From Verrucomicrobia bacterium IMCC26134 (GTDB lineage Bacteria > Verrucomicrobiota > Verrucomicrobiia > Opitutales > Opitutaceae): 64,000 bases of DNA. Below the pieces are notes generated by a model that saw only the letters and a list, made by a program, of their open reading frames with translations, searched no databases and had not been told where the DNA came from. This document shows, piece by piece, positions 1-64,000 of the stretch. The DNA is taken from the NCBI GenBank assembly GCA_000972765.1, contig CP011265.1:3035001-3099000 (forward strand). Reading direction: 5' to 3'. Position 1 is the stretch's first letter; every line of letters begins with the position of its first letter. The translations under genes were made by a program, and so were the position numbers.

Positions 1-2
1 CC

Positions 3-497
3 CACTACGAAGCCACCCAAGGCGGCCTCGGCCTGATGCTCCTCTCCATCGGCCTCGTCGGCGCCGGCCTCGGTCTCGGTTGGTGGCTCTACGGCAGGAA
101 ACTCCGCGCCACCGCCGCCGACCGCGACCCCCTCGCCACCGCCGCCCCCTTCGTCATGGCCGCCCTGGCCAACCGCCTCGGCTTCGACGAACTCTACGCC
201 GCCACCGTCGGCCGCCTGAACACCGCCACCGCCGCCCTCGCCGCATTCCTCGACCGTTATGTGATCGGCGGCCTCGTCACTTTCCTCGCCCAGCTCGGCA
301 TCTTCTCCGGCTCGGTCAACCGCCAGATGGACGAAGCCAACCTCAACGGTGGCTTCGACGCCGTCAGCGAGAGCGTTCGCGAAACCGGTTTATTCTACTC
401 GCGCAAACAAACCGGCGAGACGCACGGCTACCTGCGGGTCGTGGCGGTGGCGTTTGTCCTGCTATTCCTCGTCCTGGCGCTGGGAGGTGTCCGGTGA
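3..497 (+). CDS. nuoL: NADH-quinone oxidoreductase subunit L, C-terminal fragment
   Basis: The gene enters from the left edge; its reading frame is open from base 3, so only about the last 164 residues are present. The visible part has a hydrophobic helix near residues 10-30, a polar stretch and a final transmembrane helix. This fits the end of the proton-pumping NuoL/ND5 antiporter-like subunit, whose C-terminus carries the long lateral helix and a last anchor. I assign NuoL mainly from position, because two NuoM-type genes and NuoN follow in the usual L-M-N order. The stop overlaps the GTG start of the next gene by four bases (GTGA), implying translational coupling in a nuo operon. The proton-channel residues lie outside the window. 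Confidence 0.82.
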   Translation, partial: HYEATQGGLGLMLLSIGLVGAGLGLGWWLYGRKLRATAADRDPLATAAPFVMAALANRLGFDELYAATVGRLNTATAALAAFLDRYVIGGLVTFLAQLGIFSGSVNRQMDEANLNGGFDAVSESVRETGLFYSRKQTGETHGYLRVVAVAFVLLFLVLALGGVR

Positions 498-2005
498 AGT
501 GCCTGCTTTCCACCCTCATCCTGACGCCTTGGGTCGGCGCGCTCCTGCTCGCCTTCACCCCGCGCCTTAGTCCCAGGGTCACACGCACCCTTGCGTTGCT
601 CTTCAGTCTCTCGACCTTGGGCTTAGTCGCCTTCGCCTGGTCCGGCTTCGACCCCGCCGCGCCCGGCTACCAATTCGTCGAACAACACGCTTGGATAAAG
701 TTCCTCAACGTCTCCTACCACCTCGGCCTAGACGGCATGAGCCTCGGATTGGTCGCGCTCACCGGCCTCATCGCGCCGACCGCCCTGCTCGCCTCCTGGA
801 AAATCGAGCGTGATCCGCGTCTCTTTAACCTGCTCTTCCTCTTTCTCCAAGGCGCTGCGATTGGTGTTTTCCTCGCGCTCAATTTTTTCCCTTGGTTCAT
901 CTGCTGGGAGCTCAGCCTCGTGCCAGCCTTCTTCTTGATCAAACTCTGGGGCGGCCCCTGTGCCTCTCGCGCCGCCTACCAGTTCGTCGTCTATACCATC
1001 GGCGGCAGCGCCTTCATGTTGCTCGCCTTCGCCGCCCTTTTCGCCGCCACCGGCACTTTTGACTTCGTCGAGCTCGCCGCCCTCGCCCGCGACGGCGGCC
1101 TCGCCACCGTCATTCCCTCCCCTGCCCTCGGCACAATTTTCATCGGCGTGCTGCTCGGACTCGCGGTCAAGGTTCCGCTCTTCCCCTTCCACACCTGGCT
1201 ACCCTCGGCCTACTCCGAGGCCCCCACCGCCGCATCGATGTTTCTCACCGGCATCATGTCGAAGATGGGCGTTTACGGCTTCCTCCGCATCCTCTGGCCG
1301 CTCTTTCCCTCCCAACTCCACGCCGCCGCCCCCTTGCTGCTCGGGCTCGCGCTCGCCGGCGTCGTGTTCGGCGCCTTCGCCGCCCTGGCACAGACTGACC
1401 TCAAACGCATGGTCGCATATTCATCCATCAACCACGTCAGCTACTGCCTGCTCGCCCTCTTCGCCGTAGCGGGATCCAGCAGCTTCAACCCCGACGCCTC
1501 CACCGCGGCCCTTAGCGGCGCACTGCTGCAAATGTTCAACCACGGCCTCTCCGCCTCCGCCTTGTTCTTCTGTGTCGGCATTCTTGAAAACCGCTCCGGC
1601 GGAAAACGCGGCCTGCTCGACTTCGGCGGCGTGCGCACCGCCGCCCCGGTCTTCGCCGGTTTTTGCGGTATCGCCCTGTTCTCTTCCCTCGGACTGCCGG
1701 GGCTCAACGGCTTCGTCGGCGAGTTCCTCGTTTTCCGCGGCGTCTTCGGCCTAGCGCCTTGGACCGCCGCCATCGGCTGCCTCGGCCTCTTCGCCACCGC
1801 CTTCTTCCTGCTGACGTTCTGGCAACGCGTCTTCCACGGCCCGCAAAGCCCCGCCGTCGCCAGCCGTTTCCGTGACCTCTCCATGCTGGAAACCATCACC
1901 CTGGTCCCGGCTGTTACGCTGATGGTTGTCCTCGGCGTCTGCCCGCAACTTCTCGTGAGTCTCTTCAACCCTCTGGTCACTGCCTGGGTCGTTCACCTGC
2001 CATGA
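494..2005 (+). CDS. nuoM: NADH-quinone oxidoreductase subunit M (first copy)
   Basis: A 503-residue multi-spanning antiporter-like subunit of respiratory complex I in the inner membrane. The key charged residues of NuoM are present: Glu139 (in WELSLVP), Lys226 (in VKVPLFPFHTW), Lys257 (in MSKMGVYG) and Glu410 (in GFVGEF), matching E. coli Glu144, Lys234, Lys265 and Glu407. I chose the GTG at 494 because it gives the normal family length, overlaps the nuoL stop by four bases and is preceded by GGGAGG at 482-487. An in-frame upstream start at 80 would run far into nuoL and is rejected. It is followed by a second NuoM paralogue with ATGA overlap. Confidence 0.95.
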   Translation: MKCLLSTLILTPWVGALLLAFTPRLSPRVTRTLALLFSLSTLGLVAFAWSGFDPAAPGYQFVEQHAWIKFLNVSYHLGLDGMSLGLVALTGLIAPTALLASWKIERDPRLFNLLFLFLQGAAIGVFLALNFFPWFICWELSLVPAFFLIKLWGGPCASRAAYQFVVYTIGGSAFMLLAFAALFAATGTFDFVELAALARDGGLATVIPSPALGTIFIGVLLGLAVKVPLFPFHTWLPSAYSEAPTAASMFLTGIMSKMGVYGFLRILWPLFPSQLHAAAPLLLGLALAGVVFGAFAALAQTDLKRMVAYSSINHVSYCLLALFAVAGSSSFNPDASTAALSGALLQMFNHGLSASALFFCVGILENRSGGKRGLLDFGGVRTAAPVFAGFCGIALFSSLGLPGLNGFVGEFLVFRGVFGLAPWTAAIGCLGLFATAFFLLTFWQRVFHGPQSPAVASRFRDLSMLETITLVPAVTLMVVLGVCPQLLVSLFNPLVTAWVVHLP

Positions 2006-3516
2006 ACCTGCTACCCTGCACCATTTACCTTTCATTCGCCGGCGCTGTGCTCGCGCTGGTGGCCGGCATGAAGTCGTCGGCGGCGGCCCGCGCGGTGGCC
2101 TTGCTCACCGCCGTCTCCTCCTGGGGCATCGCTCTCTACGCCGCCTTTGGTTTCACACCATCGAGCGAATTTCTCACGCTCGTAAACGTGCCGTGGATTC
2201 CGCAGTTTGGCATCAATTACCATCTCGCCTCCGACGGCATCAGCCTGACCCTGCTTGTGCTCACCGGCCTCGCCGCCACTTGCGGTGTGCTCTTCTCCTG
2301 GAATATTGAGGAGCGCACCGGCGAGTTCTTCGCCTTCTACCTCGCCCTCATCGGCGGCGTTTACGGCGTGTTCCTCAGCGCCGACGCCTTCGTTTTTTTT
2401 GTCTTCTACGAGATCGCGATCGTTCCGAAGTATTTCCTCATCGCGAACTGGGGCTCCACCAACCGGCAGTATGGCGCGATGAAGCTCGCCCTCTACTCCT
2501 TCGCCGGCAGCGCGCTCGTGCTCGCGGGCCTGCTCTGGATCTACTCCACCGGCTATGCGTCCAGCTTCGGGCTCGACCAACTCGCCCAAGGCGCCGCCAC
2601 GCTCAGCCAAGGTGCGCAGATCACCGTCTTTGCGCTGCTCTTCACCGGCTTCGCCGTGCTCGCCGGCATGTTCCCGTTTCACACCTGGGCGCCCACCGGC
2701 CACGTCGCCGCCCCCACCGGCGCTTCGATGCTGCTTGCCGGCGTCGTGATGAAGCTCGGCGCCTACGGTTGCCTGCGCGTCGCCATGCCGCTGCTCCCCG
2801 CCGGGCTCGACTTTTGGCAACCCGTCATCGCCGGTCTCGCCATCACCGGCATCCTCTACGCCGGTCTCGTAGCCCTCGTGCAGGATGACTTTAAATTCGT
2901 GATCGGCTACTCGAGCGTCAGCCACATGGGCTTTGTCTTGCTCGGGCTCGCCGCCGCCAATCCGTCCGCCGTCGCCGGCGCCGTGCTCCAGATGTTTTCC
3001 CACGGTGTCATCGCCGGCCTGCTCTTCGCCGTCGTCGGCCGCATGGTCTACGAGCGCACCCACACACGGCAACTCGACGAGTTGAAAAAACTCCCGCTTC
3101 ACCGACTCCTGCCCTTCGCCGCCGTGGTCTTCGTGATCGCCGGTCTTGCCTCGATGGGCATGCCTGGCTTCAGCGGCTTTCCCGCCGAACTCACAATTCT
3201 GATCGGCGTCTGGAACTACTCCGCCATCCTCGGGGTGCTGGCCGCGCTCGGCGTGTTCATTGCCGCCGCCTTTACCCTGCGCGTCATCCAGGTTTCCTTT
3301 TTCGGTCAGTCTGGCTCCAGAGCGGTGGCTCAATCGTCCGACGCCGCCCATAACCACCCGCTCCCCCCCATAACCTGGCCGGAAAAAACCGGCGCGTTTC
3401 TCCTGCTCGCCGCCACGCTCTTGATCGGCCTTAAGCCTGACCTGCTGCTCGACTGGATCGTCCCCAGTCTGCAATCACCCTTGATGAAGGTGATCTTTCA
3501 CGGAGGTGCCCGATGA
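2002..3516 (+). CDS. nuoM: NADH-quinone oxidoreductase subunit M, second tandem paralogue
   Basis: A second 504-residue NuoM/antiporter-like subunit, overlapping the first copy by four bases (ATGA). It keeps Glu137 (YEIAIVP), Lys251 (VMKLGAYG) and Glu396 (GFPAEL) and the FPFHTW block. The lysine normally four residues before that block is replaced by Leu220 (FAVLAGMFPFHTW), whereas the first copy has Lys226 there. That lysine is the central TM7 residue of the proton channel in known NuoM. Sequence divergence from copy one is large, so this is an old paralogue, not a recent duplication. Complex I variants with two M subunits ('2M') are known from Nitrospira and other phyla; this locus has that gene order. 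Whether this subunit pumps is uncertain. Confidence 0.9.
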   Translation: MNLLPCTIYLSFAGAVLALVAGMKSSAAARAVALLTAVSSWGIALYAAFGFTPSSEFLTLVNVPWIPQFGINYHLASDGISLTLLVLTGLAATCGVLFSWNIEERTGEFFAFYLALIGGVYGVFLSADAFVFFVFYEIAIVPKYFLIANWGSTNRQYGAMKLALYSFAGSALVLAGLLWIYSTGYASSFGLDQLAQGAATLSQGAQITVFALLFTGFAVLAGMFPFHTWAPTGHVAAPTGASMLLAGVVMKLGAYGCLRVAMPLLPAGLDFWQPVIAGLAITGILYAGLVALVQDDFKFVIGYSSVSHMGFVLLGLAAANPSAVAGAVLQMFSHGVIAGLLFAVVGRMVYERTHTRQLDELKKLPLHRLLPFAAVVFVIAGLASMGMPGFSGFPAELTILIGVWNYSAILGVLAALGVFIAAAFTLRVIQVSFFGQSGSRAVAQSSDAAHNHPLPPITWPEKTGAFLLLAATLLIGLKPDLLLDWIVPSLQSPLMKVIFHGGAR

Positions 3517-4982
3517 ACACCAGTTACGCTCAGCTCGCCCACGCCCTCCAGCCGGAGATCATCCTCGCCGACGGCGCGGTGCTGGTCATCGCTTTCGACC
3601 TGATCTTCGGTCGCCACCGCCCGCTCGCCACGCGGCTTGCTGCCTCGCTCGCACTCGGCGCGCTCACTCTTGTCGCCGCGTTCATCGCCTCGGTCTTCGT
3701 CGGACCAATTGGCGGCTTTTACGGCGAAAGTTTCGTCCTGGACTCCTTCGCCCTCGCCACCCGAGGCGGCGTGATCGTGCTCGCTTTGCTTACCCTCGGC
3801 GTCGCGGCCGGCGCGAAGGTCATGCGTAATCCCGCCGAATACGTCGCGCTCATTCTTTTTGCGACCACCGGCTTCACCCTCATGGCTGCGGCGAATCATC
3901 TCCTGATCGCCTTCGCCTCGCTCGAACTCGCCAGCCTCTCGCTCTACCTGCTCGCCGGCTTCGACAAGGACCGCCGCGAATCCGCCGAGGCCGGACTCAA
4001 ATACTTTCTGCTCGGAGCCCTGGCCACGGCCTTCCTGCTTTTCGGCTTCAGCCTGATCTACGGCATGACCGGTGAACTCGCCTTGCCGCGCATCGCAGCC
4101 GTGCTAGCCCAATGCGGCATGTCCCCGTTGCCCGCCCTGGCGCTTGTCATGGTGATGGTCGCATTCGGGTTCAAAGCCGCCGCCGCTCCTTTCCACCTCT
4201 GGGCTCCCGACGCCTACGAGGGCGCACCCACGCCCTCCGCCGCGCTCATCGCCTCGGCCTCAAAGCTCGCGGGATTCACTCTCTTCACCCGCCTGCTCTG
4301 GCCCGGCCTCGGAGCGCTGGCCGGTGACTCATCCCACGCCCTCAACCCAGGTGGCTGGATCACAATCGTCGTTCTGCTTGCCGGCGCTTCATTGCTGATC
4401 GGCAATCTCGCCGCCCTCGCGCAGACCAATCTCCGTCGCCTGCTCGCCTACTCCGCCATCGCCCACGCCGGCGTAATGATGCTCGGCGTGGTCACCGCCA
4501 GCCTCGCCGGCCCCGGTCCATTGTTCTATTACCTCTTCACCTACGGTATCGCGACCGCCGGTGCCTTTGGCGTCATCGCCGTGCTGGAGCGCAATGGAGG
4601 TTGCCAAAAAATCACCGACCTCGCCGGCCTGAGCCGCCGATCGCCGTTACTCGCGGGCACGCTTGCGATTTTTATTCTGTCCCTCGCCGGCATCCCGCCG
4701 CTCGCGGGCTTCTTCGGTAAATTCACCTTCTTCGCCCTGATGCTCCGCATCGGTGGCATCGCCAGCCCGACCGGCGCATTAACCCTGCTCGCCATCGCCC
4801 TGAGCGCCGTCTCGCTCTACTATTACTTGGTCGTCCTGAAGCAGGCTCTGGTCGAACCCTTTGCCTCGGAAAAACCTACCCGAATCCACGTCCCCGCCGC
4901 CACCGCCCTGACTCTCCTGGCTGCCACCGCGCTCATAATTGGCCTCGGGCTATGCCCTTCGCTACTACTAACTTTTTTTTAA
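3513..4982 (+). CDS. nuoN: NADH-quinone oxidoreductase subunit N
   Basis: A 489-residue, roughly 14-helix antiporter-like subunit, the last gene of the nuo operon. Recognised by the NuoN blocks LELASLSLYLLAG (conserved Glu), GFKAAAAPFHLWAPDAYEGAPTP (conserved Lys) and ASASKLAGF (second Lys). It sits in the membrane arm between the M subunits and the NuoA/J/K/H module. The ATG overlaps the preceding stop by four bases (ATGA). The gene ends in a run of T residues (4972-4980) that includes the stop codon region; only a very short GGGC/GCCC stem lies upstream, so I do not call a terminator. The 266 bases after it, to the next gene, hold nothing I can identify. Confidence 0.95.
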   Translation: MNTSYAQLAHALQPEIILADGAVLVIAFDLIFGRHRPLATRLAASLALGALTLVAAFIASVFVGPIGGFYGESFVLDSFALATRGGVIVLALLTLGVAAGAKVMRNPAEYVALILFATTGFTLMAAANHLLIAFASLELASLSLYLLAGFDKDRRESAEAGLKYFLLGALATAFLLFGFSLIYGMTGELALPRIAAVLAQCGMSPLPALALVMVMVAFGFKAAAAPFHLWAPDAYEGAPTPSAALIASASKLAGFTLFTRLLWPGLGALAGDSSHALNPGGWITIVVLLAGASLLIGNLAALAQTNLRRLLAYSAIAHAGVMMLGVVTASLAGPGPLFYYLFTYGIATAGAFGVIAVLERNGGCQKITDLAGLSRRSPLLAGTLAIFILSLAGIPPLAGFFGKFTFFALMLRIGGIASPTGALTLLAIALSAVSLYYYLVVLKQALVEPFASEKPTRIHVPAATALTLLAATALIIGLGLCPSLLLTFF

Positions 4983-5248
4983 CCATCCGCACCGGTTTCA
5001 GGTATTCGCGCAGAATTTCAAGTGATAGAAAAAGTCTGCGTCAATGAACCTCCGGATCATTTCATGACCGTGATGGTTGGCGCCATCGTGATCGTGCCCT
5101 TTCTGTCGCTAACCTCGATTCACACGCCTCGCCGGCCAGTGCCTTCGCCGTCGAAGCGGATCGGTAATGGAGTGTTGCACCTAGCTCTTCTCGCAGTCAT
5201 TCTAAGCCTGTCCGAGAACGTTCCGTAAACCCTCAACCACGATTCGTC

Positions 5249-5704
5249 ATGAAAACTCTACTTGTATCGGTAGATTTCTCCGACGCCACCCGCGCCGTTA
5301 TCGCCACCGCCGTCGACCTTGCCTCCTCTCCTGGCTCGCGTCTTATCATCCACCACGCCCTCGTCCCGCCGATGGTCACCACCGAATACGGCATCGGCGT
5401 GGAAATGCTGCAGGAGAACCTGGCCCTTGCAGAAAAAACCGCACGTCAGCAGCTTCAACACATCGAGGATGAGCTCACCGCCCGCGGCCTCAATGTCTCA
5501 AACGTGCTCACCCACGGCGCCCCAGCCGCCGATATCGTGAACAAAGCCGGCAAGCTCCATGCCGACGCCATCGTGCTGGGCTCCCACGGCCACACTGCGT
5601 TTTACGATCTCCTGATCGGCAGCACCACGCAATCGGTGATCAAACACGCCACCTGCCCCATTGTCATCGTCCCGCGCACGAAGCACCGTAGCTCCGAGAA
5701 ATAG
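5249..5704 (+). CDS. Universal stress protein, UspA family
   Basis: A 151-residue single-domain cytoplasmic Usp protein. It starts with the typical strand 'KTLLVSVDFSDAT' and carries the ATP-binding signature GSHG-x9-GS near residues 110-123, followed by VIKHATCPIVIVP, the usual C-terminal strand. The intact G-2x-G-9x-G(S) motif suggests an ATP-binding subtype. Stop is followed 35 bases later by a strong hairpin, so it appears to be transcribed alone. Specific stress or partner cannot be read from sequence. Confidence 0.93.
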   Translation: MKTLLVSVDFSDATRAVIATAVDLASSPGSRLIIHHALVPPMVTTEYGIGVEMLQENLALAEKTARQQLQHIEDELTARGLNVSNVLTHGAPAADIVNKAGKLHADAIVLGSHGHTAFYDLLIGSTTQSVIKHATCPIVIVPRTKHRSSEK

Positions 5705-5739
5705 TCTCAAGCGGTCATGAACGCGAAGTTGGCCGAGAT

Positions 5740-5769
5740 CTAACACAGGGTGTAATCGCCCTGTGTTAG
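5740..5769 (+). terminator. Hairpin after usp, possible terminator
   Basis: An 11-bp perfect inverted repeat, CTAACACAGGG at 5740-5750 and CCCTGTGTTAG at 5759-5769, with an 8-base loop. It lies just after the universal stress protein gene. No T tract follows, so intrinsic termination is plausible but not certain; it could also stabilise the mRNA 3' end. Confidence 0.5.
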
Positions 5770-5830
5770 CGTGCGTCCAAATATCAGCGCATAGCGTCCC
5801 CGTGCCCGCTCGATCAAATCGTTAAACGTT

Positions 5831-5870
5831 AAAAACAATTGAGCCTCCTCGAACAATGTCGGGGAGGCTC
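5831..5870 (-). terminator. Terminator-like hairpin on the minus strand
   Basis: GAGCCTCC at 5841-5848 pairs with GGAGGCTC at 5863-5870. Read on the minus strand the stem is followed by AATTG and then five T residues (5835-5831), the layout of an intrinsic terminator. No gene on the minus strand leads into it, so its purpose is unclear; an unannotated antisense transcript is one possibility. Confidence 0.4.
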
Positions 5871-5967
5871 ATCATTGTGCGGGTCGAGCCCGTTAGCGCG
5901 GCAATGGCGCTTATCTTCGTCTTTATGGTTTTGGCGGAGTCTACTGAGTTTTTAACTTTTTGACTAC

Positions 5968-6083
5968 TAACCTAACCTTTCACTGTCCTGACATCTAACC
6001 TCTGATACCTGACCTCTGTCACCTGACCTGTCTTCTGCCTGACCTTTCACTTTACTAACCTGTCAGCTTACTAACCTGTCAGC
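5968..6083. repeat. Cluster of TRACCT repeats with a 16-bp tandem pair
   Basis: Two perfect copies of TTACTAACCTGTCAGC abut at 6052-6067 and 6068-6083. Upstream, related TAACCT/TGACCT hexamers occur at about 5968, 5973, 5996, 6010, 6024, 6040, 6056 and 6072; the last six are spaced 14-16 bases apart. The block lies in the roughly 500-base gene-free stretch 5705-6202 and is the only ordered signal there besides the two hairpins. It could be an array of regulator sites for the receptor genes downstream, or a slippage-prone low-complexity tract. Confidence 0.6.
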
Positions 6084-6202
6084 TATCATGTGGTCCCTTG
6101 ACCACGCCCAGAAGATACACCCGTTGGGGTTACAATACCAGTGGCCTGTATGTAAGTTGACGGCCGCTTTGACTCATCTGTTAACTTATCAGTCAAACCC
6201 AC

Positions 6203-6598
6203 GTGATCAAGCGCGCCCCAACACGCCCGTCCTCTGCAAGCACTGCGCAATGCGTGGGTGCGGGCTTTTTAGCGCTTCTCTACTTTACGCTTAACCTGCT
6301 CGCGTTCGCACCTTCGGCGCACGCATGGCTCCATCAGCCCACCTGTTCAGCGACGCTTTCCGACTGCTCCGATTCAGACGCCCCATCCAAGCGCACCCCA
6401 AATCCCCCGGCCCGCAACGAGGACGGCTGCGCGGTCACACTTATTGCACAGGGAATCGACGGTGTTCCTGCCGGTCTCTCCGCCAACGAGCCCGCACGAC
6501 CGGCCATCACCGAGTCTTTTTGCACGAATACAGATCCGCTGCTCTCCCTTCAGCAGCATCGGCTTCCAGCCAGCCAGGCTCCGCCTTCGATTGGCTGA
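6203..6598 (+). CDS. Small secreted or membrane-anchored protein upstream of TonB receptor
   Basis: A 131-residue ORF starting at GTG 6203. Residues about 18-42 form a clear signal-peptide-like segment (hydrophobic core then APSAHA, followed by a Trp). The rest is Pro/Ala-rich with four Cys, a GCAVTLIAQG block and a C-terminal RLPASQAPPSIG tail. I do not recognise a named family with certainty. Short exported proteins of this layout (hydrophobic leader, C-A-V-T-L block, Pro-rich end) seem to accompany TonB receptors in related genomes, but that is from memory and untested. It ends 124 bases before the receptor start and is probably co-transcribed. The start codon is uncertain and no good ribosome site is visible. 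Confidence 0.5.
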   Translation: MIKRAPTRPSSASTAQCVGAGFLALLYFTLNLLAFAPSAHAWLHQPTCSATLSDCSDSDAPSKRTPNPPARNEDGCAVTLIAQGIDGVPAGLSANEPARPAITESFCTNTDPLLSLQQHRLPASQAPPSIG

Positions 6599-6722
6599 AG
6601 CTCCGTCTCCCTGTTTTTCACCACACCCGGATCACTTCGGCGGTGGTTTCGTATCTGCAATTAACTACGCATACGCCTGCGCGCGATGCGTTCCGTTTTT
6701 ATATTTTTACTTTTGTTTCATC

Positions 6723-8804
6723 ATGTCCTTTTCCCGTTTCCATGCGCCGCTGTTCGCCGCGCTTGCCTCACTTCTTTCACTAAACGCCAGCGCCGCCGAA
6801 TCCCGCGACGATGGCTCCTATCTGCTCGAAAGCCTCGTCATCACCGCATCGCCCTTCGCACGCACTCAAGCCGAGCTTACTAGCGCCACCACCGTGCTTG
6901 GCGGCGAGGCTCTCGCCTTGCGCCAGCAAGCGACTTTAGGCGAAACTCTTGCCGGTCTGCCCGGGGTCAGCTCCAGCTACTTCGGGTCTGGCGCCAGTCG
7001 GCCCGTCATCCGCGGCCTCGACGCCAACCGCGTGCGCATCCTCCAAAACAGCCTCGATACCATCGATGCGTCGGCCACCAGCCCTGACCACGCGGTCAGC
7101 GTGGAGCCTTTTCTGCTTAAACGCATCGAGGTCGTGCGCGGCCCCGCTTCCCTCCTTTACGGCTCCGCCGCCGTTGGCGGCGTTGTCAATGTGATTGACC
7201 ACCGGATCGAGAGCGAGCTTCCGGTCCGCGACGTCGCTGGAACCCTGGAATCACGTTACGACACCAACACCGGGGGCTACGTCAGCGGGGGATCCGCTGA
7301 CGTAGCCCTCGTCCCCGACCGCGAGAAAAGCTCCGGCTTCGTCCTGCACCTAGACGGGGTTCGCCGCGAGGCGAACGACACCCATGTGCCAGGCCGCGCC
7401 GATCCTGCCGATCCCACGACCACCGGCGTAATTCCTAACACCGCCCTCGAAAGTCGGGGTGGCTCCATCGGCATTTCTTACGTTAGCACCGCCTTTAATT
7501 CCGGCCTCAACTACAACGGATTCGACACCACCTACGGCGTGCCCAACGAGCGCAACGTGGCCATAGCACTCCGCCAACGCCGCTGGGATTTAGCCGCCGA
7601 TATCACGCGTGATTTTGGCATCCTGACCGGCGCACGCGCCAAGTTCGGGCTCGCCGACTACGAGCACATAGAGCTTGAGGACGGCATGCCCGGCACGACC
7701 TTCACCAACGAGGGTTACAACGGCCGCGTCGAGTTGCTCCACCGCTCGCTCGCAGGCTTCACCGGCTCCTTCGGCACCGAGTTCGGCCTGAGCGATTTTA
7801 GCGCCCTCGGGACCGAGGCCTACCTCCCGACCAGCGAAACTCAAAATTACGCGCTCTTCCTCTTTGAGGAGGCGAAAAGCGGCGACTTCACCTGGCAGGC
7901 CGGCGCCCGTCACGAATCGCGCGAAATCCGGGCCGATGCCTTCGAAAGCATCCTGTTCCTGAATGGCGTGGACCCCACCCGCAGCTACCAGGTTCGCTCC
8001 GACTCACGCGATACCCTCAGCCTCTCCGGCGGCATAGTCTACGCGCTCACTCCAGCCTATGCACTGGCCTTCAACCTTACCCACACCACCCGTGCGCCGA
8101 ACACCCAGGAGCTCTACGCCGACGGCCCCCACCTCGGGACCGATGCCTACGAACTTGGCGACGCCACCCTTGGCGACGAACGGTCTCTCGGAGGCGAAAT
8201 GAGCCTGCGAAAATCCGATGGCTTCGTCACCGGCGCGCTCACCGTCTTCGCCAACCAGTTCGATGATTACATCTACCTTCAGGATACCGGCACAGCCGTG
8301 GATTTTGAAAACACCCCGCCTGATCCCACTGACGACATTCCCGAATACCGCTTCATCCAGCGCGACGCCCTTTTCTACGGCATTGAACTCGAGTCGGTCT
8401 TCCACCTCCACGCCGAGCGCGGACACACCCTCGATTTACGCTTCAACGCAGACTACACCCGTGCGCAGGAAACCAACGGCCCGGACCTCCCGCGCATCGC
8501 CCCGGTCAAAGGTCTGCTCGGCCTCGACTGGACGCACGGTCCCTGGCGCGCCGGCACCGACCTCCAGCTCGCGGCCACGCAAGCCCATCGCTCCCCCGGC
8601 GAGACACCCACCGATGGCTACGCGCTGCTCGGCGTGTCCTTCGGCTACCGCTGGCAAACCAAACCCGCTGTTTATAATATCTTCGTGCGGGGCGCCAACC
8701 TCACCGACACCGAGGCGCGCAACGCATCCAGCTTCGCCAACATCAAGGACATCGCCCCGCTCCCAGGCCGCGCCTTTACCTTAGGTATTCGCGCCACCTT
8801 CTGA
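6723..8804 (+). CDS. TonB-dependent receptor, ZnuD-like
   Basis: A 693-residue outer-membrane receptor. ATG 6723 gives a signal peptide ending LLSLNASA before AESRDD; the longer ORF upstream lacks one. A TonB-box-like segment (ESLVITAS) is followed by the plug domain (LGETLAGLPGVSSSYFGSGASRPVIRGL, then RIEVVRGPASLLYGSAAVGGVVNVID) and a beta barrel ending in FTLGIRATF with a terminal Phe. The blocks YGVPNE, RQRRWDL, KFGLADYEHIEL, and TTFTNEGYNGRVELLH resemble ZnuD-type zinc receptors, though the His-rich loop often seen there is reduced. Zinc as substrate is therefore inference. The small secreted protein upstream is likely in the same unit. Confidence 0.85.
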   Translation: MSFSRFHAPLFAALASLLSLNASAAESRDDGSYLLESLVITASPFARTQAELTSATTVLGGEALALRQQATLGETLAGLPGVSSSYFGSGASRPVIRGLDANRVRILQNSLDTIDASATSPDHAVSVEPFLLKRIEVVRGPASLLYGSAAVGGVVNVIDHRIESELPVRDVAGTLESRYDTNTGGYVSGGSADVALVPDREKSSGFVLHLDGVRREANDTHVPGRADPADPTTTGVIPNTALESRGGSIGISYVSTAFNSGLNYNGFDTTYGVPNERNVAIALRQRRWDLAADITRDFGILTGARAKFGLADYEHIELEDGMPGTTFTNEGYNGRVELLHRSLAGFTGSFGTEFGLSDFSALGTEAYLPTSETQNYALFLFEEAKSGDFTWQAGARHESREIRADAFESILFLNGVDPTRSYQVRSDSRDTLSLSGGIVYALTPAYALAFNLTHTTRAPNTQELYADGPHLGTDAYELGDATLGDERSLGGEMSLRKSDGFVTGALTVFANQFDDYIYLQDTGTAVDFENTPPDPTDDIPEYRFIQRDALFYGIELESVFHLHAERGHTLDLRFNADYTRAQETNGPDLPRIAPVKGLLGLDWTHGPWRAGTDLQLAATQAHRSPGETPTDGYALLGVSFGYRWQTKPAVYNIFVRGANLTDTEARNASSFANIKDIAPLPGRAFTLGIRATF

Positions 8805-8811
8805 TATCCGT

Positions 8812-8842
8812 CAGGCAGGCAAAGTTCTACTTCGCCTGCCTG
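8812..8842 (+). terminator. Hairpin after TonB receptor, possible terminator
   Basis: CAGGCAGGC at 8812-8820 pairs with GCCTGCCTG at 8834-8842 (9 bp, 13-base loop), seven bases after the receptor stop. There is no T tract directly after it, so strength as an intrinsic terminator is uncertain. Confidence 0.5.
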
Positions 8843-8951
8843 GCCTCAGTCCGACTTCGCTGCAACGGGGGCTTTCTTCGTTTTTCAAACATCCGCCTTT
8901 CCGGCTTTGCCCAGCGGCCCGCCTCCTGCTCACGCTTGCCTTTTCTTACTC

Positions 8952-10202
8952 ATGAGCACCTCCACCACGCCCGTCGCCCGCCCCAAGAAAGTCGCCTTCC
9001 TCACCGCCGGCGGCCTCGCGCCTTGCCTCAGCTCCGCCGTCGGCGGTCTCATCGAACGCTACAGCGAAATCGCACCCGACATCGAGCTCATCGCCTACCA
9101 CAGCGGCTACAAGGGCCTCCTCCTCGGCGACTCCTACAAAATAGGCCCCGCCGAACGCGCCGCCGCCCCGATCCTTCACAGGCACGGCGGCAGCCCCATC
9201 GGAAACTCCCGCGTCAAACTCACCAACGTCAAGGACTGCGTGAAGCGCGGCCTCGTCAAAGAGGGCCAGGATCCGCAAAAGGTCGCCGCCGACCAGCTCA
9301 TCAAGGACGGCGTGGACATCCTCCACACCATCGGTGGTGACGACACCAACACCGCCGCCGCCGACCTCGCCGCCTTCCTCGCGCGCAACAACTACGGTCT
9401 CACCGTCATCGGTTTGCCCAAGACCATCGACAACGACGTCTTCCCCATCCGCCAGTCCCTCGGCGCCTACACCGCCGCCGAACAGGGCGCGCGCTACTTC
9501 CGCAACGTCGTCTCCGAGCACAACGCCAACCCGCGCATGCTCATCATCCACGAGGTCATGGGCCGCGCCTGCGGCTGGCTCACCGCCGCCACCGCCGCCG
9601 ACTACCGCAAACTCCTCGACCGCGAGGACTTTGTCCCAGGCCTCGGACTCTCCCGCGCCAACCTCGACGTCCACGCCATTTTCATCCCCGAGATGGCCAT
9701 CAATCTCGCCGCCGAGGCCGCCCGTCTCAAGGCCGTCATGGATAAACACGACAACGTGAACATCTTCATCTCCGAGGGGGCTGGCGTGGAGGCCATCATC
9801 GCAGAGATGCAGGCCAAGGGCCAGGAAGTGCCCCGCGACGCCTTCGGCCACGTCAAACTCGATGCCATCAACCCCGGAAAATGGTTCGGCGAACAGTTCG
9901 CCAGGATGCTCGGCGCCGAAAAGGTGCTCGTTCAAAAATCCGGCTACTTCGCCCGCGCCGCCGCCGCCAACGCCGACGATCTTCGCCTCATCAAGAGCTG
10001 CACCGACCTGGCCGTCGAATGCGCCCTGCGCCGCGAGAGCGGCGTCATCGGCCACGACGAGGACCAGGGCGGTATCCTCCGCGCCATCGAGTTCCCCCGC
10101 ATCAAGGGCGGCAAGCCCTTCGATATCGCCACCCCTTGGTTCGTCTCCCTTCTCGCCTCCCTGGGCCAGCCAAAGGGCGAAAAAGTCCACGTCGCGCACT
10201 GA
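8952..10202 (+). CDS. pfp: Pyrophosphate-dependent phosphofructokinase
   Basis: A 416-residue cytoplasmic enzyme interconverting fructose 6-phosphate and fructose 1,6-bisphosphate with PPi as phosphoryl donor. Family motifs: GGDDT at 128-132, PKTIDND at 156-162 (catalytic Asp160) and MGR at 203-205. The second Asp of GGDDT (Asp131) and Lys157 are the residues that mark the PPi-linked type; ATP-linked enzymes carry GGDGS and Gly there. I chose ATG 8952 because the protein then begins just ahead of the first strand (KKVAFLTAGG). It is followed by a LapA-like gene after 91 bases. A reversible PPi enzyme suits a fermentative or energy-saving glycolysis. Confidence 0.93.
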   Translation: MSTSTTPVARPKKVAFLTAGGLAPCLSSAVGGLIERYSEIAPDIELIAYHSGYKGLLLGDSYKIGPAERAAAPILHRHGGSPIGNSRVKLTNVKDCVKRGLVKEGQDPQKVAADQLIKDGVDILHTIGGDDTNTAAADLAAFLARNNYGLTVIGLPKTIDNDVFPIRQSLGAYTAAEQGARYFRNVVSEHNANPRMLIIHEVMGRACGWLTAATAADYRKLLDREDFVPGLGLSRANLDVHAIFIPEMAINLAAEAARLKAVMDKHDNVNIFISEGAGVEAIIAEMQAKGQEVPRDAFGHVKLDAINPGKWFGEQFARMLGAEKVLVQKSGYFARAAAANADDLRLIKSCTDLAVECALRRESGVIGHDEDQGGILRAIEFPRIKGGKPFDIATPWFVSLLASLGQPKGEKVHVAH

Positions 10203-10293
10203 CGCCACGGATGGGCCGAACCACCCAGGTCGCTCCGTATTGCGCTTGGCATGGTCCGTCCGCGCCCGATTGCATGCACACACTCCCACCCAA

Positions 10294-10545
10294 ATGACCT
10301 CCATCATCTTTCGCACCCTCGGTTTTCTGCTCATTCTTTTCGTCGTGGTTTTCATCGGCATGGAAAACACCCAGTCGATCGACTTCCGCTTCTCGGTCTT
10401 GCTCGACAAGCCCGTGCGCACCTCTGCCGCCCTGGTCTATTTCGCCATTTTCGCCGTCGGAGTGATCGGCGGCACCTTGCTCAACGCCGGTCGCGCCGGC
10501 GGTGGTTCAGGCAAGGATGGATCATCACGCGCCAAGAAGAAATAA
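10294..10545 (+). CDS. LapA-domain (DUF1049) small membrane protein
   Basis: An 83-residue protein with two transmembrane helices (about residues 5-24 and 44-64) separated by a short segment with MENTQSIDFRFSVL. This two-helix hairpin with an 'ENTQ-x-V/I-x-F' block is typical of the LapA/YciS-type DUF1049 family. The C-terminal tail is Gly/Lys-rich (ending RAKKK) and should face the cytoplasm. The family acts in envelope assembly in enterobacteria (LapAB regulate LPS synthesis), but no lapB neighbour is here. Lies 51 bases before the transglutaminase-like gene. Confidence 0.75.
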   Translation: MTSIIFRTLGFLLILFVVVFIGMENTQSIDFRFSVLLDKPVRTSAALVYFAIFAVGVIGGTLLNAGRAGGGSGKDGSSRAKKK

Positions 10546-10596
10546 TTCCCGCCCAGCGCGGCGCTTCACGTCCTCCTCCTCGCGCCGTCCGGCCCC

Positions 10597-11499
10597 ATGC
10601 TTTTCCGCATCCAACATCGCACCACCTATCGCTATGCGGGCGAGGCCAGCGAGTCCTTCATGGAGGCCCGCCTCACTCCGGTGGAGGACAACCGCCAGCG
10701 TCTGCTATCCCGCGAGTTTTCGACCGAGCCAGCCGGCCGCGTTCATCGTTACCCTGACTACTTTGGAAATCTGGTCGAATCCTTCGCCGTGGCCCACCGC
10801 CACAGTCGCCTGGTGGTCGAGAGCCGCTCCGTGGTTGAAACCCATCCTTGGGCGCCGCCCAAGGCCGCGCTGGAAATCAGCGTGTCCGAAGCCCGGCAGA
10901 TTTATCGATCCGAGCGTCTGCGGCTCTACGAGTTTCTGATGCCCTCGGATGCCATTACGATGTCCGCCGCAGTCAATCGTCTGGCCAACCAGTTTTTCAA
11001 ATCCGGCAACGATCTCGGCGCCTCCCTTCTGCGCCTCAACCACTGGATAAAGGAGAACTTCCGCTACGTTCCCGGCATCACCCGTATCGACACCCCCGTC
11101 ACCGAGGTGCTCACGCTCAAGGCCGGGGTTTGCCAGGACTTCGCCCAGGTCATGATCGCCATCCTGCGCTCCGCCGAGATTCCCGCCCGCTATGTCACCG
11201 GCTACATCGAGACGGAAAATCAACGCAAGGCGGCCGAACTGAAAAACGCTCCCGCCGCCCTCATCGGCTCCGCCGAAAGTCACGCCTGGGTCGAGGTCTA
11301 CCTGCCCGGCGGTTTCTGGTATCCGCTCGATCCGACCAACGACTGCGCCGTCGGCGAGCGGCACGTCAAGGTCGCCTGCGGCCGCGATTACCACGATAGC
11401 ACGCCGACGCGCGGCGTTTTCAAGGGCACCCGCACCGATAAGCTCGACGTCTCGGTTCACATGCTGCGCCAGGAAGCGCCCGCCGCGATCAAGGCTTGA
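10597..11499 (+). CDS. Transglutaminase-like domain protein
   Basis: A 300-residue protein with the bacterial transglutaminase N-terminal region (FRIQHRTTYRYAGEASESFMEARL) and a transglutaminase/protease-like core. The catalytic triad is visible: Cys179 in AGVCQDFA, His229 in SHAWVEVYLP and Asp245 in PLDPTND. There is no signal peptide. Members of this group are often next to alpha-E/circularly permuted ATP-grasp genes; none is present here, so the role (peptidase or amidase-like) is undetermined. It converges on rarA with an 11-base overlap of the two 3' ends. Confidence 0.88.
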   Translation: MLFRIQHRTTYRYAGEASESFMEARLTPVEDNRQRLLSREFSTEPAGRVHRYPDYFGNLVESFAVAHRHSRLVVESRSVVETHPWAPPKAALEISVSEARQIYRSERLRLYEFLMPSDAITMSAAVNRLANQFFKSGNDLGASLLRLNHWIKENFRYVPGITRIDTPVTEVLTLKAGVCQDFAQVMIAILRSAEIPARYVTGYIETENQRKAAELKNAPAALIGSAESHAWVEVYLPGGFWYPLDPTNDCAVGERHVKVACGRDYHDSTPTRGVFKGTRTDKLDVSVHMLRQEAPAAIKA

Positions 11500-12850
11500 G
11501 CGCCCGCGCCCGCATTTCCCGCCACCTTGCCAGTCGCTCCGCGAGCTTGGCCTCGATGCCGGCTGTCTTGGGCGTGAAGAGCGTGAGCGGCTTCTCAAGG
11601 GCCGACTGCGGAGCGATGTTCTCCGGATAATCGTGGGCGTAGAGGTAGCCCTTGCCGTGGCCGAGCAGTTTGTTGGCTTTGCCACCCTTGTCGCGCATCG
11701 GCATCGGCACGCTTTGCACCGGCTGAGAGTTCAGCGCGTGTTTCGCCGCTGCGAGTGCCAGTGTCACGGAGTTGCTCTTGGGCGCGCAGGCGATGTGCAG
11801 CGTCGCATGGGCCAGCGCATACTCGGCCTCGGGCAGGCCCACAAACTCGCACGCATGGTGCGCCGCCACCGCCAGCGGCAGCGCAAGGGCGTCCGCCAGG
11901 CCCACGTCTTCGCTGGCAAGGATGACGAGCCGACGCGCAATGAAGCGCGGGTCCTCGCCGCCGGCGAGCATCTTGACCAGCCAGTAGAGCGCGGCGTCGG
12001 GGTCCGAGCCTCGGCAGCTTTTGATAAAGGCTGAAATCGTGTCGTAGTGCTCGTCCTCGTCCGCGTCGTAACGGATGCGACGTTCGCGCGCGAAAAGCTC
12101 CAGCTCGGCCGTCGTGATCGCCGCCCCTGGCGGCAGCCCCGCCACGATGACCTCGAGGGCGTTCAGTGCGCGCCTTAGATCGCCTTCGCAAAGGCCGGCG
12201 AGGTCCAGCAACACCGCCTCGTCCGCCGTGCAGCCCGAGGCGCCGAGACCGCGCTCGGCGTCGGCCAGCGCACGCGCCAGCACCGATGCCACGGCCGCAG
12301 GCGCGAGCGGCTCCAGCCGGAACAGGTGGCTGCGCGAGAGCAGCGGGGGATTGACGTAGAAACCGGGATTATGCGTCGTCGCCCCGATCAGGCGGATGTG
12401 CCCTTCCTCGACGTCGGGCAGCAGCAGGTCCTGCTGGGATTTGTTAAAGCGGTGCAGCTCGTCAATGAAGAGCAGCGTCGGCTCGCTCGGCCGGCGCCGA
12501 GCCGCGCCGAGTATCTCGCGCAGCTCGCCCACGTTGCTCATCACCGCATTGACCCGCACAAAACGACTGCCCGTCACGCGCGCGATCACCTCCGCGAAAC
12601 TGGTTTTACCGCACCCCGGCGGCCCGTAAAACACCAGGCTCCCGAAGCGATTTGACGAGATGAGGCGCGCGAGCAGGCCGTCAGGCTTGGTGAGGTGTTC
12701 CTGCCCCGCGATCTCGGCCAGCGTGCGCGGTCGCATCCGCGCCGCCAATGGCTGCGCCGCACGCGTGGTCTCGCCTGCCGGCTCGGCGGTTGGCTCCGAC
12801 AAGGGTGGCGCAGCATCGGCAAAAAGGTCAGGCAGGTCGTCGCGAGGCAT
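11489..12850 (-). CDS. rarA: Replication-associated recombination protein A (RarA/MgsA)
   Basis: A 453-residue AAA+ clamp-loader-like ATPase that acts at stalled replication forks. Recognised by PLAARMRPRTLAEIAGQEHL, Walker A YGPPGCGKTS, Walker B FIDELHRF and the C-terminal MgsA region (YLYAHDYPENIAPQ). It has a short Pro/Glu-rich N-terminal extension; in-frame ATGs at 12862 and 12850 and one further upstream are possible, and I use 12850 (MPRDDLPDLF), which gives a natural beginning. The extension resembles a clamp- or SSB-interacting tail (DLPDLF), which is inference. Monocistronic on this strand. Confidence 0.93.
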   Translation of the reverse strand: MPRDDLPDLFADAAPPLSEPTAEPAGETTRAAQPLAARMRPRTLAEIAGQEHLTKPDGLLARLISSNRFGSLVFYGPPGCGKTSFAEVIARVTGSRFVRVNAVMSNVGELREILGAARRRPSEPTLLFIDELHRFNKSQQDLLLPDVEEGHIRLIGATTHNPGFYVNPPLLSRSHLFRLEPLAPAAVASVLARALADAERGLGASGCTADEAVLLDLAGLCEGDLRRALNALEVIVAGLPPGAAITTAELELFARERRIRYDADEDEHYDTISAFIKSCRGSDPDAALYWLVKMLAGGEDPRFIARRLVILASEDVGLADALALPLAVAAHHACEFVGLPEAEYALAHATLHIACAPKSNSVTLALAAAKHALNSQPVQSVPMPMRDKGGKANKLLGHGKGYLYAHDYPENIAPQSALEKPLTLFTPKTAGIEAKLAERLARWREMRARALKP

Positions 12851-13013
12851 ATCGCCCGTCATCCAAGCGCCGCGCCGCACGGAATCGAACCTTAATCCTC
12901 TCCTCAACTCACACCGAGGCCCGGTCCTTCACCGGATTGTTACCGTAAAATGCGTCGCCACCAGGAGCACCAACGGTCACTCCCTTGTAACAACACCGCC
13001 CTTCCCCAACGCC

Positions 13014-13937
13014 ATGATCAAACGTATCCACGCCCTCTTCGCCTGCCTTTTCGCATCTTCCATCGCCTCCATCACCCTCGCCGCTGCTCCCCGCGCCGCG
13101 CACGTTTTCATCATCAGCTTCGACCAGGCCGCGCCCTCCAATATCGCCGCCGCCGAGATGCCCCTGTTTAAGTCGATGGTCGCCCGGGGTGCGCACACCT
13201 GGGAGGCCTACACCATCGTGCCGAGCCTCACCCTGCCCTCGCACACGTCCATGCTCACCGGCGTGGGTATCCAAAAACACCAGATCACCTGGAACGAGTG
13301 GGACGCCACCAAACCGCTCTCCGTGCCCACGATCTTCCAGCTCGCCAAGGCCCAGGGGCTTGGCACCGCCATGGTCGCCTCCAAGGCCAAGTTCAAAACC
13401 TTCGAGCAAGCGGGCGGCCTCGACACCTTCGTCATCCCCTCCGACTACCTGTGCAAAGGCATCGCCGCCGCCGCCGCTGAAATTCTGAAAAAGGAAACAC
13501 CCGCCCTCTTCTTTATTCACTTCGGCGACCCCGATTTCACCGGCCACCAATTCGGTGTAAACTCCCCCGAGAAAATGAAGGCCCTAGCCGAGTGCGACGC
13601 TGCGCTGAAGGTCATCCGCGAGGCCATCGACGCCGCCGGCATCGCCGATTCGAGCGTCATCATCCTCACGGCGGACCACGGCGGCCACGATCGCAGCCAA
13701 GCCGAGCTCGATGACATGGTGAGTCGAGGCCATGCGCCGCAAATCGGCACCCACGGAGACGCTAGGTCCGACGATGTCATCATCCCCTGGGTGGTTTGGG
13801 GCAAAGGCGTGAAATCCGGCTTCACCGTCACCGCCCCCGTGGTCCAATACGACACCGCCGCCACCGCCCTCTGGCTCCTCGGCGTCCCCCTCCCCGAAAA
13901 CTTCTGGGGCCGCCCCGTCATCAGCGCGTTTGAGTGA
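13014..13937 (+). CDS. Secreted alkaline-phosphatase-superfamily phosphodiesterase
   Basis: A 307-residue protein with a signal peptide (MIKRIHALFACLFASSIASI, cleavage near LAAAPRAA). It belongs to the type I phosphodiesterase/nucleotide pyrophosphatase group: first metal Asp in IISFDQAA, nucleophile Thr in LPSHTSMLTG, and the ILTADHGGHD metal motif. It is shorter than typical NPPs, consistent with the small bacterial form. Expected to act in the periplasm on phosphodiester or phosphonate substrates; the substrate cannot be stated. The ATG at 13014 is chosen because it opens the signal peptide. Confidence 0.88.
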   Translation: MIKRIHALFACLFASSIASITLAAAPRAAHVFIISFDQAAPSNIAAAEMPLFKSMVARGAHTWEAYTIVPSLTLPSHTSMLTGVGIQKHQITWNEWDATKPLSVPTIFQLAKAQGLGTAMVASKAKFKTFEQAGGLDTFVIPSDYLCKGIAAAAAEILKKETPALFFIHFGDPDFTGHQFGVNSPEKMKALAECDAALKVIREAIDAAGIADSSVIILTADHGGHDRSQAELDDMVSRGHAPQIGTHGDARSDDVIIPWVVWGKGVKSGFTVTAPVVQYDTAATALWLLGVPLPENFWGRPVISAFE

Positions 13938-14025
13938 TCACCGTCCGTCGCACGCCATCAGATCAGAAGTCCGTCCGCTTGCGCTTGCTTAGCTCGGCGT
14001 GGAAAAACACCGTCAATACAGCTCC

Positions 14026-16017
14026 ATGCAATTGGCGATACCTCTCAAACACCTCGGCTTCCTCCTCCCCGGCCTCGACGACAGCCTGCCGCCCGCCGAA
14101 ATCGCCGCCCGCCTGCATGCCCACTTTGCCTTCGCCGGTGACATCACCGTGACCATCACAGAGGGCGTCGCCTATGTCACCGGTGACGAGGCCGCCCTCG
14201 CCAAACGCGACGAGGCCGCCCGTCTCGCCGAACGCGCCGCCAAACGTGCCCGCGACGGCGACTTCGCCCGCGCCGTCGAGCTCTACGAACGCGTCCTGCA
14301 ACTCCACCCCACCCTCGCCACCGCCCACCGCGAGCTCGCCATGTCCCTCATGGAGCTGGGAAGCCTCGACGCCGCCAAAGACGCCCTCATCGACGCCATC
14401 AAACTCGCCCCCGACGACGCCTGGAGCTTCGTAGTCCTGGGCAACGTCTACGCCCGCCTCGCCCAGCCCGCCCTCGCGAAGCGTTTCCAACTCCGCGCCC
14501 TCGAACTCAAACTTGGCGACGCCTGGGCGCTCAACGGCCTCGCCGCCGCCGAGATGGCCCTCGGCGAAACGGACGCCGGCATAGCCCACTTCGCCGAGGC
14601 CACCCGCCTTCATCCCACCTTCGCCAATGCTTGGCTGGGCAAGGCCATCGCAGAACATAACGCCGGACGCCCCGCCGACACGGACCTCACTCTCCGCGGC
14701 CTGTTCGCCCATGCACGTGCCGCCGACACCCGCGACCGTCCCGTATTCACCCAGGCCCGCCTCCTATTCGTCGAGGCTCAGACCGCCCTCGCCGCGCAGC
14801 AGGAATCCGACGCATTCAAAACCACGCAGGCCCTTCGCGCCGAGGTCGAAACCATTTCCGGTCACGCCGTAGATATCGTGGAGGAAAAGCTTCCCGCCGG
14901 CATCGCCGGCCGCGCCCAGATGGCGTGGAAACACGGCCGCGCGCGCCACCGCATTTCGATATGCCTGCAAGCCCCCCCCCCCCAATCACTTGCGCTTCAC
15001 CTTCAGTGTCACGAGCTGACGCACATTCAGCTCGAAGCTGAGGCCCGCGCCGTCGGTCTAAACCGTTTCTTCGCCACCGACCCCGCCACCCAGGCGGCCG
15101 CCCTCGCCGACCTCGCGCCCGACATCAGGCGCATCACGAAACACTTCCCGCGTGCCGACGCCGCTGCCGAACTCGCCACCGAACTCATAGCCGGCACCTG
15201 CGGACTCGCGTTCAACGTCCCGCTCGACATCCTCATCGAGCGCCGCCTCCACGCCACCCGCCCCGCGCTGCGCGCCATCCAGCTACTCTCGCTGCAACGC
15301 CTCGCCCGGGAAGCCGCCGACGCCACTCTCCGTCCCGAGATCCGCAAGATCACGCCGCCGAAAATCCTCCGCATCGCCTGCGCGCTTAACGGCCTCGCCG
15401 CCCTCTTCCTCGACGACCTCAGCGGCGGTGCCACCGACACCTTCGTTCCCTACGCCGCCCTCGACACCGCCGACACCTCCCGCCGCCTCTGGACCCGCTG
15501 GCAGGAACTCGCCGCCGCCTGGACCCCCGCCGCCGAATACACGTGGGTGGATGAGTTCGCCGACCTCCTCGGCATCCGCGTCTGGTTCACGTGGAAACCC
15601 GACCCCGGCCCCTCCGCCACGAGTGGCGACACCGCCGACTTCCCGCCCCGCGTCAAAGAGCCCGACCTCACGCTCGAAGGCACGACCAACCCCGAGCTAC
15701 TCCGCGCCAAACACCCGGCAGCCGTCTGGTTCCTGCTCGATGCGCTGAAGCGTTTCGCCGCCATGAGCACGCCACAAATCCACGCACTCACGCTGGAAGT
15801 GGCGCGCGTCGGCCAAGAAGGCCTGGACTACGCCAGCGCGGATAAAAAATACACCCTCCGCGCCCTCCCCGGCGAACAGTTCAGCGGCCTGCAGCTCATG
15901 TGCTTCATGTTCGCCGGCTTTAAGCGCATCGCCCCCGACATGGACGCGAAGATGGATCTCGAGGAGCCATTCTTGGCAGCGCTGCAGTTATTTAACCAAC
16001 AACGAGGTGAGGGATAA
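14026..16017 (+). CDS. TPR protein with an HExxH (zincin-like) motif
   Basis: A 663-residue protein, no signal peptide. Residues about 60-260 are built from tetratricopeptide-like helix pairs (blocks such as AVELYERVLQLHPTLATAHRELA and AHFAEATRLHPTFANAWLGKA). The middle carries CHELTHIQLEAEAR, an HExxH motif (His329, Glu330, His333) followed by acidic residues, which suggests a metallopeptidase fold. The C-terminal half is helical and unassigned. A 12-C homopolymer lies only 27 bases before the HELTH codons. An in-frame GTG at 13999 is an alternative start. The gene is very GC-rich like its left neighbours, and only three bases separate its stop from the McrB-like ATPase. I do not know a described function. 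Confidence 0.7.
   Translation: MQLAIPLKHLGFLLPGLDDSLPPAEIAARLHAHFAFAGDITVTITEGVAYVTGDEAALAKRDEAARLAERAAKRARDGDFARAVELYERVLQLHPTLATAHRELAMSLMELGSLDAAKDALIDAIKLAPDDAWSFVVLGNVYARLAQPALAKRFQLRALELKLGDAWALNGLAAAEMALGETDAGIAHFAEATRLHPTFANAWLGKAIAEHNAGRPADTDLTLRGLFAHARAADTRDRPVFTQARLLFVEAQTALAAQQESDAFKTTQALRAEVETISGHAVDIVEEKLPAGIAGRAQMAWKHGRARHRISICLQAPPPQSLALHLQCHELTHIQLEAEARAVGLNRFFATDPATQAAALADLAPDIRRITKHFPRADAAAELATELIAGTCGLAFNVPLDILIERRLHATRPALRAIQLLSLQRLAREAADATLRPEIRKITPPKILRIACALNGLAALFLDDLSGGATDTFVPYAALDTADTSRRLWTRWQELAAAWTPAAEYTWVDEFADLLGIRVWFTWKPDPGPSATSGDTADFPPRVKEPDLTLEGTTNPELLRAKHPAAVWFLLDALKRFAAMSTPQIHALTLEVARVGQEGLDYASADKKYTLRALPGEQFSGLQLMCFMFAGFKRIAPDMDAKMDLEEPFLAALQLFNQQRGEG
14972..14983. 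repeat. C12 homopolymer inside the TPR/HExxH gene
   Basis: Twelve consecutive C residues within the coding frame (codons GCC CCC CCC CCC CAA). Loss or gain of one C would shift the frame immediately before the HELTH motif. Such tracts slip during replication and are also error-prone in sequencing. In this copy the frame is open (ON). Confidence 0.9.
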
Positions 16018-16020
16018 CTT

Positions 16021-17700
16021 ATGAACCTATGGATCGTGCCAGCCGCAGATAATGCATCGTTAGATAACATACCCAAGTCCTTGAGTGAACCAGTCCCGAG
16101 TTCGGTTCTGGAGAAGCATGGACTAACCAACGGAAGCCACGCTTGGGGCGCCAGAAGAGGTCCCGCTAACGACAATAAATTCGAAGACATGAGGGCGGGT
16201 GACATCTGTATTTTTTACACCCAAACCTCACGGAGTGACGGCTCCAAGAAATTCAATTGGGCCGGTCGTGTAAGCCAATATGTGTGCTCATCAGATTTGT
16301 CTCAAGATATCTGGGGATCACCAAACTTCGAACACGTCTACCTGCTGGACGAAGTTTGGCCCATATCTATTTCGCTCGACGAATATGCCAGCGCGACCGG
16401 TTACCAAGCAGCGGCACCTAAAGGCATCTTTCGAGCATCCGATGACAACCTTGAGCGGATAGGCAACATAGAGGCTTGGGCAAGAGGGAGACCAAACACC
16501 GCACGTAACTCGCGTCCTAGAGAGATTCCCACAAACATGATGCAACCAATATTAGATTTTATCGCAGCACGTGGAATAGATTTCAGCCTAGTAACACTGT
16601 CTCGTTTCTACGCATCCCTCCGCGCCAAACCCTTCGTTATACTTGCAGGCAATTCCGGCACCGGAAAATCACGCCTAGTCCGCCTCTTCGCCGAGGCCTG
16701 TGGCGCCACGGTTGAAAACGGTGGTTTCCACCTAGTCGCTGTGCGCCCCGACTGGAACGACAGCGGTGATTTGCTGGGCCACCTCGACCTCGAAAATCAA
16801 TTTCGACCGGGCCAGATTTTCAACGCGCTACTTATCGCCCACGCGGAGCCGAAACGTCCGGTGTTCGTGTGCCTCGACGAGATGAACCTCGCCCGCGTCG
16901 AACATTACTTCTCCGACTTCCTTTCCAAGATCGAGTCCCGCCGCCGCACGGACGATGGGCGTGTTATCACCGATCCGGTAATACACGCCGAAGAGCTGAC
17001 CTCCAAACTCCTCGAACGCGTCCCCGATCGCCTGAGTCCTGTGCTGCAAGAATTACAATCGACAGGACGAGGCATCGATTTACCGCCCAACCTCCTCATC
17101 GTTGGAACCGTCAACATGGACGAAACAACGCACGCATTTAGCCGCAAGGTGCTTGACCGTGCCCACACTCTCGAAATCGAAGCCGGTCCACTTTCAACGC
17201 CGCCTTCCAGCGCGAAAGTCACGCCTCCGACTCCGCAATCCATCGATCTCAGGGCAACTTTTCTAACCGCGTCCGACATGATGCCAGATGCGGAGAACGC
17301 CTCGAAACTCCAACGTGTCTCCAAGCTCTTAGATGAACTTAATGATACGCTCGCTGAGGCCAGTTTACAGGTTGCCTATCGCACTCGGGACGAGGCGGCT
17401 GCATTCTTCATCCATGCCACAGCTGCAGGCCTATCCAATGAGGCTGCAGAGCATGCTATCGTGATGCAGAAGATTCTGCCCCGAGTGCAAGGCAGCTCGC
17501 CGCGCCTGGCACGGGTCCTTCAAGAGTTGTTAAAAAGGTTCAATCCTGGAGCAGCGCTCGACGCCGATGACCCCACCAAACTCTCCGCTCAACTGCTCGC
17601 GCTGCGTCGTGACGCCGTAAACCCGGCCTTGGTGCGCAAGCTCGCAGGGATGTGGTTGGTATACATTGAAGAGGGCTTCACTTCATTCTGGATCGCCTGA
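16021..17700 (+). CDS. McrB-type AAA+ NTPase with N-terminal PUA/EVE-like domain
   Basis: A 559-residue motor subunit of a probable modification-dependent (type IV) restriction system. Residues 1 to about 150 resemble an EVE/PUA-like reader domain (DICIFYTQTS, then FNWAGRVSQYV and EVWPISISLDEY), a fold that recognises modified bases. The AAA+ domain follows with Walker A GNSGTGKS (210-217), Walker B VCLDEMN (Asp286, Glu287) and NMDE at 365-368, the position of the McrB signature, then FSRKVLDRA. GTP preference is known for McrB but not shown here. It starts three bases after the TPR gene and ends eight bases before its nuclease partner. Base composition is clearly less GC-rich than its neighbours, suggesting transfer. 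The EVE assignment is moderate; the McrB assignment is strong. Confidence 0.85.
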   Translation: MNLWIVPAADNASLDNIPKSLSEPVPSSVLEKHGLTNGSHAWGARRGPANDNKFEDMRAGDICIFYTQTSRSDGSKKFNWAGRVSQYVCSSDLSQDIWGSPNFEHVYLLDEVWPISISLDEYASATGYQAAAPKGIFRASDDNLERIGNIEAWARGRPNTARNSRPREIPTNMMQPILDFIAARGIDFSLVTLSRFYASLRAKPFVILAGNSGTGKSRLVRLFAEACGATVENGGFHLVAVRPDWNDSGDLLGHLDLENQFRPGQIFNALLIAHAEPKRPVFVCLDEMNLARVEHYFSDFLSKIESRRRTDDGRVITDPVIHAEELTSKLLERVPDRLSPVLQELQSTGRGIDLPPNLLIVGTVNMDETTHAFSRKVLDRAHTLEIEAGPLSTPPSSAKVTPPTPQSIDLRATFLTASDMMPDAENASKLQRVSKLLDELNDTLAEASLQVAYRTRDEAAAFFIHATAAGLSNEAAEHAIVMQKILPRVQGSSPRLARVLQELLKRFNPGAALDADDPTKLSAQLLALRRDAVNPALVRKLAGMWLVYIEEGFTSFWIA

Positions 17701-17708
17701 TTTAAGCG

Positions 17709-20246
17709 ATGTCTGCCCTACTGCAGCTCACACTTTCCGAAGGCGTTGAGCTGCGAATCAACGCTGGGGCATCCGGCGTTACCCCACCGGTAAACATCGC
17801 CAGTTCCATCGCGCTGGAACTCGGTTTCGGCATCACGGGCGACCTCAACGTAGACGAAAAATCGCTTTCCGGATCGGGTCTGCTCGCAATTCCTCCGCTC
17901 TTCTTCGAACAAACGCGCTATGAAATCGAAGTGACGGACAACCTGGAAAACGTCGGTTCGCGTCCGACTTTATTTATTAACGGGAAAGACCTGCTCTCAC
18001 AGCGATGGCGCGCCGGTGGCTACGCCTTTACCACGCTCAACTATGAGAGCGAAGTCGGCTATTCACGTCTGGAACTCCGCCGCGACGGGCGCTTGCTTGC
18101 AGCGTGCCGGATCGAGGTCTTCCCGAGTAAGCTCGACTACAAAACCGATTACCTCGAGTTGCGTGCATCACTCGAGGCCGAGGTGCGAATGCTCACCGCC
18201 ACCTTGTCCGGACGCACCTTTCAACAACGCGGCCAAGTTCGCGCACCAGGTGGCCCGACCGACCTGGAATGGCTCATTCAACTCCGCGAACTGTTCGACC
18301 AGTGGATTCGCTCCATTGAGTTGATCGACCGGAATCCGCGCCGCCGCCTCGTCACAGAAGCCAACCTTGTTCCGCTAGCGCAGGTGCGGCGTCCAGGAGC
18401 AGTCACGCGCAAGTATCTCCGAACCCACCCGGAGTGCCTGAAGTCACAAAGTAACGGCCCGCTGCGAATAGCCGGTAAAAGCTGGACTACCGCACGCCTT
18501 CCCGACGCACGCCGAAAGCTGGATCTACTCACCCCCGAGAATCTCTTTGTCGCGCACGCCTGCCAGCAAGTCGGGCGACGACTCCGTAGCATTCAGGCTC
18601 GATTGAGCCACGAAACATCCGGCGGCGAAGCATGGCAGAAGTTTATTTCGTCTGCCCAAACCACACTCCTGCGATTGGAGGCCCGAACTTTTCTAGCGGA
18701 GATAGTCACCCCGGAACACGCACCGTCCATTACCTTGGCGATGCACCTTGCTCCAGGCTACCGAGAGTTTTTGCGCGCTTGGAACCGCCTCCTTTCCCGA
18801 CTCACACTAGACGGCGACGCACTGAAGCTGAGTGAAAAGAACGTAGCTACGCTCTACGAACTCTGGTGTTTCGTCGCGCTTGGTAATCTGTTGGGAAAAG
18901 AGCTCAACGCAGTTCCCCGCACACCGGACTGGCTCGCTATTGATCGTCGTGGAGTCGCGCTCAATCTACGGAAAGGAAGATGCTCAGAGCTGGTATTCGA
19001 CACCGATTCCCGCGAAATCACCGTAAGCTACAACCGCTTTGAACGCACTCCGACAGGTGACTGTCGACCCGACAACACGCTGGAAATTAAACACAGCGGC
19101 TCAAAAGGACGCGCCTTTCGATACGTTTTTGACGCAAAATATCGTCTCCAAAACGACCAAGCCTATCTCGAGAACCATGGAGCGCCGGGCGTGCCGATGG
19201 ACGTGATAACGAAGATGCACGCCTACAGAGATCAAATCGTCACCGAACTCCTAAGTCAGCAACACGGCGTTGATGAAGAATCACTGGTCTGGGATCTAGG
19301 CAATCGACGCTACATTCAACAAACGGTCGGTGCCTTCGCCTTGTTTCCCTACGCAGGCACCGACGCCGATCAGAACCGTTTCTTCAAATCTATCCACCAA
19401 GTCGGGGTAGGCGCACTGCCGTTCCTGCCAACGCGCCAAATCGAAGTGACGACTTTCGTGCGTCGTATGCTCTCTACAACTGACGAGAGCGTAGAGGACC
19501 AATCAATCGAACTGAGCAGTGCGGAGGAAAAAGCCCGCATTGTTAAAAGTCACGAATACGGCCTGCTCGGCATCGTCCGCGACCAAGACCAATTGGACTA
19601 CGCCCTAAAGCACCGGATTTATCACATGCACTACACGGCACAGCAGCTGCGTCTGCGTGCCGACTTCATCGTGCTCATGATCAGCGCCTCGAAAGCAAGA
19701 GGAGCCCATGGCGCACTCTACCAAGCGAAAGTGCGAAGTGTGAATTTCGGCGCTCGTGGAGAAATTGCACCTTACCCACCCGGCGACGCCAACCGGCAAA
19801 AAGCCTGTAACTCATACGTCTGGTTCGAAACCGAAGAATGGAAGCCCATGCGGACGCCATTAGTCTATTCAGGTCACCCGCCGCATTTCGGCTTCACCAC
19901 CCGCTTGGCCTTCGAAAACGCCCGGGACGTGCCCGACCTTCTCCTCGTGCGAGAACCCGAACGTAGAATGGCAGATGAACTACGAAATCACGGAGCAACG
20001 GTAAGCGTTTTTGATATTACTTCATCCACTGCATCGCCCTTCGATTTAGCATCACTCCGGTTGAGATTAGTAGCGCGGTGGCCGGACTCCTCCCGTGAAC
20101 TCGAGATACGCTTCAATCCGAAACTCTCTGAATTCCGCTGGATGGGGTGTTCAACCAGTTGGGCTGATCTGATGTTTAAAACTCAGACCGTTATGGATGA
20201 AATGAGGGAAATGGCCACGAACAACTCACTTGGTTCAGCAAGCTAA
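17709..20246 (+). CDS. DUF2357-type PD-(D/E)xK nuclease, McrC-like partner
   Basis: An 845-residue protein, presumably the cleavage subunit working with the McrB-type ATPase upstream. Residues 1 to about 230 are a beta-rich DUF2357-like region, followed by helical segments (about 270-400). A PD-(D/E)xK core is visible: Pro454-Asp455 (RPDNTLEI) and Asp475-Ala-Lys477 (YVFDAKYR). The C-terminal 260 residues form an extra module (YHMHYTAQQLRLRADFIVL, then HGALYQAKVRSV and SYVWFETEEW) that I cannot name; its strand pattern could be another PUA/ASCH-like reader. GC content matches the McrB gene and is lower than flanking DNA. AT-rich DNA follows the stop and may mark the edge of the transferred segment. 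Confidence 0.8.
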   Translation: MSALLQLTLSEGVELRINAGASGVTPPVNIASSIALELGFGITGDLNVDEKSLSGSGLLAIPPLFFEQTRYEIEVTDNLENVGSRPTLFINGKDLLSQRWRAGGYAFTTLNYESEVGYSRLELRRDGRLLAACRIEVFPSKLDYKTDYLELRASLEAEVRMLTATLSGRTFQQRGQVRAPGGPTDLEWLIQLRELFDQWIRSIELIDRNPRRRLVTEANLVPLAQVRRPGAVTRKYLRTHPECLKSQSNGPLRIAGKSWTTARLPDARRKLDLLTPENLFVAHACQQVGRRLRSIQARLSHETSGGEAWQKFISSAQTTLLRLEARTFLAEIVTPEHAPSITLAMHLAPGYREFLRAWNRLLSRLTLDGDALKLSEKNVATLYELWCFVALGNLLGKELNAVPRTPDWLAIDRRGVALNLRKGRCSELVFDTDSREITVSYNRFERTPTGDCRPDNTLEIKHSGSKGRAFRYVFDAKYRLQNDQAYLENHGAPGVPMDVITKMHAYRDQIVTELLSQQHGVDEESLVWDLGNRRYIQQTVGAFALFPYAGTDADQNRFFKSIHQVGVGALPFLPTRQIEVTTFVRRMLSTTDESVEDQSIELSSAEEKARIVKSHEYGLLGIVRDQDQLDYALKHRIYHMHYTAQQLRLRADFIVLMISASKARGAHGALYQAKVRSVNFGARGEIAPYPPGDANRQKACNSYVWFETEEWKPMRTPLVYSGHPPHFGFTTRLAFENARDVPDLLLVREPERRMADELRNHGATVSVFDITSSTASPFDLASLRLRLVARWPDSSRELEIRFNPKLSEFRWMGCSTSWADLMFKTQTVMDEMREMATNNSLGSAS

Positions 20247-20320
20247 AGTTGTTACTCAACCGCTGTATAATTTAAAATATCAGCGTAGTAAGCGTTAAAC
20301 ACGACCCATACCGAAATTAA

Positions 20321-21178
20321 GTGCCTCTCCACGACGCCCATAACCATTTTCAGGACGCGGCGCTCGCTCACCACCTCGACCGCATCGCCTCCGCCTGGCC
20401 CACCATCGCCGGCGAGCGTGGGGATATGGTCGTCAACGGCACCTACCCCGACGACTGGGCGGACGTCGCCGCCCTCGCCGTGAAACACTCTTTCGTTCGC
20501 CCCGCCTACGGCATTCACCCGTGGGACGCCGGCGATCCCCGCCCCGCCAACTGGCTCGCACACCTCACTGCCTTCCTCGACGCCGACCCTCGCGCCAGTG
20601 TCGGCGAGATCGGCCTCGACCGCTGGATGCTCGACTCCGCCCGACCCGACGACCCGCGCCTCGCTGGCGTCCGCCGCGCGCCGATGGCCGAACAGGTCTC
20701 GATCTTCCTCCCCCAGCTCGCCCTCGCCGCCACGCGCGACCTGCCCGTTACGATCCACTGCGTGCAAGCCTTCGGCGAACTGCTGCCGCTGCTCCGCGCC
20801 CATCCGCGCCCGCCGCGCGGCTTCCTGCTCCACGCCTACGGCGGCCCCGTCGAACTCGTGCCCGAACTCGTTGCGCTGGGCGCGTGGTTCTCCTTCAACC
20901 CCGCCTTTCTCGATCCTCGAAAAACCCGCCAGCAGGACGTCTTCCGCGCCCTGCCCGCCACTCGACTGCTTTGCGAAACCGACGCCCCCGCGATGATCCC
21001 GCCGCAAACCTGGCGAACCCACAAACTTCCACCCGCCGCCGACGGCGCACCCGTCAACCACCCCGGAAACATCGAGGCCGCCTACACCGGCCTCGCCACC
21101 CTGCGCGGCGTCGAATTCGCCACGCTCACCGCGCAGATTGCCGACAATTTCAGCCGCTTTTTTGGCCAGGCCCGGTAG
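20321..21178 (+). CDS. tatD: TatD-family metal-dependent hydrolase
   Basis: A 285-residue TIM-barrel hydrolase; family members act as DNases/exonucleases in DNA repair. Metal ligands are visible in order: DAHNH near the N-terminus, Glu in VGEIGLD, His in TIHC, His in LLHAYG and Asp in ETDAP. The start is GTG at 20321; no earlier in-frame start gives similarity. The AT-rich 74 bases upstream separate it from the restriction module. Its 3' end overlaps the convergent tcdA by 29 bases. Confidence 0.88.
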   Translation: MPLHDAHNHFQDAALAHHLDRIASAWPTIAGERGDMVVNGTYPDDWADVAALAVKHSFVRPAYGIHPWDAGDPRPANWLAHLTAFLDADPRASVGEIGLDRWMLDSARPDDPRLAGVRRAPMAEQVSIFLPQLALAATRDLPVTIHCVQAFGELLPLLRAHPRPPRGFLLHAYGGPVELVPELVALGAWFSFNPAFLDPRKTRQQDVFRALPATRLLCETDAPAMIPPQTWRTHKLPPAADGAPVNHPGNIEAAYTGLATLRGVEFATLTAQIADNFSRFFGQAR

Positions 21179-21959
21179 CAATCAACTCCACCGCGACCTG
21201 CACCGCCGCGAGACCAAAGGCCGCCGTCACCCACACCGCCGAGCCAAAGCCGCTAGCACAATCCAGCCGTGTGCTGCTGCCCGGCTCCTTCTCCACCGCG
21301 CAGGTGCCGTCGGCCCAGGGAAACACCGGCGACTCCGTGCTCCACACCGCCCGCACGCCATAGCGCGCGCCCTCGCCGCCAGCGAAGCCGTGTTCCTTGC
21401 GCAGGGTCTTGCGCACCTGCCGCAGCAGGTCGTCGCCACCGGATTCACCGAGATCGCCCGTGCGCAGGCGCGTGCCGTCGCGTTTTCCACCCGCTCCGCC
21501 GAGCGTCACACAGGCCCTCCCGCGCGCCACGCAGCCCGCGATGAGCCTCGCCTTGTGGTCCACTGAATCGATGGCGTCCACGACCACCGAGAACTCGGAC
21601 GCGAGCAGCCGCTCCGCGTTCGAGGCCATGTAAAACTCCTGCACCGCCTGGATGCGACACTCCGGGTTGATCGCCCTTATTCGCTCGGCCATCACATCCA
21701 CCTTGGCGCGGCCGATATGCCCGTCCATCGCCGGGAGCTGCCGGTTGACGTTGCTTACGCACACCTCATCGAGGTCGATGAGCGTGATCGCGCCCACCCC
21801 GCTGCGAGCCAGCCCTTCGACGGTCCAGGAGCCCACGCCGCCGATGCCAACCACGCAGACGTGCGCCGCGTGCAAACGAGCCAGCGCCGGCCGCCCCAGC
21901 ACTCGCCCCAGTCCGCCGAAGCGCGCCTCGTAGTTATCGCTCCATACATTGGTATTCAT
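21150..21959 (-). CDS. tcdA: tRNA threonylcarbamoyladenosine dehydratase (TcdA)
   Basis: A 269-residue E1-like enzyme that uses ATP to cyclise t6A37 to ct6A on ANN-decoding tRNAs. Shows RFGGLGRVLG, the nucleotide loop VVGIGGVGSW, IDLDEVCVSNVNRQ and the C-terminal CASGFGSAVWVTAAFG of the TcdA branch of ThiF/MoeB proteins. No rhodanese or ThiS partner is nearby, which favours TcdA over ThiF. The ATG at 21959 overlaps the kinase stop by four bases (ATGA), placing it last in an hslO-pnuC-kinase-tcdA operon. Confidence 0.92.
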   Translation of the reverse strand: MNTNVWSDNYEARFGGLGRVLGRPALARLHAAHVCVVGIGGVGSWTVEGLARSGVGAITLIDLDEVCVSNVNRQLPAMDGHIGRAKVDVMAERIRAINPECRIQAVQEFYMASNAERLLASEFSVVVDAIDSVDHKARLIAGCVARGRACVTLGGAGGKRDGTRLRTGDLGESGGDDLLRQVRKTLRKEHGFAGGEGARYGVRAVWSTESPVFPWADGTCAVEKEPGSSTRLDCASGFGSAVWVTAAFGLAAVQVAVELIATGPGQKSG

Positions 21960-22507
21960 CGCTTTAAATGCGCCTCCACCGCAGCCACCGCGCGCATTTC
22001 TCGCTGCGGCCAATCGCCGCTCACTTCCACCCAGCGCAGGCCCAGCCGTTCAAGCGTTTCCAGCCAGAGGCGGCGGCACATGGCGCGCCCCTCGGCATCA
22101 GGGAAGCAACGCTGCGGATCCGCTGCCCAGGGCATATCAGTGTCACAAAACAGATATAAATCCATCGCCCGCGCCCGCCGCTCCGCCTCGGTCCGGACCC
22201 AGGGCGGACTAGCCCCGGGGAATAACAGGTCGTCCCAAATCAGGCAGGTGAGCAGGTCTGTGTCGTGGAACACCACTGGCGCGCCGCTCGCGGTTGCGAA
22301 GCGGACGGCGCGCTCCTCGCCCGCCACTTGTCCACGGCCGATGGCGTCGAGGTCCGCCGCCGTGATCACGCCGCCGTGGGTGTCCCAGTATTCCCGCACA
22401 TATTCCGGCGACCACGGCGCGGAAAACCGCGCCGCCAAGCGCTCCGCGAGCGTGGATTTGCCGGTGGACTCCGGCCCGAAGAGCACAATGCGCAAGGGGG
22501 CACTCAC
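21956..22507 (-). CDS. NadR-like nicotinamide riboside kinase
   Basis: A 183-residue P-loop kinase with Walker A GPESTGKST at residues 11-19 and a YVREYWDTHGG segment typical of the NadR C-terminal ribosylnicotinamide kinase domain (AAA_28). It lacks the HTH and NMN adenylyltransferase domains of full NadR. The partner transporter pnuC precedes it with a GTGA overlap (GTG start at 22507), so it most likely phosphorylates imported nicotinamide riboside to NMN in the cytoplasm. A different vitamin nucleoside substrate cannot be excluded, because the PnuC family also carries thiamin and riboflavin. Confidence 0.87.
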   Translation of the reverse strand: MSAPLRIVLFGPESTGKSTLAERLAARFSAPWSPEYVREYWDTHGGVITAADLDAIGRGQVAGEERAVRFATASGAPVVFHDTDLLTCLIWDDLLFPGASPPWVRTEAERRARAMDLYLFCDTDMPWAADPQRCFPDAEGRAMCRRLWLETLERLGLRWVEVSGDWPQREMRAVAAVEAHLKR

Positions 22508-23145
22508 GCGGATACGGCCTCCCTTGTCCGGGTTGCCGCCGTCTTTTCCGCACGCATCGTGCGCGCCCACTCCCGCCAGCCGGCGAAGGCAAGCACGAGA
22601 TAAATTGCGTAGAGAAAAGCGGTGTAAGCCAGGTCTGCCGACCAGTAGGCCGCGATCGCCACCACGTTGACCGCCACCCAGACGGGCCAGTTCTCCACGT
22701 TTTTTCGAACCTGCAAAATTTGAGCCGCCATGCTGAACGAGGCGATGAATGCATCCCGATACGGCATCGCCGCGTTATTGTGCGCCTGCTGCCACGCCCC
22801 CCAGGCCAGGGTAAGCGCCGTCGCCGCCGCGAAGTAGCCGAACCGCGCCGGCCAGCCCAGCTTCGTCACCGGCAGCTCCGGCGCCGCGCCTTTGTGACGC
22901 ACCCAGTGCCACCAGCCGTAAGCCAGTAATACGAAGAAAAAGCCCTGCAACCTCGCGTCGGCGTAAAAGGTCGCGGCCCAAAAAAGTTTTGCCTGCACCG
23001 CCACCGCCGCCAGGCCGACCGGAAAGGCCCACAGGCTGCGCCGCACCATCAGCACCACGCCGGCAATGCCGAGCACCAGGTTGACCTGATCCAAGGGCCG
23101 CGCCGTCGTCAGCCCGTCCCAGATAGTTTGCAGAATGGTATTCAC
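22504..23145 (-). CDS. pnuC: PnuC-family vitamin transporter, probably nicotinamide riboside
   Basis: A 213-residue inner-membrane protein with about seven helices. It shows the PnuC hallmarks QGFFFVLLAYGWWHW and NVENWPVWVAVNVVAIAAYW. I chose the GTG at 23145 because it sits seven bases after the hslO stop and begins a normal PnuC N-terminus (NTILQTIWDGL). The kinase that overlaps its stop points to nicotinamide riboside uptake with metabolic trapping by phosphorylation. No riboswitch is seen upstream; it depends on the hslO promoter. Confidence 0.9.
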   Translation of the reverse strand: MNTILQTIWDGLTTARPLDQVNLVLGIAGVVLMVRRSLWAFPVGLAAVAVQAKLFWAATFYADARLQGFFFVLLAYGWWHWVRHKGAAPELPVTKLGWPARFGYFAAATALTLAWGAWQQAHNNAAMPYRDAFIASFSMAAQILQVRKNVENWPVWVAVNVVAIAAYWSADLAYTAFLYAIYLVLAFAGWREWARTMRAEKTAATRTREAVSA

Positions 23146-23152
23146 GCGCGCC

Positions 23153-23956
23153 TTACTTCTGTCCCGCGACGAAGGCCTCCAGCGCCTCGCGTGTGACCGC
23201 ATGTCGGGCCGCGCAGCGGGGACATTGAATGGTGACCACCGGATCTCCGGCGAACAGCCCCTCGGGGTCGGTCCGCATCACCGGAGCAAGCACCTCGAGC
23301 ATGCGGGCCTGGTTACACCCGCAGTGCCAGCGGCACACCCGCGTCTCGAGCAGGCTGAGCGTTTCATTCTTCTCCATCGCGCGCACCTGCTCGACGTCCA
23401 GGGTGGCGAACCACGCGGCGTCACAGTCGGGGTGCTCGCAGACCAGCGCGAACTCCTCTTCACCGAGCTGGAAAAACCGCCCAGGCCGCTGCTCGCTCTG
23501 GGCGTAGAACTTCTCCACCGCCACCAGCGGGTCGGAGCCGATAAAATTCACCGCGCTGCGGCGCGAGGGCTCACGACGGCGCACCACGTCGCAGTAAAAA
23601 ACATTCTCTGGCAGCTCGCGCACATTCTCGTCGAAAACACGTCCGGTCACGGTGCCGAGTTCGTTGTCACCGGTGAGGAAGAGATTCACCCGCGGCTCCT
23701 GAAAGTTGATCGTCCACGCGACCATCTCGTTGCGCGGGCGTGAGGCGCAGTGCAGGACGAAACCCGCCAGCGCCCGCTTGAACATGGCGTCGTGCGCCTG
23801 CGCCGGATGCACTTTGTTAGCACCCAGATGCAGGTAATAGTCCACGTAGAGTTCGGACAGGTTTGCCCGGGCCACGAGCACGTTGCGCTCGCGCACGAAG
23901 TGAGTCAGCACTTCATGCCCGGGCTCCGCAGGGTTCACAGGGGTCGATTCAACCAT
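23153..23956 (-). CDS. hslO: Hsp33-family redox-regulated chaperone
   Basis: A 267-residue holdase. The C-terminal zinc redox switch is present as RWHCGC (CxC) followed after about 40 residues by QCPRC (CxxC). The N-terminal substrate-binding domain matches the family in length and in GDNELGTVTGRVFDENVRELPENVF. Expected to be cytoplasmic and activated by oxidation of the zinc-bound cysteines. The start is 23956 or the in-frame ATG at 23968. It leads the operon that continues with pnuC seven bases later. Confidence 0.88.
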   Translation of the reverse strand: MVESTPVNPAEPGHEVLTHFVRERNVLVARANLSELYVDYYLHLGANKVHPAQAHDAMFKRALAGFVLHCASRPRNEMVAWTINFQEPRVNLFLTGDNELGTVTGRVFDENVRELPENVFYCDVVRRREPSRRSAVNFIGSDPLVAVEKFYAQSEQRPGRFFQLGEEEFALVCEHPDCDAAWFATLDVEQVRAMEKNETLSLLETRVCRWHCGCNQARMLEVLAPVMRTDPEGLFAGDPVVTIQCPRCAARHAVTREALEAFVAGQK

Positions 23957-24094
23957 AGTTGGGGCCAAACAGAGCCACCCCGCCGCGCTTGTCCACCGTG
24001 GAAGCAGTCCGCCTTCGCACCCAGCGCGGCAAAAAGCACCAAAAACTCATTCGCAACCGACACCTGATCTTAACTTTTAAAAGGGCGAACGCAC

Positions 24095-24124
24095 TTGGCA
24101 TAACGCCTGCATTGGGCATATATA
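24095..24124 (+). promoter_or_regulatory. Candidate promoter in the hslO-hsp20 spacer
   Basis: The 450-base gap 23957-24406 separates divergent chaperone genes. It contains TTGGCATAACGCCTGC at 24095-24110, which fits a sigma-54 -24/-12 site (GG, ten bases, GC), and TATATA at 24119-24124, which with TTGGCA makes a sigma-70-like pair with 18-base spacing. The two readings overlap and neither is proven. The rest of the gap holds a weak GC hairpin near 24273-24292 and a C9 run at 24367-24375; no convincing gene is present. Confidence 0.35.
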
Positions 24125-24406
24125 ACAACTGTCACCATGACCGCCTCCCATCACATCTGCGCTTCCCGCCTCCACGGTGCTTCGACGACGAAGACCGCGT
24201 TGCGCCACGCCGGTATGCAAGGCTGCCAACAATCATGGTCCAAACGCCTGCCCGCCCCGGGCCGACGAATCTGAAGGCCGCTCTGAGAGCGGTCCCGCTT
24301 TAAAAAAAGCCAGATTCTTCACCACCCGGAGGCCCCCCAGCCCCCGATACGTATCCTCATTATCTTCCCCCCCCCTTCCCTCTCTCCGATTTCTCTCCCA
24401 CACATC

Positions 24407-24790
24407 ATGAACACGATCCTACCGCCTCAGCTCCTTGGCAAACGTCGTCTGGCCTCTGTCGAGTCCCTCCCGCTGGGAGAGACCCGAAAGCCACACTACG
24501 ACTGCCAACAGCACGGCGAGCATCTGGCGATCGATGTTTTTTTGCCCGGTGTAGACGCTTCGGGCGTGGAAATAATCGTGCGGGGTCCCGATCTGATTGT
24601 CGTAGGCCGCAAGTGCCACGTCGTGCGGGTCAACTTCGCCGCCGCCCACCTCGAAAGCGCCCAGCTCGATTATGAGCTCCGGCTGCGGCTTGGTCGTGAT
24701 CTCGATTACGCCGCTCTGGAGGCCAAGTTAAACGACGGCATCCTCGCCTTGCTCATCCCCAAACGGGCGCACCTCGACGCGGCTGCCTAA
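24407..24790 (+). CDS. Small heat-shock-like (Hsp20/CS domain) protein
   Basis: A 127-residue protein with one alpha-crystallin/CS-type beta sandwich: HLAIDVFLPGVDASGVEIIVRG, LIVVGRK, LDYELRLRLGRDLDYAALEAKL and GILALLIPK follow the strand order of Hsp20 domains, including the A-x-L-x-DGIL-like end. N- and C-terminal tails are short and the usual C-terminal I-x-I is only loosely represented (LLIPK). A holdase function is likely, but a divergent CS-domain role is possible. A C9 run sits about 30 bases upstream of the start, within the presumed leader. Confidence 0.72.
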   Translation: MNTILPPQLLGKRRLASVESLPLGETRKPHYDCQQHGEHLAIDVFLPGVDASGVEIIVRGPDLIVVGRKCHVVRVNFAAAHLESAQLDYELRLRLGRDLDYAALEAKLNDGILALLIPKRAHLDAAA

Positions 24791-24811
24791 ACGCTGCCTC
24801 TCGCCCCCCGT

Positions 24812-24827
24812 CCCGCAAAGATGCGGG
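24812..24827. terminator. Hairpin between convergent hsp20 and regulator genes
   Basis: CCCGCA at 24812-24817 pairs with TGCGGG at 24822-24827 around an AAGA loop. It lies in the 70-base gap between two converging 3' ends. No T tract is present, so it is only a weak terminator candidate. Confidence 0.35.
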
Positions 24828-24860
24828 GGCTTGCCGCCCGAACAGGGCATGCTTTACCCA

Positions 24861-25532
24861 TCAATCTACGACCTTGTGGTGGATGCACCAACGCGTGAGT
24901 CCGACGACGTCACGCAAACCAAGTTTATCGTATATGTTGGCACGATGCTTTTCCACCGTGCGCGGGCTCAGCACGAGCTTGGAGGCAATCTCCTTCGAAG
25001 ACATCCCCGCCGATACCATGCGCACGATATCGAGTTCACGCGCAGTCAACTCCTCCGGCGTATAGTTCACTTCCACACCGGAAATCACGACCGGAAGCGA
25101 GGCTTCAGACCGCGCCAATCCAGCGGAACTCGAATAAACCAGCCCTCCGGCGAGAATCTTCACAATGCCGTCGGCGATCTCCTTGACCGTGGCAGATTTA
25201 TCAAGGAACCCGCCCACCCCCAGTCGAAGTAACTCCGAAGGCAGCTCTTTTCTAGGCTGCGCCGTCAGTAACATCACATGCAGGGAAGGTGAAATCGGCC
25301 GCACCCGGGTGATCAGCTCGATGCCTTCCATGTCGGGCAGCATCAAGTCAAGCAGCAGCGCATCGGGTTTATGCTCCAGACACATCGCCACCCCCTCCGC
25401 TCCGGTTTTCGCCTCCCCGACCAGCTCGATCATGTTCAATTTGCGCAAAACCTCCCTTAAAAACCGACGGTAAACCGGATCGTCTTCCACGATCAGCAAG
25501 CGGACTCGAGCGGTTGAAGAATGCGAAGTCAT
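24861..25532 (-). CDS. NarL/LuxR-family response regulator (orphan)
   Basis: A 223-residue two-domain transcription factor. The receiver domain has the acidic pocket (Glu16-Asp17-Asp18), phosphoacceptor Asp62 in LLLDLMLPDMEG and the conserved Lys in FLDKSAT. The C-terminal LuxR-type HTH (about residues 155-215) reads LTARELDIVRMVSAGMSSKEIASKLVLSPRTVEKHRANIYDKLGL. No histidine kinase is adjacent, so its partner and regulon are unknown. Transcribed alone, with 78 bases between it and rlmJ upstream on the same strand. Confidence 0.93.
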   Translation of the reverse strand: MTSHSSTARVRLLIVEDDPVYRRFLREVLRKLNMIELVGEAKTGAEGVAMCLEHKPDALLLDLMLPDMEGIELITRVRPISPSLHVMLLTAQPRKELPSELLRLGVGGFLDKSATVKEIADGIVKILAGGLVYSSSAGLARSEASLPVVISGVEVNYTPEELTARELDIVRMVSAGMSSKEIASKLVLSPRTVEKHRANIYDKLGLRDVVGLTRWCIHHKVVD

Positions 25533-25610
25533 CTAGGGGTATAGTTACGAATGCCAGAGAGGGTTTGCAGCTTTGGTCGAGAATGTCCACCCCGCGCGCC
25601 GTCCAAATGA

Positions 25611-26537
25611 TCAGGCATCCGGCACCAGCCAATGCAGCCCGCCCTCCGCACCTTCGGCCTGCGCCAGCAAAGGAGCGAGATACCTCACCAGCGAACGCAT
25701 CGCTGTTTCGGCACCCCAGGGCGGATTCAATACCAACACCGCGCTGCCCCGCATCTTCAGGCCCGACTGTTCCCCACCCACCGTGAGCTCCAGCGTGTAA
25801 CAGGGCGGCAACTGCTTGATCGCAAGAAGCTGACGGTAGAAATCCGCCAGTTTCGCGCGGGTGGTCATTGGATACCACACCGCGATCGTCGCAGCGGGCA
25901 TGCGCACGAGTGCGGCCGTGATCGTGGCGATGATACGCGTCCACTCGTCCTGACTTTCGTAAGGCGGATCGATCAAAACCAGCGTCCGCCGTTCCGGCGG
26001 CGGCAGCGCCGCCTTTACCCCCTGATAGCCGTCGAGCGCCTGCACGCTGACTTTTTTTAAACCAAGGAATTCCTGAGCCAGCGCCGCCGCTTCGTCGGGT
26101 TGCGCCTCGTAAAAGATCGCGCGGTCCTGTGGACGGAGGAGTCCCTGCGCGAGCCTCGGCGAGCCAGGGTAAAACCTCGGGCCGTCCGACACTCCTTTGT
26201 CATCCTGTGTGGCAGGGGCTGCTTCGCCGGCTTCCTCCGAAAACGCCGTGCGTGCAAACGCATCAAACAAGCGCACTTGCTCCAGGTAGTCTGCCAGCTC
26301 CGCAGGCATATCCGTGCGCGACCAAAGGCGGCCGATGCCGCCTGGCCATTCCGGCGAGCGCGGTTGGGTCAACCCGCTGGCCGCTGCCCCCAGATCATAA
26401 CCGCCCCGGCCTGCGTGAGTATCGATGTAGAGGAAGCCTTTTTCCTTCACCTGCATACTGCGCAAAAGCCGCACCAGCACGGCGTGCTTCATCACGTCCG
26501 CGAAGTTGCCGGCATGGAATTGATGGCGGTAATTCAC
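25611..26537 (-). CDS. rlmJ: 23S rRNA (adenine-2030-N6)-methyltransferase RlmJ
   Basis: A 308-residue SAM-dependent methyltransferase. It begins MNYRHQFHAGNFADVMKHAVL, the RlmJ hallmark, continues with FLYIDTHAGRGGYDL for SAM binding and has the catalytic IDPPYE motif of N6-adenine methylases. Slightly longer than E. coli RlmJ (280), with an Ala/Glu-rich insertion. The start is GTG at 26537, overlapping the stop of the YhcH-family gene by four bases (GTGA). Confidence 0.93.
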   Translation of the reverse strand: MNYRHQFHAGNFADVMKHAVLVRLLRSMQVKEKGFLYIDTHAGRGGYDLGAAASGLTQPRSPEWPGGIGRLWSRTDMPAELADYLEQVRLFDAFARTAFSEEAGEAAPATQDDKGVSDGPRFYPGSPRLAQGLLRPQDRAIFYEAQPDEAAALAQEFLGLKKVSVQALDGYQGVKAALPPPERRTLVLIDPPYESQDEWTRIIATITAALVRMPAATIAVWYPMTTRAKLADFYRQLLAIKQLPPCYTLELTVGGEQSGLKMRGSAVLVLNPPWGAETAMRSLVRYLAPLLAQAEGAEGGLHWLVPDA

Positions 26538-27052
26538 GCCTTGAGCGCCAGATCGACCGCCACCACCGGCACTTTGACTACCGTTTTACGGACCACTGCT
26601 GGCGCGCCATCCGCCAGGGAGGGCATGTGCGCGTCCGCGGGAAAAAACACCGCGACTTCGCCTGCCGGCACTTTGAGCGTAGAGCCTTCGGAACAGGGCG
26701 CGAAAAAAATCAGGTCTTTCGCAGGCCGCAAATCTTCCGCGATCGCCAGCTTGGTCACCTCGATCACGCCCATCAACTCACGCCCGCTGACCACCACTTG
26801 AACATCAATATAGTCTTGGTGTGCCTCCCAGCGTCCCTGTGCCGGCCGTTTGGCCATGTAGGCCTGTTCAAGCGCGAAGACACCGCCGCCCAGCTCCACC
26901 CGCTCCGTCTCATCCACCGGCACCGCCGCAAGTCGCGCCGACTCGGGAGTGCCCGGAGTAAGGCACAGTTGCACATAGTCGAAAGCCCGCCGGAAAGCGG
27001 GGGAACTCGCCAGTTGCGATCGGACCGTGGATAGAGAGCCAAAGACAGCCAT
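26534..27052 (-). CDS. YhcH/YjgK/YiaL (DUF386) family protein
   Basis: A 172-residue cupin-like protein. Recognised by EAHQDYIDVQVVVSGRE, the ADL-like acidic run and VAVFFPADAHMPSL, which contains the metal-binding His of this family. Members are linked to sialic acid or other sugar catabolism and form a beta-sandwich with a bound metal; this one has no sugar-acid genes beside it. ATG 27052 is chosen because it begins the domain (MAVFGSL). It overlaps the rlmJ start by four bases. Confidence 0.85.
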   Translation of the reverse strand: MAVFGSLSTVRSQLASSPAFRRAFDYVQLCLTPGTPESARLAAVPVDETERVELGGGVFALEQAYMAKRPAQGRWEAHQDYIDVQVVVSGRELMGVIEVTKLAIAEDLRPAKDLIFFAPCSEGSTLKVPAGEVAVFFPADAHMPSLADGAPAVVRKTVVKVPVVAVDLALKA

Positions 27053-27128
27053 GTTCGGAATAGGGTTTATGTAGGCAATTAATCCACGCCGCAGTCCCCT
27101 CGCTGGCAAGCGTGGAGGCGCCCGGCCC

Positions 27129-27884
27129 CTACCACTTGGGCCAGCCGGACACCGGAGGAGAAAAAAAGCCCGGCGGCACTTCGGGATTGGCGACCATCTC
27201 CGTGATCTCAGTCTCCGTTATCAACCGCTCTCCGCTCTGCACCCGGATACGGAAAGGCTGCAACACCCCCGCAACCGGACGAAAATCGCTGTAATACGTC
27301 TCCACGACGGCCATCCTCCCCCTCACAACCTTGCGTTGATCGCGTCGAACCACCAGCAGCGTCTCTTCATCCAGATAAAGCGTGTAAGACGCCGTCAAAC
27401 GCACCGTCGCGAGCAAACGCAGACAGGGTCGCACTTCCCCCTCCGTCCGCCCGGCGTCCTCGAGCTCGATGCCACGCGAGCGGAATTCGTAAAGCAGGTC
27501 GTCGAACTCCGCCTCCATCACAAAGTCCGCCTCTGACGCGGCCGACAAGCGGGCGGGTGAAGCCAGCAGGTCTGTTTTTTGCCACGGCGCATGCACCCCG
27601 TCGAAAACACGCACCAACGTGCCGGAGTCCCCCAGGGTCTCAATTCGTATGCTGCGCGGCCGCGCCGCATACAGGATGAAGGGGAACTCTTTACCGTTGA
27701 TACGCGTCACCCCGGTCGCGCGCAGCGCGTGAAGCGCGGCCTGTGCTTCGCGCCCTCCCGTCGCCTCAAGATGCACCCGTGATAAATCATCGGCAAAATC
27801 CGCCCGTGCCGGGCTCGCTCCCGCCACGACACCCAGAAGGATCGCCCCGGTCAGCTTTAAGCTATTCTGATTCCATCGCATCAT
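27129..27884 (-). CDS. Secreted LolA-like / outer-membrane lipoprotein-sorting-like protein
   Basis: A 251-residue exported protein with a signal peptide ending near GASPARADF. The body has the alternating strands and long-range layout of LolA/LolB-like proteins (segments such as RVFDGVHAPWQKTD, TLYLDEETLLVVRRDQRK and VAGVLQPFRIRVQSGER, the last typical of sorting-like proteins that report an effect on fitted parameters). No lipobox Cys is seen. The true function is unknown; a role in periplasmic lipid or lipoprotein handling is inference. Two adjacent ATG codons (27884, 27881) can serve as start. Confidence 0.6.
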   Translation of the reverse strand: MMRWNQNSLKLTGAILLGVVAGASPARADFADDLSRVHLEATGGREAQAALHALRATGVTRINGKEFPFILYAARPRSIRIETLGDSGTLVRVFDGVHAPWQKTDLLASPARLSAASEADFVMEAEFDDLLYEFRSRGIELEDAGRTEGEVRPCLRLLATVRLTASYTLYLDEETLLVVRRDQRKVVRGRMAVVETYYSDFRPVAGVLQPFRIRVQSGERLITETEITEMVANPEVPPGFFSPPVSGWPKW

Positions 27885-28034
27885 TTCATGCCGTCTTCGT
27901 ATCCCGCCCGTGACAAGCCTCTAGCTGCGCCGGCCGGCTTGCGGGACTATTTGGCCTGCGCCGCAACACCCAGATCCGTGTGCCATCCCTGTTTGCGCTC
28001 GCGCCCCCGCCCTCGCCCCGCTTTACCCGCTAGC

Positions 28035-28352
28035 ATGGCAATGGAATTTGGTTGGTGGGTCCGCGACGACCCCGAGCAAGGCAAGTATCAGGTGTTGGCC
28101 GTGTTTCACGGCGGTAATGTCGTGTGGACCCGCAAGCAGGGTCACCACACGCCATGGGAGCCGCTTACCCCCATCACCTCCGAGCTCTGGGACAAGCTCA
28201 TCGCCGAGGCCAGCGACCGCGTGCCCCGCCGCCTGATGTCACCCAAGCAATTCGACGAGCTTAAACGTGTCCGCGCCAAAACCGAGGACCTCGGCTCCCC
28301 CACCACGCTGAAACGCGGCGCTCACCTCAAGCGCGCCAACGACCAGCCGTAG
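28035..28352 (+). CDS. Small hypothetical protein
   Basis: A 105-residue protein that I do not recognise. It starts with MAMEFGWWVRDDPEQGKYQ, contains many aromatic residues in its first half and a basic, helical C-terminal half (LKRVRAKTEDLG, LKRGAHLKRAN). A longer in-frame ORF begins at 27888, but its extra 49 residues are Pro/Arg-rich and do not look like protein, so I start at 28035; 28041 is also possible. Cytoplasmic, no membrane segment. Codon use fits neighbours. Confidence 0.6.
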   Translation: MAMEFGWWVRDDPEQGKYQVLAVFHGGNVVWTRKQGHHTPWEPLTPITSELWDKLIAEASDRVPRRLMSPKQFDELKRVRAKTEDLGSPTTLKRGAHLKRANDQP

Positions 28353-28402
28353 TGCTGCCGCTAAGTGCTAGAGACAAGTTGCCAGAGGAGAGTGACTGGA
28401 GA

Positions 28403-28942
28403 CTAGCGGCTGGTTTCCAGCCGCCCCCAGATGTAACGGAAGGCCCCCGAGAACTCCCGCGCGCGTTCCCGCACCGCCAGGTCCACTTCCGCCGGCTCAT
28501 ACCAGGCTCCGTCCATGATCTCCGCCGGGTGCAGGCGAAAAGGCCCTTCGTGCTCCAACCGGTAAACCCACACGAACTCCCAGCCCGTCTGCGCACACGC
28601 CTCCAGCCGCAGCCAGCGCTCCGGGGGCGCGCTCAACGCCAACCCGATCTCCTCCCCCAGCTCGCGCACCGCCGCCGCATCGTAATCTTCGCCAGCGTCG
28701 AGATGCCCCGAACAGGAGGAATCCCAACGCCCGGGCGCCACGTCCTTCGCCATCGAGCGACGCTGTAAAAAAACCCGTCCCGCCCGGTCAAACACCAGCA
28801 CGTGAATCGCCCGATGCAGCAACTTCTGCGCATGGACGTCAGCCCGGCGCGCCTGGGAGGTCACGCGATCCTGCCCGTCGACCACGTCGAAAAGCTCGTC
28901 CGCGCGCTGCGCCACCGTGTCGTCCTTTACTTTCACTTCCAT
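28403..28942 (-). CDS. Nudix hydrolase
   Basis: A 179-residue protein with a complete Nudix box (GHLDAGEDYDAAAVRELGEEIG, pattern Gx5Ex7REUxEExGU) that binds Mg2+ for pyrophosphate-bond hydrolysis. Preceding HRAIHVLVFDRAGRVFLQRRS and WDSSCSGHLDAGE are like the IPP-isomerase/YfcD-type subgroup. The substrate is unknown. ATG 28942 is chosen, as the longer ORF adds a non-family N-terminus that would overlap the divergent gene. Only 37 bases separate it from the gene on the plus strand, so their promoters overlap. Confidence 0.9.
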   Translation of the reverse strand: MEVKVKDDTVAQRADELFDVVDGQDRVTSQARRADVHAQKLLHRAIHVLVFDRAGRVFLQRRSMAKDVAPGRWDSSCSGHLDAGEDYDAAAVRELGEEIGLALSAPPERWLRLEACAQTGWEFVWVYRLEHEGPFRLHPAEIMDGAWYEPAEVDLAVRERAREFSGAFRYIWGRLETSR

Positions 28943-28979
28943 GTATGCCCTTTCGTGACCTTTAAATCGCCCGCCCGCC

Positions 28980-29453
28980 ATGCCTAAAATTGACGTCAAT
29001 CAAGTCGCCGAGATCCTCAAACGCAACGATATCGACCCCGCCCTGCTCCGCCAGATCGTCGAGGAGATGAATCAGGCCGTCGAGCCGGAGCTCGACGAAG
29101 AAAAGCCGCCCGCGGTGAAAAAACAGTTCTCCATCGTCGTCTCCGACCCCGACCACCAGCTCCCTGAAAAAGCCGAGTTCACCGGCTGGGTTTTCCAGAT
29201 TCCCGAGGACGCCTCCGTCACGAGCACCACCGAGCGCATCCACAAGGCCGCCTACGAATTCAACACGACCAAGAAAGGTCGCATGATGCCCGCCAAGACC
29301 ATGGCCGACGCCATCGAGAACATCCCCGCCAAGGTTTTTAAGGAACAGCAGGTCTGGATCAAAACCAAGGCCCCCGTCTTCGTCATCCGCACCGACAACG
29401 AGATCCCGACGGAAAAATCCGACAGAAAGACCCGCCGCGGCAGCCTGGACTGA
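28980..29453 (+). CDS. Hypothetical protein, unrecognised family
   Basis: A 157-residue soluble protein. The first 45 residues are acidic and helical (VNQVAEILKRNDIDPALLRQIVEEMNQ), followed by a beta-rich middle with VVSDPDHQLPEKAEFTGWVFQI and a conserved-looking DVSV-like block, then a basic tail (KSDRKTRRGSLD). The layout suggests a short helical arm plus a small globular domain. No motif gives a function. It has normal host codon use and is divergent from the Nudix gene. Confidence 0.65.
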   Translation: MPKIDVNQVAEILKRNDIDPALLRQIVEEMNQAVEPELDEEKPPAVKKQFSIVVSDPDHQLPEKAEFTGWVFQIPEDASVTSTTERIHKAAYEFNTTKKGRMMPAKTMADAIENIPAKVFKEQQVWIKTKAPVFVIRTDNEIPTEKSDRKTRRGSLD

Positions 29454-29479
29454 AGCGCGTCGGGTTTTTGAAACATCAC

Positions 29480-29554
29480 TGGTGCGGGTGGAGGGAGTCG
29501 AACCCTCGTCTCATGCTTGGGAAGCACGCATAATAGCCGTTATACTACACCCGC
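29480..29554 (-). tRNA. tRNA-Gly (anticodon CCC)
   Basis: On the minus strand the cloverleaf begins GCGGGTG at 29554 and closes with CACCCGC at 29490-29484. The T arm has GGGTTCGACTCCC. The anticodon loop reads TTCCCAA, giving anticodon CCC (complement at 29519-29521), which decodes GGG. The discriminator A is at 29483 and CCA is encoded at 29482-29480. It lies 80 bases downstream of recR on the same strand. Confidence 0.95.
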
Positions 29555-29634
29555 GAAATCAGCGACGGCTCAAACTCCTACGCGGCCGGCCCGCCGCTGC
29601 AACTTCCTTTTGGCGCGACCTTGGAACTCGTTTC

Positions 29635-30246
29635 TCAGACGTAGTCCCGCCGCCCGTCCAGCGCGCTCTTGAGCGTCACCGCGTCCGCATACAGCACCCC
29701 GCCGCCACTCGGCAGCCCGAAGCCGATGCGCGACACCTTGATCGGCGCGCCGCCCGCCGCCGTCTCCGCCGCCAGATGCTGCGTGATAAAGTGGCACGTC
29801 GCCTCACCCTCCACGTCGTTCGACAAGGCCAGGATCAACTCCCTCACCTCGCCCGAGCGCACCCGCGCCTCCAGCGCCGCGAAATTAATGTCCGCCGGGC
29901 CCACGCCCTGGATCGGCGAAAGCCTCCCGTGCAAAACGTGGTATACCCCGCGATACGCGCCCGAGCGCTCCATCGCCACCAGATCAGGCACGTGCTCCAC
30001 CACACACACCACCGCGCCATCGCGACGGGCATCCTCGCAGAGGTTGCAAAGCTCGCCTTCGGCCAGATTGCCGCAGCGCGAGCAACGGCGCACCGTGCGC
30101 GCCGCCGACTCCAGCGCCGCGACCAGCGCCGGCAGCTGTGCCGGCTTTTCCACCAGCAAATGCAGCGCCATGCGCTCCGCCGACCTATACCCCACCCCTG
30201 GCAGTTGCTTCAGCGCCTGCTGGAGTTTCTCAAAGGCCGGCGTCAT
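29635..30246 (-). CDS. recR: Recombination mediator protein RecR
   Basis: A 203-residue DNA-binding protein of the RecFOR gap-repair pathway. Domains in order: helix-hairpin-helix (LKQLPGVGYRSAERMALHLL), the four-Cys zinc finger (CSRCGN to CNLC), a Toprim domain (VVCVVEHVPDLVAMERSGAYRGVYHVLHG) and a Walker-B-like C-terminal region ending YADAVTLKSAL. Length is normal. It follows ybaB by 20 bases in the common ybaB-recR pair; dnaX, frequently the first gene, is absent here. Confidence 0.96.
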   Translation of the reverse strand: MTPAFEKLQQALKQLPGVGYRSAERMALHLLVEKPAQLPALVAALESAARTVRRCSRCGNLAEGELCNLCEDARRDGAVVCVVEHVPDLVAMERSGAYRGVYHVLHGRLSPIQGVGPADINFAALEARVRSGEVRELILALSNDVEGEATCHFITQHLAAETAAGGAPIKVSRIGFGLPSGGGVLYADAVTLKSALDGRRDYV

Positions 30247-30266
30247 CTCAAATACCCGGGACAGGC

Positions 30267-30575
30267 TTAGAACATCCCGGGCATCTGGAAGGCCGAGGTG
30301 ACCTTGCTCATCTCTTCCTCGTTGAATTTCTTGGCCGCGACCGCCGCCTCCTGCACCGCCGCGAGGATCTCGGACGACACCAAAGCGGCGTCCTCCTTGA
30401 GGAACTCGGCGTCCACCTTCAACGCGATGAACTGTCCTGCTCCGTTGATCTTGATCTGCACCGCGCCGCCGCCGCGTGTGAAATCAATCTCCTTCGAGGC
30501 GAGCTGCGCTTGCAGCACCTCGATCGATTTTTGCATTTTCTGGGCTTGTTTGAGAAGTTTTCCGACGCCGGCCAT
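30267..30575 (-). CDS. ybaB: YbaB/EbfC nucleoid-associated protein
   Basis: A 102-residue DNA-binding protein with the family layout: an N-terminal helix (MAGVGKLLKQAQKMQKSIEVLQAQL), a central three-stranded sheet (GGGAVQIKINGAGQFIALKVDAEF) and a C-terminal helix (AAVQEAAVAAKKFNEEEMSKVTSAF) ending QMPGMF. The dimer is expected to bind DNA. Its position directly before recR supports the call. Confidence 0.95.
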   Translation of the reverse strand: MAGVGKLLKQAQKMQKSIEVLQAQLASKEIDFTRGGGAVQIKINGAGQFIALKVDAEFLKEDAALVSSEILAAVQEAAVAAKKFNEEEMSKVTSAFQMPGMF

Positions 30576-30673
30576 GGTAGTGAGTGTGGTTAAGGGTTAT
30601 CTGCTTTAAACAAAAGCGAGGCCTCCAGCGCAAAGACTCCCACGCTTTCTTCAACCTGAAACTGGACTTCGTT

Positions 30674-31597
30674 TCAGTCTGCCGCCGCGAGCACCTCCGC
30701 ATAGCCTTCGCGAAAAGTCCGCTTTGCCGCCCGCCAACCCAGCTCCTTACGCGCCCGCGCCGCGTCCACGATGCGATCGGGCGTCACCGCCCGCCGCCCG
30801 CCCGCCGGCTGTCCGGTAAACCGCGGCATCTCCACGCCCAAGCGCTTCGCCAGCCAGGCCACCACCTCGCCTTTTGTCGCCTCCCCTTCATCTGCCAGAT
30901 TGAAAATCTTCGCCCCACCGCCAACCGGCCGGCCCGCCGCTTCGCCAAACGCCGCCCAAAGACCCGCCACGATGTCGTCGCGGTGGATCAGGTTAAGATG
31001 CATCTCCTCCCGCCCCGCCACCTCGCCGCTCCGCACTTGCTCCAGCAGATGCGTGCGCCCGGGCCCGTATATCCCCGCCAGCCGCAACACCGTCGCCGCC
31101 CCCGGCCACGCCGCCGCCACCCGCTCCGCCTCGATCAAGGCCTGCGTCGTCTCCGCCGCGCCGCCCGCCGGGTCAGTCTCGGTGACCCGCACCCCGCCAT
31201 CTTGGGGATACACCGACGTGCTGCTCGTGTAGATGAGCGGCGGCACGCGTCCGGCTGCCGCAATCCCGCGCACCCACCCGGAAACACTGCGCAACCCTTC
31301 CACATAACTGCGCCGGTAACCATCCACGCCGCCCCCGCCCGCCGCCACCGTCACCGCGACGAGGTCCACGTCACCCGCGAGCTCCGGCCACCAGGCCGCG
31401 TTGCCAATCTCGCCCACAATCACCGCCGCACCCGCCGTTCGCAGCTCGGCCGCCGTCTCCGCGTTGCGCGTCAAGGCCGTCACCCGCAGCCCCGCCACCA
31501 GTGCCTGCCGCGCCAGCGCGCCGCCCACATAACCCGCACCCAACACCGCGAGGTGCTTTCCGCGAAACGAAGTTGGCCCCGACTCATTCATGTTCAT
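30674..31597 (-). CDS. NAD-dependent epimerase/dehydratase-family (extended SDR) protein
   Basis: A 307-residue Rossmann protein with nucleotide loop VLGAGYVGGALA, the strand IYTSSTSVYPQDGG and IYGPGRTHLLEQV. The Tyr-x-x-x-Lys catalytic pair of active SDRs is not clearly present, the 'STSVY' Tyr being followed by PQDG, which resembles the YeeZ-type atypical extended SDRs. The reaction is unknown. It is transcribed divergently from the DJ-1 gene with 14 bases between start codons, so they share a promoter region. Confidence 0.78.
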   Translation of the reverse strand: MNMNESGPTSFRGKHLAVLGAGYVGGALARQALVAGLRVTALTRNAETAAELRTAGAAVIVGEIGNAAWWPELAGDVDLVAVTVAAGGGGVDGYRRSYVEGLRSVSGWVRGIAAAGRVPPLIYTSSTSVYPQDGGVRVTETDPAGGAAETTQALIEAERVAAAWPGAATVLRLAGIYGPGRTHLLEQVRSGEVAGREEMHLNLIHRDDIVAGLWAAFGEAAGRPVGGGAKIFNLADEGEATKGEVVAWLAKRLGVEMPRFTGQPAGGRRAVTPDRIVDAARARKELGWRAAKRTFREGYAEVLAAAD

Positions 31598-31611
31598 TGT
31601 ATCACCTTACC

Positions 31612-32157
31612 ATGCCCACGGTCCTTGTCATCTTGCCAGAGGGTTTTGAAGAACTCGAAGCCGTCGCCCCCATCGACGTCCTTCGCCGCGCCGGCGTCTC
31701 CGTCACGGTCGCAGCCCTCGGTTCCGACCGCCGCGTCACCGGACGCAACGCGATGGTGATGGAGGCGGACTGCCTGCTCGCCGAGCTCCCTTCGCCTCCA
31801 CCCACCGCCGACGCCTTGTTCCTGCCCGGCGGGCCCGGGGTAGCCCGCCTCCGCGCCGACCCCCGTGTGCGTGCGCTCGTGCTCCAGCACCACACCGCCG
31901 GGGCCTGGATCGCCGCCATCTGCGCCGCACCGGTCGTGCTCCACGACGCCGGCCTGCTCGCCGGCCGACGCTACACCGCCCACCCCAGCGTCGCAGGAGA
32001 GCTCACCGCCATCCTCGCCTCCGAGCGCACGGTCATCGACGGCAAAATCCTCACCTCCCGGGGCGCCGGCACCGCCCTCGACTTCGGACTCGCCCTGGTC
32101 GCACAGCTCACCTCGCCTGCCACCGCCACCGAAATCCACCGCGCGATCTGCGCATAG
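31612..32157 (+). CDS. DJ-1/PfpI (ThiJ) family protein
   Basis: A 181-residue flavodoxin-like protein. It has LPEGFEELEAVAPIDVLRRAG at the start (conserved Glu), LFLPGGPGV, and the nucleophile elbow AAICAAPVVLHDAGLL with the redox-active Cys. This matches the YajL/DJ-1 group that protects proteins or nucleotides from carbonyl damage. ATG 31612 is used because it starts exactly at the first strand; the longer ORF would overlap the divergent gene. The flavin disulfide reductase starts 11 bases after its stop. Confidence 0.92.
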   Translation: MPTVLVILPEGFEELEAVAPIDVLRRAGVSVTVAALGSDRRVTGRNAMVMEADCLLAELPSPPPTADALFLPGGPGVARLRADPRVRALVLQHHTAGAWIAAICAAPVVLHDAGLLAGRRYTAHPSVAGELTAILASERTVIDGKILTSRGAGTALDFGLALVAQLTSPATATEIHRAICA

Positions 32158-32168
32158 TTAATCCCCCC

Positions 32169-33617
<1,449 letters not shown>

Positions 33618-33707
33618 AAGCGCGGATCGAGCGGCAAACCCGGAATGAGATCAGGGACACCGATTGACCCTAGCGACTCCACGCCGTGTTCAAATATCAG
33701 TCCCTCT

Positions 33708-35006
33708 TTATGGAACCGGATTCGTGGAAATCAGCGCGATGCGGAGACCCAGGTTGCCGTAGTGAAAATCTGGCGAGGAATAGCCGCGGCACGACGAGCG
33801 ACTGCACACCGCCACATCATACCAGCCGCCGCCGCGAGCCACGCGGGCAGTGCCGTCAGGTGTGCCGGTCGGATCAGTGACGGTGCCACCGGGAAACCCG
33901 CTCACATACCAGTCGCTGCACCACTCCCAGACATTGCCGTGCACGTCATGCAAGCCCCAGGCGTTGGGCAGGCGTTTCCCCACCTCGTGGGTGCTTGAAA
34001 GACTGTTGGCGACATACCACGCCATGGAATCAAGATCACCGGCGTAGGCGCTCGTTCTCCCGGCGCGGCAGGCATACTCCCACTGCGCTTCGGTCGGCAG
34101 GGTGAACACATAGCCGTCCGGCAGGTGCCCCGCCGCCCGTTCACGAGCCGTGAGTTTCTGGCAAAACGCCATCGCATCATCCCAGGAAATATTCTCCACC
34201 GGCAGCCGTTCGCCTTTGAAAAGGCTCGGATTCTTAGGCATCAGCAGGCGCCACTCGGCCTGGGTGATCTCATATTTTCCGATCCAAAACGGGCGGCTGA
34301 AAATGACCTTGGTCTGGGGGCCTTCATCGCGAAATCGGCCGACCTCCGACGCCGGGCTGCTCATGACAAAACTACCGGCCGGGATCGCCACCAGCTCGAT
34401 CCCGATCGCGGCGGAAAGTTTGGCATTATCCGCCTGCGTCTCGGCCACCCAGCGGGCCGCTTCCACCTGCGCCGCCTCCACCTGCACGGCGTCGGCTTGC
34501 ACGATCTTTTCCGGCACCACCTTTTGCGGAATCCTCAGCAACCCCTTGCGCTCGAGGATCACGAGGGACTTCTGCACCAATTCGTCGGAGCTCGAATCAA
34601 AACCGAGCTCAAGCAGCTTGGTGCCGGCATCGGTGGCCTCTGGAACATGGTTAAGCTCCAGCGCCACGACCACCCGCTGGGATAAGCACCAGCCCGTCTG
34701 GGCGTGCCCGACCGGCAGCGCGCGCAGCAAGAGAGCGCTCTTCGCCATGAACTCTTCAAGGAAACCTCGACGTTGATCCGAACCGGTCGTGCTGGCCTGG
34801 ACGTCATCCCAAACCAGCTTCAAAGCGAGGATCTGGCGTGTGAGCACCGGATCATCTGTTGAAGTCGTCGTCGCGACCGGCGCCGGCGTAGTGACGGTGA
34901 CCGCGGGTGTCGTCGCGAACGTATCCGCGTGCAGATTTGCCAAGCCCAGCAACAAGAGGAGAAACCCACGGCAAAGCGGGGAACAGAGACAGGCGGATTT
35001 TTTCAT
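33708..35006 (-). CDS. Secreted SUMF1/formylglycine-enzyme-fold protein
   Basis: A 432-residue exported protein. ATG 35006 opens a signal peptide (MKKSACLCSPLCRGFLLLLLG, then ANLHADT). A helical linker follows (about 60-215), then the SUMF1 domain: ELVAIPAGSFVMSS, WIGKYEITQAEW, PVENISWDDAMAFCQKL, LPTEAQWEYACRAG, GLHDVHGNVWEWC and VARGGGWYDVAVCSRSSCRGY. The first Cys of the catalytic pair of true formylglycine enzymes falls on Asp in GGGWYD, so oxidation of sulfatase Cys is unlikely. The fold may serve ligand binding instead. No sulfatase gene is adjacent. Confidence 0.85.
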   Translation of the reverse strand: MKKSACLCSPLCRGFLLLLLGLANLHADTFATTPAVTVTTPAPVATTTSTDDPVLTRQILALKLVWDDVQASTTGSDQRRGFLEEFMAKSALLLRALPVGHAQTGWCLSQRVVVALELNHVPEATDAGTKLLELGFDSSSDELVQKSLVILERKGLLRIPQKVVPEKIVQADAVQVEAAQVEAARWVAETQADNAKLSAAIGIELVAIPAGSFVMSSPASEVGRFRDEGPQTKVIFSRPFWIGKYEITQAEWRLLMPKNPSLFKGERLPVENISWDDAMAFCQKLTARERAAGHLPDGYVFTLPTEAQWEYACRAGRTSAYAGDLDSMAWYVANSLSSTHEVGKRLPNAWGLHDVHGNVWEWCSDWYVSGFPGGTVTDPTGTPDGTARVARGGGWYDVAVCSRSSCRGYSSPDFHYGNLGLRIALISTNPVP

Positions 35007-35190
35007 TTTATCTAAGGGGGTTGAAAAAAGTGACGGCACCATAAGTAAGCGGATCCACCTATGGGACCGTGTTTCAGGGATATCGAGCCCATAAGCACCT
35101 GCTGGATCGGCCTGACGATCCAGACCGAGCTGCGGCCTCCCTTGATTTCTTTTCGTGTCTTTTACCCTGATTCGTGGGCAACCTTACCCC

Positions 35191-36297
35191 ATGGCCAAAT
35201 CCAAGTCCGCCCCCAAAACCTCCGCAGCTCCCGCCGCAGCGACCGTTCCCGCCTTCCTCGCGGAGCTCCTCGCCGCCCGTTCTCCCTCCGGCGCCGAGCA
35301 GGAGGCGCAGGCCGTTTTCGACCGCCACGTCAAACCCGCCGCCGACACCTACACCAACGATGCCCTCGGTAACCGTCTCGCCAGCCTCAATCCGCCCGGC
35401 GACCCCGTGCTCATGCTCGCGGGCCACATCGACGAGCTCGGTCTGCAGGTCAGCTACGTGAACAAGGACGGCTACCTTTACTTCAACACCATCGGCGGCC
35501 ACGACCGCATCATGATCCCAGGCCGCCGCGTGATCATCTCCACCCAAAACGGCCCCGTCCTCGGCGTCACCGGCAAGCGCGCCATCCACCTCATGGACGA
35601 GGCCGACCGCAAAAAAGTCCCCGAGATCCACGAGATGTGGATCGATATCGGCGCAAAGACCAAAAAAGAGGCTCTCGCCCGCGTGCGCATTGGCGACGTC
35701 GCCACCTTCCAGCAAGGCTTTGAACTGCTTCACGGCACCGTGGGCGTCGCCCGCGCCTTCGACGACAAAGCCGGAGCCTACATCGTCGGCGAGACGCTCC
35801 GCCGCCTGGCCCCGCAACGCAAAAAACTCGCCGCGCGCGTCGTCGCCGTCGCCACCGCACAGGAGGAAATCGGCGTGCGCGGCGCCACCACCGCCGCCTA
35901 CGCCGTCAACCCGCACCTCGCCGTCGCAGTCGATGTCGGCCACGCGACCGACCATCCGGACTGCGACCCGCGCAAGCATGGCGAGACCACCCTCGGCGGC
36001 GGCCCGATTATCTGCCGCGGACCCAACATCAGTCCTTTCATCTACGACCGTCTCGTCGCCTGCGCAAAACAGCTCGGCATCCCGCACCAGTTCGAGGCCG
36101 ACCCGCGCCCGACTGGAACGGACGCCCGCGCCATCCAGATGGGACGCGGTGGTGTCGCCACCGGCCTGCTCAGCGTGCCGCTGCGCTACATGCATACGCC
36201 GAGCGAACTGGTGGACCTCGCCGACATCGAGCACACCGTGCAACTGCTCGTCGCCTTCGCGCTATCGCTCAAGGCCGGCGAGCACGGCCACTGGTAA
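35191..36297 (+). CDS. M42-family metallo-aminopeptidase
   Basis: A 368-residue dinuclear zinc/cobalt peptidase of the glutamyl aminopeptidase/TET group. Ligands and catalytic residues in order: AGHIDELG (His, Asp), FDDKAG (bridging Asp), TAQEEIGVRG (catalytic Glu pair), DVGHATDHP and RYMHTPSE (final His). A short Lys/Ala-rich N-terminal tail precedes the domain; ATG 35191 is chosen over an upstream in-frame start. Cytoplasmic; likely finishes peptide breakdown. A bidirectional terminator separates it from the convergent TonB receptor. Confidence 0.92.
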   Translation: MAKSKSAPKTSAAPAAATVPAFLAELLAARSPSGAEQEAQAVFDRHVKPAADTYTNDALGNRLASLNPPGDPVLMLAGHIDELGLQVSYVNKDGYLYFNTIGGHDRIMIPGRRVIISTQNGPVLGVTGKRAIHLMDEADRKKVPEIHEMWIDIGAKTKKEALARVRIGDVATFQQGFELLHGTVGVARAFDDKAGAYIVGETLRRLAPQRKKLAARVVAVATAQEEIGVRGATTAAYAVNPHLAVAVDVGHATDHPDCDPRKHGETTLGGGPIICRGPNISPFIYDRLVACAKQLGIPHQFEADPRPTGTDARAIQMGRGGVATGLLSVPLRYMHTPSELVDLADIEHTVQLLVAFALSLKAGEHGHW

Positions 36298-36307
36298 GCA
36301 AAAAAGT

Positions 36308-36337
36308 CCCGTCGTCCGCGAAGACAACGGGGTTTTA
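36308..36337. terminator. Bidirectional terminator
   Basis: CCCGTCGTC at 36308-36316 pairs (one mismatch) with GACAACGGG at 36323-36331. The plus strand then has TTTTATTT, and AAAAAA precedes the stem so the minus strand also ends in T. It lies between the converging M42 peptidase and TonB receptor genes. Confidence 0.75.
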
Positions 36338-36363
36338 TTTATCAGGTTGCGCTGTGCGTCGGC

Positions 36364-38550
36364 TCAAAACGCATACGCCGCCGTCACGCCAAACTGACGG
36401 GGATCGGCGCGGCTCTCGTAGCGGGAGGAGATGCCGGCATTCCAGGCCGCGGGAGTATTCGCGAAATAAAACACCCGCTTCTCATAGCCCTCTTCCAGGA
36501 GGTTGCGCGCCCAGAGGCTCACCCGCCAGCCGGCCCGGGCGTAGCCAAGGCTCGCGTTGACCACTTCGTAGGCGCTGCGTTTTTCGTTGTTTGTATTCGA
36601 GTCGTAGTAGTCGCCGCGCGCAACCAATTCGACGCGGCCAAAGAAGCCGGTCGGCTTGGAATAACGCAGGCCGACGGTGTAGCCGTAAGCCGGCACGTTG
36701 GCCAGTTCGCGGCCGCCACCGGAGTTGCCGTTGCTCAGCACGAAGGTGTCGATGTCCGACCGCATCAGCGCGAGGCTGCCATCGGCCGACCAGCCGTCGG
36801 CGAATGAGTAGGTGACTGCATCCTCCAGCCCGTAAATCGAGGCGGTGTCGGCATTGTCGGTGAAGAAGCGGTAGCTGCCTCCGTAGCCGGCCGAATCGCG
36901 CACCTGGGTGTGCTCCCGAGCGGTATAGAAGGCGGTGAGCTGGTTGCCCACGCCAAGGTCCGCCCACCGGCTGCGAAGGCCGGCCTCGTAGTTCCAGAGC
37001 TGCTCGGTCGCGTAGGTCTGGGGATCGATCGCGCTGATGCGCGAATCCGTGGCGACGCCGCCTGCCTTGTAGCCGCGCGCCACCGAGGCGAAGAGCAGCT
37101 GCCCGGGCTTCAAGTCATGCTCCAAGGTGAGTTTTCCGCCCAGGAGTGTGTCGTCAAACTGCGGCGCGATCCGGTCGAGGGAGGGACCGGAGTTGGCGAG
37201 GTTGGCGTCGTTGCGGGCGCTGCCGTTGATGTCCACCCGCTCGACGCGCAGACCGAGTGTGAGACGGTCGGTGGAACTGAAGTCATGGCCGGCCTGGCCG
37301 AAGGCGGCGGCGTTGGCCGAACGGTAGTAGGTGTCCATGAAGCCGCGACTGGCGAAACCGGGCTCGGCGTAGTCGGAGACAAAACGTCCGCTCTCGTTGA
37401 TATGCGCGGCGTAGAGGCCGGCCGTCCAGCGGTCGATGAGGCCGAGGGCGTCCGCCGTTTCGACTGAATCGAAGCGCAGCTCCTGGCTCCAGGTATCGCG
37501 GTCGCGGCGGAGATCGGCGAAGCCGGAGAAGCCGTCGGTGAGGTTGATTGGAGGCGTGTCCGTCCAGGCGGTCCAGTCGGCGTCGTAGCTGTAAACCGAG
37601 TCGGTCGAGGCGTAACTTATCACCGTCGTGAGGCGCACGTCCTGCCAGCCTGAATACACGCCGCAAAGGCTGCCGGCGAGGGACACCTGCTCGTCGCGAC
37701 CAGGCTGGTCGCTGAAGGTGCGACGGGAGGCGTTGGCGAAGGAGAACTCGTCGAAGCCGTTGTTCACGTTGGCGAAGAACGCAGTTCCGTCCCAGGTCCA
37801 GGCCGAGGAGGGTTTCCAGGTCGCGCGCAGGCGGGAGGAGAATTCGTTCTGCGCGTTGCTGCGGCCGAGGAGGGCGTTGGTATGAAACCCGTCGCTGGCG
37901 TGCTGCTGGAGCGCGACGCGGAAGGTGAGCTTGTCGGGCGTGTTTTTCAGCAGAGGCCCGCCAAAAGCGAGGCCACCCTCGAAGAGCCGGTCGGTGCCGG
38001 CGGTGCCCTCGACCTTGCCGGTCCAGTAGGGCGTGGGGGCGTTGGTCACGAGCTGGACGACGCCGCCCGCCGCGTTGGCCCCGAAGGCGCCCGCCTGCGG
38101 GCCGCGCAGGACCTCGACCTGGCGCACGTCAAAGGTGCCGCCGACCGTGCCGAGGCCGGTGAAATCGAGGTCGTCCACCTTGAAGACGACCGAGGAGTCG
38201 GGGGTCTCGCCCTCATACTGGGAGTTTTCGCCGATGCCGCGGATCTGGAAGTAGCGCGGGCGGGAGGTGCCGCCGGTCCAGGTGAGGTTGGGTATCTGGT
38301 CCGCGAGGTCGCCGAAGTGGCGCACGCCGTCGGAGGCGAATTTATCGCCGTCGTAAACGCTCACGCTGGCCGCGATGCGTTCCAGCGGGGTTTCCCACAG
38401 GTCGGCGATGACGACCACCGGTTCCAATTGAACGACCTGCTCGGCGGCAGGTTGAGTCGCCGCCGCAAAGGCGGCGGGCTGAGCTTCTATGGCTCGGGCG
38501 CTAATGGTAAGAATCGCGCCGAGGAGGAGGATCTGTGTCGGGAGTCGCAT
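36364..38550 (-). CDS. TonB-dependent receptor, probable thiamin uptake
   Basis: A 728-residue outer-membrane receptor: signal peptide (MRLPTQILLLGAILTISARA, cleavage near IEAQ), TonB-box-like EPVVVIADLWE, plug domain (ADQIPNLTWTGGTSRPRYFQIRGIGENSQY; VEVLRGPQAGAFGANAAGGVVQLVT) and a barrel ending AVTAAYAF. The plug block resembles iron-complex receptors by homology, but the 5' leader carries a TPP riboswitch, so the substrate is most likely thiamin or a thiamin precursor or phosphate. No other thiamin gene is in the window. A bidirectional terminator lies after its stop. Substrate is inference from the regulator. Confidence 0.88.
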   Translation of the reverse strand: MRLPTQILLLGAILTISARAIEAQPAAFAAATQPAAEQVVQLEPVVVIADLWETPLERIAASVSVYDGDKFASDGVRHFGDLADQIPNLTWTGGTSRPRYFQIRGIGENSQYEGETPDSSVVFKVDDLDFTGLGTVGGTFDVRQVEVLRGPQAGAFGANAAGGVVQLVTNAPTPYWTGKVEGTAGTDRLFEGGLAFGGPLLKNTPDKLTFRVALQQHASDGFHTNALLGRSNAQNEFSSRLRATWKPSSAWTWDGTAFFANVNNGFDEFSFANASRRTFSDQPGRDEQVSLAGSLCGVYSGWQDVRLTTVISYASTDSVYSYDADWTAWTDTPPINLTDGFSGFADLRRDRDTWSQELRFDSVETADALGLIDRWTAGLYAAHINESGRFVSDYAEPGFASRGFMDTYYRSANAAAFGQAGHDFSSTDRLTLGLRVERVDINGSARNDANLANSGPSLDRIAPQFDDTLLGGKLTLEHDLKPGQLLFASVARGYKAGGVATDSRISAIDPQTYATEQLWNYEAGLRSRWADLGVGNQLTAFYTAREHTQVRDSAGYGGSYRFFTDNADTASIYGLEDAVTYSFADGWSADGSLALMRSDIDTFVLSNGNSGGGRELANVPAYGYTVGLRYSKPTGFFGRVELVARGDYYDSNTNNEKRSAYEVVNASLGYARAGWRVSLWARNLLEEGYEKRVFYFANTPAAWNAGISSRYESRADPRQFGVTAAYAF

Positions 38551-38605
38551 GGTGTGACTGTGGCCCGACCCAAATCGGACTCCCGGGGAGAAAAGAGGAC
38601 GGTGC

Positions 38606-38624
38606 CCGTGCGACTATCGCACGG
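38606..38624 (-). promoter_or_regulatory. Expression-platform hairpin of the TPP riboswitch
   Basis: CCGTGCGA at 38606-38613 and TCGCACGG at 38617-38624 make a perfect 8-bp stem with a 3-base loop, between the aptamer and the receptor start. On the minus strand it is followed by GCACCGTCCTCTTTTCTCC, which could act as a weak terminator. A competing CGGTG/CACCG pairing just upstream offers an alternative fold. The exact switching mode is not determined. Confidence 0.5.
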
Positions 38625-38640
38625 TGAAAACACCGCCCCG

Positions 38641-38736
38641 CTGTTTCCTTCGCCGGTATAATCCGTTTCAGGTTCGAAGGGTCGAGCGGTCGAGCGCACC
38701 GCAATCTCAGCCTGACGCATCAGGCACCCCTACAGG
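38641..38736 (-). promoter_or_regulatory. TPP riboswitch (THI element)
   Basis: On the minus strand the conserved TPP aptamer blocks appear in order: GGGGTGCC (38730-38723), GGCTGAGAT (ending 38704), ACCCTTCGAACCTGA (38682-38668), GGATTATACCGGCGAAGGAAACAG split as GGATTATACCGGCG and AAGGAA (38664-38645). CTGT at 38735-38732 pairs with ACAG at 38644-38641 to close P1. The element sits about 90 bases upstream of the TonB receptor start, in its sense orientation. Riboswitches of this class repress vitamin B1 genes when TPP is plentiful. Confidence 0.93.
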
Positions 38737-38820
38737 CAAGCCGCAGAGAAAGTGCCGCCGGCATCGACACGCAAGCGTAAGTTTTTCCAGCCTGATTATT
38801 TCACGCCGCTCGCCAAGCGG

Positions 38821-40005
38821 TCAAAGCAGAGCCCGGGCGGGCGTCGCCGGCAAAGACTCTGCCTGCACCGGAGTGGCCGTGAACGAGTAACGGAAAGTGT
38901 GGCCCTCGTAGTTCTTAAAAACGATCTCCGTATCGGTGATTTTCTCCACGTAGTCCGGATTGATCGGCACTTTTCCGCCACCGCCGGGAGCATCTATGAC
39001 GTATTGCGGAACGGCATAGCCGGTGGTGTGGCCGCGCAGCGCCTGGATGATCTCCAGCCCTTTGCGCACATCGACTTTGAAATGAGACCCGCCCGTAATC
39101 AGGTCCATCTGGTAAAGGTAATAGGGCCGCACTCGCATCCGCAGCAGGCGATGCACCAGCGCCTTCATGACCTCGACGTCGTCATTCACGCCGCGCAACA
39201 ACACACTCTGGTTGCCCAAAGGCACGCCGGCGTAACTGAGCCGCTCGCACGCCGCCTTCAGCTCGGCCGTCGCCTCCCTCGGGTGGTTGGCGTGGATGCT
39301 CATCCAGATCGGGCCGTGCTTTTTGAAAATCTCGCACAACTCCGGCGTGATGCGCTGGGGCAGAAACACCGGAATGCGCGAGCCGATGCGGATAAACTCC
39401 ACATGCGGGATAGCCCGCAAACGCCCCAGCAAATGGTCGAGCTTTCGGTCGCTCAACAAAAGCGGATCCCCGCCCGAGAGCAGCACGTCGCGCACCTCGG
39501 GATGAGACTCGATGTAGCGCAGACCTTGCTCGTATTCGGGATGGAAATTGTAGTCCTGCGCATTCGAAACCAACCGGCTCCGCGTGCAATACCGGCAATA
39601 CGCCGCGCAGCGGTCCGTCACCAGAAACAAGACGCGATCCGGATATCGGTGCACCAGCCCCGGCACCGGCGAGTGCTCGTCCTCGCCCAGTGAATCCAGC
39701 ATCTCCTCGGCGTGAAGCTGTGTCTCGCCCGAACGCGGGATCATTTGCAGACGGATCGGGCAGTTCGGATCGCTGCGGTCGATGAGATTGAAAAAGTAAG
39801 GGGTGATCGCCAGAGCCAGCTTTTGACTGGCGAAGAGCACGCCCGCCCGCTCGTCGGCGGTCAGGGTCATGTAGCGCTCGAGGTCTTCAAGTTTGGTAAT
39901 TCGGTTCTTCAACTGCCAGGCCCAGTCATTCCAATCGCTGGCGGGCACATGCTGCCAAAGGCCCTGCCCCTCGAACCAAGCGCTGCGGTCTTCTGTGTAA
40001 ACCAT
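38821..40005 (-). CDS. KamA-family radical SAM protein (lysine 2,3-aminomutase-like)
   Basis: A 394-residue radical SAM enzyme. The Fe4S4 cysteines are Cys133, Cys137 and Cys140 in DRCAAYCRYCTRSR. Further family blocks are VLLSGGDPLLL, RIGSRIPVFLPQRIT, PYYLYQMDLITGGSHFKV and GYAVPQYVIDAPGGGGKVP, the last containing the PLP-region motif. Length and the C-terminal part match lysine 2,3-aminomutase (L-lysine to L-beta-lysine) better than the shorter EF-P modifier EpmB. No ablB acetyltransferase or lysine-fermentation gene is adjacent, so its pathway is open. ATG 40005 is used; an in-frame one lies at 40029. Confidence 0.88.
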   Translation of the reverse strand: MVYTEDRSAWFEGQGLWQHVPASDWNDWAWQLKNRITKLEDLERYMTLTADERAGVLFASQKLALAITPYFFNLIDRSDPNCPIRLQMIPRSGETQLHAEEMLDSLGEDEHSPVPGLVHRYPDRVLFLVTDRCAAYCRYCTRSRLVSNAQDYNFHPEYEQGLRYIESHPEVRDVLLSGGDPLLLSDRKLDHLLGRLRAIPHVEFIRIGSRIPVFLPQRITPELCEIFKKHGPIWMSIHANHPREATAELKAACERLSYAGVPLGNQSVLLRGVNDDVEVMKALVHRLLRMRVRPYYLYQMDLITGGSHFKVDVRKGLEIIQALRGHTTGYAVPQYVIDAPGGGGKVPINPDYVEKITDTEIVFKNYEGHTFRYSFTATPVQAESLPATPARALL

Positions 40006-40150
40006 TGTCCTGCCATGCTGGGCAAGCACGGCACGGTGTCAAATCGCCGGACCGGATCGCTTCCAACCACCCCGGTTGGGCTGCGAACCATCCCAGTTCC
40101 GCACAAAAACCCTTGGCAGGCTCCCACGCACCCTTTTTGGTCGCGTTTCC

Positions 40151-41323
<1,173 letters not shown>

Positions 41324-41342
41324 GCCTCGCGCGCAAGCCATC

Positions 41343-41372
41343 AGGCCGCCCTAAACCGGGGCGGCCTTTTTT
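41343..41372 (+). terminator. Intrinsic terminator of carA
   Basis: AGGCCGCCC at 41343-41351 pairs perfectly with GGGCGGCCT at 41359-41367 (7-base loop), followed by six T residues at 41367-41372. It lies 19 bases after the carA stop. Confidence 0.92.
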
Positions 41373-41527
41373 AGGCCCGATCACGCCTGCGTCGCGCACC
41401 CCCAAGGGCAATGCACCTGGATAGGTTGCTTTGCCTTGGCCGCACAGGATGCCTCGCCCGGCCATCCGCGCGCTGGATTTTTCCCTTTTGCGTCTTTTCC
41501 TCGTTTTTGAGGCAATCCCCGTGTCGC

Positions 41528-42124
41528 ATGAAAAAATGGCTTTTATTCGCCGCCCTTGCCGCCTTCGCCTGGGGGTTTTTTCATAAGCCCGAAGCCGGCT
41601 GGAAAGGCCTTCCCGCCGAACGCGACCCGCAGCAAGACACCCAACAACTGCCTGCCCCGATCAACTACGGCGACTACACCGTCACCCCGCTCGCCCGCTA
41701 CGCGCTCAAGGCCGTCGTGCTCAGCCGCTCGCGCTACCGCAACGACGCCAGCGCCGAAATCGCCCCGCTCGATCTCGCCCTCGGCTGGGGCTCCATGTCT
41801 TCCGCCTCGGTCATCAACGAACTCACCATCTCCCAGTCCGGTCGCTGGTATGAATACAGTTGGGGCTCCCAGGGCTCGCCGCTGGAACCCGACGATATCG
41901 CCCGCCACTCCGCCAACACCCACTGCCTGCCCGCCACCCCGGAGCTGCGTTCCCGGCTCCTCGCCGTCCGCCGCCACGACCTCGTCGCCCTCAGCGGCTA
42001 CCTCGTCGCGGTCTCCGGACCCGATGGTTTCACCTGGCGCTCCTCGCTCTCGCGTGATGATACCGGCGGCGGCGCCTGCGAGGTCATGTGGATAACCGCC
42101 CTGGAGTCCGCTCCGCTGAAGTAA
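41528..42124 (+). CDS. Conserved exported protein of unknown function
   Basis: A 198-residue protein anchored or exported by an N-terminal hydrophobic segment (KKWLLFAALAAFAWGFF). The body shows LDLALGWGSMSSASVINELTI-type, GRWYEYSW, SANTHCLPATPELR, DLVALSGYLV and WRSSLSRDDTGGGACEVMW blocks. I have seen similar unnamed bacterial proteins with this pattern, but no function is established. Two Cys (in NTHCLP and GACEVM) might pair in the periplasm. ATG 41528 starts the hydrophobic segment; the longer ORF upstream is not supported. The PF10091 gene starts 57 bases after it. Confidence 0.7.
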   Translation: MKKWLLFAALAAFAWGFFHKPEAGWKGLPAERDPQQDTQQLPAPINYGDYTVTPLARYALKAVVLSRSRYRNDASAEIAPLDLALGWGSMSSASVINELTISQSGRWYEYSWGSQGSPLEPDDIARHSANTHCLPATPELRSRLLAVRRHDLVALSGYLVAVSGPDGFTWRSSLSRDDTGGGACEVMWITALESAPLK

Positions 42125-42181
42125 TCACCGCCCGCAGGCTTGCCGCCACGGCACTCCATCTCCCGCATCCCCACCTACCCC

Positions 42182-43348
42182 ATGACTGACGACGTATTCT
42201 TGGACGACCTGGAGCGACGCGCTTTTCGATACTTCTTCGACACCGCGCATCCACACACCGGCCTCATCCCTGACCGCGCGCGCGCCGACGGATCCCGTCC
42301 CGGCGGAATGGCCAGCATCGCCGCGGTCGGCTTCGGCCTCACCGCCCTGGCCATCGGCGCCGAGCGCGGTTGGGAATCCCGCGCCGAGTGCCGCGCCTGC
42401 GCCGAGCGCGTCCTGCGCACGCTCTGGAGGGATGTGCAGCACGAGCGCGGCTTTTTCTACCACTTCGTGGACATGGCCACCGGCGCGCGCGGCTGGGATT
42501 GCGAGGCTTCCAGCATAGATACCGCCCTCGCCTGCTTCGGCGCGCTCTCCGCCGGTCGCTACTTCGGCGGCGTGGTCGGCGAACTCGCCGAGGCCGTCTA
42601 CGCCCGCGTCGACTGGACCTGGATGACCGACGAGGCCGGTCGCATCCGGCACGGATGGAAACCCGAGGGCGGTTTCATGCCCTACACCTGGGACCAGTTC
42701 TCCGAACACTGGGGCATGACGCGCCTCGCCCTCGCCGCCCCGGTTTATCCGGCGCCGGCCAACGCATGGAACGCCTGGCGGCGCGAGCCGTGGGTGAACT
42801 ACGCGGGCGGGCGCTTCCTGCACCACGCCCCGCTCTTCGTTCACCAGTTCCCGCAGGCCTGGCTCGACTGGCGCGAGTTCCGTGACGAGGTCTCCGAGGT
42901 CAACTTCTTCGCCAACGCCGCCGCCGCCACCCGGGCTCAAAAGCAATTCTGCCTCGACCTCCGCCCGCGCTTCCCGGGCTACGAAGAAAATGTCTGGGGC
43001 CTCACCTCGTCCGACGGCGCCGCCGGCTACATCGATTGGGGTGGCCCGCCCGTCGCCGGCTCGCTCGCGGCGGCCGATGCGCGTATCGACGGCACCGTGG
43101 TGCCCTGCGCCGCCGCCGGCTCGCTGCCCTTCGTGCCCGGCGATTGCCTGGCCGCCTTGCGCGAGATGCACCGGCGCTGGGGCGACCGGATCTACGGCCC
43201 CTACGGCTTCGCCGACGCCTTCCACCCGCTCAACAGCTGGACCGGTTCGGATGTGATCGGTATCGACCAAGGCATTACCCTGCTCATGGCGGAAAACCTG
43301 CGCACCGGACTCGTCTGGCGCCTGATGGAGCCTTGGCGGCCGCGCTGA
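42182..43348 (+). CDS. Glucoamylase-like (PF10091) glycoside hydrolase
   Basis: A 388-residue (alpha/alpha)6-barrel enzyme without signal peptide. It shows FLDDLERRAFRYFFDTAHPHTGLIPDRA, ASIAAVGFGLTALAIGAERGW, FFYHFVDMATG, SSIDTALACFGAL, ENVWGLTSSDGAAGY and DAFHPLNSW...IGIDQGITLLMAENLRTG, all typical of the Glycoamylase domain that includes GH144 beta-1,2-glucanases. Two acidic residues likely catalyse hydrolysis but cannot be fixed by eye. Lack of export suggests it acts on imported oligosaccharides. Substrate (beta-1,2-glucan fragments or another glucan) is inferred. Confidence 0.85.
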   Translation: MTDDVFLDDLERRAFRYFFDTAHPHTGLIPDRARADGSRPGGMASIAAVGFGLTALAIGAERGWESRAECRACAERVLRTLWRDVQHERGFFYHFVDMATGARGWDCEASSIDTALACFGALSAGRYFGGVVGELAEAVYARVDWTWMTDEAGRIRHGWKPEGGFMPYTWDQFSEHWGMTRLALAAPVYPAPANAWNAWRREPWVNYAGGRFLHHAPLFVHQFPQAWLDWREFRDEVSEVNFFANAAAATRAQKQFCLDLRPRFPGYEENVWGLTSSDGAAGYIDWGGPPVAGSLAAADARIDGTVVPCAAAGSLPFVPGDCLAALREMHRRWGDRIYGPYGFADAFHPLNSWTGSDVIGIDQGITLLMAENLRTGLVWRLMEPWRPR

Positions 43349-43382
43349 ACGCAAGACCTGCGCCTGCCACGCAGCCTGCAGT

Positions 43383-44186
43383 CTACCACCAGCGGGTCTG
43401 CCGTGCGTGGTAAAGCGCCTTGTCGAGCTCGGGCAGGTAGGGGTGCCACATGCGTTCCCACTCGAGGCTGATCGTCCCGTCGTAACGATCCGCTTTGAGG
43501 GCGCTGAGCAGATCGCTCATCGGATACTCCCCATCCCCCGGCATGACATAGGTATAAGGGTGCGTGCCGTTCGGCGAGGGTTTGCTGACGCTGTCCTTTA
43601 CGTGCAAATGCACCACGTGGTTGCGTATCGCTTTCCACGTAACGGCCGGCGCCTCGCCGCCCTTTTTCCAAGTATGATGCGTATCCCAGAGAATGCTCAC
43701 TTGCGGCACCTTGTTGATCAACCGGTGCAGGCGTTCCGCATCAAGAAGCGTATCATGCGTCTCCACCATGAGATCCACCGCCCAGTTATTTTTGATCCGG
43801 TGCGCCCTCCACCAAGCCAGGGTATCCGCCATATCGGCGATCTCGGCTGCATTTCCTGTCTTTCCGCCATCGAAAACCCGCAGCCAAGGAACATTCGATG
43901 CGTCCGCCCAGTTTACATACAGCTCCAACATCGACAGGTCGATGTCGTCGTGTCCGATCAATTTAAAGGAGGTGTCCATCGCGCAAACCTTCACGTGTCT
44001 TTGATGCAAGTGCGCAGCCAGCCCGGCGGGGGTTCCGTAGTTTTCCGCAAACCACGCCGGCAAATCCGTGGTGGCCTTCAGGGTCCGCAACTCCAGCGAG
44101 TGCAGGCCGTGGCGCGCCGCCAGGGAAATCGCCCCGTCCAAATCAAGCTCAGGACAACCAAGTGTAGAAAAGGTATGTAAGATCAT
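43383..44186 (-). CDS. Sugar phosphate isomerase/epimerase-family TIM barrel
   Basis: A 267-residue AP-endonuclease-2 (xylose isomerase-like) TIM barrel. Metal ligands are suggested by Glu in DLMVETHDT, Asp-His in ILWDTHHTW, His in VVHLHVKDS and Glu in ISLEWERMW. The family includes hydroxypyruvate and inosose/keto-sugar enzymes; the exact reaction is unknown. It is divergent from a second isomerase gene and thus probably shares its regulatory region. Confidence 0.87.
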   Translation of the reverse strand: MILHTFSTLGCPELDLDGAISLAARHGLHSLELRTLKATTDLPAWFAENYGTPAGLAAHLHQRHVKVCAMDTSFKLIGHDDIDLSMLELYVNWADASNVPWLRVFDGGKTGNAAEIADMADTLAWWRAHRIKNNWAVDLMVETHDTLLDAERLHRLINKVPQVSILWDTHHTWKKGGEAPAVTWKAIRNHVVHLHVKDSVSKPSPNGTHPYTYVMPGDGEYPMSDLLSALKADRYDGTISLEWERMWHPYLPELDKALYHARQTRWW

Positions 44187-44196
44187 GATATGATTC

Positions 44197-44210
44197 AGGG
44201 TTTATACCCT
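44197..44210. promoter_or_regulatory. Inverted repeat in the divergent sugar-gene promoter region
   Basis: AGGGT-TTAT-ACCCT is a perfect 14-base palindrome with direct copies of ATATGAT on both sides. It sits 11 bases upstream of the minus-strand isomerase start, within the 173-base divergent spacer 44187-44359. It is a candidate operator for a local sugar regulator; no regulator gene is adjacent. Confidence 0.35.
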
Positions 44211-44359
44211 ATATGATGACCGCATGGAACCGCCCCTGCAAGCTTCCACCGTCACCCACCCCAAATAATGTCGCACCGCTTGACGGGCGATCGACCCAAC
44301 AAACTTGGGCATTGAGGGCACACGGATTCAAATCACTCTACCCCTATCCCCTATCCCCC

Positions 44360-45406
44360 ATGCCACGCCCTGTCACTTTGTTCACCGGCCAGTGGGCCGA
44401 TCTTCCTCTCGAAAAACTCGCCCCCCTCGCAAAAAAAATGGGCTACGACGGCCTTGAGCTCGCCTGCTGGGGCGACCACTTCGACGTGGACGCCGCCGTC
44501 ACCAGCAAGAAATACGTCCACCAAAAGTGGGAGCTGCTCAAAGACCACGGTCTCTCCTGCCACGCCCTCTCCAGCCATCTCGTCGGCCAGGCTGTCTGTG
44601 ATCTGATCGACGAGCGCCACAAGGACATCCTCCCGCCCGACGTCTGGGGCGACGGCGATCCCGAGGGAGTGCGCAAGCGCGCCGCGCGCAAGATGACCCT
44701 CACCGCTAGGGCAGCACGCACCTTCTTCGACGCCCGCCCCGGAGCCTCCGCCCGCAAGGACGCCTTCCCCGCCGTCGTCAACGGCTTCACCGGCTCCTCC
44801 ATCTGGCACTCGATCTACGCCTTCCCCCCCACCTCGCAGGCGTATTACGATGCAGGATACGCCGACTTCGCCAGGCGCTGGCTGCCCATCCTCGACGGCT
44901 TCGAAAAGGCCGGCGTCAATTTCGCCCTTGAGGTCCACCCCACCGAGATCGCGTTCGACATCGCCTCCGCCCAGCGCGCCCTTGCCGCGGTCAAAAACCA
45001 CCCTCGCTTCGGCTTCAACTACGACCCTTCCCACCTCGGCTACCAGGGCGTGGACTACGTGAAATTCATCCGCGTCTTTGCCGGCCGCATCTTTCACGCC
45101 CACATGAAGGACGTTTGGTGGGGCCACGGCGACGGCACCGTGGGCGTCTTCGGCGGCCACACTAATTTCGGCGACGCCCGCCGCCAGTGGGATTTCCGTT
45201 CCCTCGGCCACGGCGACATCAAGTTCGAGGACATCATCGTCGCCCTGAACGACACCGGCTACCGCGGCCCGCTCTCCGTCGAGTGGGAAGACATCCGCAT
45301 GGACCGCGTCCACGGCGCCACCGAGGCCGCCGCCTTCGTTCGCAAACTCGACTTCCCCCCCAGCGCCCTCGCCTTCGACGCCGCCTTCGACAAGAAGAAC
45401 CAGTAA
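44360..45406 (+). CDS. Sugar phosphate isomerase/epimerase-family protein
   Basis: A 348-residue TIM-barrel protein of the same superfamily as its divergent neighbour but a longer subgroup. Blocks: [80 protein letters not shown] and [14 protein letters not shown], containing the likely metal-binding Glu, Asp, His and Glu. This subgroup usually travels with Gfo/Idh/MocA oxidoreductases, as here, pointing to keto-sugar or inositol-type catabolism. ATG 44360 starts the first strand. Confidence 0.88.
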
Positions 45407-45467
45407 CTAAATCCCAAAGCTAGGATCGAGAAGCGTGAAGGTGAACCAGCCCTCCGCTTTAGCTTAG

Positions 45468-45502
45468 TTCTAGCTTCTAGCTCCTAACTTCTAGCTTCTA
45501 TG
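45468..45502. repeat. Five 7-bp tandem repeats running into a start codon
   Basis: The units TTCTAGC, TTCTAGC, TCCTAAC, TTCTAGC and TTCTATG follow without gaps; the last one contains the ATG (45500) of the oxidoreductase gene. The repeat takes the place normally held by the ribosome binding site. Copy-number change would move the start relative to upstream signals. Confidence 0.85.
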
Positions 45503-46660
45503 CAAAGAAAACTTCGCTACGGCATGATCGGCGGCGGTCGCGGCGCCTTCATCGGCGCCGTGCACCGCATCGCCGCCCAGATGGATGGCCAGGCCGAGCT
45601 CGTCGCCGGCGCCTTCTCCTCAGACCCCGCCCGCTCCGCCGCCTCCGGCGAGGACCTTTTCCTCGACCCGTCCCGCGTTTACGGTTCCTACGTTGCGATG
45701 GCCGCCGCCGAGGCGAAAAAGCCCGCCGGCCAGCGCCTGGACTTCGTCGTCATCGTCACGCCCAACCACCAGCACTTCCCGCCTGCGAAACTGTTCCTCG
45801 AAGCGGGCTTCAACGTCGTCTGCGACAAACCCGTCACCTTCGACCTCAAGGAGGCCATCGCCCTCCAGAAAATCGTGCGCAAGACCCGCAAGGTTTTCGC
45901 CCTCACCCATAACTACACCGGCAACGTCATGGTGAAGCAGGCCCGCGACCTCGTTCGCACCGGCAAGCTCGGCACCCTCCGCAAAGTCGTGGTCGAGTAT
46001 CCCCAGGGCTGGCTCTCCACCCACCTCGAGGCCTCCGGCCAAAAACAGGCCGTCTGGCGCACCGACCCCAAGCGCTCCGGCGCCGCCGGCTGCATGGGCG
46101 ACATCGGCACCCACGCCGAAAATCTCGCCCGCTACATCACCGGCCTCCACGTCGAGAAACTCTGCGCCGACCTCACCACCTTCGTCCCCGGCCGCCAGCT
46201 CGACGACGACGGCAACATCCTCCTCCGCTTCAAAGGCGGCGCGAAAGGCATACTCCACAGCTCGCAAATCAGCGTCGGCGAGGAAAACGCCCTCAACATC
46301 CGCGTTTACGGCGAGAAGGCCGGCCTCGAGTGGAAACAGGAGCACCCCAACCAGCTCCTCGTCAAATACCCCGACAAGCCCACCGAGATCTGGGGCCGAG
46401 GCAACGGCTACCTCACCTCCGCCACCGCCAAGGGCGCGACCCGCATCCCCGCCGGCCACCCCGAGGGCTACCTCGAGGCCTTCGCCAACATCTACCGCGA
46501 GGCCTTCCGCGCCATCCGCGCCGAAGTATCCGGCAAAGCCCAGCCCAAGGACCTCGATTTCCCCACCATTGACGACGGCGTCGAGGGCATGGCCTTCATC
46601 GAGACCGTCGTGCGCAGCGCCAAGCTCGGCGCCAAGTGGGTCAAGTTCCCGAAGGTCTGA
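45500..46660 (+). CDS. Gfo/Idh/MocA-family oxidoreductase
   Basis: A 386-residue NAD(P)-dependent sugar or inositol dehydrogenase. The Rossmann domain begins [20 protein letters not shown], followed by [36 protein letters not shown] (the conserved CDKP Lys), and the C-terminal domain includes [22 protein letters not shown] with the catalytic Asp-x-x-x-His. It is likely co-transcribed with the isomerase 94 bases upstream, together interconverting keto-sugars. Exact substrate unknown. Confidence 0.92.
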
Positions 46661-46794
46661 AATGCTTCGAAACGAACCTTGACTTGATCTCCACTACGAC
46701 GAATTAAATGCATTCGTTTTGCATAAAATCACCCTTTCCGCCATTAATTCCTTATTTCCTTAACCACTATATCGCAACGTTTTAACGCTCCTCG

Positions 46795-46811
46795 CCCCCC
46801 CCCCCCCCCCC
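46795..46811. repeat. C17 homopolymer upstream of a secreted repeat protein
   Basis: Seventeen consecutive C residues lie 98 bases before the start of the 594-residue secreted protein, in the 248-base spacer 46661-46908. The surrounding DNA is AT-rich for this window and probably carries the promoter. Length changes could alter promoter spacing. The stretch is also liable to sequencing error. Confidence 0.92.
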
Positions 46812-46908
46812 TCGGAAAGAGCAAAACCATTGGCGATCTGCATTAAGCCGCCCCTTCCCCTTCAATCCTTACCGCCGCAATTCAGATCCCTTCCCTTTCC
46901 CAATTAAC

Positions 46909-48693
46909 ATGAATCCACTACGCACTACGCTAATCACCTGCCTACTAGCAACCTCCATGGCATCAACGGTTTTTGGCGCCGATTCATCCACGATCGAGAC
47001 GTCTCTCCGTCGCACAGGGGTTGATACCGATGCCACTGGCAAAATCAAAGTCTCCTTCTCGGACAAAAAACGGGAGTTTTACCTCCAACTGGCTAAGCTC
47101 AATCCGTCCGCCGCATTTCAGATCGAGGTCGATGGCATCGTCGAAGCCGACTTCACGACCAGCCGGAAGGGCGAAGCCATGCTATTCTTCCGTCCCGCCG
47201 GCTCCCCCGCCCTCGACTTCGAACCGCGAGGAAAGACCGTGCGCGTTTTAAACAATAGCGCTTCCATCCTGGAAACCGTCGTCTCTGGCGCCGGTGAATC
47301 CCTCGGTTCTGTCGTCACCGAAAGCGTCCGCCTCGACCTCGGCTCCGCACCGGGCGCCACCGGCACCGCCACCGCCAAATATACGCTCGATAAAAAAGGC
47401 CGCCGCACCCTGAGCATCTCGCTCCTAAAAGCCGGCGTCGGCCCGTTTTCCCTCTACGTAGGCGGACTCCCGCGCGGCAACTTCACCGTCCACGGCACCA
47501 AGGCCAGTCTGCTCCTTTCGGGTTCTCTGCTCACCTTCGACCCTCGCGGCCAGGTGGTTGATGTCGTCGGTCCTGCCGGCATCGTCTTCTCGAGCGAACT
47601 CACCGCCGCCGTTACTGGCGTCAACACCGCCAGCCCCACGTTCGGGATAGTCATCCTGCCCGCCAAAGCCTCGGCCGGCTCCGGCCAGGCCAAGGCCAAG
47701 CTCGTCATCGATGATCACGCCCGCAAACACTTCTCCATCGAACTCGAGGACGTCCCGACCGGCACCTATGATTTGCTCGTGGACGACATCGACGTCGGCG
47801 ACATCACCGTGGTTTCCGACAGCGGCTCCACCAAGGGCGAACGTGAATTCACCAGCAACGATATCTCCGACGAAGGCGAACTCCCCCTCACCTTCGATCC
47901 CTCCGGCCGCACTCTGACCGTCAGTCAGGGCGCCACCATTTACTTCTCCGGTCCCTTCAACCCCGCCGCGCCCGCCGCCTCAGGCGTCTCCAACTTCGGG
48001 GCCGCCACCCGCATCCAGGAGGATTTAAGCTCCACCGGCATCGATAACGCAGGCACCGCCAAGGCCGATTTCCGCGTCGATCGCAAAGACCGTGCCCGTC
48101 TCAATATCGAGCTCGAGGACGTGGCCGCCGGCACCTACGGCCTCACGATCGGAGGCAACTCCAGAGGCAACATCCAGACCGTATCCGTGGACGGTCGTGT
48201 CGGCGGCGAAATCGAGTTCGCCTATCCTTCCGAAGCAGGTAAATCCACCCTCTCTTTTGATCCCCGCGGCCTGCTCATCGAGATCAGCTCCCCGGCCGGC
48301 GTTTACTTCTCCCACCTCTTCGGCGGCGGCACCGCAACCGGCGGCTCCGGCGGCACTGTCATCCCCTTCGATCTACGTCTCCCTCTGCTCAGTTCCGGAC
48401 TCGACGCCGATGCCACCGCCAAGGCCAGCTACCGCCAGAAATCCTCCGGCGCATTGAAGCTCGGGATCGAGACCGAAAAACTGCCCGCCGGCACCTACCA
48501 AATCTGGGTCGGCGGCACGCAACGCGGCACTCTCACGGTCGCCGCCATCGCCGGCGAAACCTCAGGCCAGTTCACCTTCGCCATTGGTGGCGACGAGACT
48601 GCGGACGCCTTGCTCGATTTCAGTGTGCTCGACCAAGAAATCTCCATCCGCCAGGGCGACACGATCTACTTCAACCGCACGTTCGCGCCCTGA
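46909..48693 (+). CDS. Secreted protein made of about five repeated domains
   Basis: A 594-residue protein with a signal peptide (TTLITCLLATSMASTVFGA). The mature part consists of about five imperfect units of roughly 110 residues (near 30-135, 137-240, 245-355, 365-475 and 485-594). Each unit reads roughly: D-x-(A/T)-A-K, a charged stretch, IELEDVPxGTY, VGGxxRG, a Gly/Ser-rich loop, LTFDPRG and an aromatic xxIYFSxxF end. The pattern suggests small beta-sandwich domains. I recognise no family; no LPXTG-type or PEP-type anchor is seen, so it is periplasmic or released. A C17 tract lies upstream and a strong terminator downstream. Confidence 0.75.
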   Translation: MNPLRTTLITCLLATSMASTVFGADSSTIETSLRRTGVDTDATGKIKVSFSDKKREFYLQLAKLNPSAAFQIEVDGIVEADFTTSRKGEAMLFFRPAGSPALDFEPRGKTVRVLNNSASILETVVSGAGESLGSVVTESVRLDLGSAPGATGTATAKYTLDKKGRRTLSISLLKAGVGPFSLYVGGLPRGNFTVHGTKASLLLSGSLLTFDPRGQVVDVVGPAGIVFSSELTAAVTGVNTASPTFGIVILPAKASAGSGQAKAKLVIDDHARKHFSIELEDVPTGTYDLLVDDIDVGDITVVSDSGSTKGEREFTSNDISDEGELPLTFDPSGRTLTVSQGATIYFSGPFNPAAPAASGVSNFGAATRIQEDLSSTGIDNAGTAKADFRVDRKDRARLNIELEDVAAGTYGLTIGGNSRGNIQTVSVDGRVGGEIEFAYPSEAGKSTLSFDPRGLLIEISSPAGVYFSHLFGGGTATGGSGGTVIPFDLRLPLLSSGLDADATAKASYRQKSSGALKLGIETEKLPAGTYQIWVGGTQRGTLTVAAIAGETSGQFTFAIGGDETADALLDFSVLDQEISIRQGDTIYFNRTFAP

Positions 48694-48732
48694 TCGCTCA
48701 CGACCTTCGCCCCATACCCTTTCGTCAATCGG

Positions 48733-48761
48733 ACCCGGCTTCACCGCCGGGTTCTTTTTTT
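48733..48761 (+). terminator. Intrinsic terminator after the repeat protein
   Basis: ACCCGGC at 48733-48739 pairs with GCCGGGT at 48746-48752 around a 6-base loop, followed by TCTTTTTTT. It lies 39 bases after the stop of the secreted repeat protein. Confidence 0.9.
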
Positions 48762-48832
48762 ACTCTACCCGCGCCGACAAGCCCCTCACCTACAAATTCG
48801 CCGCCCCTGACGCGAGCGTTCAGTCCAAGTAG
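48761..48832 (+). pseudogene. 3'-end remnant of a paralogue of the next gene
   Basis: The frame reads YSTRADKPLTYKFAAPDA then SVQSK and stop. The gene that starts 10 bases later ends YEVRPGKPLTYKFAAPDA then GFVRVP and stop. Twelve consecutive residues are identical and the DNA is similar too. The remnant begins immediately after the terminator T tract. It looks like the surviving tail of a deleted or recombined copy of the 508-residue gene. Confidence 0.75.
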
Positions 48833-48842
48833 ACCCGCTCCC

Positions 48843-50369
48843 ATGATCCGCCCGCCACGCCTTGTCCTTCGCCTCCTGCTCCTCGGCCTCGCGCTCGCCA
48901 CGCATCCGCTCGCCGCCGACCCGCTCTCGGACATCGAGACCATGCCCCCGTCCAACCCCTACCGCGCCACCCTCTTGCGCTACACCAGCCTCTCGCCGGA
49001 GGACCGCCAAGCCCTCGACAACTGGGCATCGCCACTCGACAAAGCCGCCCCGCCCACCCTCACCGCCTCCCAGCAAACCCTCGCCCGCGACCTCACCGCC
49101 GCCGTTGTCGCCACCGCCACCAGCCCCGCCACCACCGCCGCTGACTGGAACCCTGTGCGCCCCGACTCTGACCCCGAAAAGTTGACCAAAACCCTGATCC
49201 CCGCCGTCGGCTCCACCCGCACCCTCGCTCGCATCGCCGCCAAGACCGCCGCGACATTGCCGCCCAACGAAGCCATCGCCACCTACGCCGCCGTCGCCCA
49301 GCTCGGCCGCCAGCAACGCACCAGCTCGACGATCCTCCAGCAACTCACCGGCGTCGTCATCGAGGGCCTCGCCCTCTCCGGTGCATCCAAGGACCTGATG
49401 CGTTTCTCGCCGGCGGAACTCAAACAACTCTCCGCCGCCTGGCACGACCTCCAGCCCCCGCCCTCCGTCGCCGACTCCATCGACTGCGAGCGGGATACTT
49501 TTTTCAAACCCTTCATCGAGACCAAAATCCTCCCCGGCCTGCACGCCTTGCTCGCCGAAGAAGCCGCCGACAACGCCAACACCCCCGCGCCCGCCACCCA
49601 GCCCGACGCCGAACGCACCTTCACCCGCGACCTCCGCCTCAGCGGCCTGCTCGACCTCGGCGATGGCGAACGCCGCATCTTGCTCGAAAACACCGCAACC
49701 CACGCCGTGCTCACCCTGCGCGAAAACATCGCCGTCAAGGGCATCACCCTCACCGGCATCGATTTTGAAAAACGTCGCGCCTACATCCGCCACGAACACC
49801 GCGAGGCCGTCATCCACCTCCAATCCAAGCAGATCGTCGAACGCAGCCGCGCCGCCGCCGAACTTCGCGCCCTTTTCGGAAATATGTTCGGAGACAATCA
49901 GAGCGACTTAGGCAAAGCGCTGCACGCCTTGCTCGATAAAGTTCGCGCCAACCCCGACGGTGTAGACGGCTACGTCCGCGACCTGTTCGCCGCCTACCAG
50001 CAAAACATCGACCGTCAAATCGCCGGTGCCGCCCAGCCAAAAGCCGCCCCTGCCGACACCACGCCTTCATTCGAAGACCCCCTGATGAACATGCTCGTGC
50101 CCTCCTTCGGCCGAGTCGCCCGCAACATGCACAGCGCCGCCACCCAGTCCACCATGCTCCATGCCGCCGTGCAGCTCCGCCTCCGCGCCCTCGGCCAATC
50201 CAACGCCACAATCCCCGCCGACCCCTGGGCCGCCGATGGCGCCTCCTTCGCCTACGAAAAAACTCCCGACGGCGGCTACCTCCTCCGCTCCCGCTACGAG
50301 GTCCGTCCCGGCAAACCTCTCACCTACAAGTTCGCCGCCCCCGACGCCGGCTTCGTCCGAGTGCCCTGA
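48843..50369 (+). CDS. Secreted protein of unknown family
   Basis: A 508-residue protein with a signal peptide (RLVLRLLLLGLALATHPLAADP). The body is largely helical, rich in Ala and Thr, with a central segment LRLSGLLDLGDGERRILLE...GITLTGIDFEKRRAYIRHEHREAVIHLQ that looks like a short beta unit, and a C-terminal YEVRPGKPLTYKFAAPDA tail. I recognise no domain. It may be a periplasmic or envelope protein of this lineage. A fragment of a second copy precedes it. It ends 16 bases from the convergent xseA stop. Confidence 0.7.
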   Translation: MIRPPRLVLRLLLLGLALATHPLAADPLSDIETMPPSNPYRATLLRYTSLSPEDRQALDNWASPLDKAAPPTLTASQQTLARDLTAAVVATATSPATTAADWNPVRPDSDPEKLTKTLIPAVGSTRTLARIAAKTAATLPPNEAIATYAAVAQLGRQQRTSSTILQQLTGVVIEGLALSGASKDLMRFSPAELKQLSAAWHDLQPPPSVADSIDCERDTFFKPFIETKILPGLHALLAEEAADNANTPAPATQPDAERTFTRDLRLSGLLDLGDGERRILLENTATHAVLTLRENIAVKGITLTGIDFEKRRAYIRHEHREAVIHLQSKQIVERSRAAAELRALFGNMFGDNQSDLGKALHALLDKVRANPDGVDGYVRDLFAAYQQNIDRQIAGAAQPKAAPADTTPSFEDPLMNMLVPSFGRVARNMHSAATQSTMLHAAVQLRLRALGQSNATIPADPWAADGASFAYEKTPDGGYLLRSRYEVRPGKPLTYKFAAPDAGFVRVP

Positions 50370-50385
50370 GCGAATCCGATTCGCC

Positions 50386-51684
50386 CTACTCCACCCGCGC
50401 CGCGCCCCGACCGTCGCCGAGTTCAATCTCGATGCGTTGCCCCGCGCGCAACTCCGCCGCCCGCGTGATCGCACGCCCTTCCTCGTCACGCACGATCGCA
50501 AACCCGCGATTCAACACCGAGGCCGGGCTCGCCGCCTGCAATCGCTTCCAAAGTCCGAGTAGTCGCTGCGACTCCCGCTCCACCCGCCGCGCCGGACTCG
50601 CCGCCGCGAATCGCCCCGCCGTCAGCGCCACCCCGTGGCGCCGAATTTGCACCGCGCCCGCCGCCGCCTTCGTAAACCGTGCCTGTATGTCATCCAGGCG
50701 CTGCCAGCTCCGCTCCACCTGTGTCATCGGCGAGAGCAAGCGCAGCCGCGCCGCCAGCCCATCCACCCGCTCGCGGGCCGACTCCAGCGCCGTCTCCGCT
50801 TCGGCGCGAAGCGCTTTGCCGAGCTGGGCCAGCCGCTCACTCTCCGCCACCCATCCGCTCGAAATCAACTCCGCCGCCGCGCTCGGCGTCTCCGCCCGCA
50901 CGTCCGCCGCAAAGTCGCTCAGCGTAAAATCAATCTCATGCCCCACCGAAGAAATCACCGGCACCCGCGAGCCGGCCACCGCCCGCACCAGCACCTCTTC
51001 GTTAAACGCCCACAAATCCTCCAGCGACCCGCCGCCGCGTCCCACCACCAGCAGGTCAAACACCGCGCCGCACGCCGCCGGATCATTCGCCAGCGCAATC
51101 ATCGCCGCCACCTCGGTCGCCGCGCCGTCGCCCTGCACTTTTGCGGGTAAAACCACCACCCGCCCGCGCCAGCCGCGTCGCGATAAAATCCGCAAAAAAT
51201 CCTGCACCGCCGCGCCTGTCGGCGAGGTCACGAAACCCACTGTGCGCGGCAGGCGCGGCAGCGCCCGCTTACGCTCCTTTGCAAACAGGCCCTCCTCCGC
51301 CAGCCTCGCCTTCAAGGCCTCGAACTCGCGCTGGAGCCGGCCGACGCCGTCCTCCACCACCACCCGCACGATGAGCTGATAGTTTCCCCGCGCCTCATAC
51401 ACGCTGATTTCGCCGTAGGCGACCACCTGCATGCCGTCGCGCAGCTTCACCGTCTGACGCCCCGCATCCCCGCGAAACATCACCGCCGCGAGCTGCGCCC
51501 CCGTGTCCTTGAGCGAAAAATAAACATGCCCGCTCGTCTGTATCCTCAGGTTAGATACCTCCCCGCGCACCCAGCCGGGACGCAGCCCGCTTTCCAGCAG
51601 GGTTTTCACCCGGCGGGTGAAGTCCGTGACGCTCTCCGCCCGCGTCCCGCCGTCGTTCCCGAGGTCGAAGTCGAAATCCGCCAT
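50386..51684 (-). CDS. xseA: Exodeoxyribonuclease VII large subunit
   Basis: A 432-residue nuclease subunit. N-terminal OB fold (WVRGEVSNLRIQTSGHVYFSLKDTGAQLAAVMFRG), then the catalytic region with VGFVTSPTGAAVQDFLRILSRR, DLLVVGRGGGSLEDLWAFNEE and PVISSVGHEIDFTLSDFAADVRAETPSAAAEL, followed by a coiled-coil C-terminal part. With XseB it degrades single-stranded DNA from both ends. xseB is not adjacent. It starts two bases after the stop of the TVP38 gene, so the two are one operon. Confidence 0.95.
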   Translation of the reverse strand: MADFDFDLGNDGGTRAESVTDFTRRVKTLLESGLRPGWVRGEVSNLRIQTSGHVYFSLKDTGAQLAAVMFRGDAGRQTVKLRDGMQVVAYGEISVYEARGNYQLIVRVVVEDGVGRLQREFEALKARLAEEGLFAKERKRALPRLPRTVGFVTSPTGAAVQDFLRILSRRGWRGRVVVLPAKVQGDGAATEVAAMIALANDPAACGAVFDLLVVGRGGGSLEDLWAFNEEVLVRAVAGSRVPVISSVGHEIDFTLSDFAADVRAETPSAAAELISSGWVAESERLAQLGKALRAEAETALESARERVDGLAARLRLLSPMTQVERSWQRLDDIQARFTKAAAGAVQIRRHGVALTAGRFAAASPARRVERESQRLLGLWKRLQAASPASVLNRGFAIVRDEEGRAITRAAELRAGQRIEIELGDGRGAARVE

Positions 51685-51686
51685 GG

Positions 51687-52427
51687 TCAGATATCCTCGG
51701 CCATCGGCACGACCGGCGTGCCAGCCGCCTCCCGCTCTCTCTTCTGGATGCGATCACGCAGTAGTTTCACCCCGACGATCACCAGCACCACGCCGACCAG
51801 CGCGATCAACGCCACCTTCCCCTTCCCTTGCGCCAGCGCATCGCCAAACACGATAAAGAGGACCACGTTCACCGTGGAAACCACCCACGAGATTCCAAGA
51901 TAAAGCCAGAAGGGCACCTCCGCCAGACCGAGCAGAAAGCTCTGAAAAACATAGGGCGGCCCGGGCGTGATCCGCACCAGCAAGGTAAACATCCGCTGCT
52001 TCCCCGCCGGCACCACCGGGATACTGTAGCCCAAAAAGGCCAGCAGCCTCGTCACCCAGGGCCGCACCCCATACCGCGCCAGCCCATACGAGATCGTCAT
52101 GCTGACCGCCATGCTCACCCCGGTCAGCAGCAGCACCACCGGCATCCCGAGCATCGGCACGAAAAGCGGCCCAGCCGTCAAAGAAAACAGCGACACCGGA
52201 CACCCCACGGCCGGCAAAACCGCGAAAGCCGCGAAAAACCACCCCGCCCCCAGCCCGCGCACCTTGTCCATTCCGGCTTTCACCGCGTCTTTGACCTGCC
52301 CCCACACTTCGGGGGGCAGCAGCATCGCGACGACCGCCGCCGCCAGCAACAAGACGCCACCGACCGCCAAAATGGCCAGCCGGCGCTTCCGTTGCTCGAG
52401 GGTATTCCCTTTTTCAGTGGACGTCAT
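51687..52427 (-). CDS. TVP38/TMEM64-family membrane protein (DedA-like)
   Basis: A 246-residue inner-membrane protein with about six helices. The SNARE-associated/VTT core includes FAVLPAVGCPVSLFSLTAGPLFVP, MAVSMTISYGLARYGV and the re-entrant LLVRITPGPPYVFQSFLLGLAEVPFWLYLGIS. DedA-superfamily proteins are implicated in lipid carrier recycling and membrane homeostasis. ATG 52427 is chosen; the long ORF upstream is an artefact of high GC. The basic C-terminal tail (LLRDRIQKREREA) should face the cytoplasm. Confidence 0.85.
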   Translation of the reverse strand: MTSTEKGNTLEQRKRRLAILAVGGVLLLAAAVVAMLLPPEVWGQVKDAVKAGMDKVRGLGAGWFFAAFAVLPAVGCPVSLFSLTAGPLFVPMLGMPVVLLLTGVSMAVSMTISYGLARYGVRPWVTRLLAFLGYSIPVVPAGKQRMFTLLVRITPGPPYVFQSFLLGLAEVPFWLYLGISWVVSTVNVVLFIVFGDALAQGKGKVALIALVGVVLVIVGVKLLRDRIQKREREAAGTPVVPMAEDI

Positions 52428-52556
52428 TACGCGCAGGTTCCGTCCCCCGCCTCCCTCGGTCAAGCCTCGCCACCGACCACTGCCTTCGTCTTCCTGAGGC
52501 TCGGGTAAATTTCCTCTTCCCGCCCGCCTCGTGTCCGCCCACCGTCCCTCATACCC

Positions 52557-53447
52557 ATGCAACGCAAAGGCATCATCCTCGCCGGCGGCTCCGGCACCCG
52601 GCTCTACCCGCTGACGCTCTCCGTCTCCAAACAGCTCATGGCCGTCTACGACAAGCCCATGATCTACTACCCGCTCTCCATCCTGATGATGGCCGGCATG
52701 CGCGAGATCCTTGTTATCTCCACCCCGCACGATCTCCCTCTCTTCCAACGGCTCCTCGGCGACGGCTCCCGTCTCGGCCTCCGCCTCACCTACGCCGCCC
52801 AGCCTTCGCCCGATGGTCTGGCCCAAGCCCTGACCATCGCCGCCGACACCGGCTTCCTCACCGGTGCCGAACCCTCCGCCCTCGTCCTCGGCGACAACCT
52901 ATTCTACGGCCACGACCTCGCGGCCGACCTCACGACCGCCGCCGACCGCGTCACCGGCGCGACCATTTTCGCCTACCATGTCGCCGAGCCCCGCGCCTAC
53001 GGGGTGGTCGAGTTCGATGCCGCGGGCCGCGCCGTTTCACTCGAGGAAAAACCCGCGCAACCAAAGTCCAACTACGCCATCCCCGGTCTCTACTTCTACG
53101 ACGCCGAAGCCCCCGCCCTCGCCCGCAGCCTGAAACCCTCGCCACGCGGTGAACTCGAGATCACCGATCTCAACCGGCTCTACCTTGCCCGTGGAGACCT
53201 GCATGTCCGCACGCTGGGCCGAGGCACCGCCTGGCTCGACACCGGCACCCATGACGCCCTGCTCGACGCCAGCCTCTTCGTGCAAGTCATCGAACAGCGC
53301 CAGGGCCTGAAAATCTGCTGCCCGGAGGAAATCGCCTGGCACCAGGGCTGGCTCGATCGCGCCGGGCTCGAAGCCGCCACCCGCCTCCACGGTAAATCCC
53401 GCTACGCCGATTACCTCCGCCAGTTGCTCGCTGCTCCCGCCCCGTGA
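52557..53447 (+). CDS. rfbA: Glucose-1-phosphate thymidylyltransferase
   Basis: A 296-residue nucleotidyltransferase forming dTDP-glucose from dTTP and glucose 1-phosphate, the first step to dTDP-rhamnose and other dTDP sugars. N-terminal [32 protein letters not shown] is diagnostic, with [20 protein letters not shown] and [21 protein letters not shown]. No rfbB, C or D is in the window. It opens the polysaccharide block, and the next gene begins inside its stop codon (GTGA). Confidence 0.96.
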
Positions 53448-55513
53448 GCCCGACCGCTCCCGCCAAAGCCCGCCTCCTCCCCTTCGCCCTCGCGGCCTTG
53501 GCCTGCGCGCTGATTCTCGGCCTCACGGTTCTTTCGCCTTCCACTTCCCGCATCCTGGTGTGGCCGTGGATCGGCTTCGCCGCCGCCGGTTGGCTGGTCA
53601 TCATCGGCAACGCGCTCTATCGACTGGCGGCGGACCGTCCCTACGCCCGCTTCGGCGGCTTGATCGACGCCGGTTTCGGCCTGCTGGCCATCACCGCGGC
53701 CGTCTCGACGTGGACCAGCCCCATAGCAGGTGCCTTGCTCCCCACGCTGCTTTCCTTCCTCGGCTGCCTCGCCCTTCCCTACGCTCTGCTCCCTTGGATT
53801 CATCCATCGAGCAGCACCGAAACCTCAAACACCCTCCACCGCACCAGCACCGGACTGCTATTGGTCATCCTGCTCGCGAGTCTGCTGCTCTGGCTGCGGC
53901 CGTGGAGTGGTTTCGATGGCGCGTCGATGCGCAACGCCGAGCCCTTCGGCCACAGCAACACCACCGGCAGCTTCGCCGCGCTCGCCGCCACCTGGCTGGT
54001 GTTTTCCGCACTCCGACTCTCCGGTCCATCCCGCCGTGTCGCGCTGGCCGGCGCGGCACTCGCCATCACGGTTGCGCTCACCTCGCAAAGCCGCGGCGCC
54101 GTGCTCGCCCTCGCCGTCGCCGCCACCGTCGGCGCGGCGGTTCACCTTTTGAGCAGGCGCCGCTACCTTGCCTTCGCCTTGCTGGGCTTGCTGATCGTCG
54201 GCTGCACCTTGGGCGCCAGCTCCCGCCTGCGTGAACTCGTCCTCCATCAACGCTGGAACGACAGTGACCGCGAGAGCAACCGCCAGCGCACCGCCATGAT
54301 TCTCGGCGGCGTCGAGCTGGGAAAAGAGCGCCCGCTGCTCGGCTGGGGCGTCGGTGCCGTGCCTCACGTTTTCCCCCGCGTGCGCGCCGCCCAGCCCGGC
54401 ACCGCCGATAATTTCCTCCATCTTCACAACACCCCCGCCCAGCTCTGGGCCACTCTCGGCGCCGCCGGCCTGCTAGGCGGCCTCCTCCTCGCCGCAGGTC
54501 TATCCGCACGATTACGCTCTGCGGCCTGGACACCCGAGCGAACCGTGCTCGCGGCCGGACTCGCCGGCGCGGCCACCGTCCTGCTCTTCGACCACCCTTT
54601 CTCCGCGCCCGCCTTCACCTTGCTCGCCGCCGCTCATCTCGCCGCCTGGGCCGCCCCCGAACAGGTCGCCGGCTCGCGCCCCGGTCGCCTAAGCGCGGGA
54701 CTGGGCGTGCTGGTCATACTGGCGCTTTTGCCATCCGTCATACGTGACATCGCCGCGCGCGCCGCCTACGCCGACGCACTGGCCTCCTCGGACCGACAGG
54801 ATGCGACCGCCTTCCGATCAAGTCTCCTCCACGCCACGACGCTCGCTCCCGGCGATTCCTTTTACCCCCAGCAATACGCCGCCCATCTCGCGACCGGACA
54901 TCCCTTCCCGAACCCGCCCACCTCGGACCCCGCAGCCGCCATTCCCTTTCTGCGTGCGAGTCTGCTGCTCAACCCCGACCTCGAATACGCGCACTACAAC
55001 CTCGGGTGGCTTCTGCTCGACACGGCACCCGCCGACTCCGCCGCCCACTTCCGAGCCGCCACCCGGCTCGCCCCGCAACGCGGAGGTGTGTATTTCGGCC
55101 TTGGGCTCGCCTGCCTCGGCACCGGAAACACACCCGCCGCACTCCGCGCCTTCGCCACCGAGTGCCTTTACGATCCCGCCTTCTTCTGGTCGCCGGAATG
55201 GCAGCGCCTAGACCTGACCGCTCTTCGTCCCGCCGCCCTTGAACTTCTGCGCGCAGCGCCCCTGCCCGACACTAGCCATGCCTCCAACCTGCGCGAAGCC
55301 TGGAACCTCGCCCTCCCCCCGCTCGCCGACGGCATCCGCTACCGTCGCGTGCGCACCGGCTACGGCGTCCTGCTCGGGCATCCCGATGGCCCGCCCACGG
55401 TGGATACCAATATCCTCATCCGCATCGATCTGCCGCCCGCCCTCGCTCCGCTTGTCCCGGGTAAAGGATGGTTGCCCGGACCGTTTTTAACGGGCTTTCT
55501 CGGCTCCGAGTAA
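53444..55513 (+). CDS. O-antigen ligase/polymerase-type membrane protein with C-terminal TPR-like region
   Basis: A 689-residue protein. Residues 1 to about 440 contain ten or more hydrophobic helices with the Wzy_C-type loop (GRSQ-like [34 protein letters not shown]...[23 protein letters not shown]). The last 220 residues are soluble and TPR-like ([46 protein letters not shown]). It starts with GTG at 53444, overlapping rfbA by four bases. It probably polymerises or ligates the glycan built by the genes around it; ligase and polymerase cannot be told apart by eye. Confidence 0.85.
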
Positions 55514-55540
55514 CCCGTCTTTCCTCGCCACCGCCGCTCC

Positions 55541-56962
55541 ATGCCCGTCACGCCCGCATCCCGCCTGCGCAAAGTCATCCTCCCCTCGGCCTTGCTGACG
55601 GGTGATGCGCTCGTCGCCTTCGCCGGCCTGTCGCTCGGCTACTGGGTCCGCTACGCCACTCCGATCGGGAGTCTAGGACTCGATGTGCCCGACGCCCGCT
55701 ACGGAGACTACCTCCCGCTCCTCTTGCTCGGCACCGCGTTCCTCATCGCGGCCTACGCCCAGCTCAATCTCTACGAGGAACGCCTCCTGCTCCGGAAATT
55801 CCAGGCGCTCAACCTCATCATCAAGGGCACCACATTCTGGCTCGTCGCCTACCTGAGCCTCTCGCTCGTGCTTAAATTCCAGCCGCCCATTTCCCGCTGG
55901 TTCGTCATCCTCGCCTACCTCATCACCCTGGCCCTGATGTTTACCTGGCGCTCCATCGCCTACGCTGTTTTCACGCGACCCTTTCTCGTTAATCGCCTAC
56001 GCCAACGCATCGCCATTCTCGGATGGAACGACGAAGCCAGCGCCCTGGTCGCCGACCTCGCCCGCAATCCGGCCCACCCGCTTGTCTTCCTGGGCGTAAT
56101 CGCGCTACCTGACGAACCCGTGCCTGCCGGCGTGCCTGTGCTCGGCCGTCCCGACCAGCTCGCAGCCGCCCTCCGCTCCTACGAAATCGACGTGCTCATC
56201 GCCGCCCGAACCGACCTGCCGCGTGAACAACTCCGCGCCATCGTCGAGGCCTGCGAGCAAGCCTTCGTCGACTGGAAAATCATCCCGTCCTCCTTTCAGA
56301 TTCTCGTCAGCGGGTTGCGCCTCCAGACCATCGGCCGCCTGCCGGTGCTCGGCGTTGAAGAGCTCGCCATCAATCGGCTCTTTAACCGTGCCCTCAAGCG
56401 CGCGCTCGACACCCTCGGTGCCTTCGCGGGCCTGCTGCTTTCCGCCCCGCTCATCGCCGCGCTCGCCATCATCATCAAACGCGAGTCACCCGGCGGCCCG
56501 GTCTTCTTCGCCCAGACCCGCATGGGAGCGGGCGGCCGCCATTTCACCCTTTGGAAACTCCGCTCCATGAGGCCCGACGCACACACGACCGACCACCTCA
56601 ACATCAGCACCACTCGCGACGATCCCCGCCTCCTCCGCCTCGGCGCCTTCATGCGTCGCTGGAACCTCGACGAGCTGCCCCAATTCTGGAACGTCCTGCG
56701 CGGCGATATGAGCCTCGTGGGCCCGCGCCCCGAACGCCCGCACCACGTCGAACGCCTCTCCGGCGAGATCCCGCATTATCTGCCCCGCCAGCTGGTAAAA
56801 CCCGGCATGACCGGCTGGGCCCAGATAAACGGCCTTCGTGGCGACACCGACCTGCCCCGCCGCATCCAGCACGACATCTACTACATCGAAACCTGGTCCC
56901 CCTGGCTCGACCTCCAGATTCTCGCCCTCACCCTCGTCCGCTGGCGCAACTCCTCCGAGTAG
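55541..56962 (+). CDS. Undecaprenyl-phosphate sugar phosphotransferase (initiating)
   Basis: A 473-residue polyprenyl glycosylphosphotransferase. Four or five N-terminal helices and a CoA-binding-like Rossmann region (RQRIAILGWNDEASALVADLARNP) precede the bacterial sugar transferase domain: KRALDTLGAFAGLLLSAPLIA, GGPVFFAQTRMG, FTLWKLRSMRPDA, LRRWNLDELPQFWNVLRGDMSLVGPRP and LVKPGMTGWAQINGLRG. This enzyme transfers a sugar phosphate (often glucose or galactose) to undecaprenyl phosphate at the inner membrane, starting the repeat unit. It ends 19 bases from the converging glycosyltransferase operon. Confidence 0.95.
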   Translation: MPVTPASRLRKVILPSALLTGDALVAFAGLSLGYWVRYATPIGSLGLDVPDARYGDYLPLLLLGTAFLIAAYAQLNLYEERLLLRKFQALNLIIKGTTFWLVAYLSLSLVLKFQPPISRWFVILAYLITLALMFTWRSIAYAVFTRPFLVNRLRQRIAILGWNDEASALVADLARNPAHPLVFLGVIALPDEPVPAGVPVLGRPDQLAAALRSYEIDVLIAARTDLPREQLRAIVEACEQAFVDWKIIPSSFQILVSGLRLQTIGRLPVLGVEELAINRLFNRALKRALDTLGAFAGLLLSAPLIAALAIIIKRESPGGPVFFAQTRMGAGGRHFTLWKLRSMRPDAHTTDHLNISTTRDDPRLLRLGAFMRRWNLDELPQFWNVLRGDMSLVGPRPERPHHVERLSGEIPHYLPRQLVKPGMTGWAQINGLRGDTDLPRRIQHDIYYIETWSPWLDLQILALTLVRWRNSSE

Positions 56963-56980
56963 GCGCTACTCTTCCATCTC

Positions 56981-58096
56981 CTACATCACATCCGGCACCC
57001 ACTCGCGTAGCGCATCTCCCAACTCGGCCTGAAACCTTGCGAGTGAAAACCGTTCGGCGTTTTTCCGGCAGTTCTCAGGCGAAAACGCCACGGGCATTCC
57101 CTCGAACTCAAGAATAGCAGCAACGAGTGCCACCTCGTCCTGTCGCCCGAAAAACAGGCCTGTCTCGCCAGCAACCACCGACTCCAAAGCCCCGCCTTCA
57201 CCCAGAGCGATCACCGGCCTGCCCGACGCCTGCACCTCTACCGCCGTCAGGCCAAAATCCTCGATCTGCGGATGCAAAAACGCCCGGCATCGAGCCATCA
57301 AGCCGGCGACCTCGGCGTCATTGACCCGTCCCCGAAACTCCACCGTAGGCCCGGCACCGCGCTTTAGCTTTTTCATTTCAACCCCGTCTCCCACGACTAT
57401 GAGACGCCGTCCAAGAAGCGTGCATGCCGAAACCGCCAGATCCACTCTCTTGTAAGCGACCAACTCCGACACGATGAGATAAAAATCTTCAGGCGGCTCA
57501 CCCGTTGGCCGATATTTTACCACATCCACCGCCGGATAAATCACCCGGGACTCCCGCCCGTAACACCGCGCGATTCGACCGGCCACAAATCTCGAATTAG
57601 CGATGAAATGGTCCACGTTATCTGCCGCCGCACGATCGAAACGGCGCACTCCGCCAATCGCGCGCCGGAAGACCCAGCGTCCAAGCCGACCGAGTCCGCT
57701 GGTCTGGCGCGCGTAGTCCTCGGCCATATCCCAAAGATAGCGCGGCGGGGAATGACAGTAACAAACCTGCACGCAACCCTCCGGCTTAGGCAGTCCCTTG
57801 ATCACGGCGGAGTCGCTCGTCAGCAAAAGTCGCGTCTCAAGCGGTATACACATGCGCCGCACCGCCCACGGAAAAAGCGGCAGCAACCAGCGATGATCCA
57901 CCCACCGGGGCGCGATACGCTGCAATGCGGAGCAACGAATATGCCGCAGGGCCATGGCCGGTGTGAGTGTCTCCGGTGCATGCATGATCATCGAAACCTC
58001 CGCCGCCGGAAAAAGCGCGGCCATGTCCTCGAACACCCGCCCGCCACCCCGCCGCCAAACCCACCAATGATGCGCCAGATGCACTGGTCCACTCAT
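56981..58096 (-). CDS. Glycosyltransferase family 4 (GT-B) protein
   Basis: A 371-residue GT-B transferase, last gene of the seven-gene coupled cluster. N-terminal HLAHHWWVWRRGGGRVFEDMAALFP and CYCHSPPRYLWD, then ANSRFVAGRIARCYGRESRVIYPAVDV and C-terminal RCRAFLHPQIEDFGLTAVEVQASGRPVIALGEGGALESVV with the E-x7-E motif. Resembles mannosyl- or rhamnosyltransferases of WbaZ type. ATG 58096 has a good ribosome site (GGAGGAGG) and overlaps the preceding stop by four bases. Sugar and acceptor unknown. Confidence 0.9.
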   Translation of the reverse strand: MSGPVHLAHHWWVWRRGGGRVFEDMAALFPAAEVSMIMHAPETLTPAMALRHIRCSALQRIAPRWVDHRWLLPLFPWAVRRMCIPLETRLLLTSDSAVIKGLPKPEGCVQVCYCHSPPRYLWDMAEDYARQTSGLGRLGRWVFRRAIGGVRRFDRAAADNVDHFIANSRFVAGRIARCYGRESRVIYPAVDVVKYRPTGEPPEDFYLIVSELVAYKRVDLAVSACTLLGRRLIVVGDGVEMKKLKRGAGPTVEFRGRVNDAEVAGLMARCRAFLHPQIEDFGLTAVEVQASGRPVIALGEGGALESVVAGETGLFFGRQDEVALVAAILEFEGMPVAFSPENCRKNAERFSLARFQAELGDALREWVPDVM

Positions 58097-59184
58097 CTCC
58101 CCTCCTCCCAAATCTGGCGCAACGCCGCCGCGGTCAACTCCGCCGTGCGTTGCCAGGTAAAACGTCCTGCCCACTGCCGACCCTCGCCTATCTTGGAACA
58201 CCGTAAATTTTCATCCGCCAGTAAACCGCCCAGCACGGCCGTAAGATCACCTCGAACATTCAGACGAAATCGATGCGCTCCCTGCGCCGCCGTCTCCAGC
58301 AATGCCGGACAATCCGAAGTGAGCACTGGGCAACCCGCCGCCATCGCTTCGAGCGGTGGCAGCCCAAATCCCTCTTCGAAGGAAGGCAGCACCAGCAAAT
58401 CCGCACCAGCTACCAACGCGCGCAACTCCACATCGGTTAACTTCGACTCGATTCGGAGCCGGTCACCTAAACGGGCGACCCACTGCTTCAAAACCGGACG
58501 AGACGTAAACCCGCGTTCCTCGCCCACAATGACCAGATCCTGCGGCACCTGCCCGGAAACTGCGAAAAAAGACTCCAGCAGTCCCTCTACATTTTTATGC
58601 GGGCTCACATTACCCACATAGAGAAGATACGGCCTCGGCCTCTCGGGACGTATCGACAATGCAAACCAAGCCGCACCCACGCCATTAGGAATCGCTCGTA
58701 TCCGCGCCGGCGCTACTCCAAGCTCCCTTACCAATTCGCTTTTTACCTGCTCGGACACGGTCAGCACCCGTGAGGCGTTTCGACGCACCGCGTTCAAATA
58801 TACCCTGGCCCCCAGCTTCCTGACCGCGCCTTTCCATCCGGCCACCACGTGTAACGGGATCAAGTCATGCACAGTCACGACCAGCCTCGCCCCCCGCACC
58901 CACGGGACACTGAAATGTGGACACCAGAGCATGTCACAACAAGCGCCCAATTCCCGGAACATGCGCTGCTCAGCCAGACGAAACGGCCTGGCCTCCGTCG
59001 CACGATACGCCGCCCCGCGCGCCAGCAATGGCGCCGCCCACTCCGGCGTGGTCGGGCCGCCTGAAAGCAGAATATTATCCACGCCGAAAACATCCGCCAC
59101 CTGCGGCACGATCTCACGGACGTAACGTCCGATTCCGGTGCTGTGCGAAAGACGGCAATCGATGCCGATGGCGTAAGTTTTCAC
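58093..59184 (-). CDS. Glycosyltransferase family 4 (GT-B) protein
   Basis: A 363-residue GT-B transferase. IGIDCRLSHSTGIGRYVREI is the typical N-terminus; LVVTVHDLIPLHV, LTVSEQVKSELVRELGV, PYLLYVGNVSPHKNVEGLLESF and LPSFEEGFGLPPLEAMAAGCPVLTSD follow. GTG 59184 is chosen because it starts the fold and overlaps the next upstream stop by four bases (GTGA). It probably adds one sugar of the surface glycan at the cytoplasmic face. Confidence 0.93.
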   Translation of the reverse strand: MKTYAIGIDCRLSHSTGIGRYVREIVPQVADVFGVDNILLSGGPTTPEWAAPLLARGAAYRATEARPFRLAEQRMFRELGACCDMLWCPHFSVPWVRGARLVVTVHDLIPLHVVAGWKGAVRKLGARVYLNAVRRNASRVLTVSEQVKSELVRELGVAPARIRAIPNGVGAAWFALSIRPERPRPYLLYVGNVSPHKNVEGLLESFFAVSGQVPQDLVIVGEERGFTSRPVLKQWVARLGDRLRIESKLTDVELRALVAGADLLVLPSFEEGFGLPPLEAMAAGCPVLTSDCPALLETAAQGAHRFRLNVRGDLTAVLGGLLADENLRCSKIGEGRQWAGRFTWQRTAELTAAALRQIWEEGR

Positions 59185-60050
59185 TTCCTCACCTCCACCC
59201 GGTAACGCCCAGGAAACAAGCGTGCTTTGCAACGCCGCCACCCCGTCAACAGCCCGACTCGATCCAGCCCCAACCGCAGCCATGAGCGGATCCAGAGCGT
59301 CATACCATGGGTAAAGTTCAAAGCCCCGACCCACCAGCCCAAGGAAGCGCCCACGGCCCTCGCACGGACTGCCTCACGCTTCAAACCGACATCAGGTGCC
59401 TCGCTCACGCCCCCGAGCGCGAAGTCCACCACCAGTCCTGGCACCGTCACAAACGCATCATCGCCGTTCGCCCGTAATGCAGCCGTCAGTCCGATATCCG
59501 CCGCCGGACCGAACCGCCGGGAAAAACCACCGGCGTATCGCGCCGCTTCCGTCCGCACAAACAATCCCTGATGATGCGGCGCCCGTGACAGGGCGAAATC
59601 CAGCAAACGATGACCAGCCGCTACCTCCTCGGAAAATCCATGGCGCCGGTCCACAAACCGCACCCGCCCATAAGCCGCCAGCACCGCCTCCGGCTGAAGA
59701 CCCAAAAGAGCCACTACACACCGCAGCACCTCGGGGTTTCCATAGGCATCATCCGCATTCAAAAAATGGACCCAGCGCCCGCGCGCCAGACGCAGGCCCT
59801 TATTCATCGCGTCATAAATGCCTTGGTCCGGTTCGCTCACGATCCGCACCGGACAAGCCAGCCGTTCACGCCAAGCTTCCGCGCGCCTCACCGTGTCGTC
59901 CGTCGAAGCGCCATCAATCACCAGCCACTCGAAGTCTCCCCCAACCTGCGCGGCGATGCTGGCTGCGGTGATGTCGATCTTCTCCCCGGCGTTACGACAC
60001 ACGGTGACGACGGTCAGACAAACCCCGGAATATGATGCAGTATTGTTCAT
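59181..60050 (-). CDS. Glycosyltransferase family 2 (GT-A) protein
   Basis: A 289-residue GT-A transferase of the WcaA/PslC-like group: CLTVVTVCRNAGEKIDITAASI, FEWLVIDGASTDDT, SEPDQGIYDAMNKGLRLARGRWVHFLNADD with the DAD-like metal motif, and a C-terminal hydrophobic/basic region that may associate with the membrane. ATG 60050 overlaps the upstream stop by four bases (ATGA), and its own stop overlaps the next gene by four. Specificity unknown. Confidence 0.92.
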   Translation of the reverse strand: MNNTASYSGVCLTVVTVCRNAGEKIDITAASIAAQVGGDFEWLVIDGASTDDTVRRAEAWRERLACPVRIVSEPDQGIYDAMNKGLRLARGRWVHFLNADDAYGNPEVLRCVVALLGLQPEAVLAAYGRVRFVDRRHGFSEEVAAGHRLLDFALSRAPHHQGLFVRTEAARYAGGFSRRFGPAADIGLTAALRANGDDAFVTVPGLVVDFALGGVSEAPDVGLKREAVRARAVGASLGWWVGALNFTHGMTLWIRSWLRLGLDRVGLLTGWRRCKARLFPGRYRVEVRK

Positions 60051-61057
60051 ACGATCTTTTCCGGGCAATGCACCAACTCTCCGCGCATCCGACGGCAAGT
60101 AGGCCAGACCCACCCTGCTTTGAACCGTTCCCATCCGGCACGAAGCCCCCCACCAGCAGACAGGCGCTTGTAACCCAGCGAGGCCTCAATTCCATGCAGC
60201 GTGCGCAAACGCAGCTGCACGTCCGCGAGGCGCCGTAGATAGGGCAAATAAACCAACCTTCTCAGTTCCTGCGTCAGTCGCACCTGATAAGGCCGCAACC
60301 CCGGATCAAACCATCCCGTCGTCACCTCGCGAATGCCTTGGTAATGGTAAAACAATACCGGCTGCCGTTGCAGCCACGGCAGCCCTGCGACCTGCGTCAA
60401 CTCCGCCGTGTCCACGTTCCACGGTGCGGCGTTTATGCCCGGGTGCTCCAGCGATTTCACGCCGCGAAAGCGCTTGGGAAACTCATCCAAATAACCCTGG
60501 TCGGCGAAGCGGCCTGCCTCCACCCGGTCAAAGCACCACTCCAGACACCGCGCCCGCCACCAGTCTAGACATGCCAACCCATCCGCATCGCGACGAAACG
60601 ACACCCACGCCACGTTGTAGGTGCCGTGCTCGCTCTGCGCCGCGAGATGCGGCGGAAACCGGTGCGGCACGATGCCCACCGAAGCATCGCCCTGCTCGGC
60701 GAAAACCACCGAGGCCGGACCGAAAAAAAACAAATCTGCATCGAGATAAGTCATGCGCTCCGCCGCCGCTTCGCGGGCGAAACAATGGCGCACCAGCACA
60801 GGGGTCGCGGTGAAGTAAAACTCCACCCGGCTACGCTGCGAACGCACTGCGGCATAGGCCGGATCAGCCGCCATAAGTTCCGCGAGCGGGATGGCCACGA
60901 GCGACTCGTCATCCGCAGCCGCGACCACCGCCTCGGTCTCGGCATCGAAGCAAAGCACCAGCAGCCGAAACGATTCACCCTGCGCCTTAAGCGACTCATG
61001 CAGGCAGAGCATCCGCGCCGCATAGCCCTTGTCGCAATAGGTGCAAAAGTGATTCAT
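60047..61057 (-). CDS. Putative GT-A nucleotide-sugar transferase
   Basis: A 336-residue protein beginning NHFCTYCDKGYAARMLCLHESLKAQ, which matches the first strand and helix of GT8-like transferases, with YLDADLFFFGPAS supplying the DxD metal site. SEHGTYNVAWVSFRRDADGLACLDWW and RFADQGYLDEFPKRF fit the acceptor side. This type of protein is often left as hypothetical in polysaccharide clusters. Overlaps its neighbours on both sides by four bases. Donor and acceptor are unknown. Confidence 0.8.
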   Translation of the reverse strand: MNHFCTYCDKGYAARMLCLHESLKAQGESFRLLVLCFDAETEAVVAAADDESLVAIPLAELMAADPAYAAVRSQRSRVEFYFTATPVLVRHCFAREAAAERMTYLDADLFFFGPASVVFAEQGDASVGIVPHRFPPHLAAQSEHGTYNVAWVSFRRDADGLACLDWWRARCLEWCFDRVEAGRFADQGYLDEFPKRFRGVKSLEHPGINAAPWNVDTAELTQVAGLPWLQRQPVLFYHYQGIREVTTGWFDPGLRPYQVRLTQELRRLVYLPYLRRLADVQLRLRTLHGIEASLGYKRLSAGGGLRAGWERFKAGWVWPTCRRMRGELVHCPEKIV

Positions 61058-61791
61058 GGACGAGACCGAGAAACGGATTTGCGGGCGAGCACGACGTTAT
61101 CCAAGTAAAAGTCCTGGTTTCGAGGCAAGAGCGCGGCCGCCACCACTCCGAGGAAACAAACCGGCGCGATCACCATGAGCTGCACCCCAAGATTCACCCA
61201 GCGCCCGCGCGCACAAACCAGTTTATATATCCAGCCTGCAACGATCTGAGCCACCGCGCGCGCATCGGTGGGCGTCTTCTCAAGCGTTACGACCTCGAAG
61301 CCCGCCCGCTCCAGCAGCGCGCGTAAACCAAACGACGAATACCGCCCGAAATCGTGAGGCTGTTCGTGCTCATCCCACACAAAGGGCACCGTCAGCACCA
61401 AAACGCCGCCAGGCCGCAAAACCCGGTTGATCTCGTTTAAAAACGCCTCGGGGGTGAACACATGCTCCAATACCTGGGTGCAGAGAGCCCCGTCGAAATC
61501 CGCATCAGGCAGCGGGAATATTCCTCCATCATAATACACATCTGCCACCCCGGCCGCCCGCCTCAAGGGTGTGTCATAGTCCAGTCCGACATAACGCGTC
61601 GCCGCCACCAATGAACGGTAGGGTTTGCTTCCGCAGCCCACGTCTAGCACCTCGCCCTGCAACTCCGGCAGCAAGCGCAGCAGCGCCTCATGCAATCCGC
61701 GGCGGGCAAAGTAAAACGGATTGACCACCCAGCCCAAGCGACCGGGGGTGAACTGCTGCCTGGCTCGCCAGTTTTTTATCTTCGCGATCAT
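61054..61791 (-). CDS. Class I SAM-dependent methyltransferase
   Basis: A 245-residue Methyltransf_11-type enzyme. The SAM loop is VLDVGCGSKPYRSL, followed by YVGLDYDTPLRR, DADFDGALCTQVLEHVF and LRPGGVLVLTVPFVWDEHEQPHDFGRYS. A hydrophobic segment near the C-terminus (LMVIAPVCFLGVVAAALL) suggests membrane attachment. In this cluster it most likely methylates a sugar residue or glycan end. ATGA overlaps at both ends. Confidence 0.9.
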   Translation of the reverse strand: MIAKIKNWRARQQFTPGRLGWVVNPFYFARRGLHEALLRLLPELQGEVLDVGCGSKPYRSLVAATRYVGLDYDTPLRRAAGVADVYYDGGIFPLPDADFDGALCTQVLEHVFTPEAFLNEINRVLRPGGVLVLTVPFVWDEHEQPHDFGRYSSFGLRALLERAGFEVVTLEKTPTDARAVAQIVAGWIYKLVCARGRWVNLGVQLMVIAPVCFLGVVAAALLPRNQDFYLDNVVLARKSVSRSRP

Positions 61792-63491
61792 GCGACGGCG
61801 GAGGATTCCAGCGAAGGGCGTCTTCGTTTTAACATCAGACCACGATACTCATAACCTCTGCCCGCACCGTCAAATGTTGGCCATTCCGCCACCACGCTCC
61901 ATTCGGCCAGCAAGGGCTCGATCAGTTTCGCACGATCAAAAAACCAACACGGATAACTCGCGGGATAAATCTGAGCAGGCACATGCTGCACCGTCAGCCA
62001 ATCACGCCCCCGGGTCGCAAACCCGGTGCGATCTATGATGATCCAATCGCAATCACGTCCGGCCAGGTCAGCCAGCATGGCGTGAGGCTTTTCCAGATAT
62101 GGCAGCACGCTGGATAGGAGAACCACGTTGGGACGCTCCGCTTCGAAACACGCATCAATCGTTGCGTAGAACCGTAGGTTGCCGGTCGTGAACTCCCGGA
62201 TCCCCGCCGCCACAAACGCAGGCTGTTCGACCACGCTCCAGCACAACTCCGGGAGGTCCCCAAACCAAGGCCGGTGCTGCCACCAGGTGCTGCCGAGGGC
62301 CCCGCCAAAGTCTAAAACGCTCAATCGTCCGTTTTCCGAGGCCGCAGCCCGCCTCAGCGCTGCGAGCAGCGGCTCATGACAAACCGGCTCGTGGAATTGA
62401 ACCGTGTCCCGTTCCCACAACGCATTTCCGTCGCGCACCGCACGGGTTGCATTAACCACCTTTTGCAGAATCAGCTCCGAGTCATAACCACCGGAAGCCG
62501 CCCGCGCAGCCGCCCAATCGGAATAATCGCCAAGCAGACGCTTCGGACTACCGATGCTCCTCAGCCATACTCTTGCCCGTTGCGGCACGAGCTGCTTGGC
62601 GCCTTGTCTCAGTAGCCGGGTTAACTTGCGCTGGACACGGAATGCGAGAGAAGGCTCCGCATTGGCCGCAGTCCACAACGCGCGACAGAGCGGGTGTTCA
62701 ACAGACTCGGGCCAGCGGAACGGCAAGCCGGGGGCTTTCTGTAGAGGCGGATTCGCCCACTCGACCGCACCGGCAGCGTTGGTTGCCGACCTATCGAAGC
62801 CAATATGCTCCACCATGGACCAAGGCGGACGCACGCAAAGTCCGCCGTGCTGAAAATGATGATAGAGCCAGCGCACCGCCCAGATATTGCTCGACTCCTC
62901 GCGGGCCGCTTGCGCGGGTAAATCCGCCCCGTAAGCCGCCGGAGAAACCCCGCGATTCGCGGCCTCACGCATTTTGGCCAAAGCGTTCTCTTTCGCCATT
63001 CCCTTCCATGAACGTGCCCAAGCACCCCAGACCCAGCAATCCGCACGCGCATCCAGATAAGGGTTTTCTCCGGCGTCTACCGGCGTAACCCGCGGATGGG
63101 TCCAACCGGACACGCTCATGACACGCCCATCCTCCGCATAGTGCCGCAAGGCCGCGCAAATCCAATCATAGGTGCCGGGCACGCAGATCAAATCATCCTC
63201 CCAGACGATAAACGCGTCATGACGCTCCGCAACCTCGGTGACCCCGGTAAGCACATTACATCCTAGTCCGAGATTCTTTTCGCGCTCCACCAGCCTCACC
63301 TCACACCAATCTACCTCACGCAACAAAGCACGTGTGGCGTTCACCGCCTGGACGTCAGACAATCCCTTCGCCCCATCCGCATAAGATAGAATCAATGGCA
63401 CTCGATTTTCGCGTAAACATTCCAGCACTCGGGCCAGATGCGCCGGACGAGCGTAAGCGAAAAGCACAACCGGAATAACGGCCTCACTCAT
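61788..63491 (-). CDS. Fusion of GT2-like glycosyltransferase and TIGR04325-type methyltransferase
   Basis: A 567-residue two-part protein. Residues 1 to about 290 are GT-A-like: IPVVLFAYARPAHLARVLECL, KNLGLGCNVLTGV, DAFIVWEDDLICVPGTYDWI (an EDD metal site) and CWVWGAWARSW. From about residue 320 the sequence matches the TIGR04325 putative methyltransferase family: LILQKVVNATRAVRDGNALWERDTVQF, LSVLDFGGALGSTWWQHRPWF, CWSVVEQPAFV, VVLLSSVLPYLEKPHAMLADL, WIIIDRTGF and IYPASYPCWFFD. Addition of a sugar followed by its modification by one polypeptide is plausible. Overlaps both neighbours by four bases. Confidence 0.85.
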   Translation of the reverse strand: MSEAVIPVVLFAYARPAHLARVLECLRENRVPLILSYADGAKGLSDVQAVNATRALLREVDWCEVRLVEREKNLGLGCNVLTGVTEVAERHDAFIVWEDDLICVPGTYDWICAALRHYAEDGRVMSVSGWTHPRVTPVDAGENPYLDARADCWVWGAWARSWKGMAKENALAKMREAANRGVSPAAYGADLPAQAAREESSNIWAVRWLYHHFQHGGLCVRPPWSMVEHIGFDRSATNAAGAVEWANPPLQKAPGLPFRWPESVEHPLCRALWTAANAEPSLAFRVQRKLTRLLRQGAKQLVPQRARVWLRSIGSPKRLLGDYSDWAAARAASGGYDSELILQKVVNATRAVRDGNALWERDTVQFHEPVCHEPLLAALRRAAASENGRLSVLDFGGALGSTWWQHRPWFGDLPELCWSVVEQPAFVAAGIREFTTGNLRFYATIDACFEAERPNVVLLSSVLPYLEKPHAMLADLAGRDCDWIIIDRTGFATRGRDWLTVQHVPAQIYPASYPCWFFDRAKLIEPLLAEWSVVAEWPTFDGAGRGYEYRGLMLKRRRPSLESSAVA

Positions 63492-64000
63492 AATCCCAGC
63501 ACGTTTTCAGAACGATAAAACACCGTCGTGCAGCGGCGCTCCACCTGACCGGGCGCAAAGCCCCAGAAATCAAGCCGTTTGAAGCCATGCTTTTTCAAAG
63601 CCTCGCAAGCCGGTTCGTAATCCGGCCTCTCCGTGTCATCCAACACTATCACGCCATCCGAAGCGAGACAGCCACGGGCGGCCTCGACGCAGGCCACGCG
63701 ATTACGTCCGTCAACACTTACCAAGGATGGCGGCTCCCGCAACTCGGCGATAGCGTTGATATAACCAGGGCCGAGCGGACGCTCCCGCAACTCGACATTG
63801 GCCGGTAGCTTTGGCCGTAACATCGCGGCGAAGACGCTATCGTGCTCGAGCGCGATGACCTTGGAAACGCGCTTGGCGTAATAGGAGGTGGACGCGCCGG
63901 CGCCGTATTCGAAGACGTTGAAATTCTTGCCCAGTCGTGGGCCGATAAACTCGATAAACGAATAAGTAGCCCACGGGATGGCAGATCCATCCCGCCCAAC
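63488..64000 (-). CDS. SAM-dependent methyltransferase, partial at right edge
   Basis: The frame is open from base 64000 to the stop at 63488, giving the last 170 residues; an internal ATG at 63823 is not the true start. FNVFEYGAGASTSYYAKRVSKVIALEHD is a SAM-binding Rossmann motif with the acidic residue at the end of strand two. Later LVSVDGRNRVACVEAARGCLASDGVIVLDDTERPDYEPACEAL matches class I methyltransferases of polysaccharide clusters. The preceding bases upstream show it continues to the right. Overlaps the fusion gene by four bases (ATGA). Confidence 0.85.
   Translation of the reverse strand, partial: VGRDGSAIPWATYSFIEFIGPRLGKNFNVFEYGAGASTSYYAKRVSKVIALEHDSVFAAMLRPKLPANVELRERPLGPGYINAIAELREPPSLVSVDGRNRVACVEAARGCLASDGVIVLDDTERPDYEPACEALKKHGFKRLDFWGFAPGQVERRCTTVFYRSENVLGL

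What the first reader, a model, noticed from the sequence alone, without database searches (positions are those of the whole stretch)
14026..20246. TPR/HExxH protein joined to an EVE-like McrB ATPase and a DUF2357 nuclease: possible three-gene defence system
The McrB and nuclease genes form a recognisable modification-dependent restriction pair, but a TPR protein with a HELTH zincin motif ends only three bases upstream. A peptidase-like partner acting with McrBC is not something I know to be described, and proteases triggered by nucleic-acid sensors are common in defence. Against it, the TPR gene has host-like high GC while the pair does not, so the adjacency could mark an insertion point.
Basis: inference. 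Interest (0 to 1): 0.65.

Follow-up and report, generated by a model that had tools for sequence, protein, structure and literature searches.

The report
Switchable partner gene of restriction systems
A bacterial gene for a repeat protein with a protease-like motif sits in front of many different anti-virus restriction systems, and a slippery run of C's inside it seems able to switch it on and off, so it may be a shared on/off partner for bacterial immunity.

Summary
A TPR protein with an HExxH motif (14026-16017) ends 3 nt before an McrB-type ATPase (16021-17700) and a DUF2357-PD-(D/E)xK (McrC-type) nuclease (17709-20246). The matching site of a close relative (G001) lacks 13938-20321, so the three genes form one accessory unit; the GC step inside it is not an insertion point. 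The TPR protein is not tied to McrBC. Of 17 full-type family loci with at least 2.8 kb downstream, 16 have restriction or defence-type genes there: McrBC, Schlafen-group-3 helicase, type III RM, type ISP RM, EcoRI-type methylase with a GmrSD protein, or a mixed cluster. Copies with 81-88% identical DNA carry unrelated modules. Unlooked-for: 9 of 11 broken copies show a single frame break, at a coding poly-C tract, in either direction; the five tested show dN/dS below 0.3. This fits phase variation. My best reading is a phase-variable, zincin-like first gene that licenses or controls exchangeable defence effectors, comparable in position to the published Cap controllers (CapW/BrxR, CapH+CapP, CapK+CapS). 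Proteolysis, control and live switching are inferred. Homopolymer sequencing error and an effector role remain possible.

The parts
13938..20321 (.). accessory unit absent as a whole from the matching site of G001 (between the stop of an alkaline-phosphatase-superfamily gene and tatD)
   Evidence: homology to G001 ends at 13937 and resumes at 20322, 30 bp between them in G001; 0 of the 10 same-genus tatD loci fetched (14 other same-genus genomes have tatD) hold the TPR gene or the McrBC pair
14026..16017 (+). TPR/HExxH gene, 663 aa, intact (ON) here
   Evidence: start chosen by homologues
14188..14799 (+). TPR solenoid and following helix (residues 55-258)
   Evidence: Pfam TPR hits; AlphaFold model and matches to solved TPR proteins
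14972..14983 (+). coding poly-C tract, 12 C, 26 nt before the HExxH codons; place of frame breaks in homologues
15010..15024 (+). HELTH (HExxH) motif
   Evidence: kept in 18 of 19 compared
15214..15240 (+). NVPLDILIE; conserved final E, candidate third metal ligand (inference)
   Evidence: in L059 a stop codon stands at this E
15679..15990 (+). C-terminal domain, the most widely conserved part, also found in split or partial members
16015..16023 (+). junction: TAA, CTT, ATG; shared by L032 although its effector is a different gene
16021..17700 (+). McrB-type AAA+ ATPase, 559 aa; Walker A GNSGTGKS, NxD-type motif NMDE
   Evidence: (PDC-M26A 7e-52)
17709..20246 (+). McrC-type nuclease, 845 aa: DUF2357 (109-358) + PDDEXK_7 (381-549)

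Best explanation
The TPR/HExxH gene is the constant, phase-variable first gene of a family of accessory defence operons whose effector part is exchanged: here McrBC, elsewhere Schlafen-g3 helicase, type III RM, type ISP RM and others, often with a MazG-like gene between. Slippage of a coding poly-C tract puts the zincin-like domain (Verrucomicrobiota) or the C-terminal part (the Desulfobulbaceae side) in or out of frame. When ON, the protein (TPR = binding or sensing arm; HExxH domain = probable zinc peptidase) licenses, activates or controls the effector encoded behind it, perhaps by cutting a regulator or the effector itself. When OFF, the protein is truncated and, because the genes overlap or nearly touch in most junctions seen, translation of the effector may fall too. 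The population would thus hedge between defended and undefended cells. Shown: gene content, one unit, partner exchange, tract-located frame states, low dN/dS. Inferred: live switching, proteolysis, control of the effector.
For: One unit: empty site in G001. Constant partner: 16 of 17 full-type loci with >=2.8 kb downstream have restriction/defence-type genes on the same strand downstream; 0 of 27 control loci of unrelated TPR proteins match the effector/MazG queries. Exchange: DNA homology of the window to L032 covers only 13977-16143 and to L033 only 13983-15972; L032 keeps about 40 codons of an McrB-like start before its Schlafen-g3 gene; L036 and L037 share both flanks at 82-92%, while 12293-14265 has no blastn match. 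Phase variation: 13 of 20 copies carry an unbroken C7-C15 tract at one of two places, 6 ON and 7 OFF; 2 more with an interrupted tract are OFF; these 9 OFF copies each have one break, at the tract, 5 of sign +1 and 4 of sign -1; on the Desulfobulbaceae side C8 = ON, C7 and C9 = OFF. Selection: dN/dS 0.10-0.29 in 16 half-gene comparisons. Operon: 8 of 12 junctions printed are overlaps or gaps of at most 9 nt. HExxH in 18 of 19.
Against: No expression, activity or read-level data. In the window gene a C12 run is not improbable given its codon use (1431 of 5000 synonymous shuffles). The OFF copies are draft assemblies, several titled metagenome-assembled, so homopolymer error is possible; several copies are close relatives, hence not independent. 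dN/dS between an OFF gene and its relatives mostly reflects history before the break. L033 has also lost the HExxH codons right behind its tract. An intact homologue with a C8 tract sits in a viral contig without restriction genes (L050). Split forms before BREX (L057) and in L055 and L103 lack HExxH. The fold match to zincins is weak (best Z 5.5). No promoter-like site was found on the + strand before the gene. The control loci are short, and the control queries also missed the modules of L098 and L099, which are of kinds not among the queries.
Confidence: 0.58

Rival explanations
1. The TPR/HExxH protein is a co-effector: a protease unleashed by the restriction module when it senses invading nucleic acid, killing or arresting the cell. 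The C-tract lets cells shed a costly toxin.
For: HExxH conserved; TPR plus peptidase is a known effector layout (recalled, no call); phase variation is common for costly traits (general knowledge); the modules vary while this protein stays.
Against: The partners share no sensing mode (methylases, helicases, McrBC). Type III and ISP enzymes restrict without such a protease (established knowledge). A copy exists without any module (L050).
Confidence: 0.2
2. Stand-alone defence or counter-defence gene. Restriction modules merely collect behind it because its 3' end is a recombination site within defence islands.
For: Intact phage-borne copy without RM genes, on the strand opposite to the capsid- and terminase-like genes (L050); sharp homology ends near the 3' end of the gene; McrB homologues do without it (0 of 6).
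Against: In the 16 loci the module is always on the same strand and downstream, from overlapping to about 1.5 kb away; stop-start overlaps; one unit at the empty site.
Confidence: 0.15
3. No phase variation: the frame breaks are homopolymer sequencing or assembly errors, or a programmed ribosomal frameshift.
For: Long C runs are error-prone (general knowledge); the OFF copies are draft assemblies; tract length itself is unremarkable given codon use.
Against: Breaks also at interrupted tracts (L039, L079) and at C7-C9 runs; both signs occur, so no fixed programmed shift; intact members occur with and without tracts; one break per copy, at the tract.
Confidence: 0.2
4. The tract matters only in cis: frame-shifting the first cistron uncouples translation of the restriction genes, and the encoded protein is secondary.
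For: Near-touching genes; in OFF copies the first frame ends some 0.35-1.0 kb before the gene's end (L039 is cut by its contig).
Against: Low dN/dS and conserved HExxH argue for a working protein.
Confidence: 0.15

Closest known systems
Cap controllers of immune operons: CapW/BrxR, CapH+CapP, CapK+CapS (PMC13373217 and PMC9122589, passages seen)
   Same: Constant gene(s) next to diverse immune operons; CapP is a protease, activated by ssDNA, that cuts the repressor CapH; CapK+CapS also occur beside RM systems
   Different: No HTH match among the three proteins of the window unit; no M78/IrrE Pfam match; large TPR protein in the same operon; coding poly-C frame switch; no DNA-damage link shown. 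L099 does have a small HTH-like ORF (by eye) between the TPR gene and its module
McrBC type IV restriction (census: CoCoNuT paper PMC11090510, passages seen)
   Same: McrB-type AAA+ with NxD motif followed by E, plus DUF2357-PD-(D/E)xK partner
   Different: TPR/HExxH gene in front. In the paper's main text TPR occurs once, in a figure legend on CoCoNuT associations; HEXXH and MazG do not occur
Phase-variable RM systems and BREX (PMC12707154, PMC9122589, PMC8713573, passages seen)
   Same: Slipped-strand frame switching of restriction genes; type I or III methylases, a type IIG gene and pglX are named there
   Different: There the switched gene is part of the restriction system itself; here it is a shared accessory gene whose module is swapped
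PADLOC candidates PDC-M26 (McrB), PDC-S41 (Schlafen-type helicase), PDC-M71 (TPR protein)
   Same: Window McrB matches PDC-M26A at 7e-52; L053 helicase matches PDC-S41 at 6e-19; the TPR half of the split member L081 matches PDC-M71B at 2.5e-11
   Different: Full-type TPR/HExxH proteins match PADLOC only through TPR stretches, best 6.4e-5 among the seven scanned (window, L036, L050, L051, L053, L098, L099); window nuclease to PDC-M26B only 0.018
DefensePredictor systems (PMC13092281, passages seen)
   Same: Names MazG as a predicted, unvalidated defence domain and lists TPR in the legends of its system figures
   Different: The passages do not show whether any of its systems holds this TPR/HExxH family; overlap cannot be excluded

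Membership tests
McrBC (type IV restriction) | McrB AAA+ domain with Walker A and Nx(x)D signature | tested here: met
   AAA_5 above cut-off; GNSGTGKS and NMDE
McrBC (type IV restriction) | McrC partner with DUF2357 and PD-(D/E)xK nuclease | tested here: met
McrBC (type IV restriction) | restriction of modified DNA | not testable with these tools
   bench assay needed
EVE-fused McrB | EVE superfamily N-terminal domain | tested here: inconclusive
   no EVE family in Pfam at E<=1, none by phmmer in PDB; domain not folded alone
Cap-type controller of immune operons | same gene beside unrelated immune operons | tested here: met
   16 of 17 loci, six kinds of module
Cap-type controller of immune operons | DNA-binding repressor in the controller | tested here: not met
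   the three proteins that fill the window unit have no HTH match in Pfam at E<=1; ORFs under 90 aa were not examined
CapP / ImmA-IrrE (M78) peptidase | M78 peptidase domain | tested here: not met
   Pfam at E<=1 lists TPR families, BON and Alkyl_sulf_dimr, no peptidase
Zinc metallopeptidase (zincin) | HExxH with a third ligand | tested here: met
   motif level only: HExxH 18 of 19, N.P.D...E stretch 18 of 19; ligand role is inference
Zinc metallopeptidase (zincin) | zincin fold | tested here: inconclusive
   domain model pLDDT 86; VIA-align best rows SPRTN 6mdx Z 5.5, 3o0y Z 5.3, abylysin Z 5.1, in a range where chance arrangements occur; Foldseek nothing at E<=0.001
Phase-variable (contingency) locus | coding repeat tract with differing lengths and both frame states | tested here: met
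   C7-C15; 6 ON, 7 OFF among 13 unbroken tracts; across homologues, not clones
Phase-variable (contingency) locus | reversible switching within one population | not testable with these tools
   needs reads or colony assays

The most novel reading that the evidence does not exclude
A so far undescribed family of phase-variable TPR metallopeptidases acts as a general licensing or controlling subunit for otherwise unrelated restriction systems, which plug in behind it as exchangeable cassettes. One slippage event would arm or disarm whichever restriction system occupies the slot.
Probability: 0.35. Interest if true: 0.87.

Novelty: new variant of a known kind. Interest (0 to 1): 0.72.

Why it matters
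It would show how bacteria handle restriction systems as swappable parts under one stochastic switch. It names a testable protein family in front of type III, type IV, ISP, Schlafen-g3 and, in a split form, BREX systems. It also gives a marker (the C-terminal domain) for finding new defence operons.

Tried and rejected
Rejected: (1) 'the GC step marks an insertion between host TPR gene and foreign pair': the site in G001 lacks all three genes, and all five other Verrucomicrobiota loci measured (L032, L033, L034, L035, L098) also show a GC-richer TPR gene before a GC-poorer module. (2) 'McrBC-specific subunit': module swaps and McrB homologues without it. (3) Fixed programmed frameshift: both signs occur.

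Led nowhere: no solved-structure relative by sequence for the HExxH and C-terminal part (one designed repeat protein at E 0.68). The full-length fold search was filled by TPR proteins. The HExxH domain alone gave no Foldseek hit at E<=0.001 in PDB or BFVD (three rows with probability 1.00, two of them named phage CobT/VWFA-domain proteins). In the VIA rows no M78 peptidase was listed, which does not exclude one. Viral-contig scans gave one contig (L050; L077 is the same contig; two of four scans empty). No direct or inverted repeats of 8 nt or more between 13881-14030 and 20201-20360. No promoter-like site on the + strand before the gene. Paper searches for this combination found no description (one search found the Cap papers; open-licence PMC only). 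PHROGs was not searched.

Rows left out of the 20 full-type members: TPR-only hits (L005-L030, L040; used as control); split, C-terminal-only or peptidase-domain-only relatives (L052, L054-L058, L061, L081-L087, L103, L104), reported apart; repeated records of the same places (L001-L003, L041-L049, L062-L077, L088-L097, L100-L102). L004/L059 are one place and count once, as L059. In one search a few codons next to the tract were left out on each side, and only five of the nine OFF copies were compared. Of 14 other same-genus tatD loci I fetched 10; G002, G003, G004 and G009 were not looked at. Three intact copies without tract (L051, L053, L099) and two broken copies without tract (L059, L060) are counted as such.
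Full report
WHAT IS THERE. The window holds, on the + strand, an alkaline-phosphatase-superfamily gene ending at 13937, a TPR protein (14026-16017), an McrB-type ATPase (16021-17700), a DUF2357 nuclease (17709-20246) and tatD from 20321. DUF2357 plus a PD-(D/E)xK domain is the McrC architecture (PMC11090510, passages), so the pair is an McrBC-type system. Its signature reads NMDE, the NxD variant followed by E described there. PADLOC matches the ATPase to candidate PDC-M26A (7e-52) and the nuclease only weakly to PDC-M26B (0.018). EVE was not confirmed. GC3 is 0.80 (phosphatase), 0.82 (TPR), 0.58 (mcrB), 0.60 (mcrC), 0.84 (tatD).

ONE UNIT. All 15 genomes of the genus have tatD. In G001, the best full-length tatD match after the own genome (86%; a partial match in G004 is 87%), DNA homology runs up to the phosphatase stop at 13937 and resumes at the tatD start (20322), with 30 bp between. 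The phosphatase gene there is reduced to its end, so the site is not pristine, but the TPR gene and McrBC are absent together; whether the window gained or G001 lost them is not shown by this pair alone. None of the 10 other same-genus tatD loci that I fetched (of 14) contains TPR, McrB or McrC homologues; 8 of these 10 reach at least 3 kb beyond the tatD start. So the GC step lies inside one accessory unit.

THE TPR PROTEIN FAMILY. Homologues were sought in genome contigs, relatives (besides the own gene, orthologues in G005, G011 and G083; the other hits are to the TPR stretch), the own phylum (8 of 387 genomes), the own order (7 of 372), the phylum of G453 (locus L036, a Desulfobulbaceae assembly; 11 of 395), the phylum of G1126 (locus L040, titled Alphaproteobacteria; 2 of 398), plasmids, phages and viral contigs. 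These tallies include split and partial relatives. I counted 20 full-type members (TPR, peptidase-like domain and C-terminal domain, allowing for contig ends): window, L031-L039, L050, L051, L053, L059, L060, L078, L079, L080, L098, L099. HExxH is present in 18 of 19 that were tabulated (L033 lost it; L039 was not in that table), with a conserved N-x-P-x-D...E stretch (a stop at the E in L059). The domain alone folds confidently (pLDDT 86), but its best structural rows are weak: SPRTN Z 5.5 (rmsd 4.8, 126 aligned), 3o0y Z 5.3, abylysin Z 5.1, zincin-like 3e11 Z 4.4; Foldseek gave nothing at E<=0.001. 'Zinc peptidase' is therefore a motif-level inference.

CONSTANT PARTNER, CHANGING MODULE. 17 of the 20 have at least 2.8 kb downstream (L031, L039 and L059 do not; L031 shows the start of an AAA_16 ATPase gene). 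In 16 of the 17, genes of restriction/defence type follow on the same strand: McrB with McrC/DUF2357 (window, L051, L079); Schlafen-group-3 helicase (L032, L036, L037, L038, L053, L060, L078, L080); type III Mod and Res (L033, L035); EcoRI-type methylase with a GmrSD_N/HNH protein (L034); a type ISP enzyme (L098); AAA_21, SLFN_AlbA_2, Mod and ResIII (L099, after a gap of about 0.6 kb that holds a small HTH-like ORF, by eye). A MazG-like gene lies between in 9 of the 16 (L036, L037, L038, L051, L053, L060, L078, L079, L080). The exception is L050, a viral contig in which the intact gene stands alone, opposite in strand to capsid- and terminase-like genes (named from their sequences). Control: of 27 loci of unrelated TPR proteins none matches the effector or MazG queries at 1e-3. 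That control is limited: 26 of them are only 2.2-3.7 kb long, and the same queries hit 13 of the 17 test loci of that call (five of them partly by their own query sequence), missing L098 and L099, whose modules are of other kinds, and L031 and L050. Reciprocally, 0 of 6 other McrB homologues in the order (7 of 293 genomes matched, own included) have the TPR gene within about 1.5 kb. The dependence is thus one-sided.

EXCHANGE AT THE DNA LEVEL. Window and L032 are 88% identical over 13977-16143 and have no other blastn match; window and L033 match over 13983-15972 only (81-86%, in two pieces); the three carry McrBC, a Schlafen-g3 helicase and a type III system. L032 still keeps about 40 codons of an McrB-like start right after its TPR stop, behind the same TAA-CTT-ATG junction, before the helicase gene. 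L036 and L037 are the same chromosomal locus (flanks 82-92%, TPR region 94%), but 12293-14265 of the helicase gene has no blastn match; both helicases are Schlafen-g3 by Pfam, so this is replacement by a divergent relative. L078 and L080 are 94% identical through the TPR gene into the MazG gene and then about 66% in the helicase. L031 and L035 come from contigs of one assembly prefix and carry 93%-identical TPR genes, one ON, one OFF.

A SLIPPERY TRACT. The window gene has C12 at 14972-14983, 26 nt before the HExxH codons. At the same place Verrucomicrobiota homologues and the viral-contig copy have C13 (L031, ON), C12 (L034 and L098, ON), C8 (L050, ON), C12 (L032, OFF), C15 (L033, OFF, with the HExxH codons deleted right behind it), C9 (L035, OFF) and an interrupted run (L039, OFF). 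Homologues on the Desulfobulbaceae side have another tract at about codon 445-450: C8 ON (L036), C7 OFF (L037, L038), C9 OFF (L078, L080), interrupted and OFF (L079). Each of these nine OFF genes is two long open frames meeting at the tract (L039 and L035 are cut by contig ends). The shift is +1 in L032, L033, L078, L079, L080 and -1 in L035, L037, L038, L039 (from the frames printed). Two further broken copies have no tract: an in-frame stop in L059, several breaks in L060. Three copies without tract are intact (L051, L053, L099). dN/dS is 0.10-0.29 in 16 half-gene values from nine pairwise comparisons, eight of which involve one of five OFF genes; such values mostly reflect time before the break. 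The own genome has 15 distinct C/G tracts of at least 10 in 4.0 Mb (counted). Against this: with this gene's codon use, synonymous shuffles reach C12 in 1431 of 5000 trials (for their own longest runs L098 592, L031 349, L050 392, L036 174 of 5000), so the tract alone proves nothing; the evidence is the frame states. Poly-C/G tracts of seven or more are the recognised phase-variation class in Campylobacter jejuni (PMC4965091, passages).

HOW IT MOST LIKELY WORKS. Shown: the unit, partner exchange, tract-located frame states, low dN/dS, and tight gene junctions (8 of 12 printed are overlaps or gaps of at most 9 nt: 3 nt here, TAATG/TGATG in L036-L038, ATGA in L098). Inferred: slippage toggles the TPR/HExxH protein, and the protein licenses or controls the effector. 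The nearest published logic is the Cap controllers, placed beside diverse immune operons, among them the protease CapP that cuts repressor CapH (PMC13373217, passages). Phase variation of restriction genes and of BREX pglX is also in print (PMC12707154, PMC9122589 and PMC8713573, passages). The present unit differs: no HTH match among its proteins, no M78 match, a large TPR arm, and a switch inside the shared gene. An effector role, a stand-alone gene, a pure cis effect and sequencing error remain as rivals.

SPLIT AND PARTIAL RELATIVES (counted apart). L057: a 287-aa peptidase-like protein without HExxH and a 370-aa TPR/C-terminal protein directly before an unassigned 266-aa ORF, BrxB, BrxC (NF033441) and a PglX-like methylase (below its model's cut-off). 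L054: C-terminal domain beside, but on the other strand from, type III genes. L056: beside a divergent Schlafen-g3 gene. L104: between two McrB-type clusters. L052: on a plasmid with McrB/DUF2357 genes a few kb upstream. L081: a partial HSDR_N gene about 3 kb off. For L055, L058, L061, L086, L087 and L103 I saw no restriction gene, but contig ends intervene or neighbours were not scanned. L082-L085 from the G453 phylum search are peptidase-domain relatives without the C-terminal domain, with no restriction genes evident by eye; L082 and L083 lack HExxH.

NOVELTY. Neither Pfam, NCBIfam nor PADLOC names the full-type family; matches are to TPR repeats, although the TPR half of split member L081 matches PADLOC candidate PDC-M71B (2.5e-11). 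DefensePredictor (PMC13092281, passages) names MazG and TPR among parts of its systems; overlap cannot be judged from those passages. The full-text searches listed under Tried and rejected found no description, within open-licence PMC papers only.

Noticed in passing
window 46795-46811: A second, longer poly-C run (17 C) in the window, intergenic, about 100 nt before the ORF starting at 46909; possible promoter-level phase variation.
   Followed up: partly
G000:C1:2470541-2470573: A run of 33 C (reverse strand) in the same genome; 15 distinct tracts of 10 or more in all, so this organism may have a wider set of slippage-switched genes.
   Followed up: no
L057 1012-11076: Split TPR/peptidase-like gene pair directly upstream of BREX genes (BrxB, BrxC, PglX-like) with an unassigned 266-aa ORF in between, where BrxA would be expected.
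   Followed up: partly
L053 8128-13640: A 22-kb record labelled Microcystis phage Mwe-JY31 carries TPR/HExxH, MazG-like and Schlafen-g3 genes plus a ParA-like gene; may be a plasmid or phage-plasmid with a defence cassette.
   Followed up: no
L050 7095-9053: Intact TPR/HExxH homologue with a C8 tract as an extra gene on the strand opposite to capsid/terminase-like genes in a viral contig.
   Followed up: partly
L036 and L037 12293-14265: Same chromosomal locus in two related genomes with the helicase part of the Schlafen-g3 gene replaced by a divergent one while both flanks and the S24-like C-terminus stay homologous.
   Followed up: yes
L142 3708-3946: In G001 the phosphatase-superfamily gene next to tatD is reduced to its last codons, so this site has seen more than one event.
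   Followed up: partly
L099 8550-9145: A small HTH-like (XRE-type by eye) ORF between the TPR gene and its restriction module; a possible repressor target of the peptidase.
   Followed up: no
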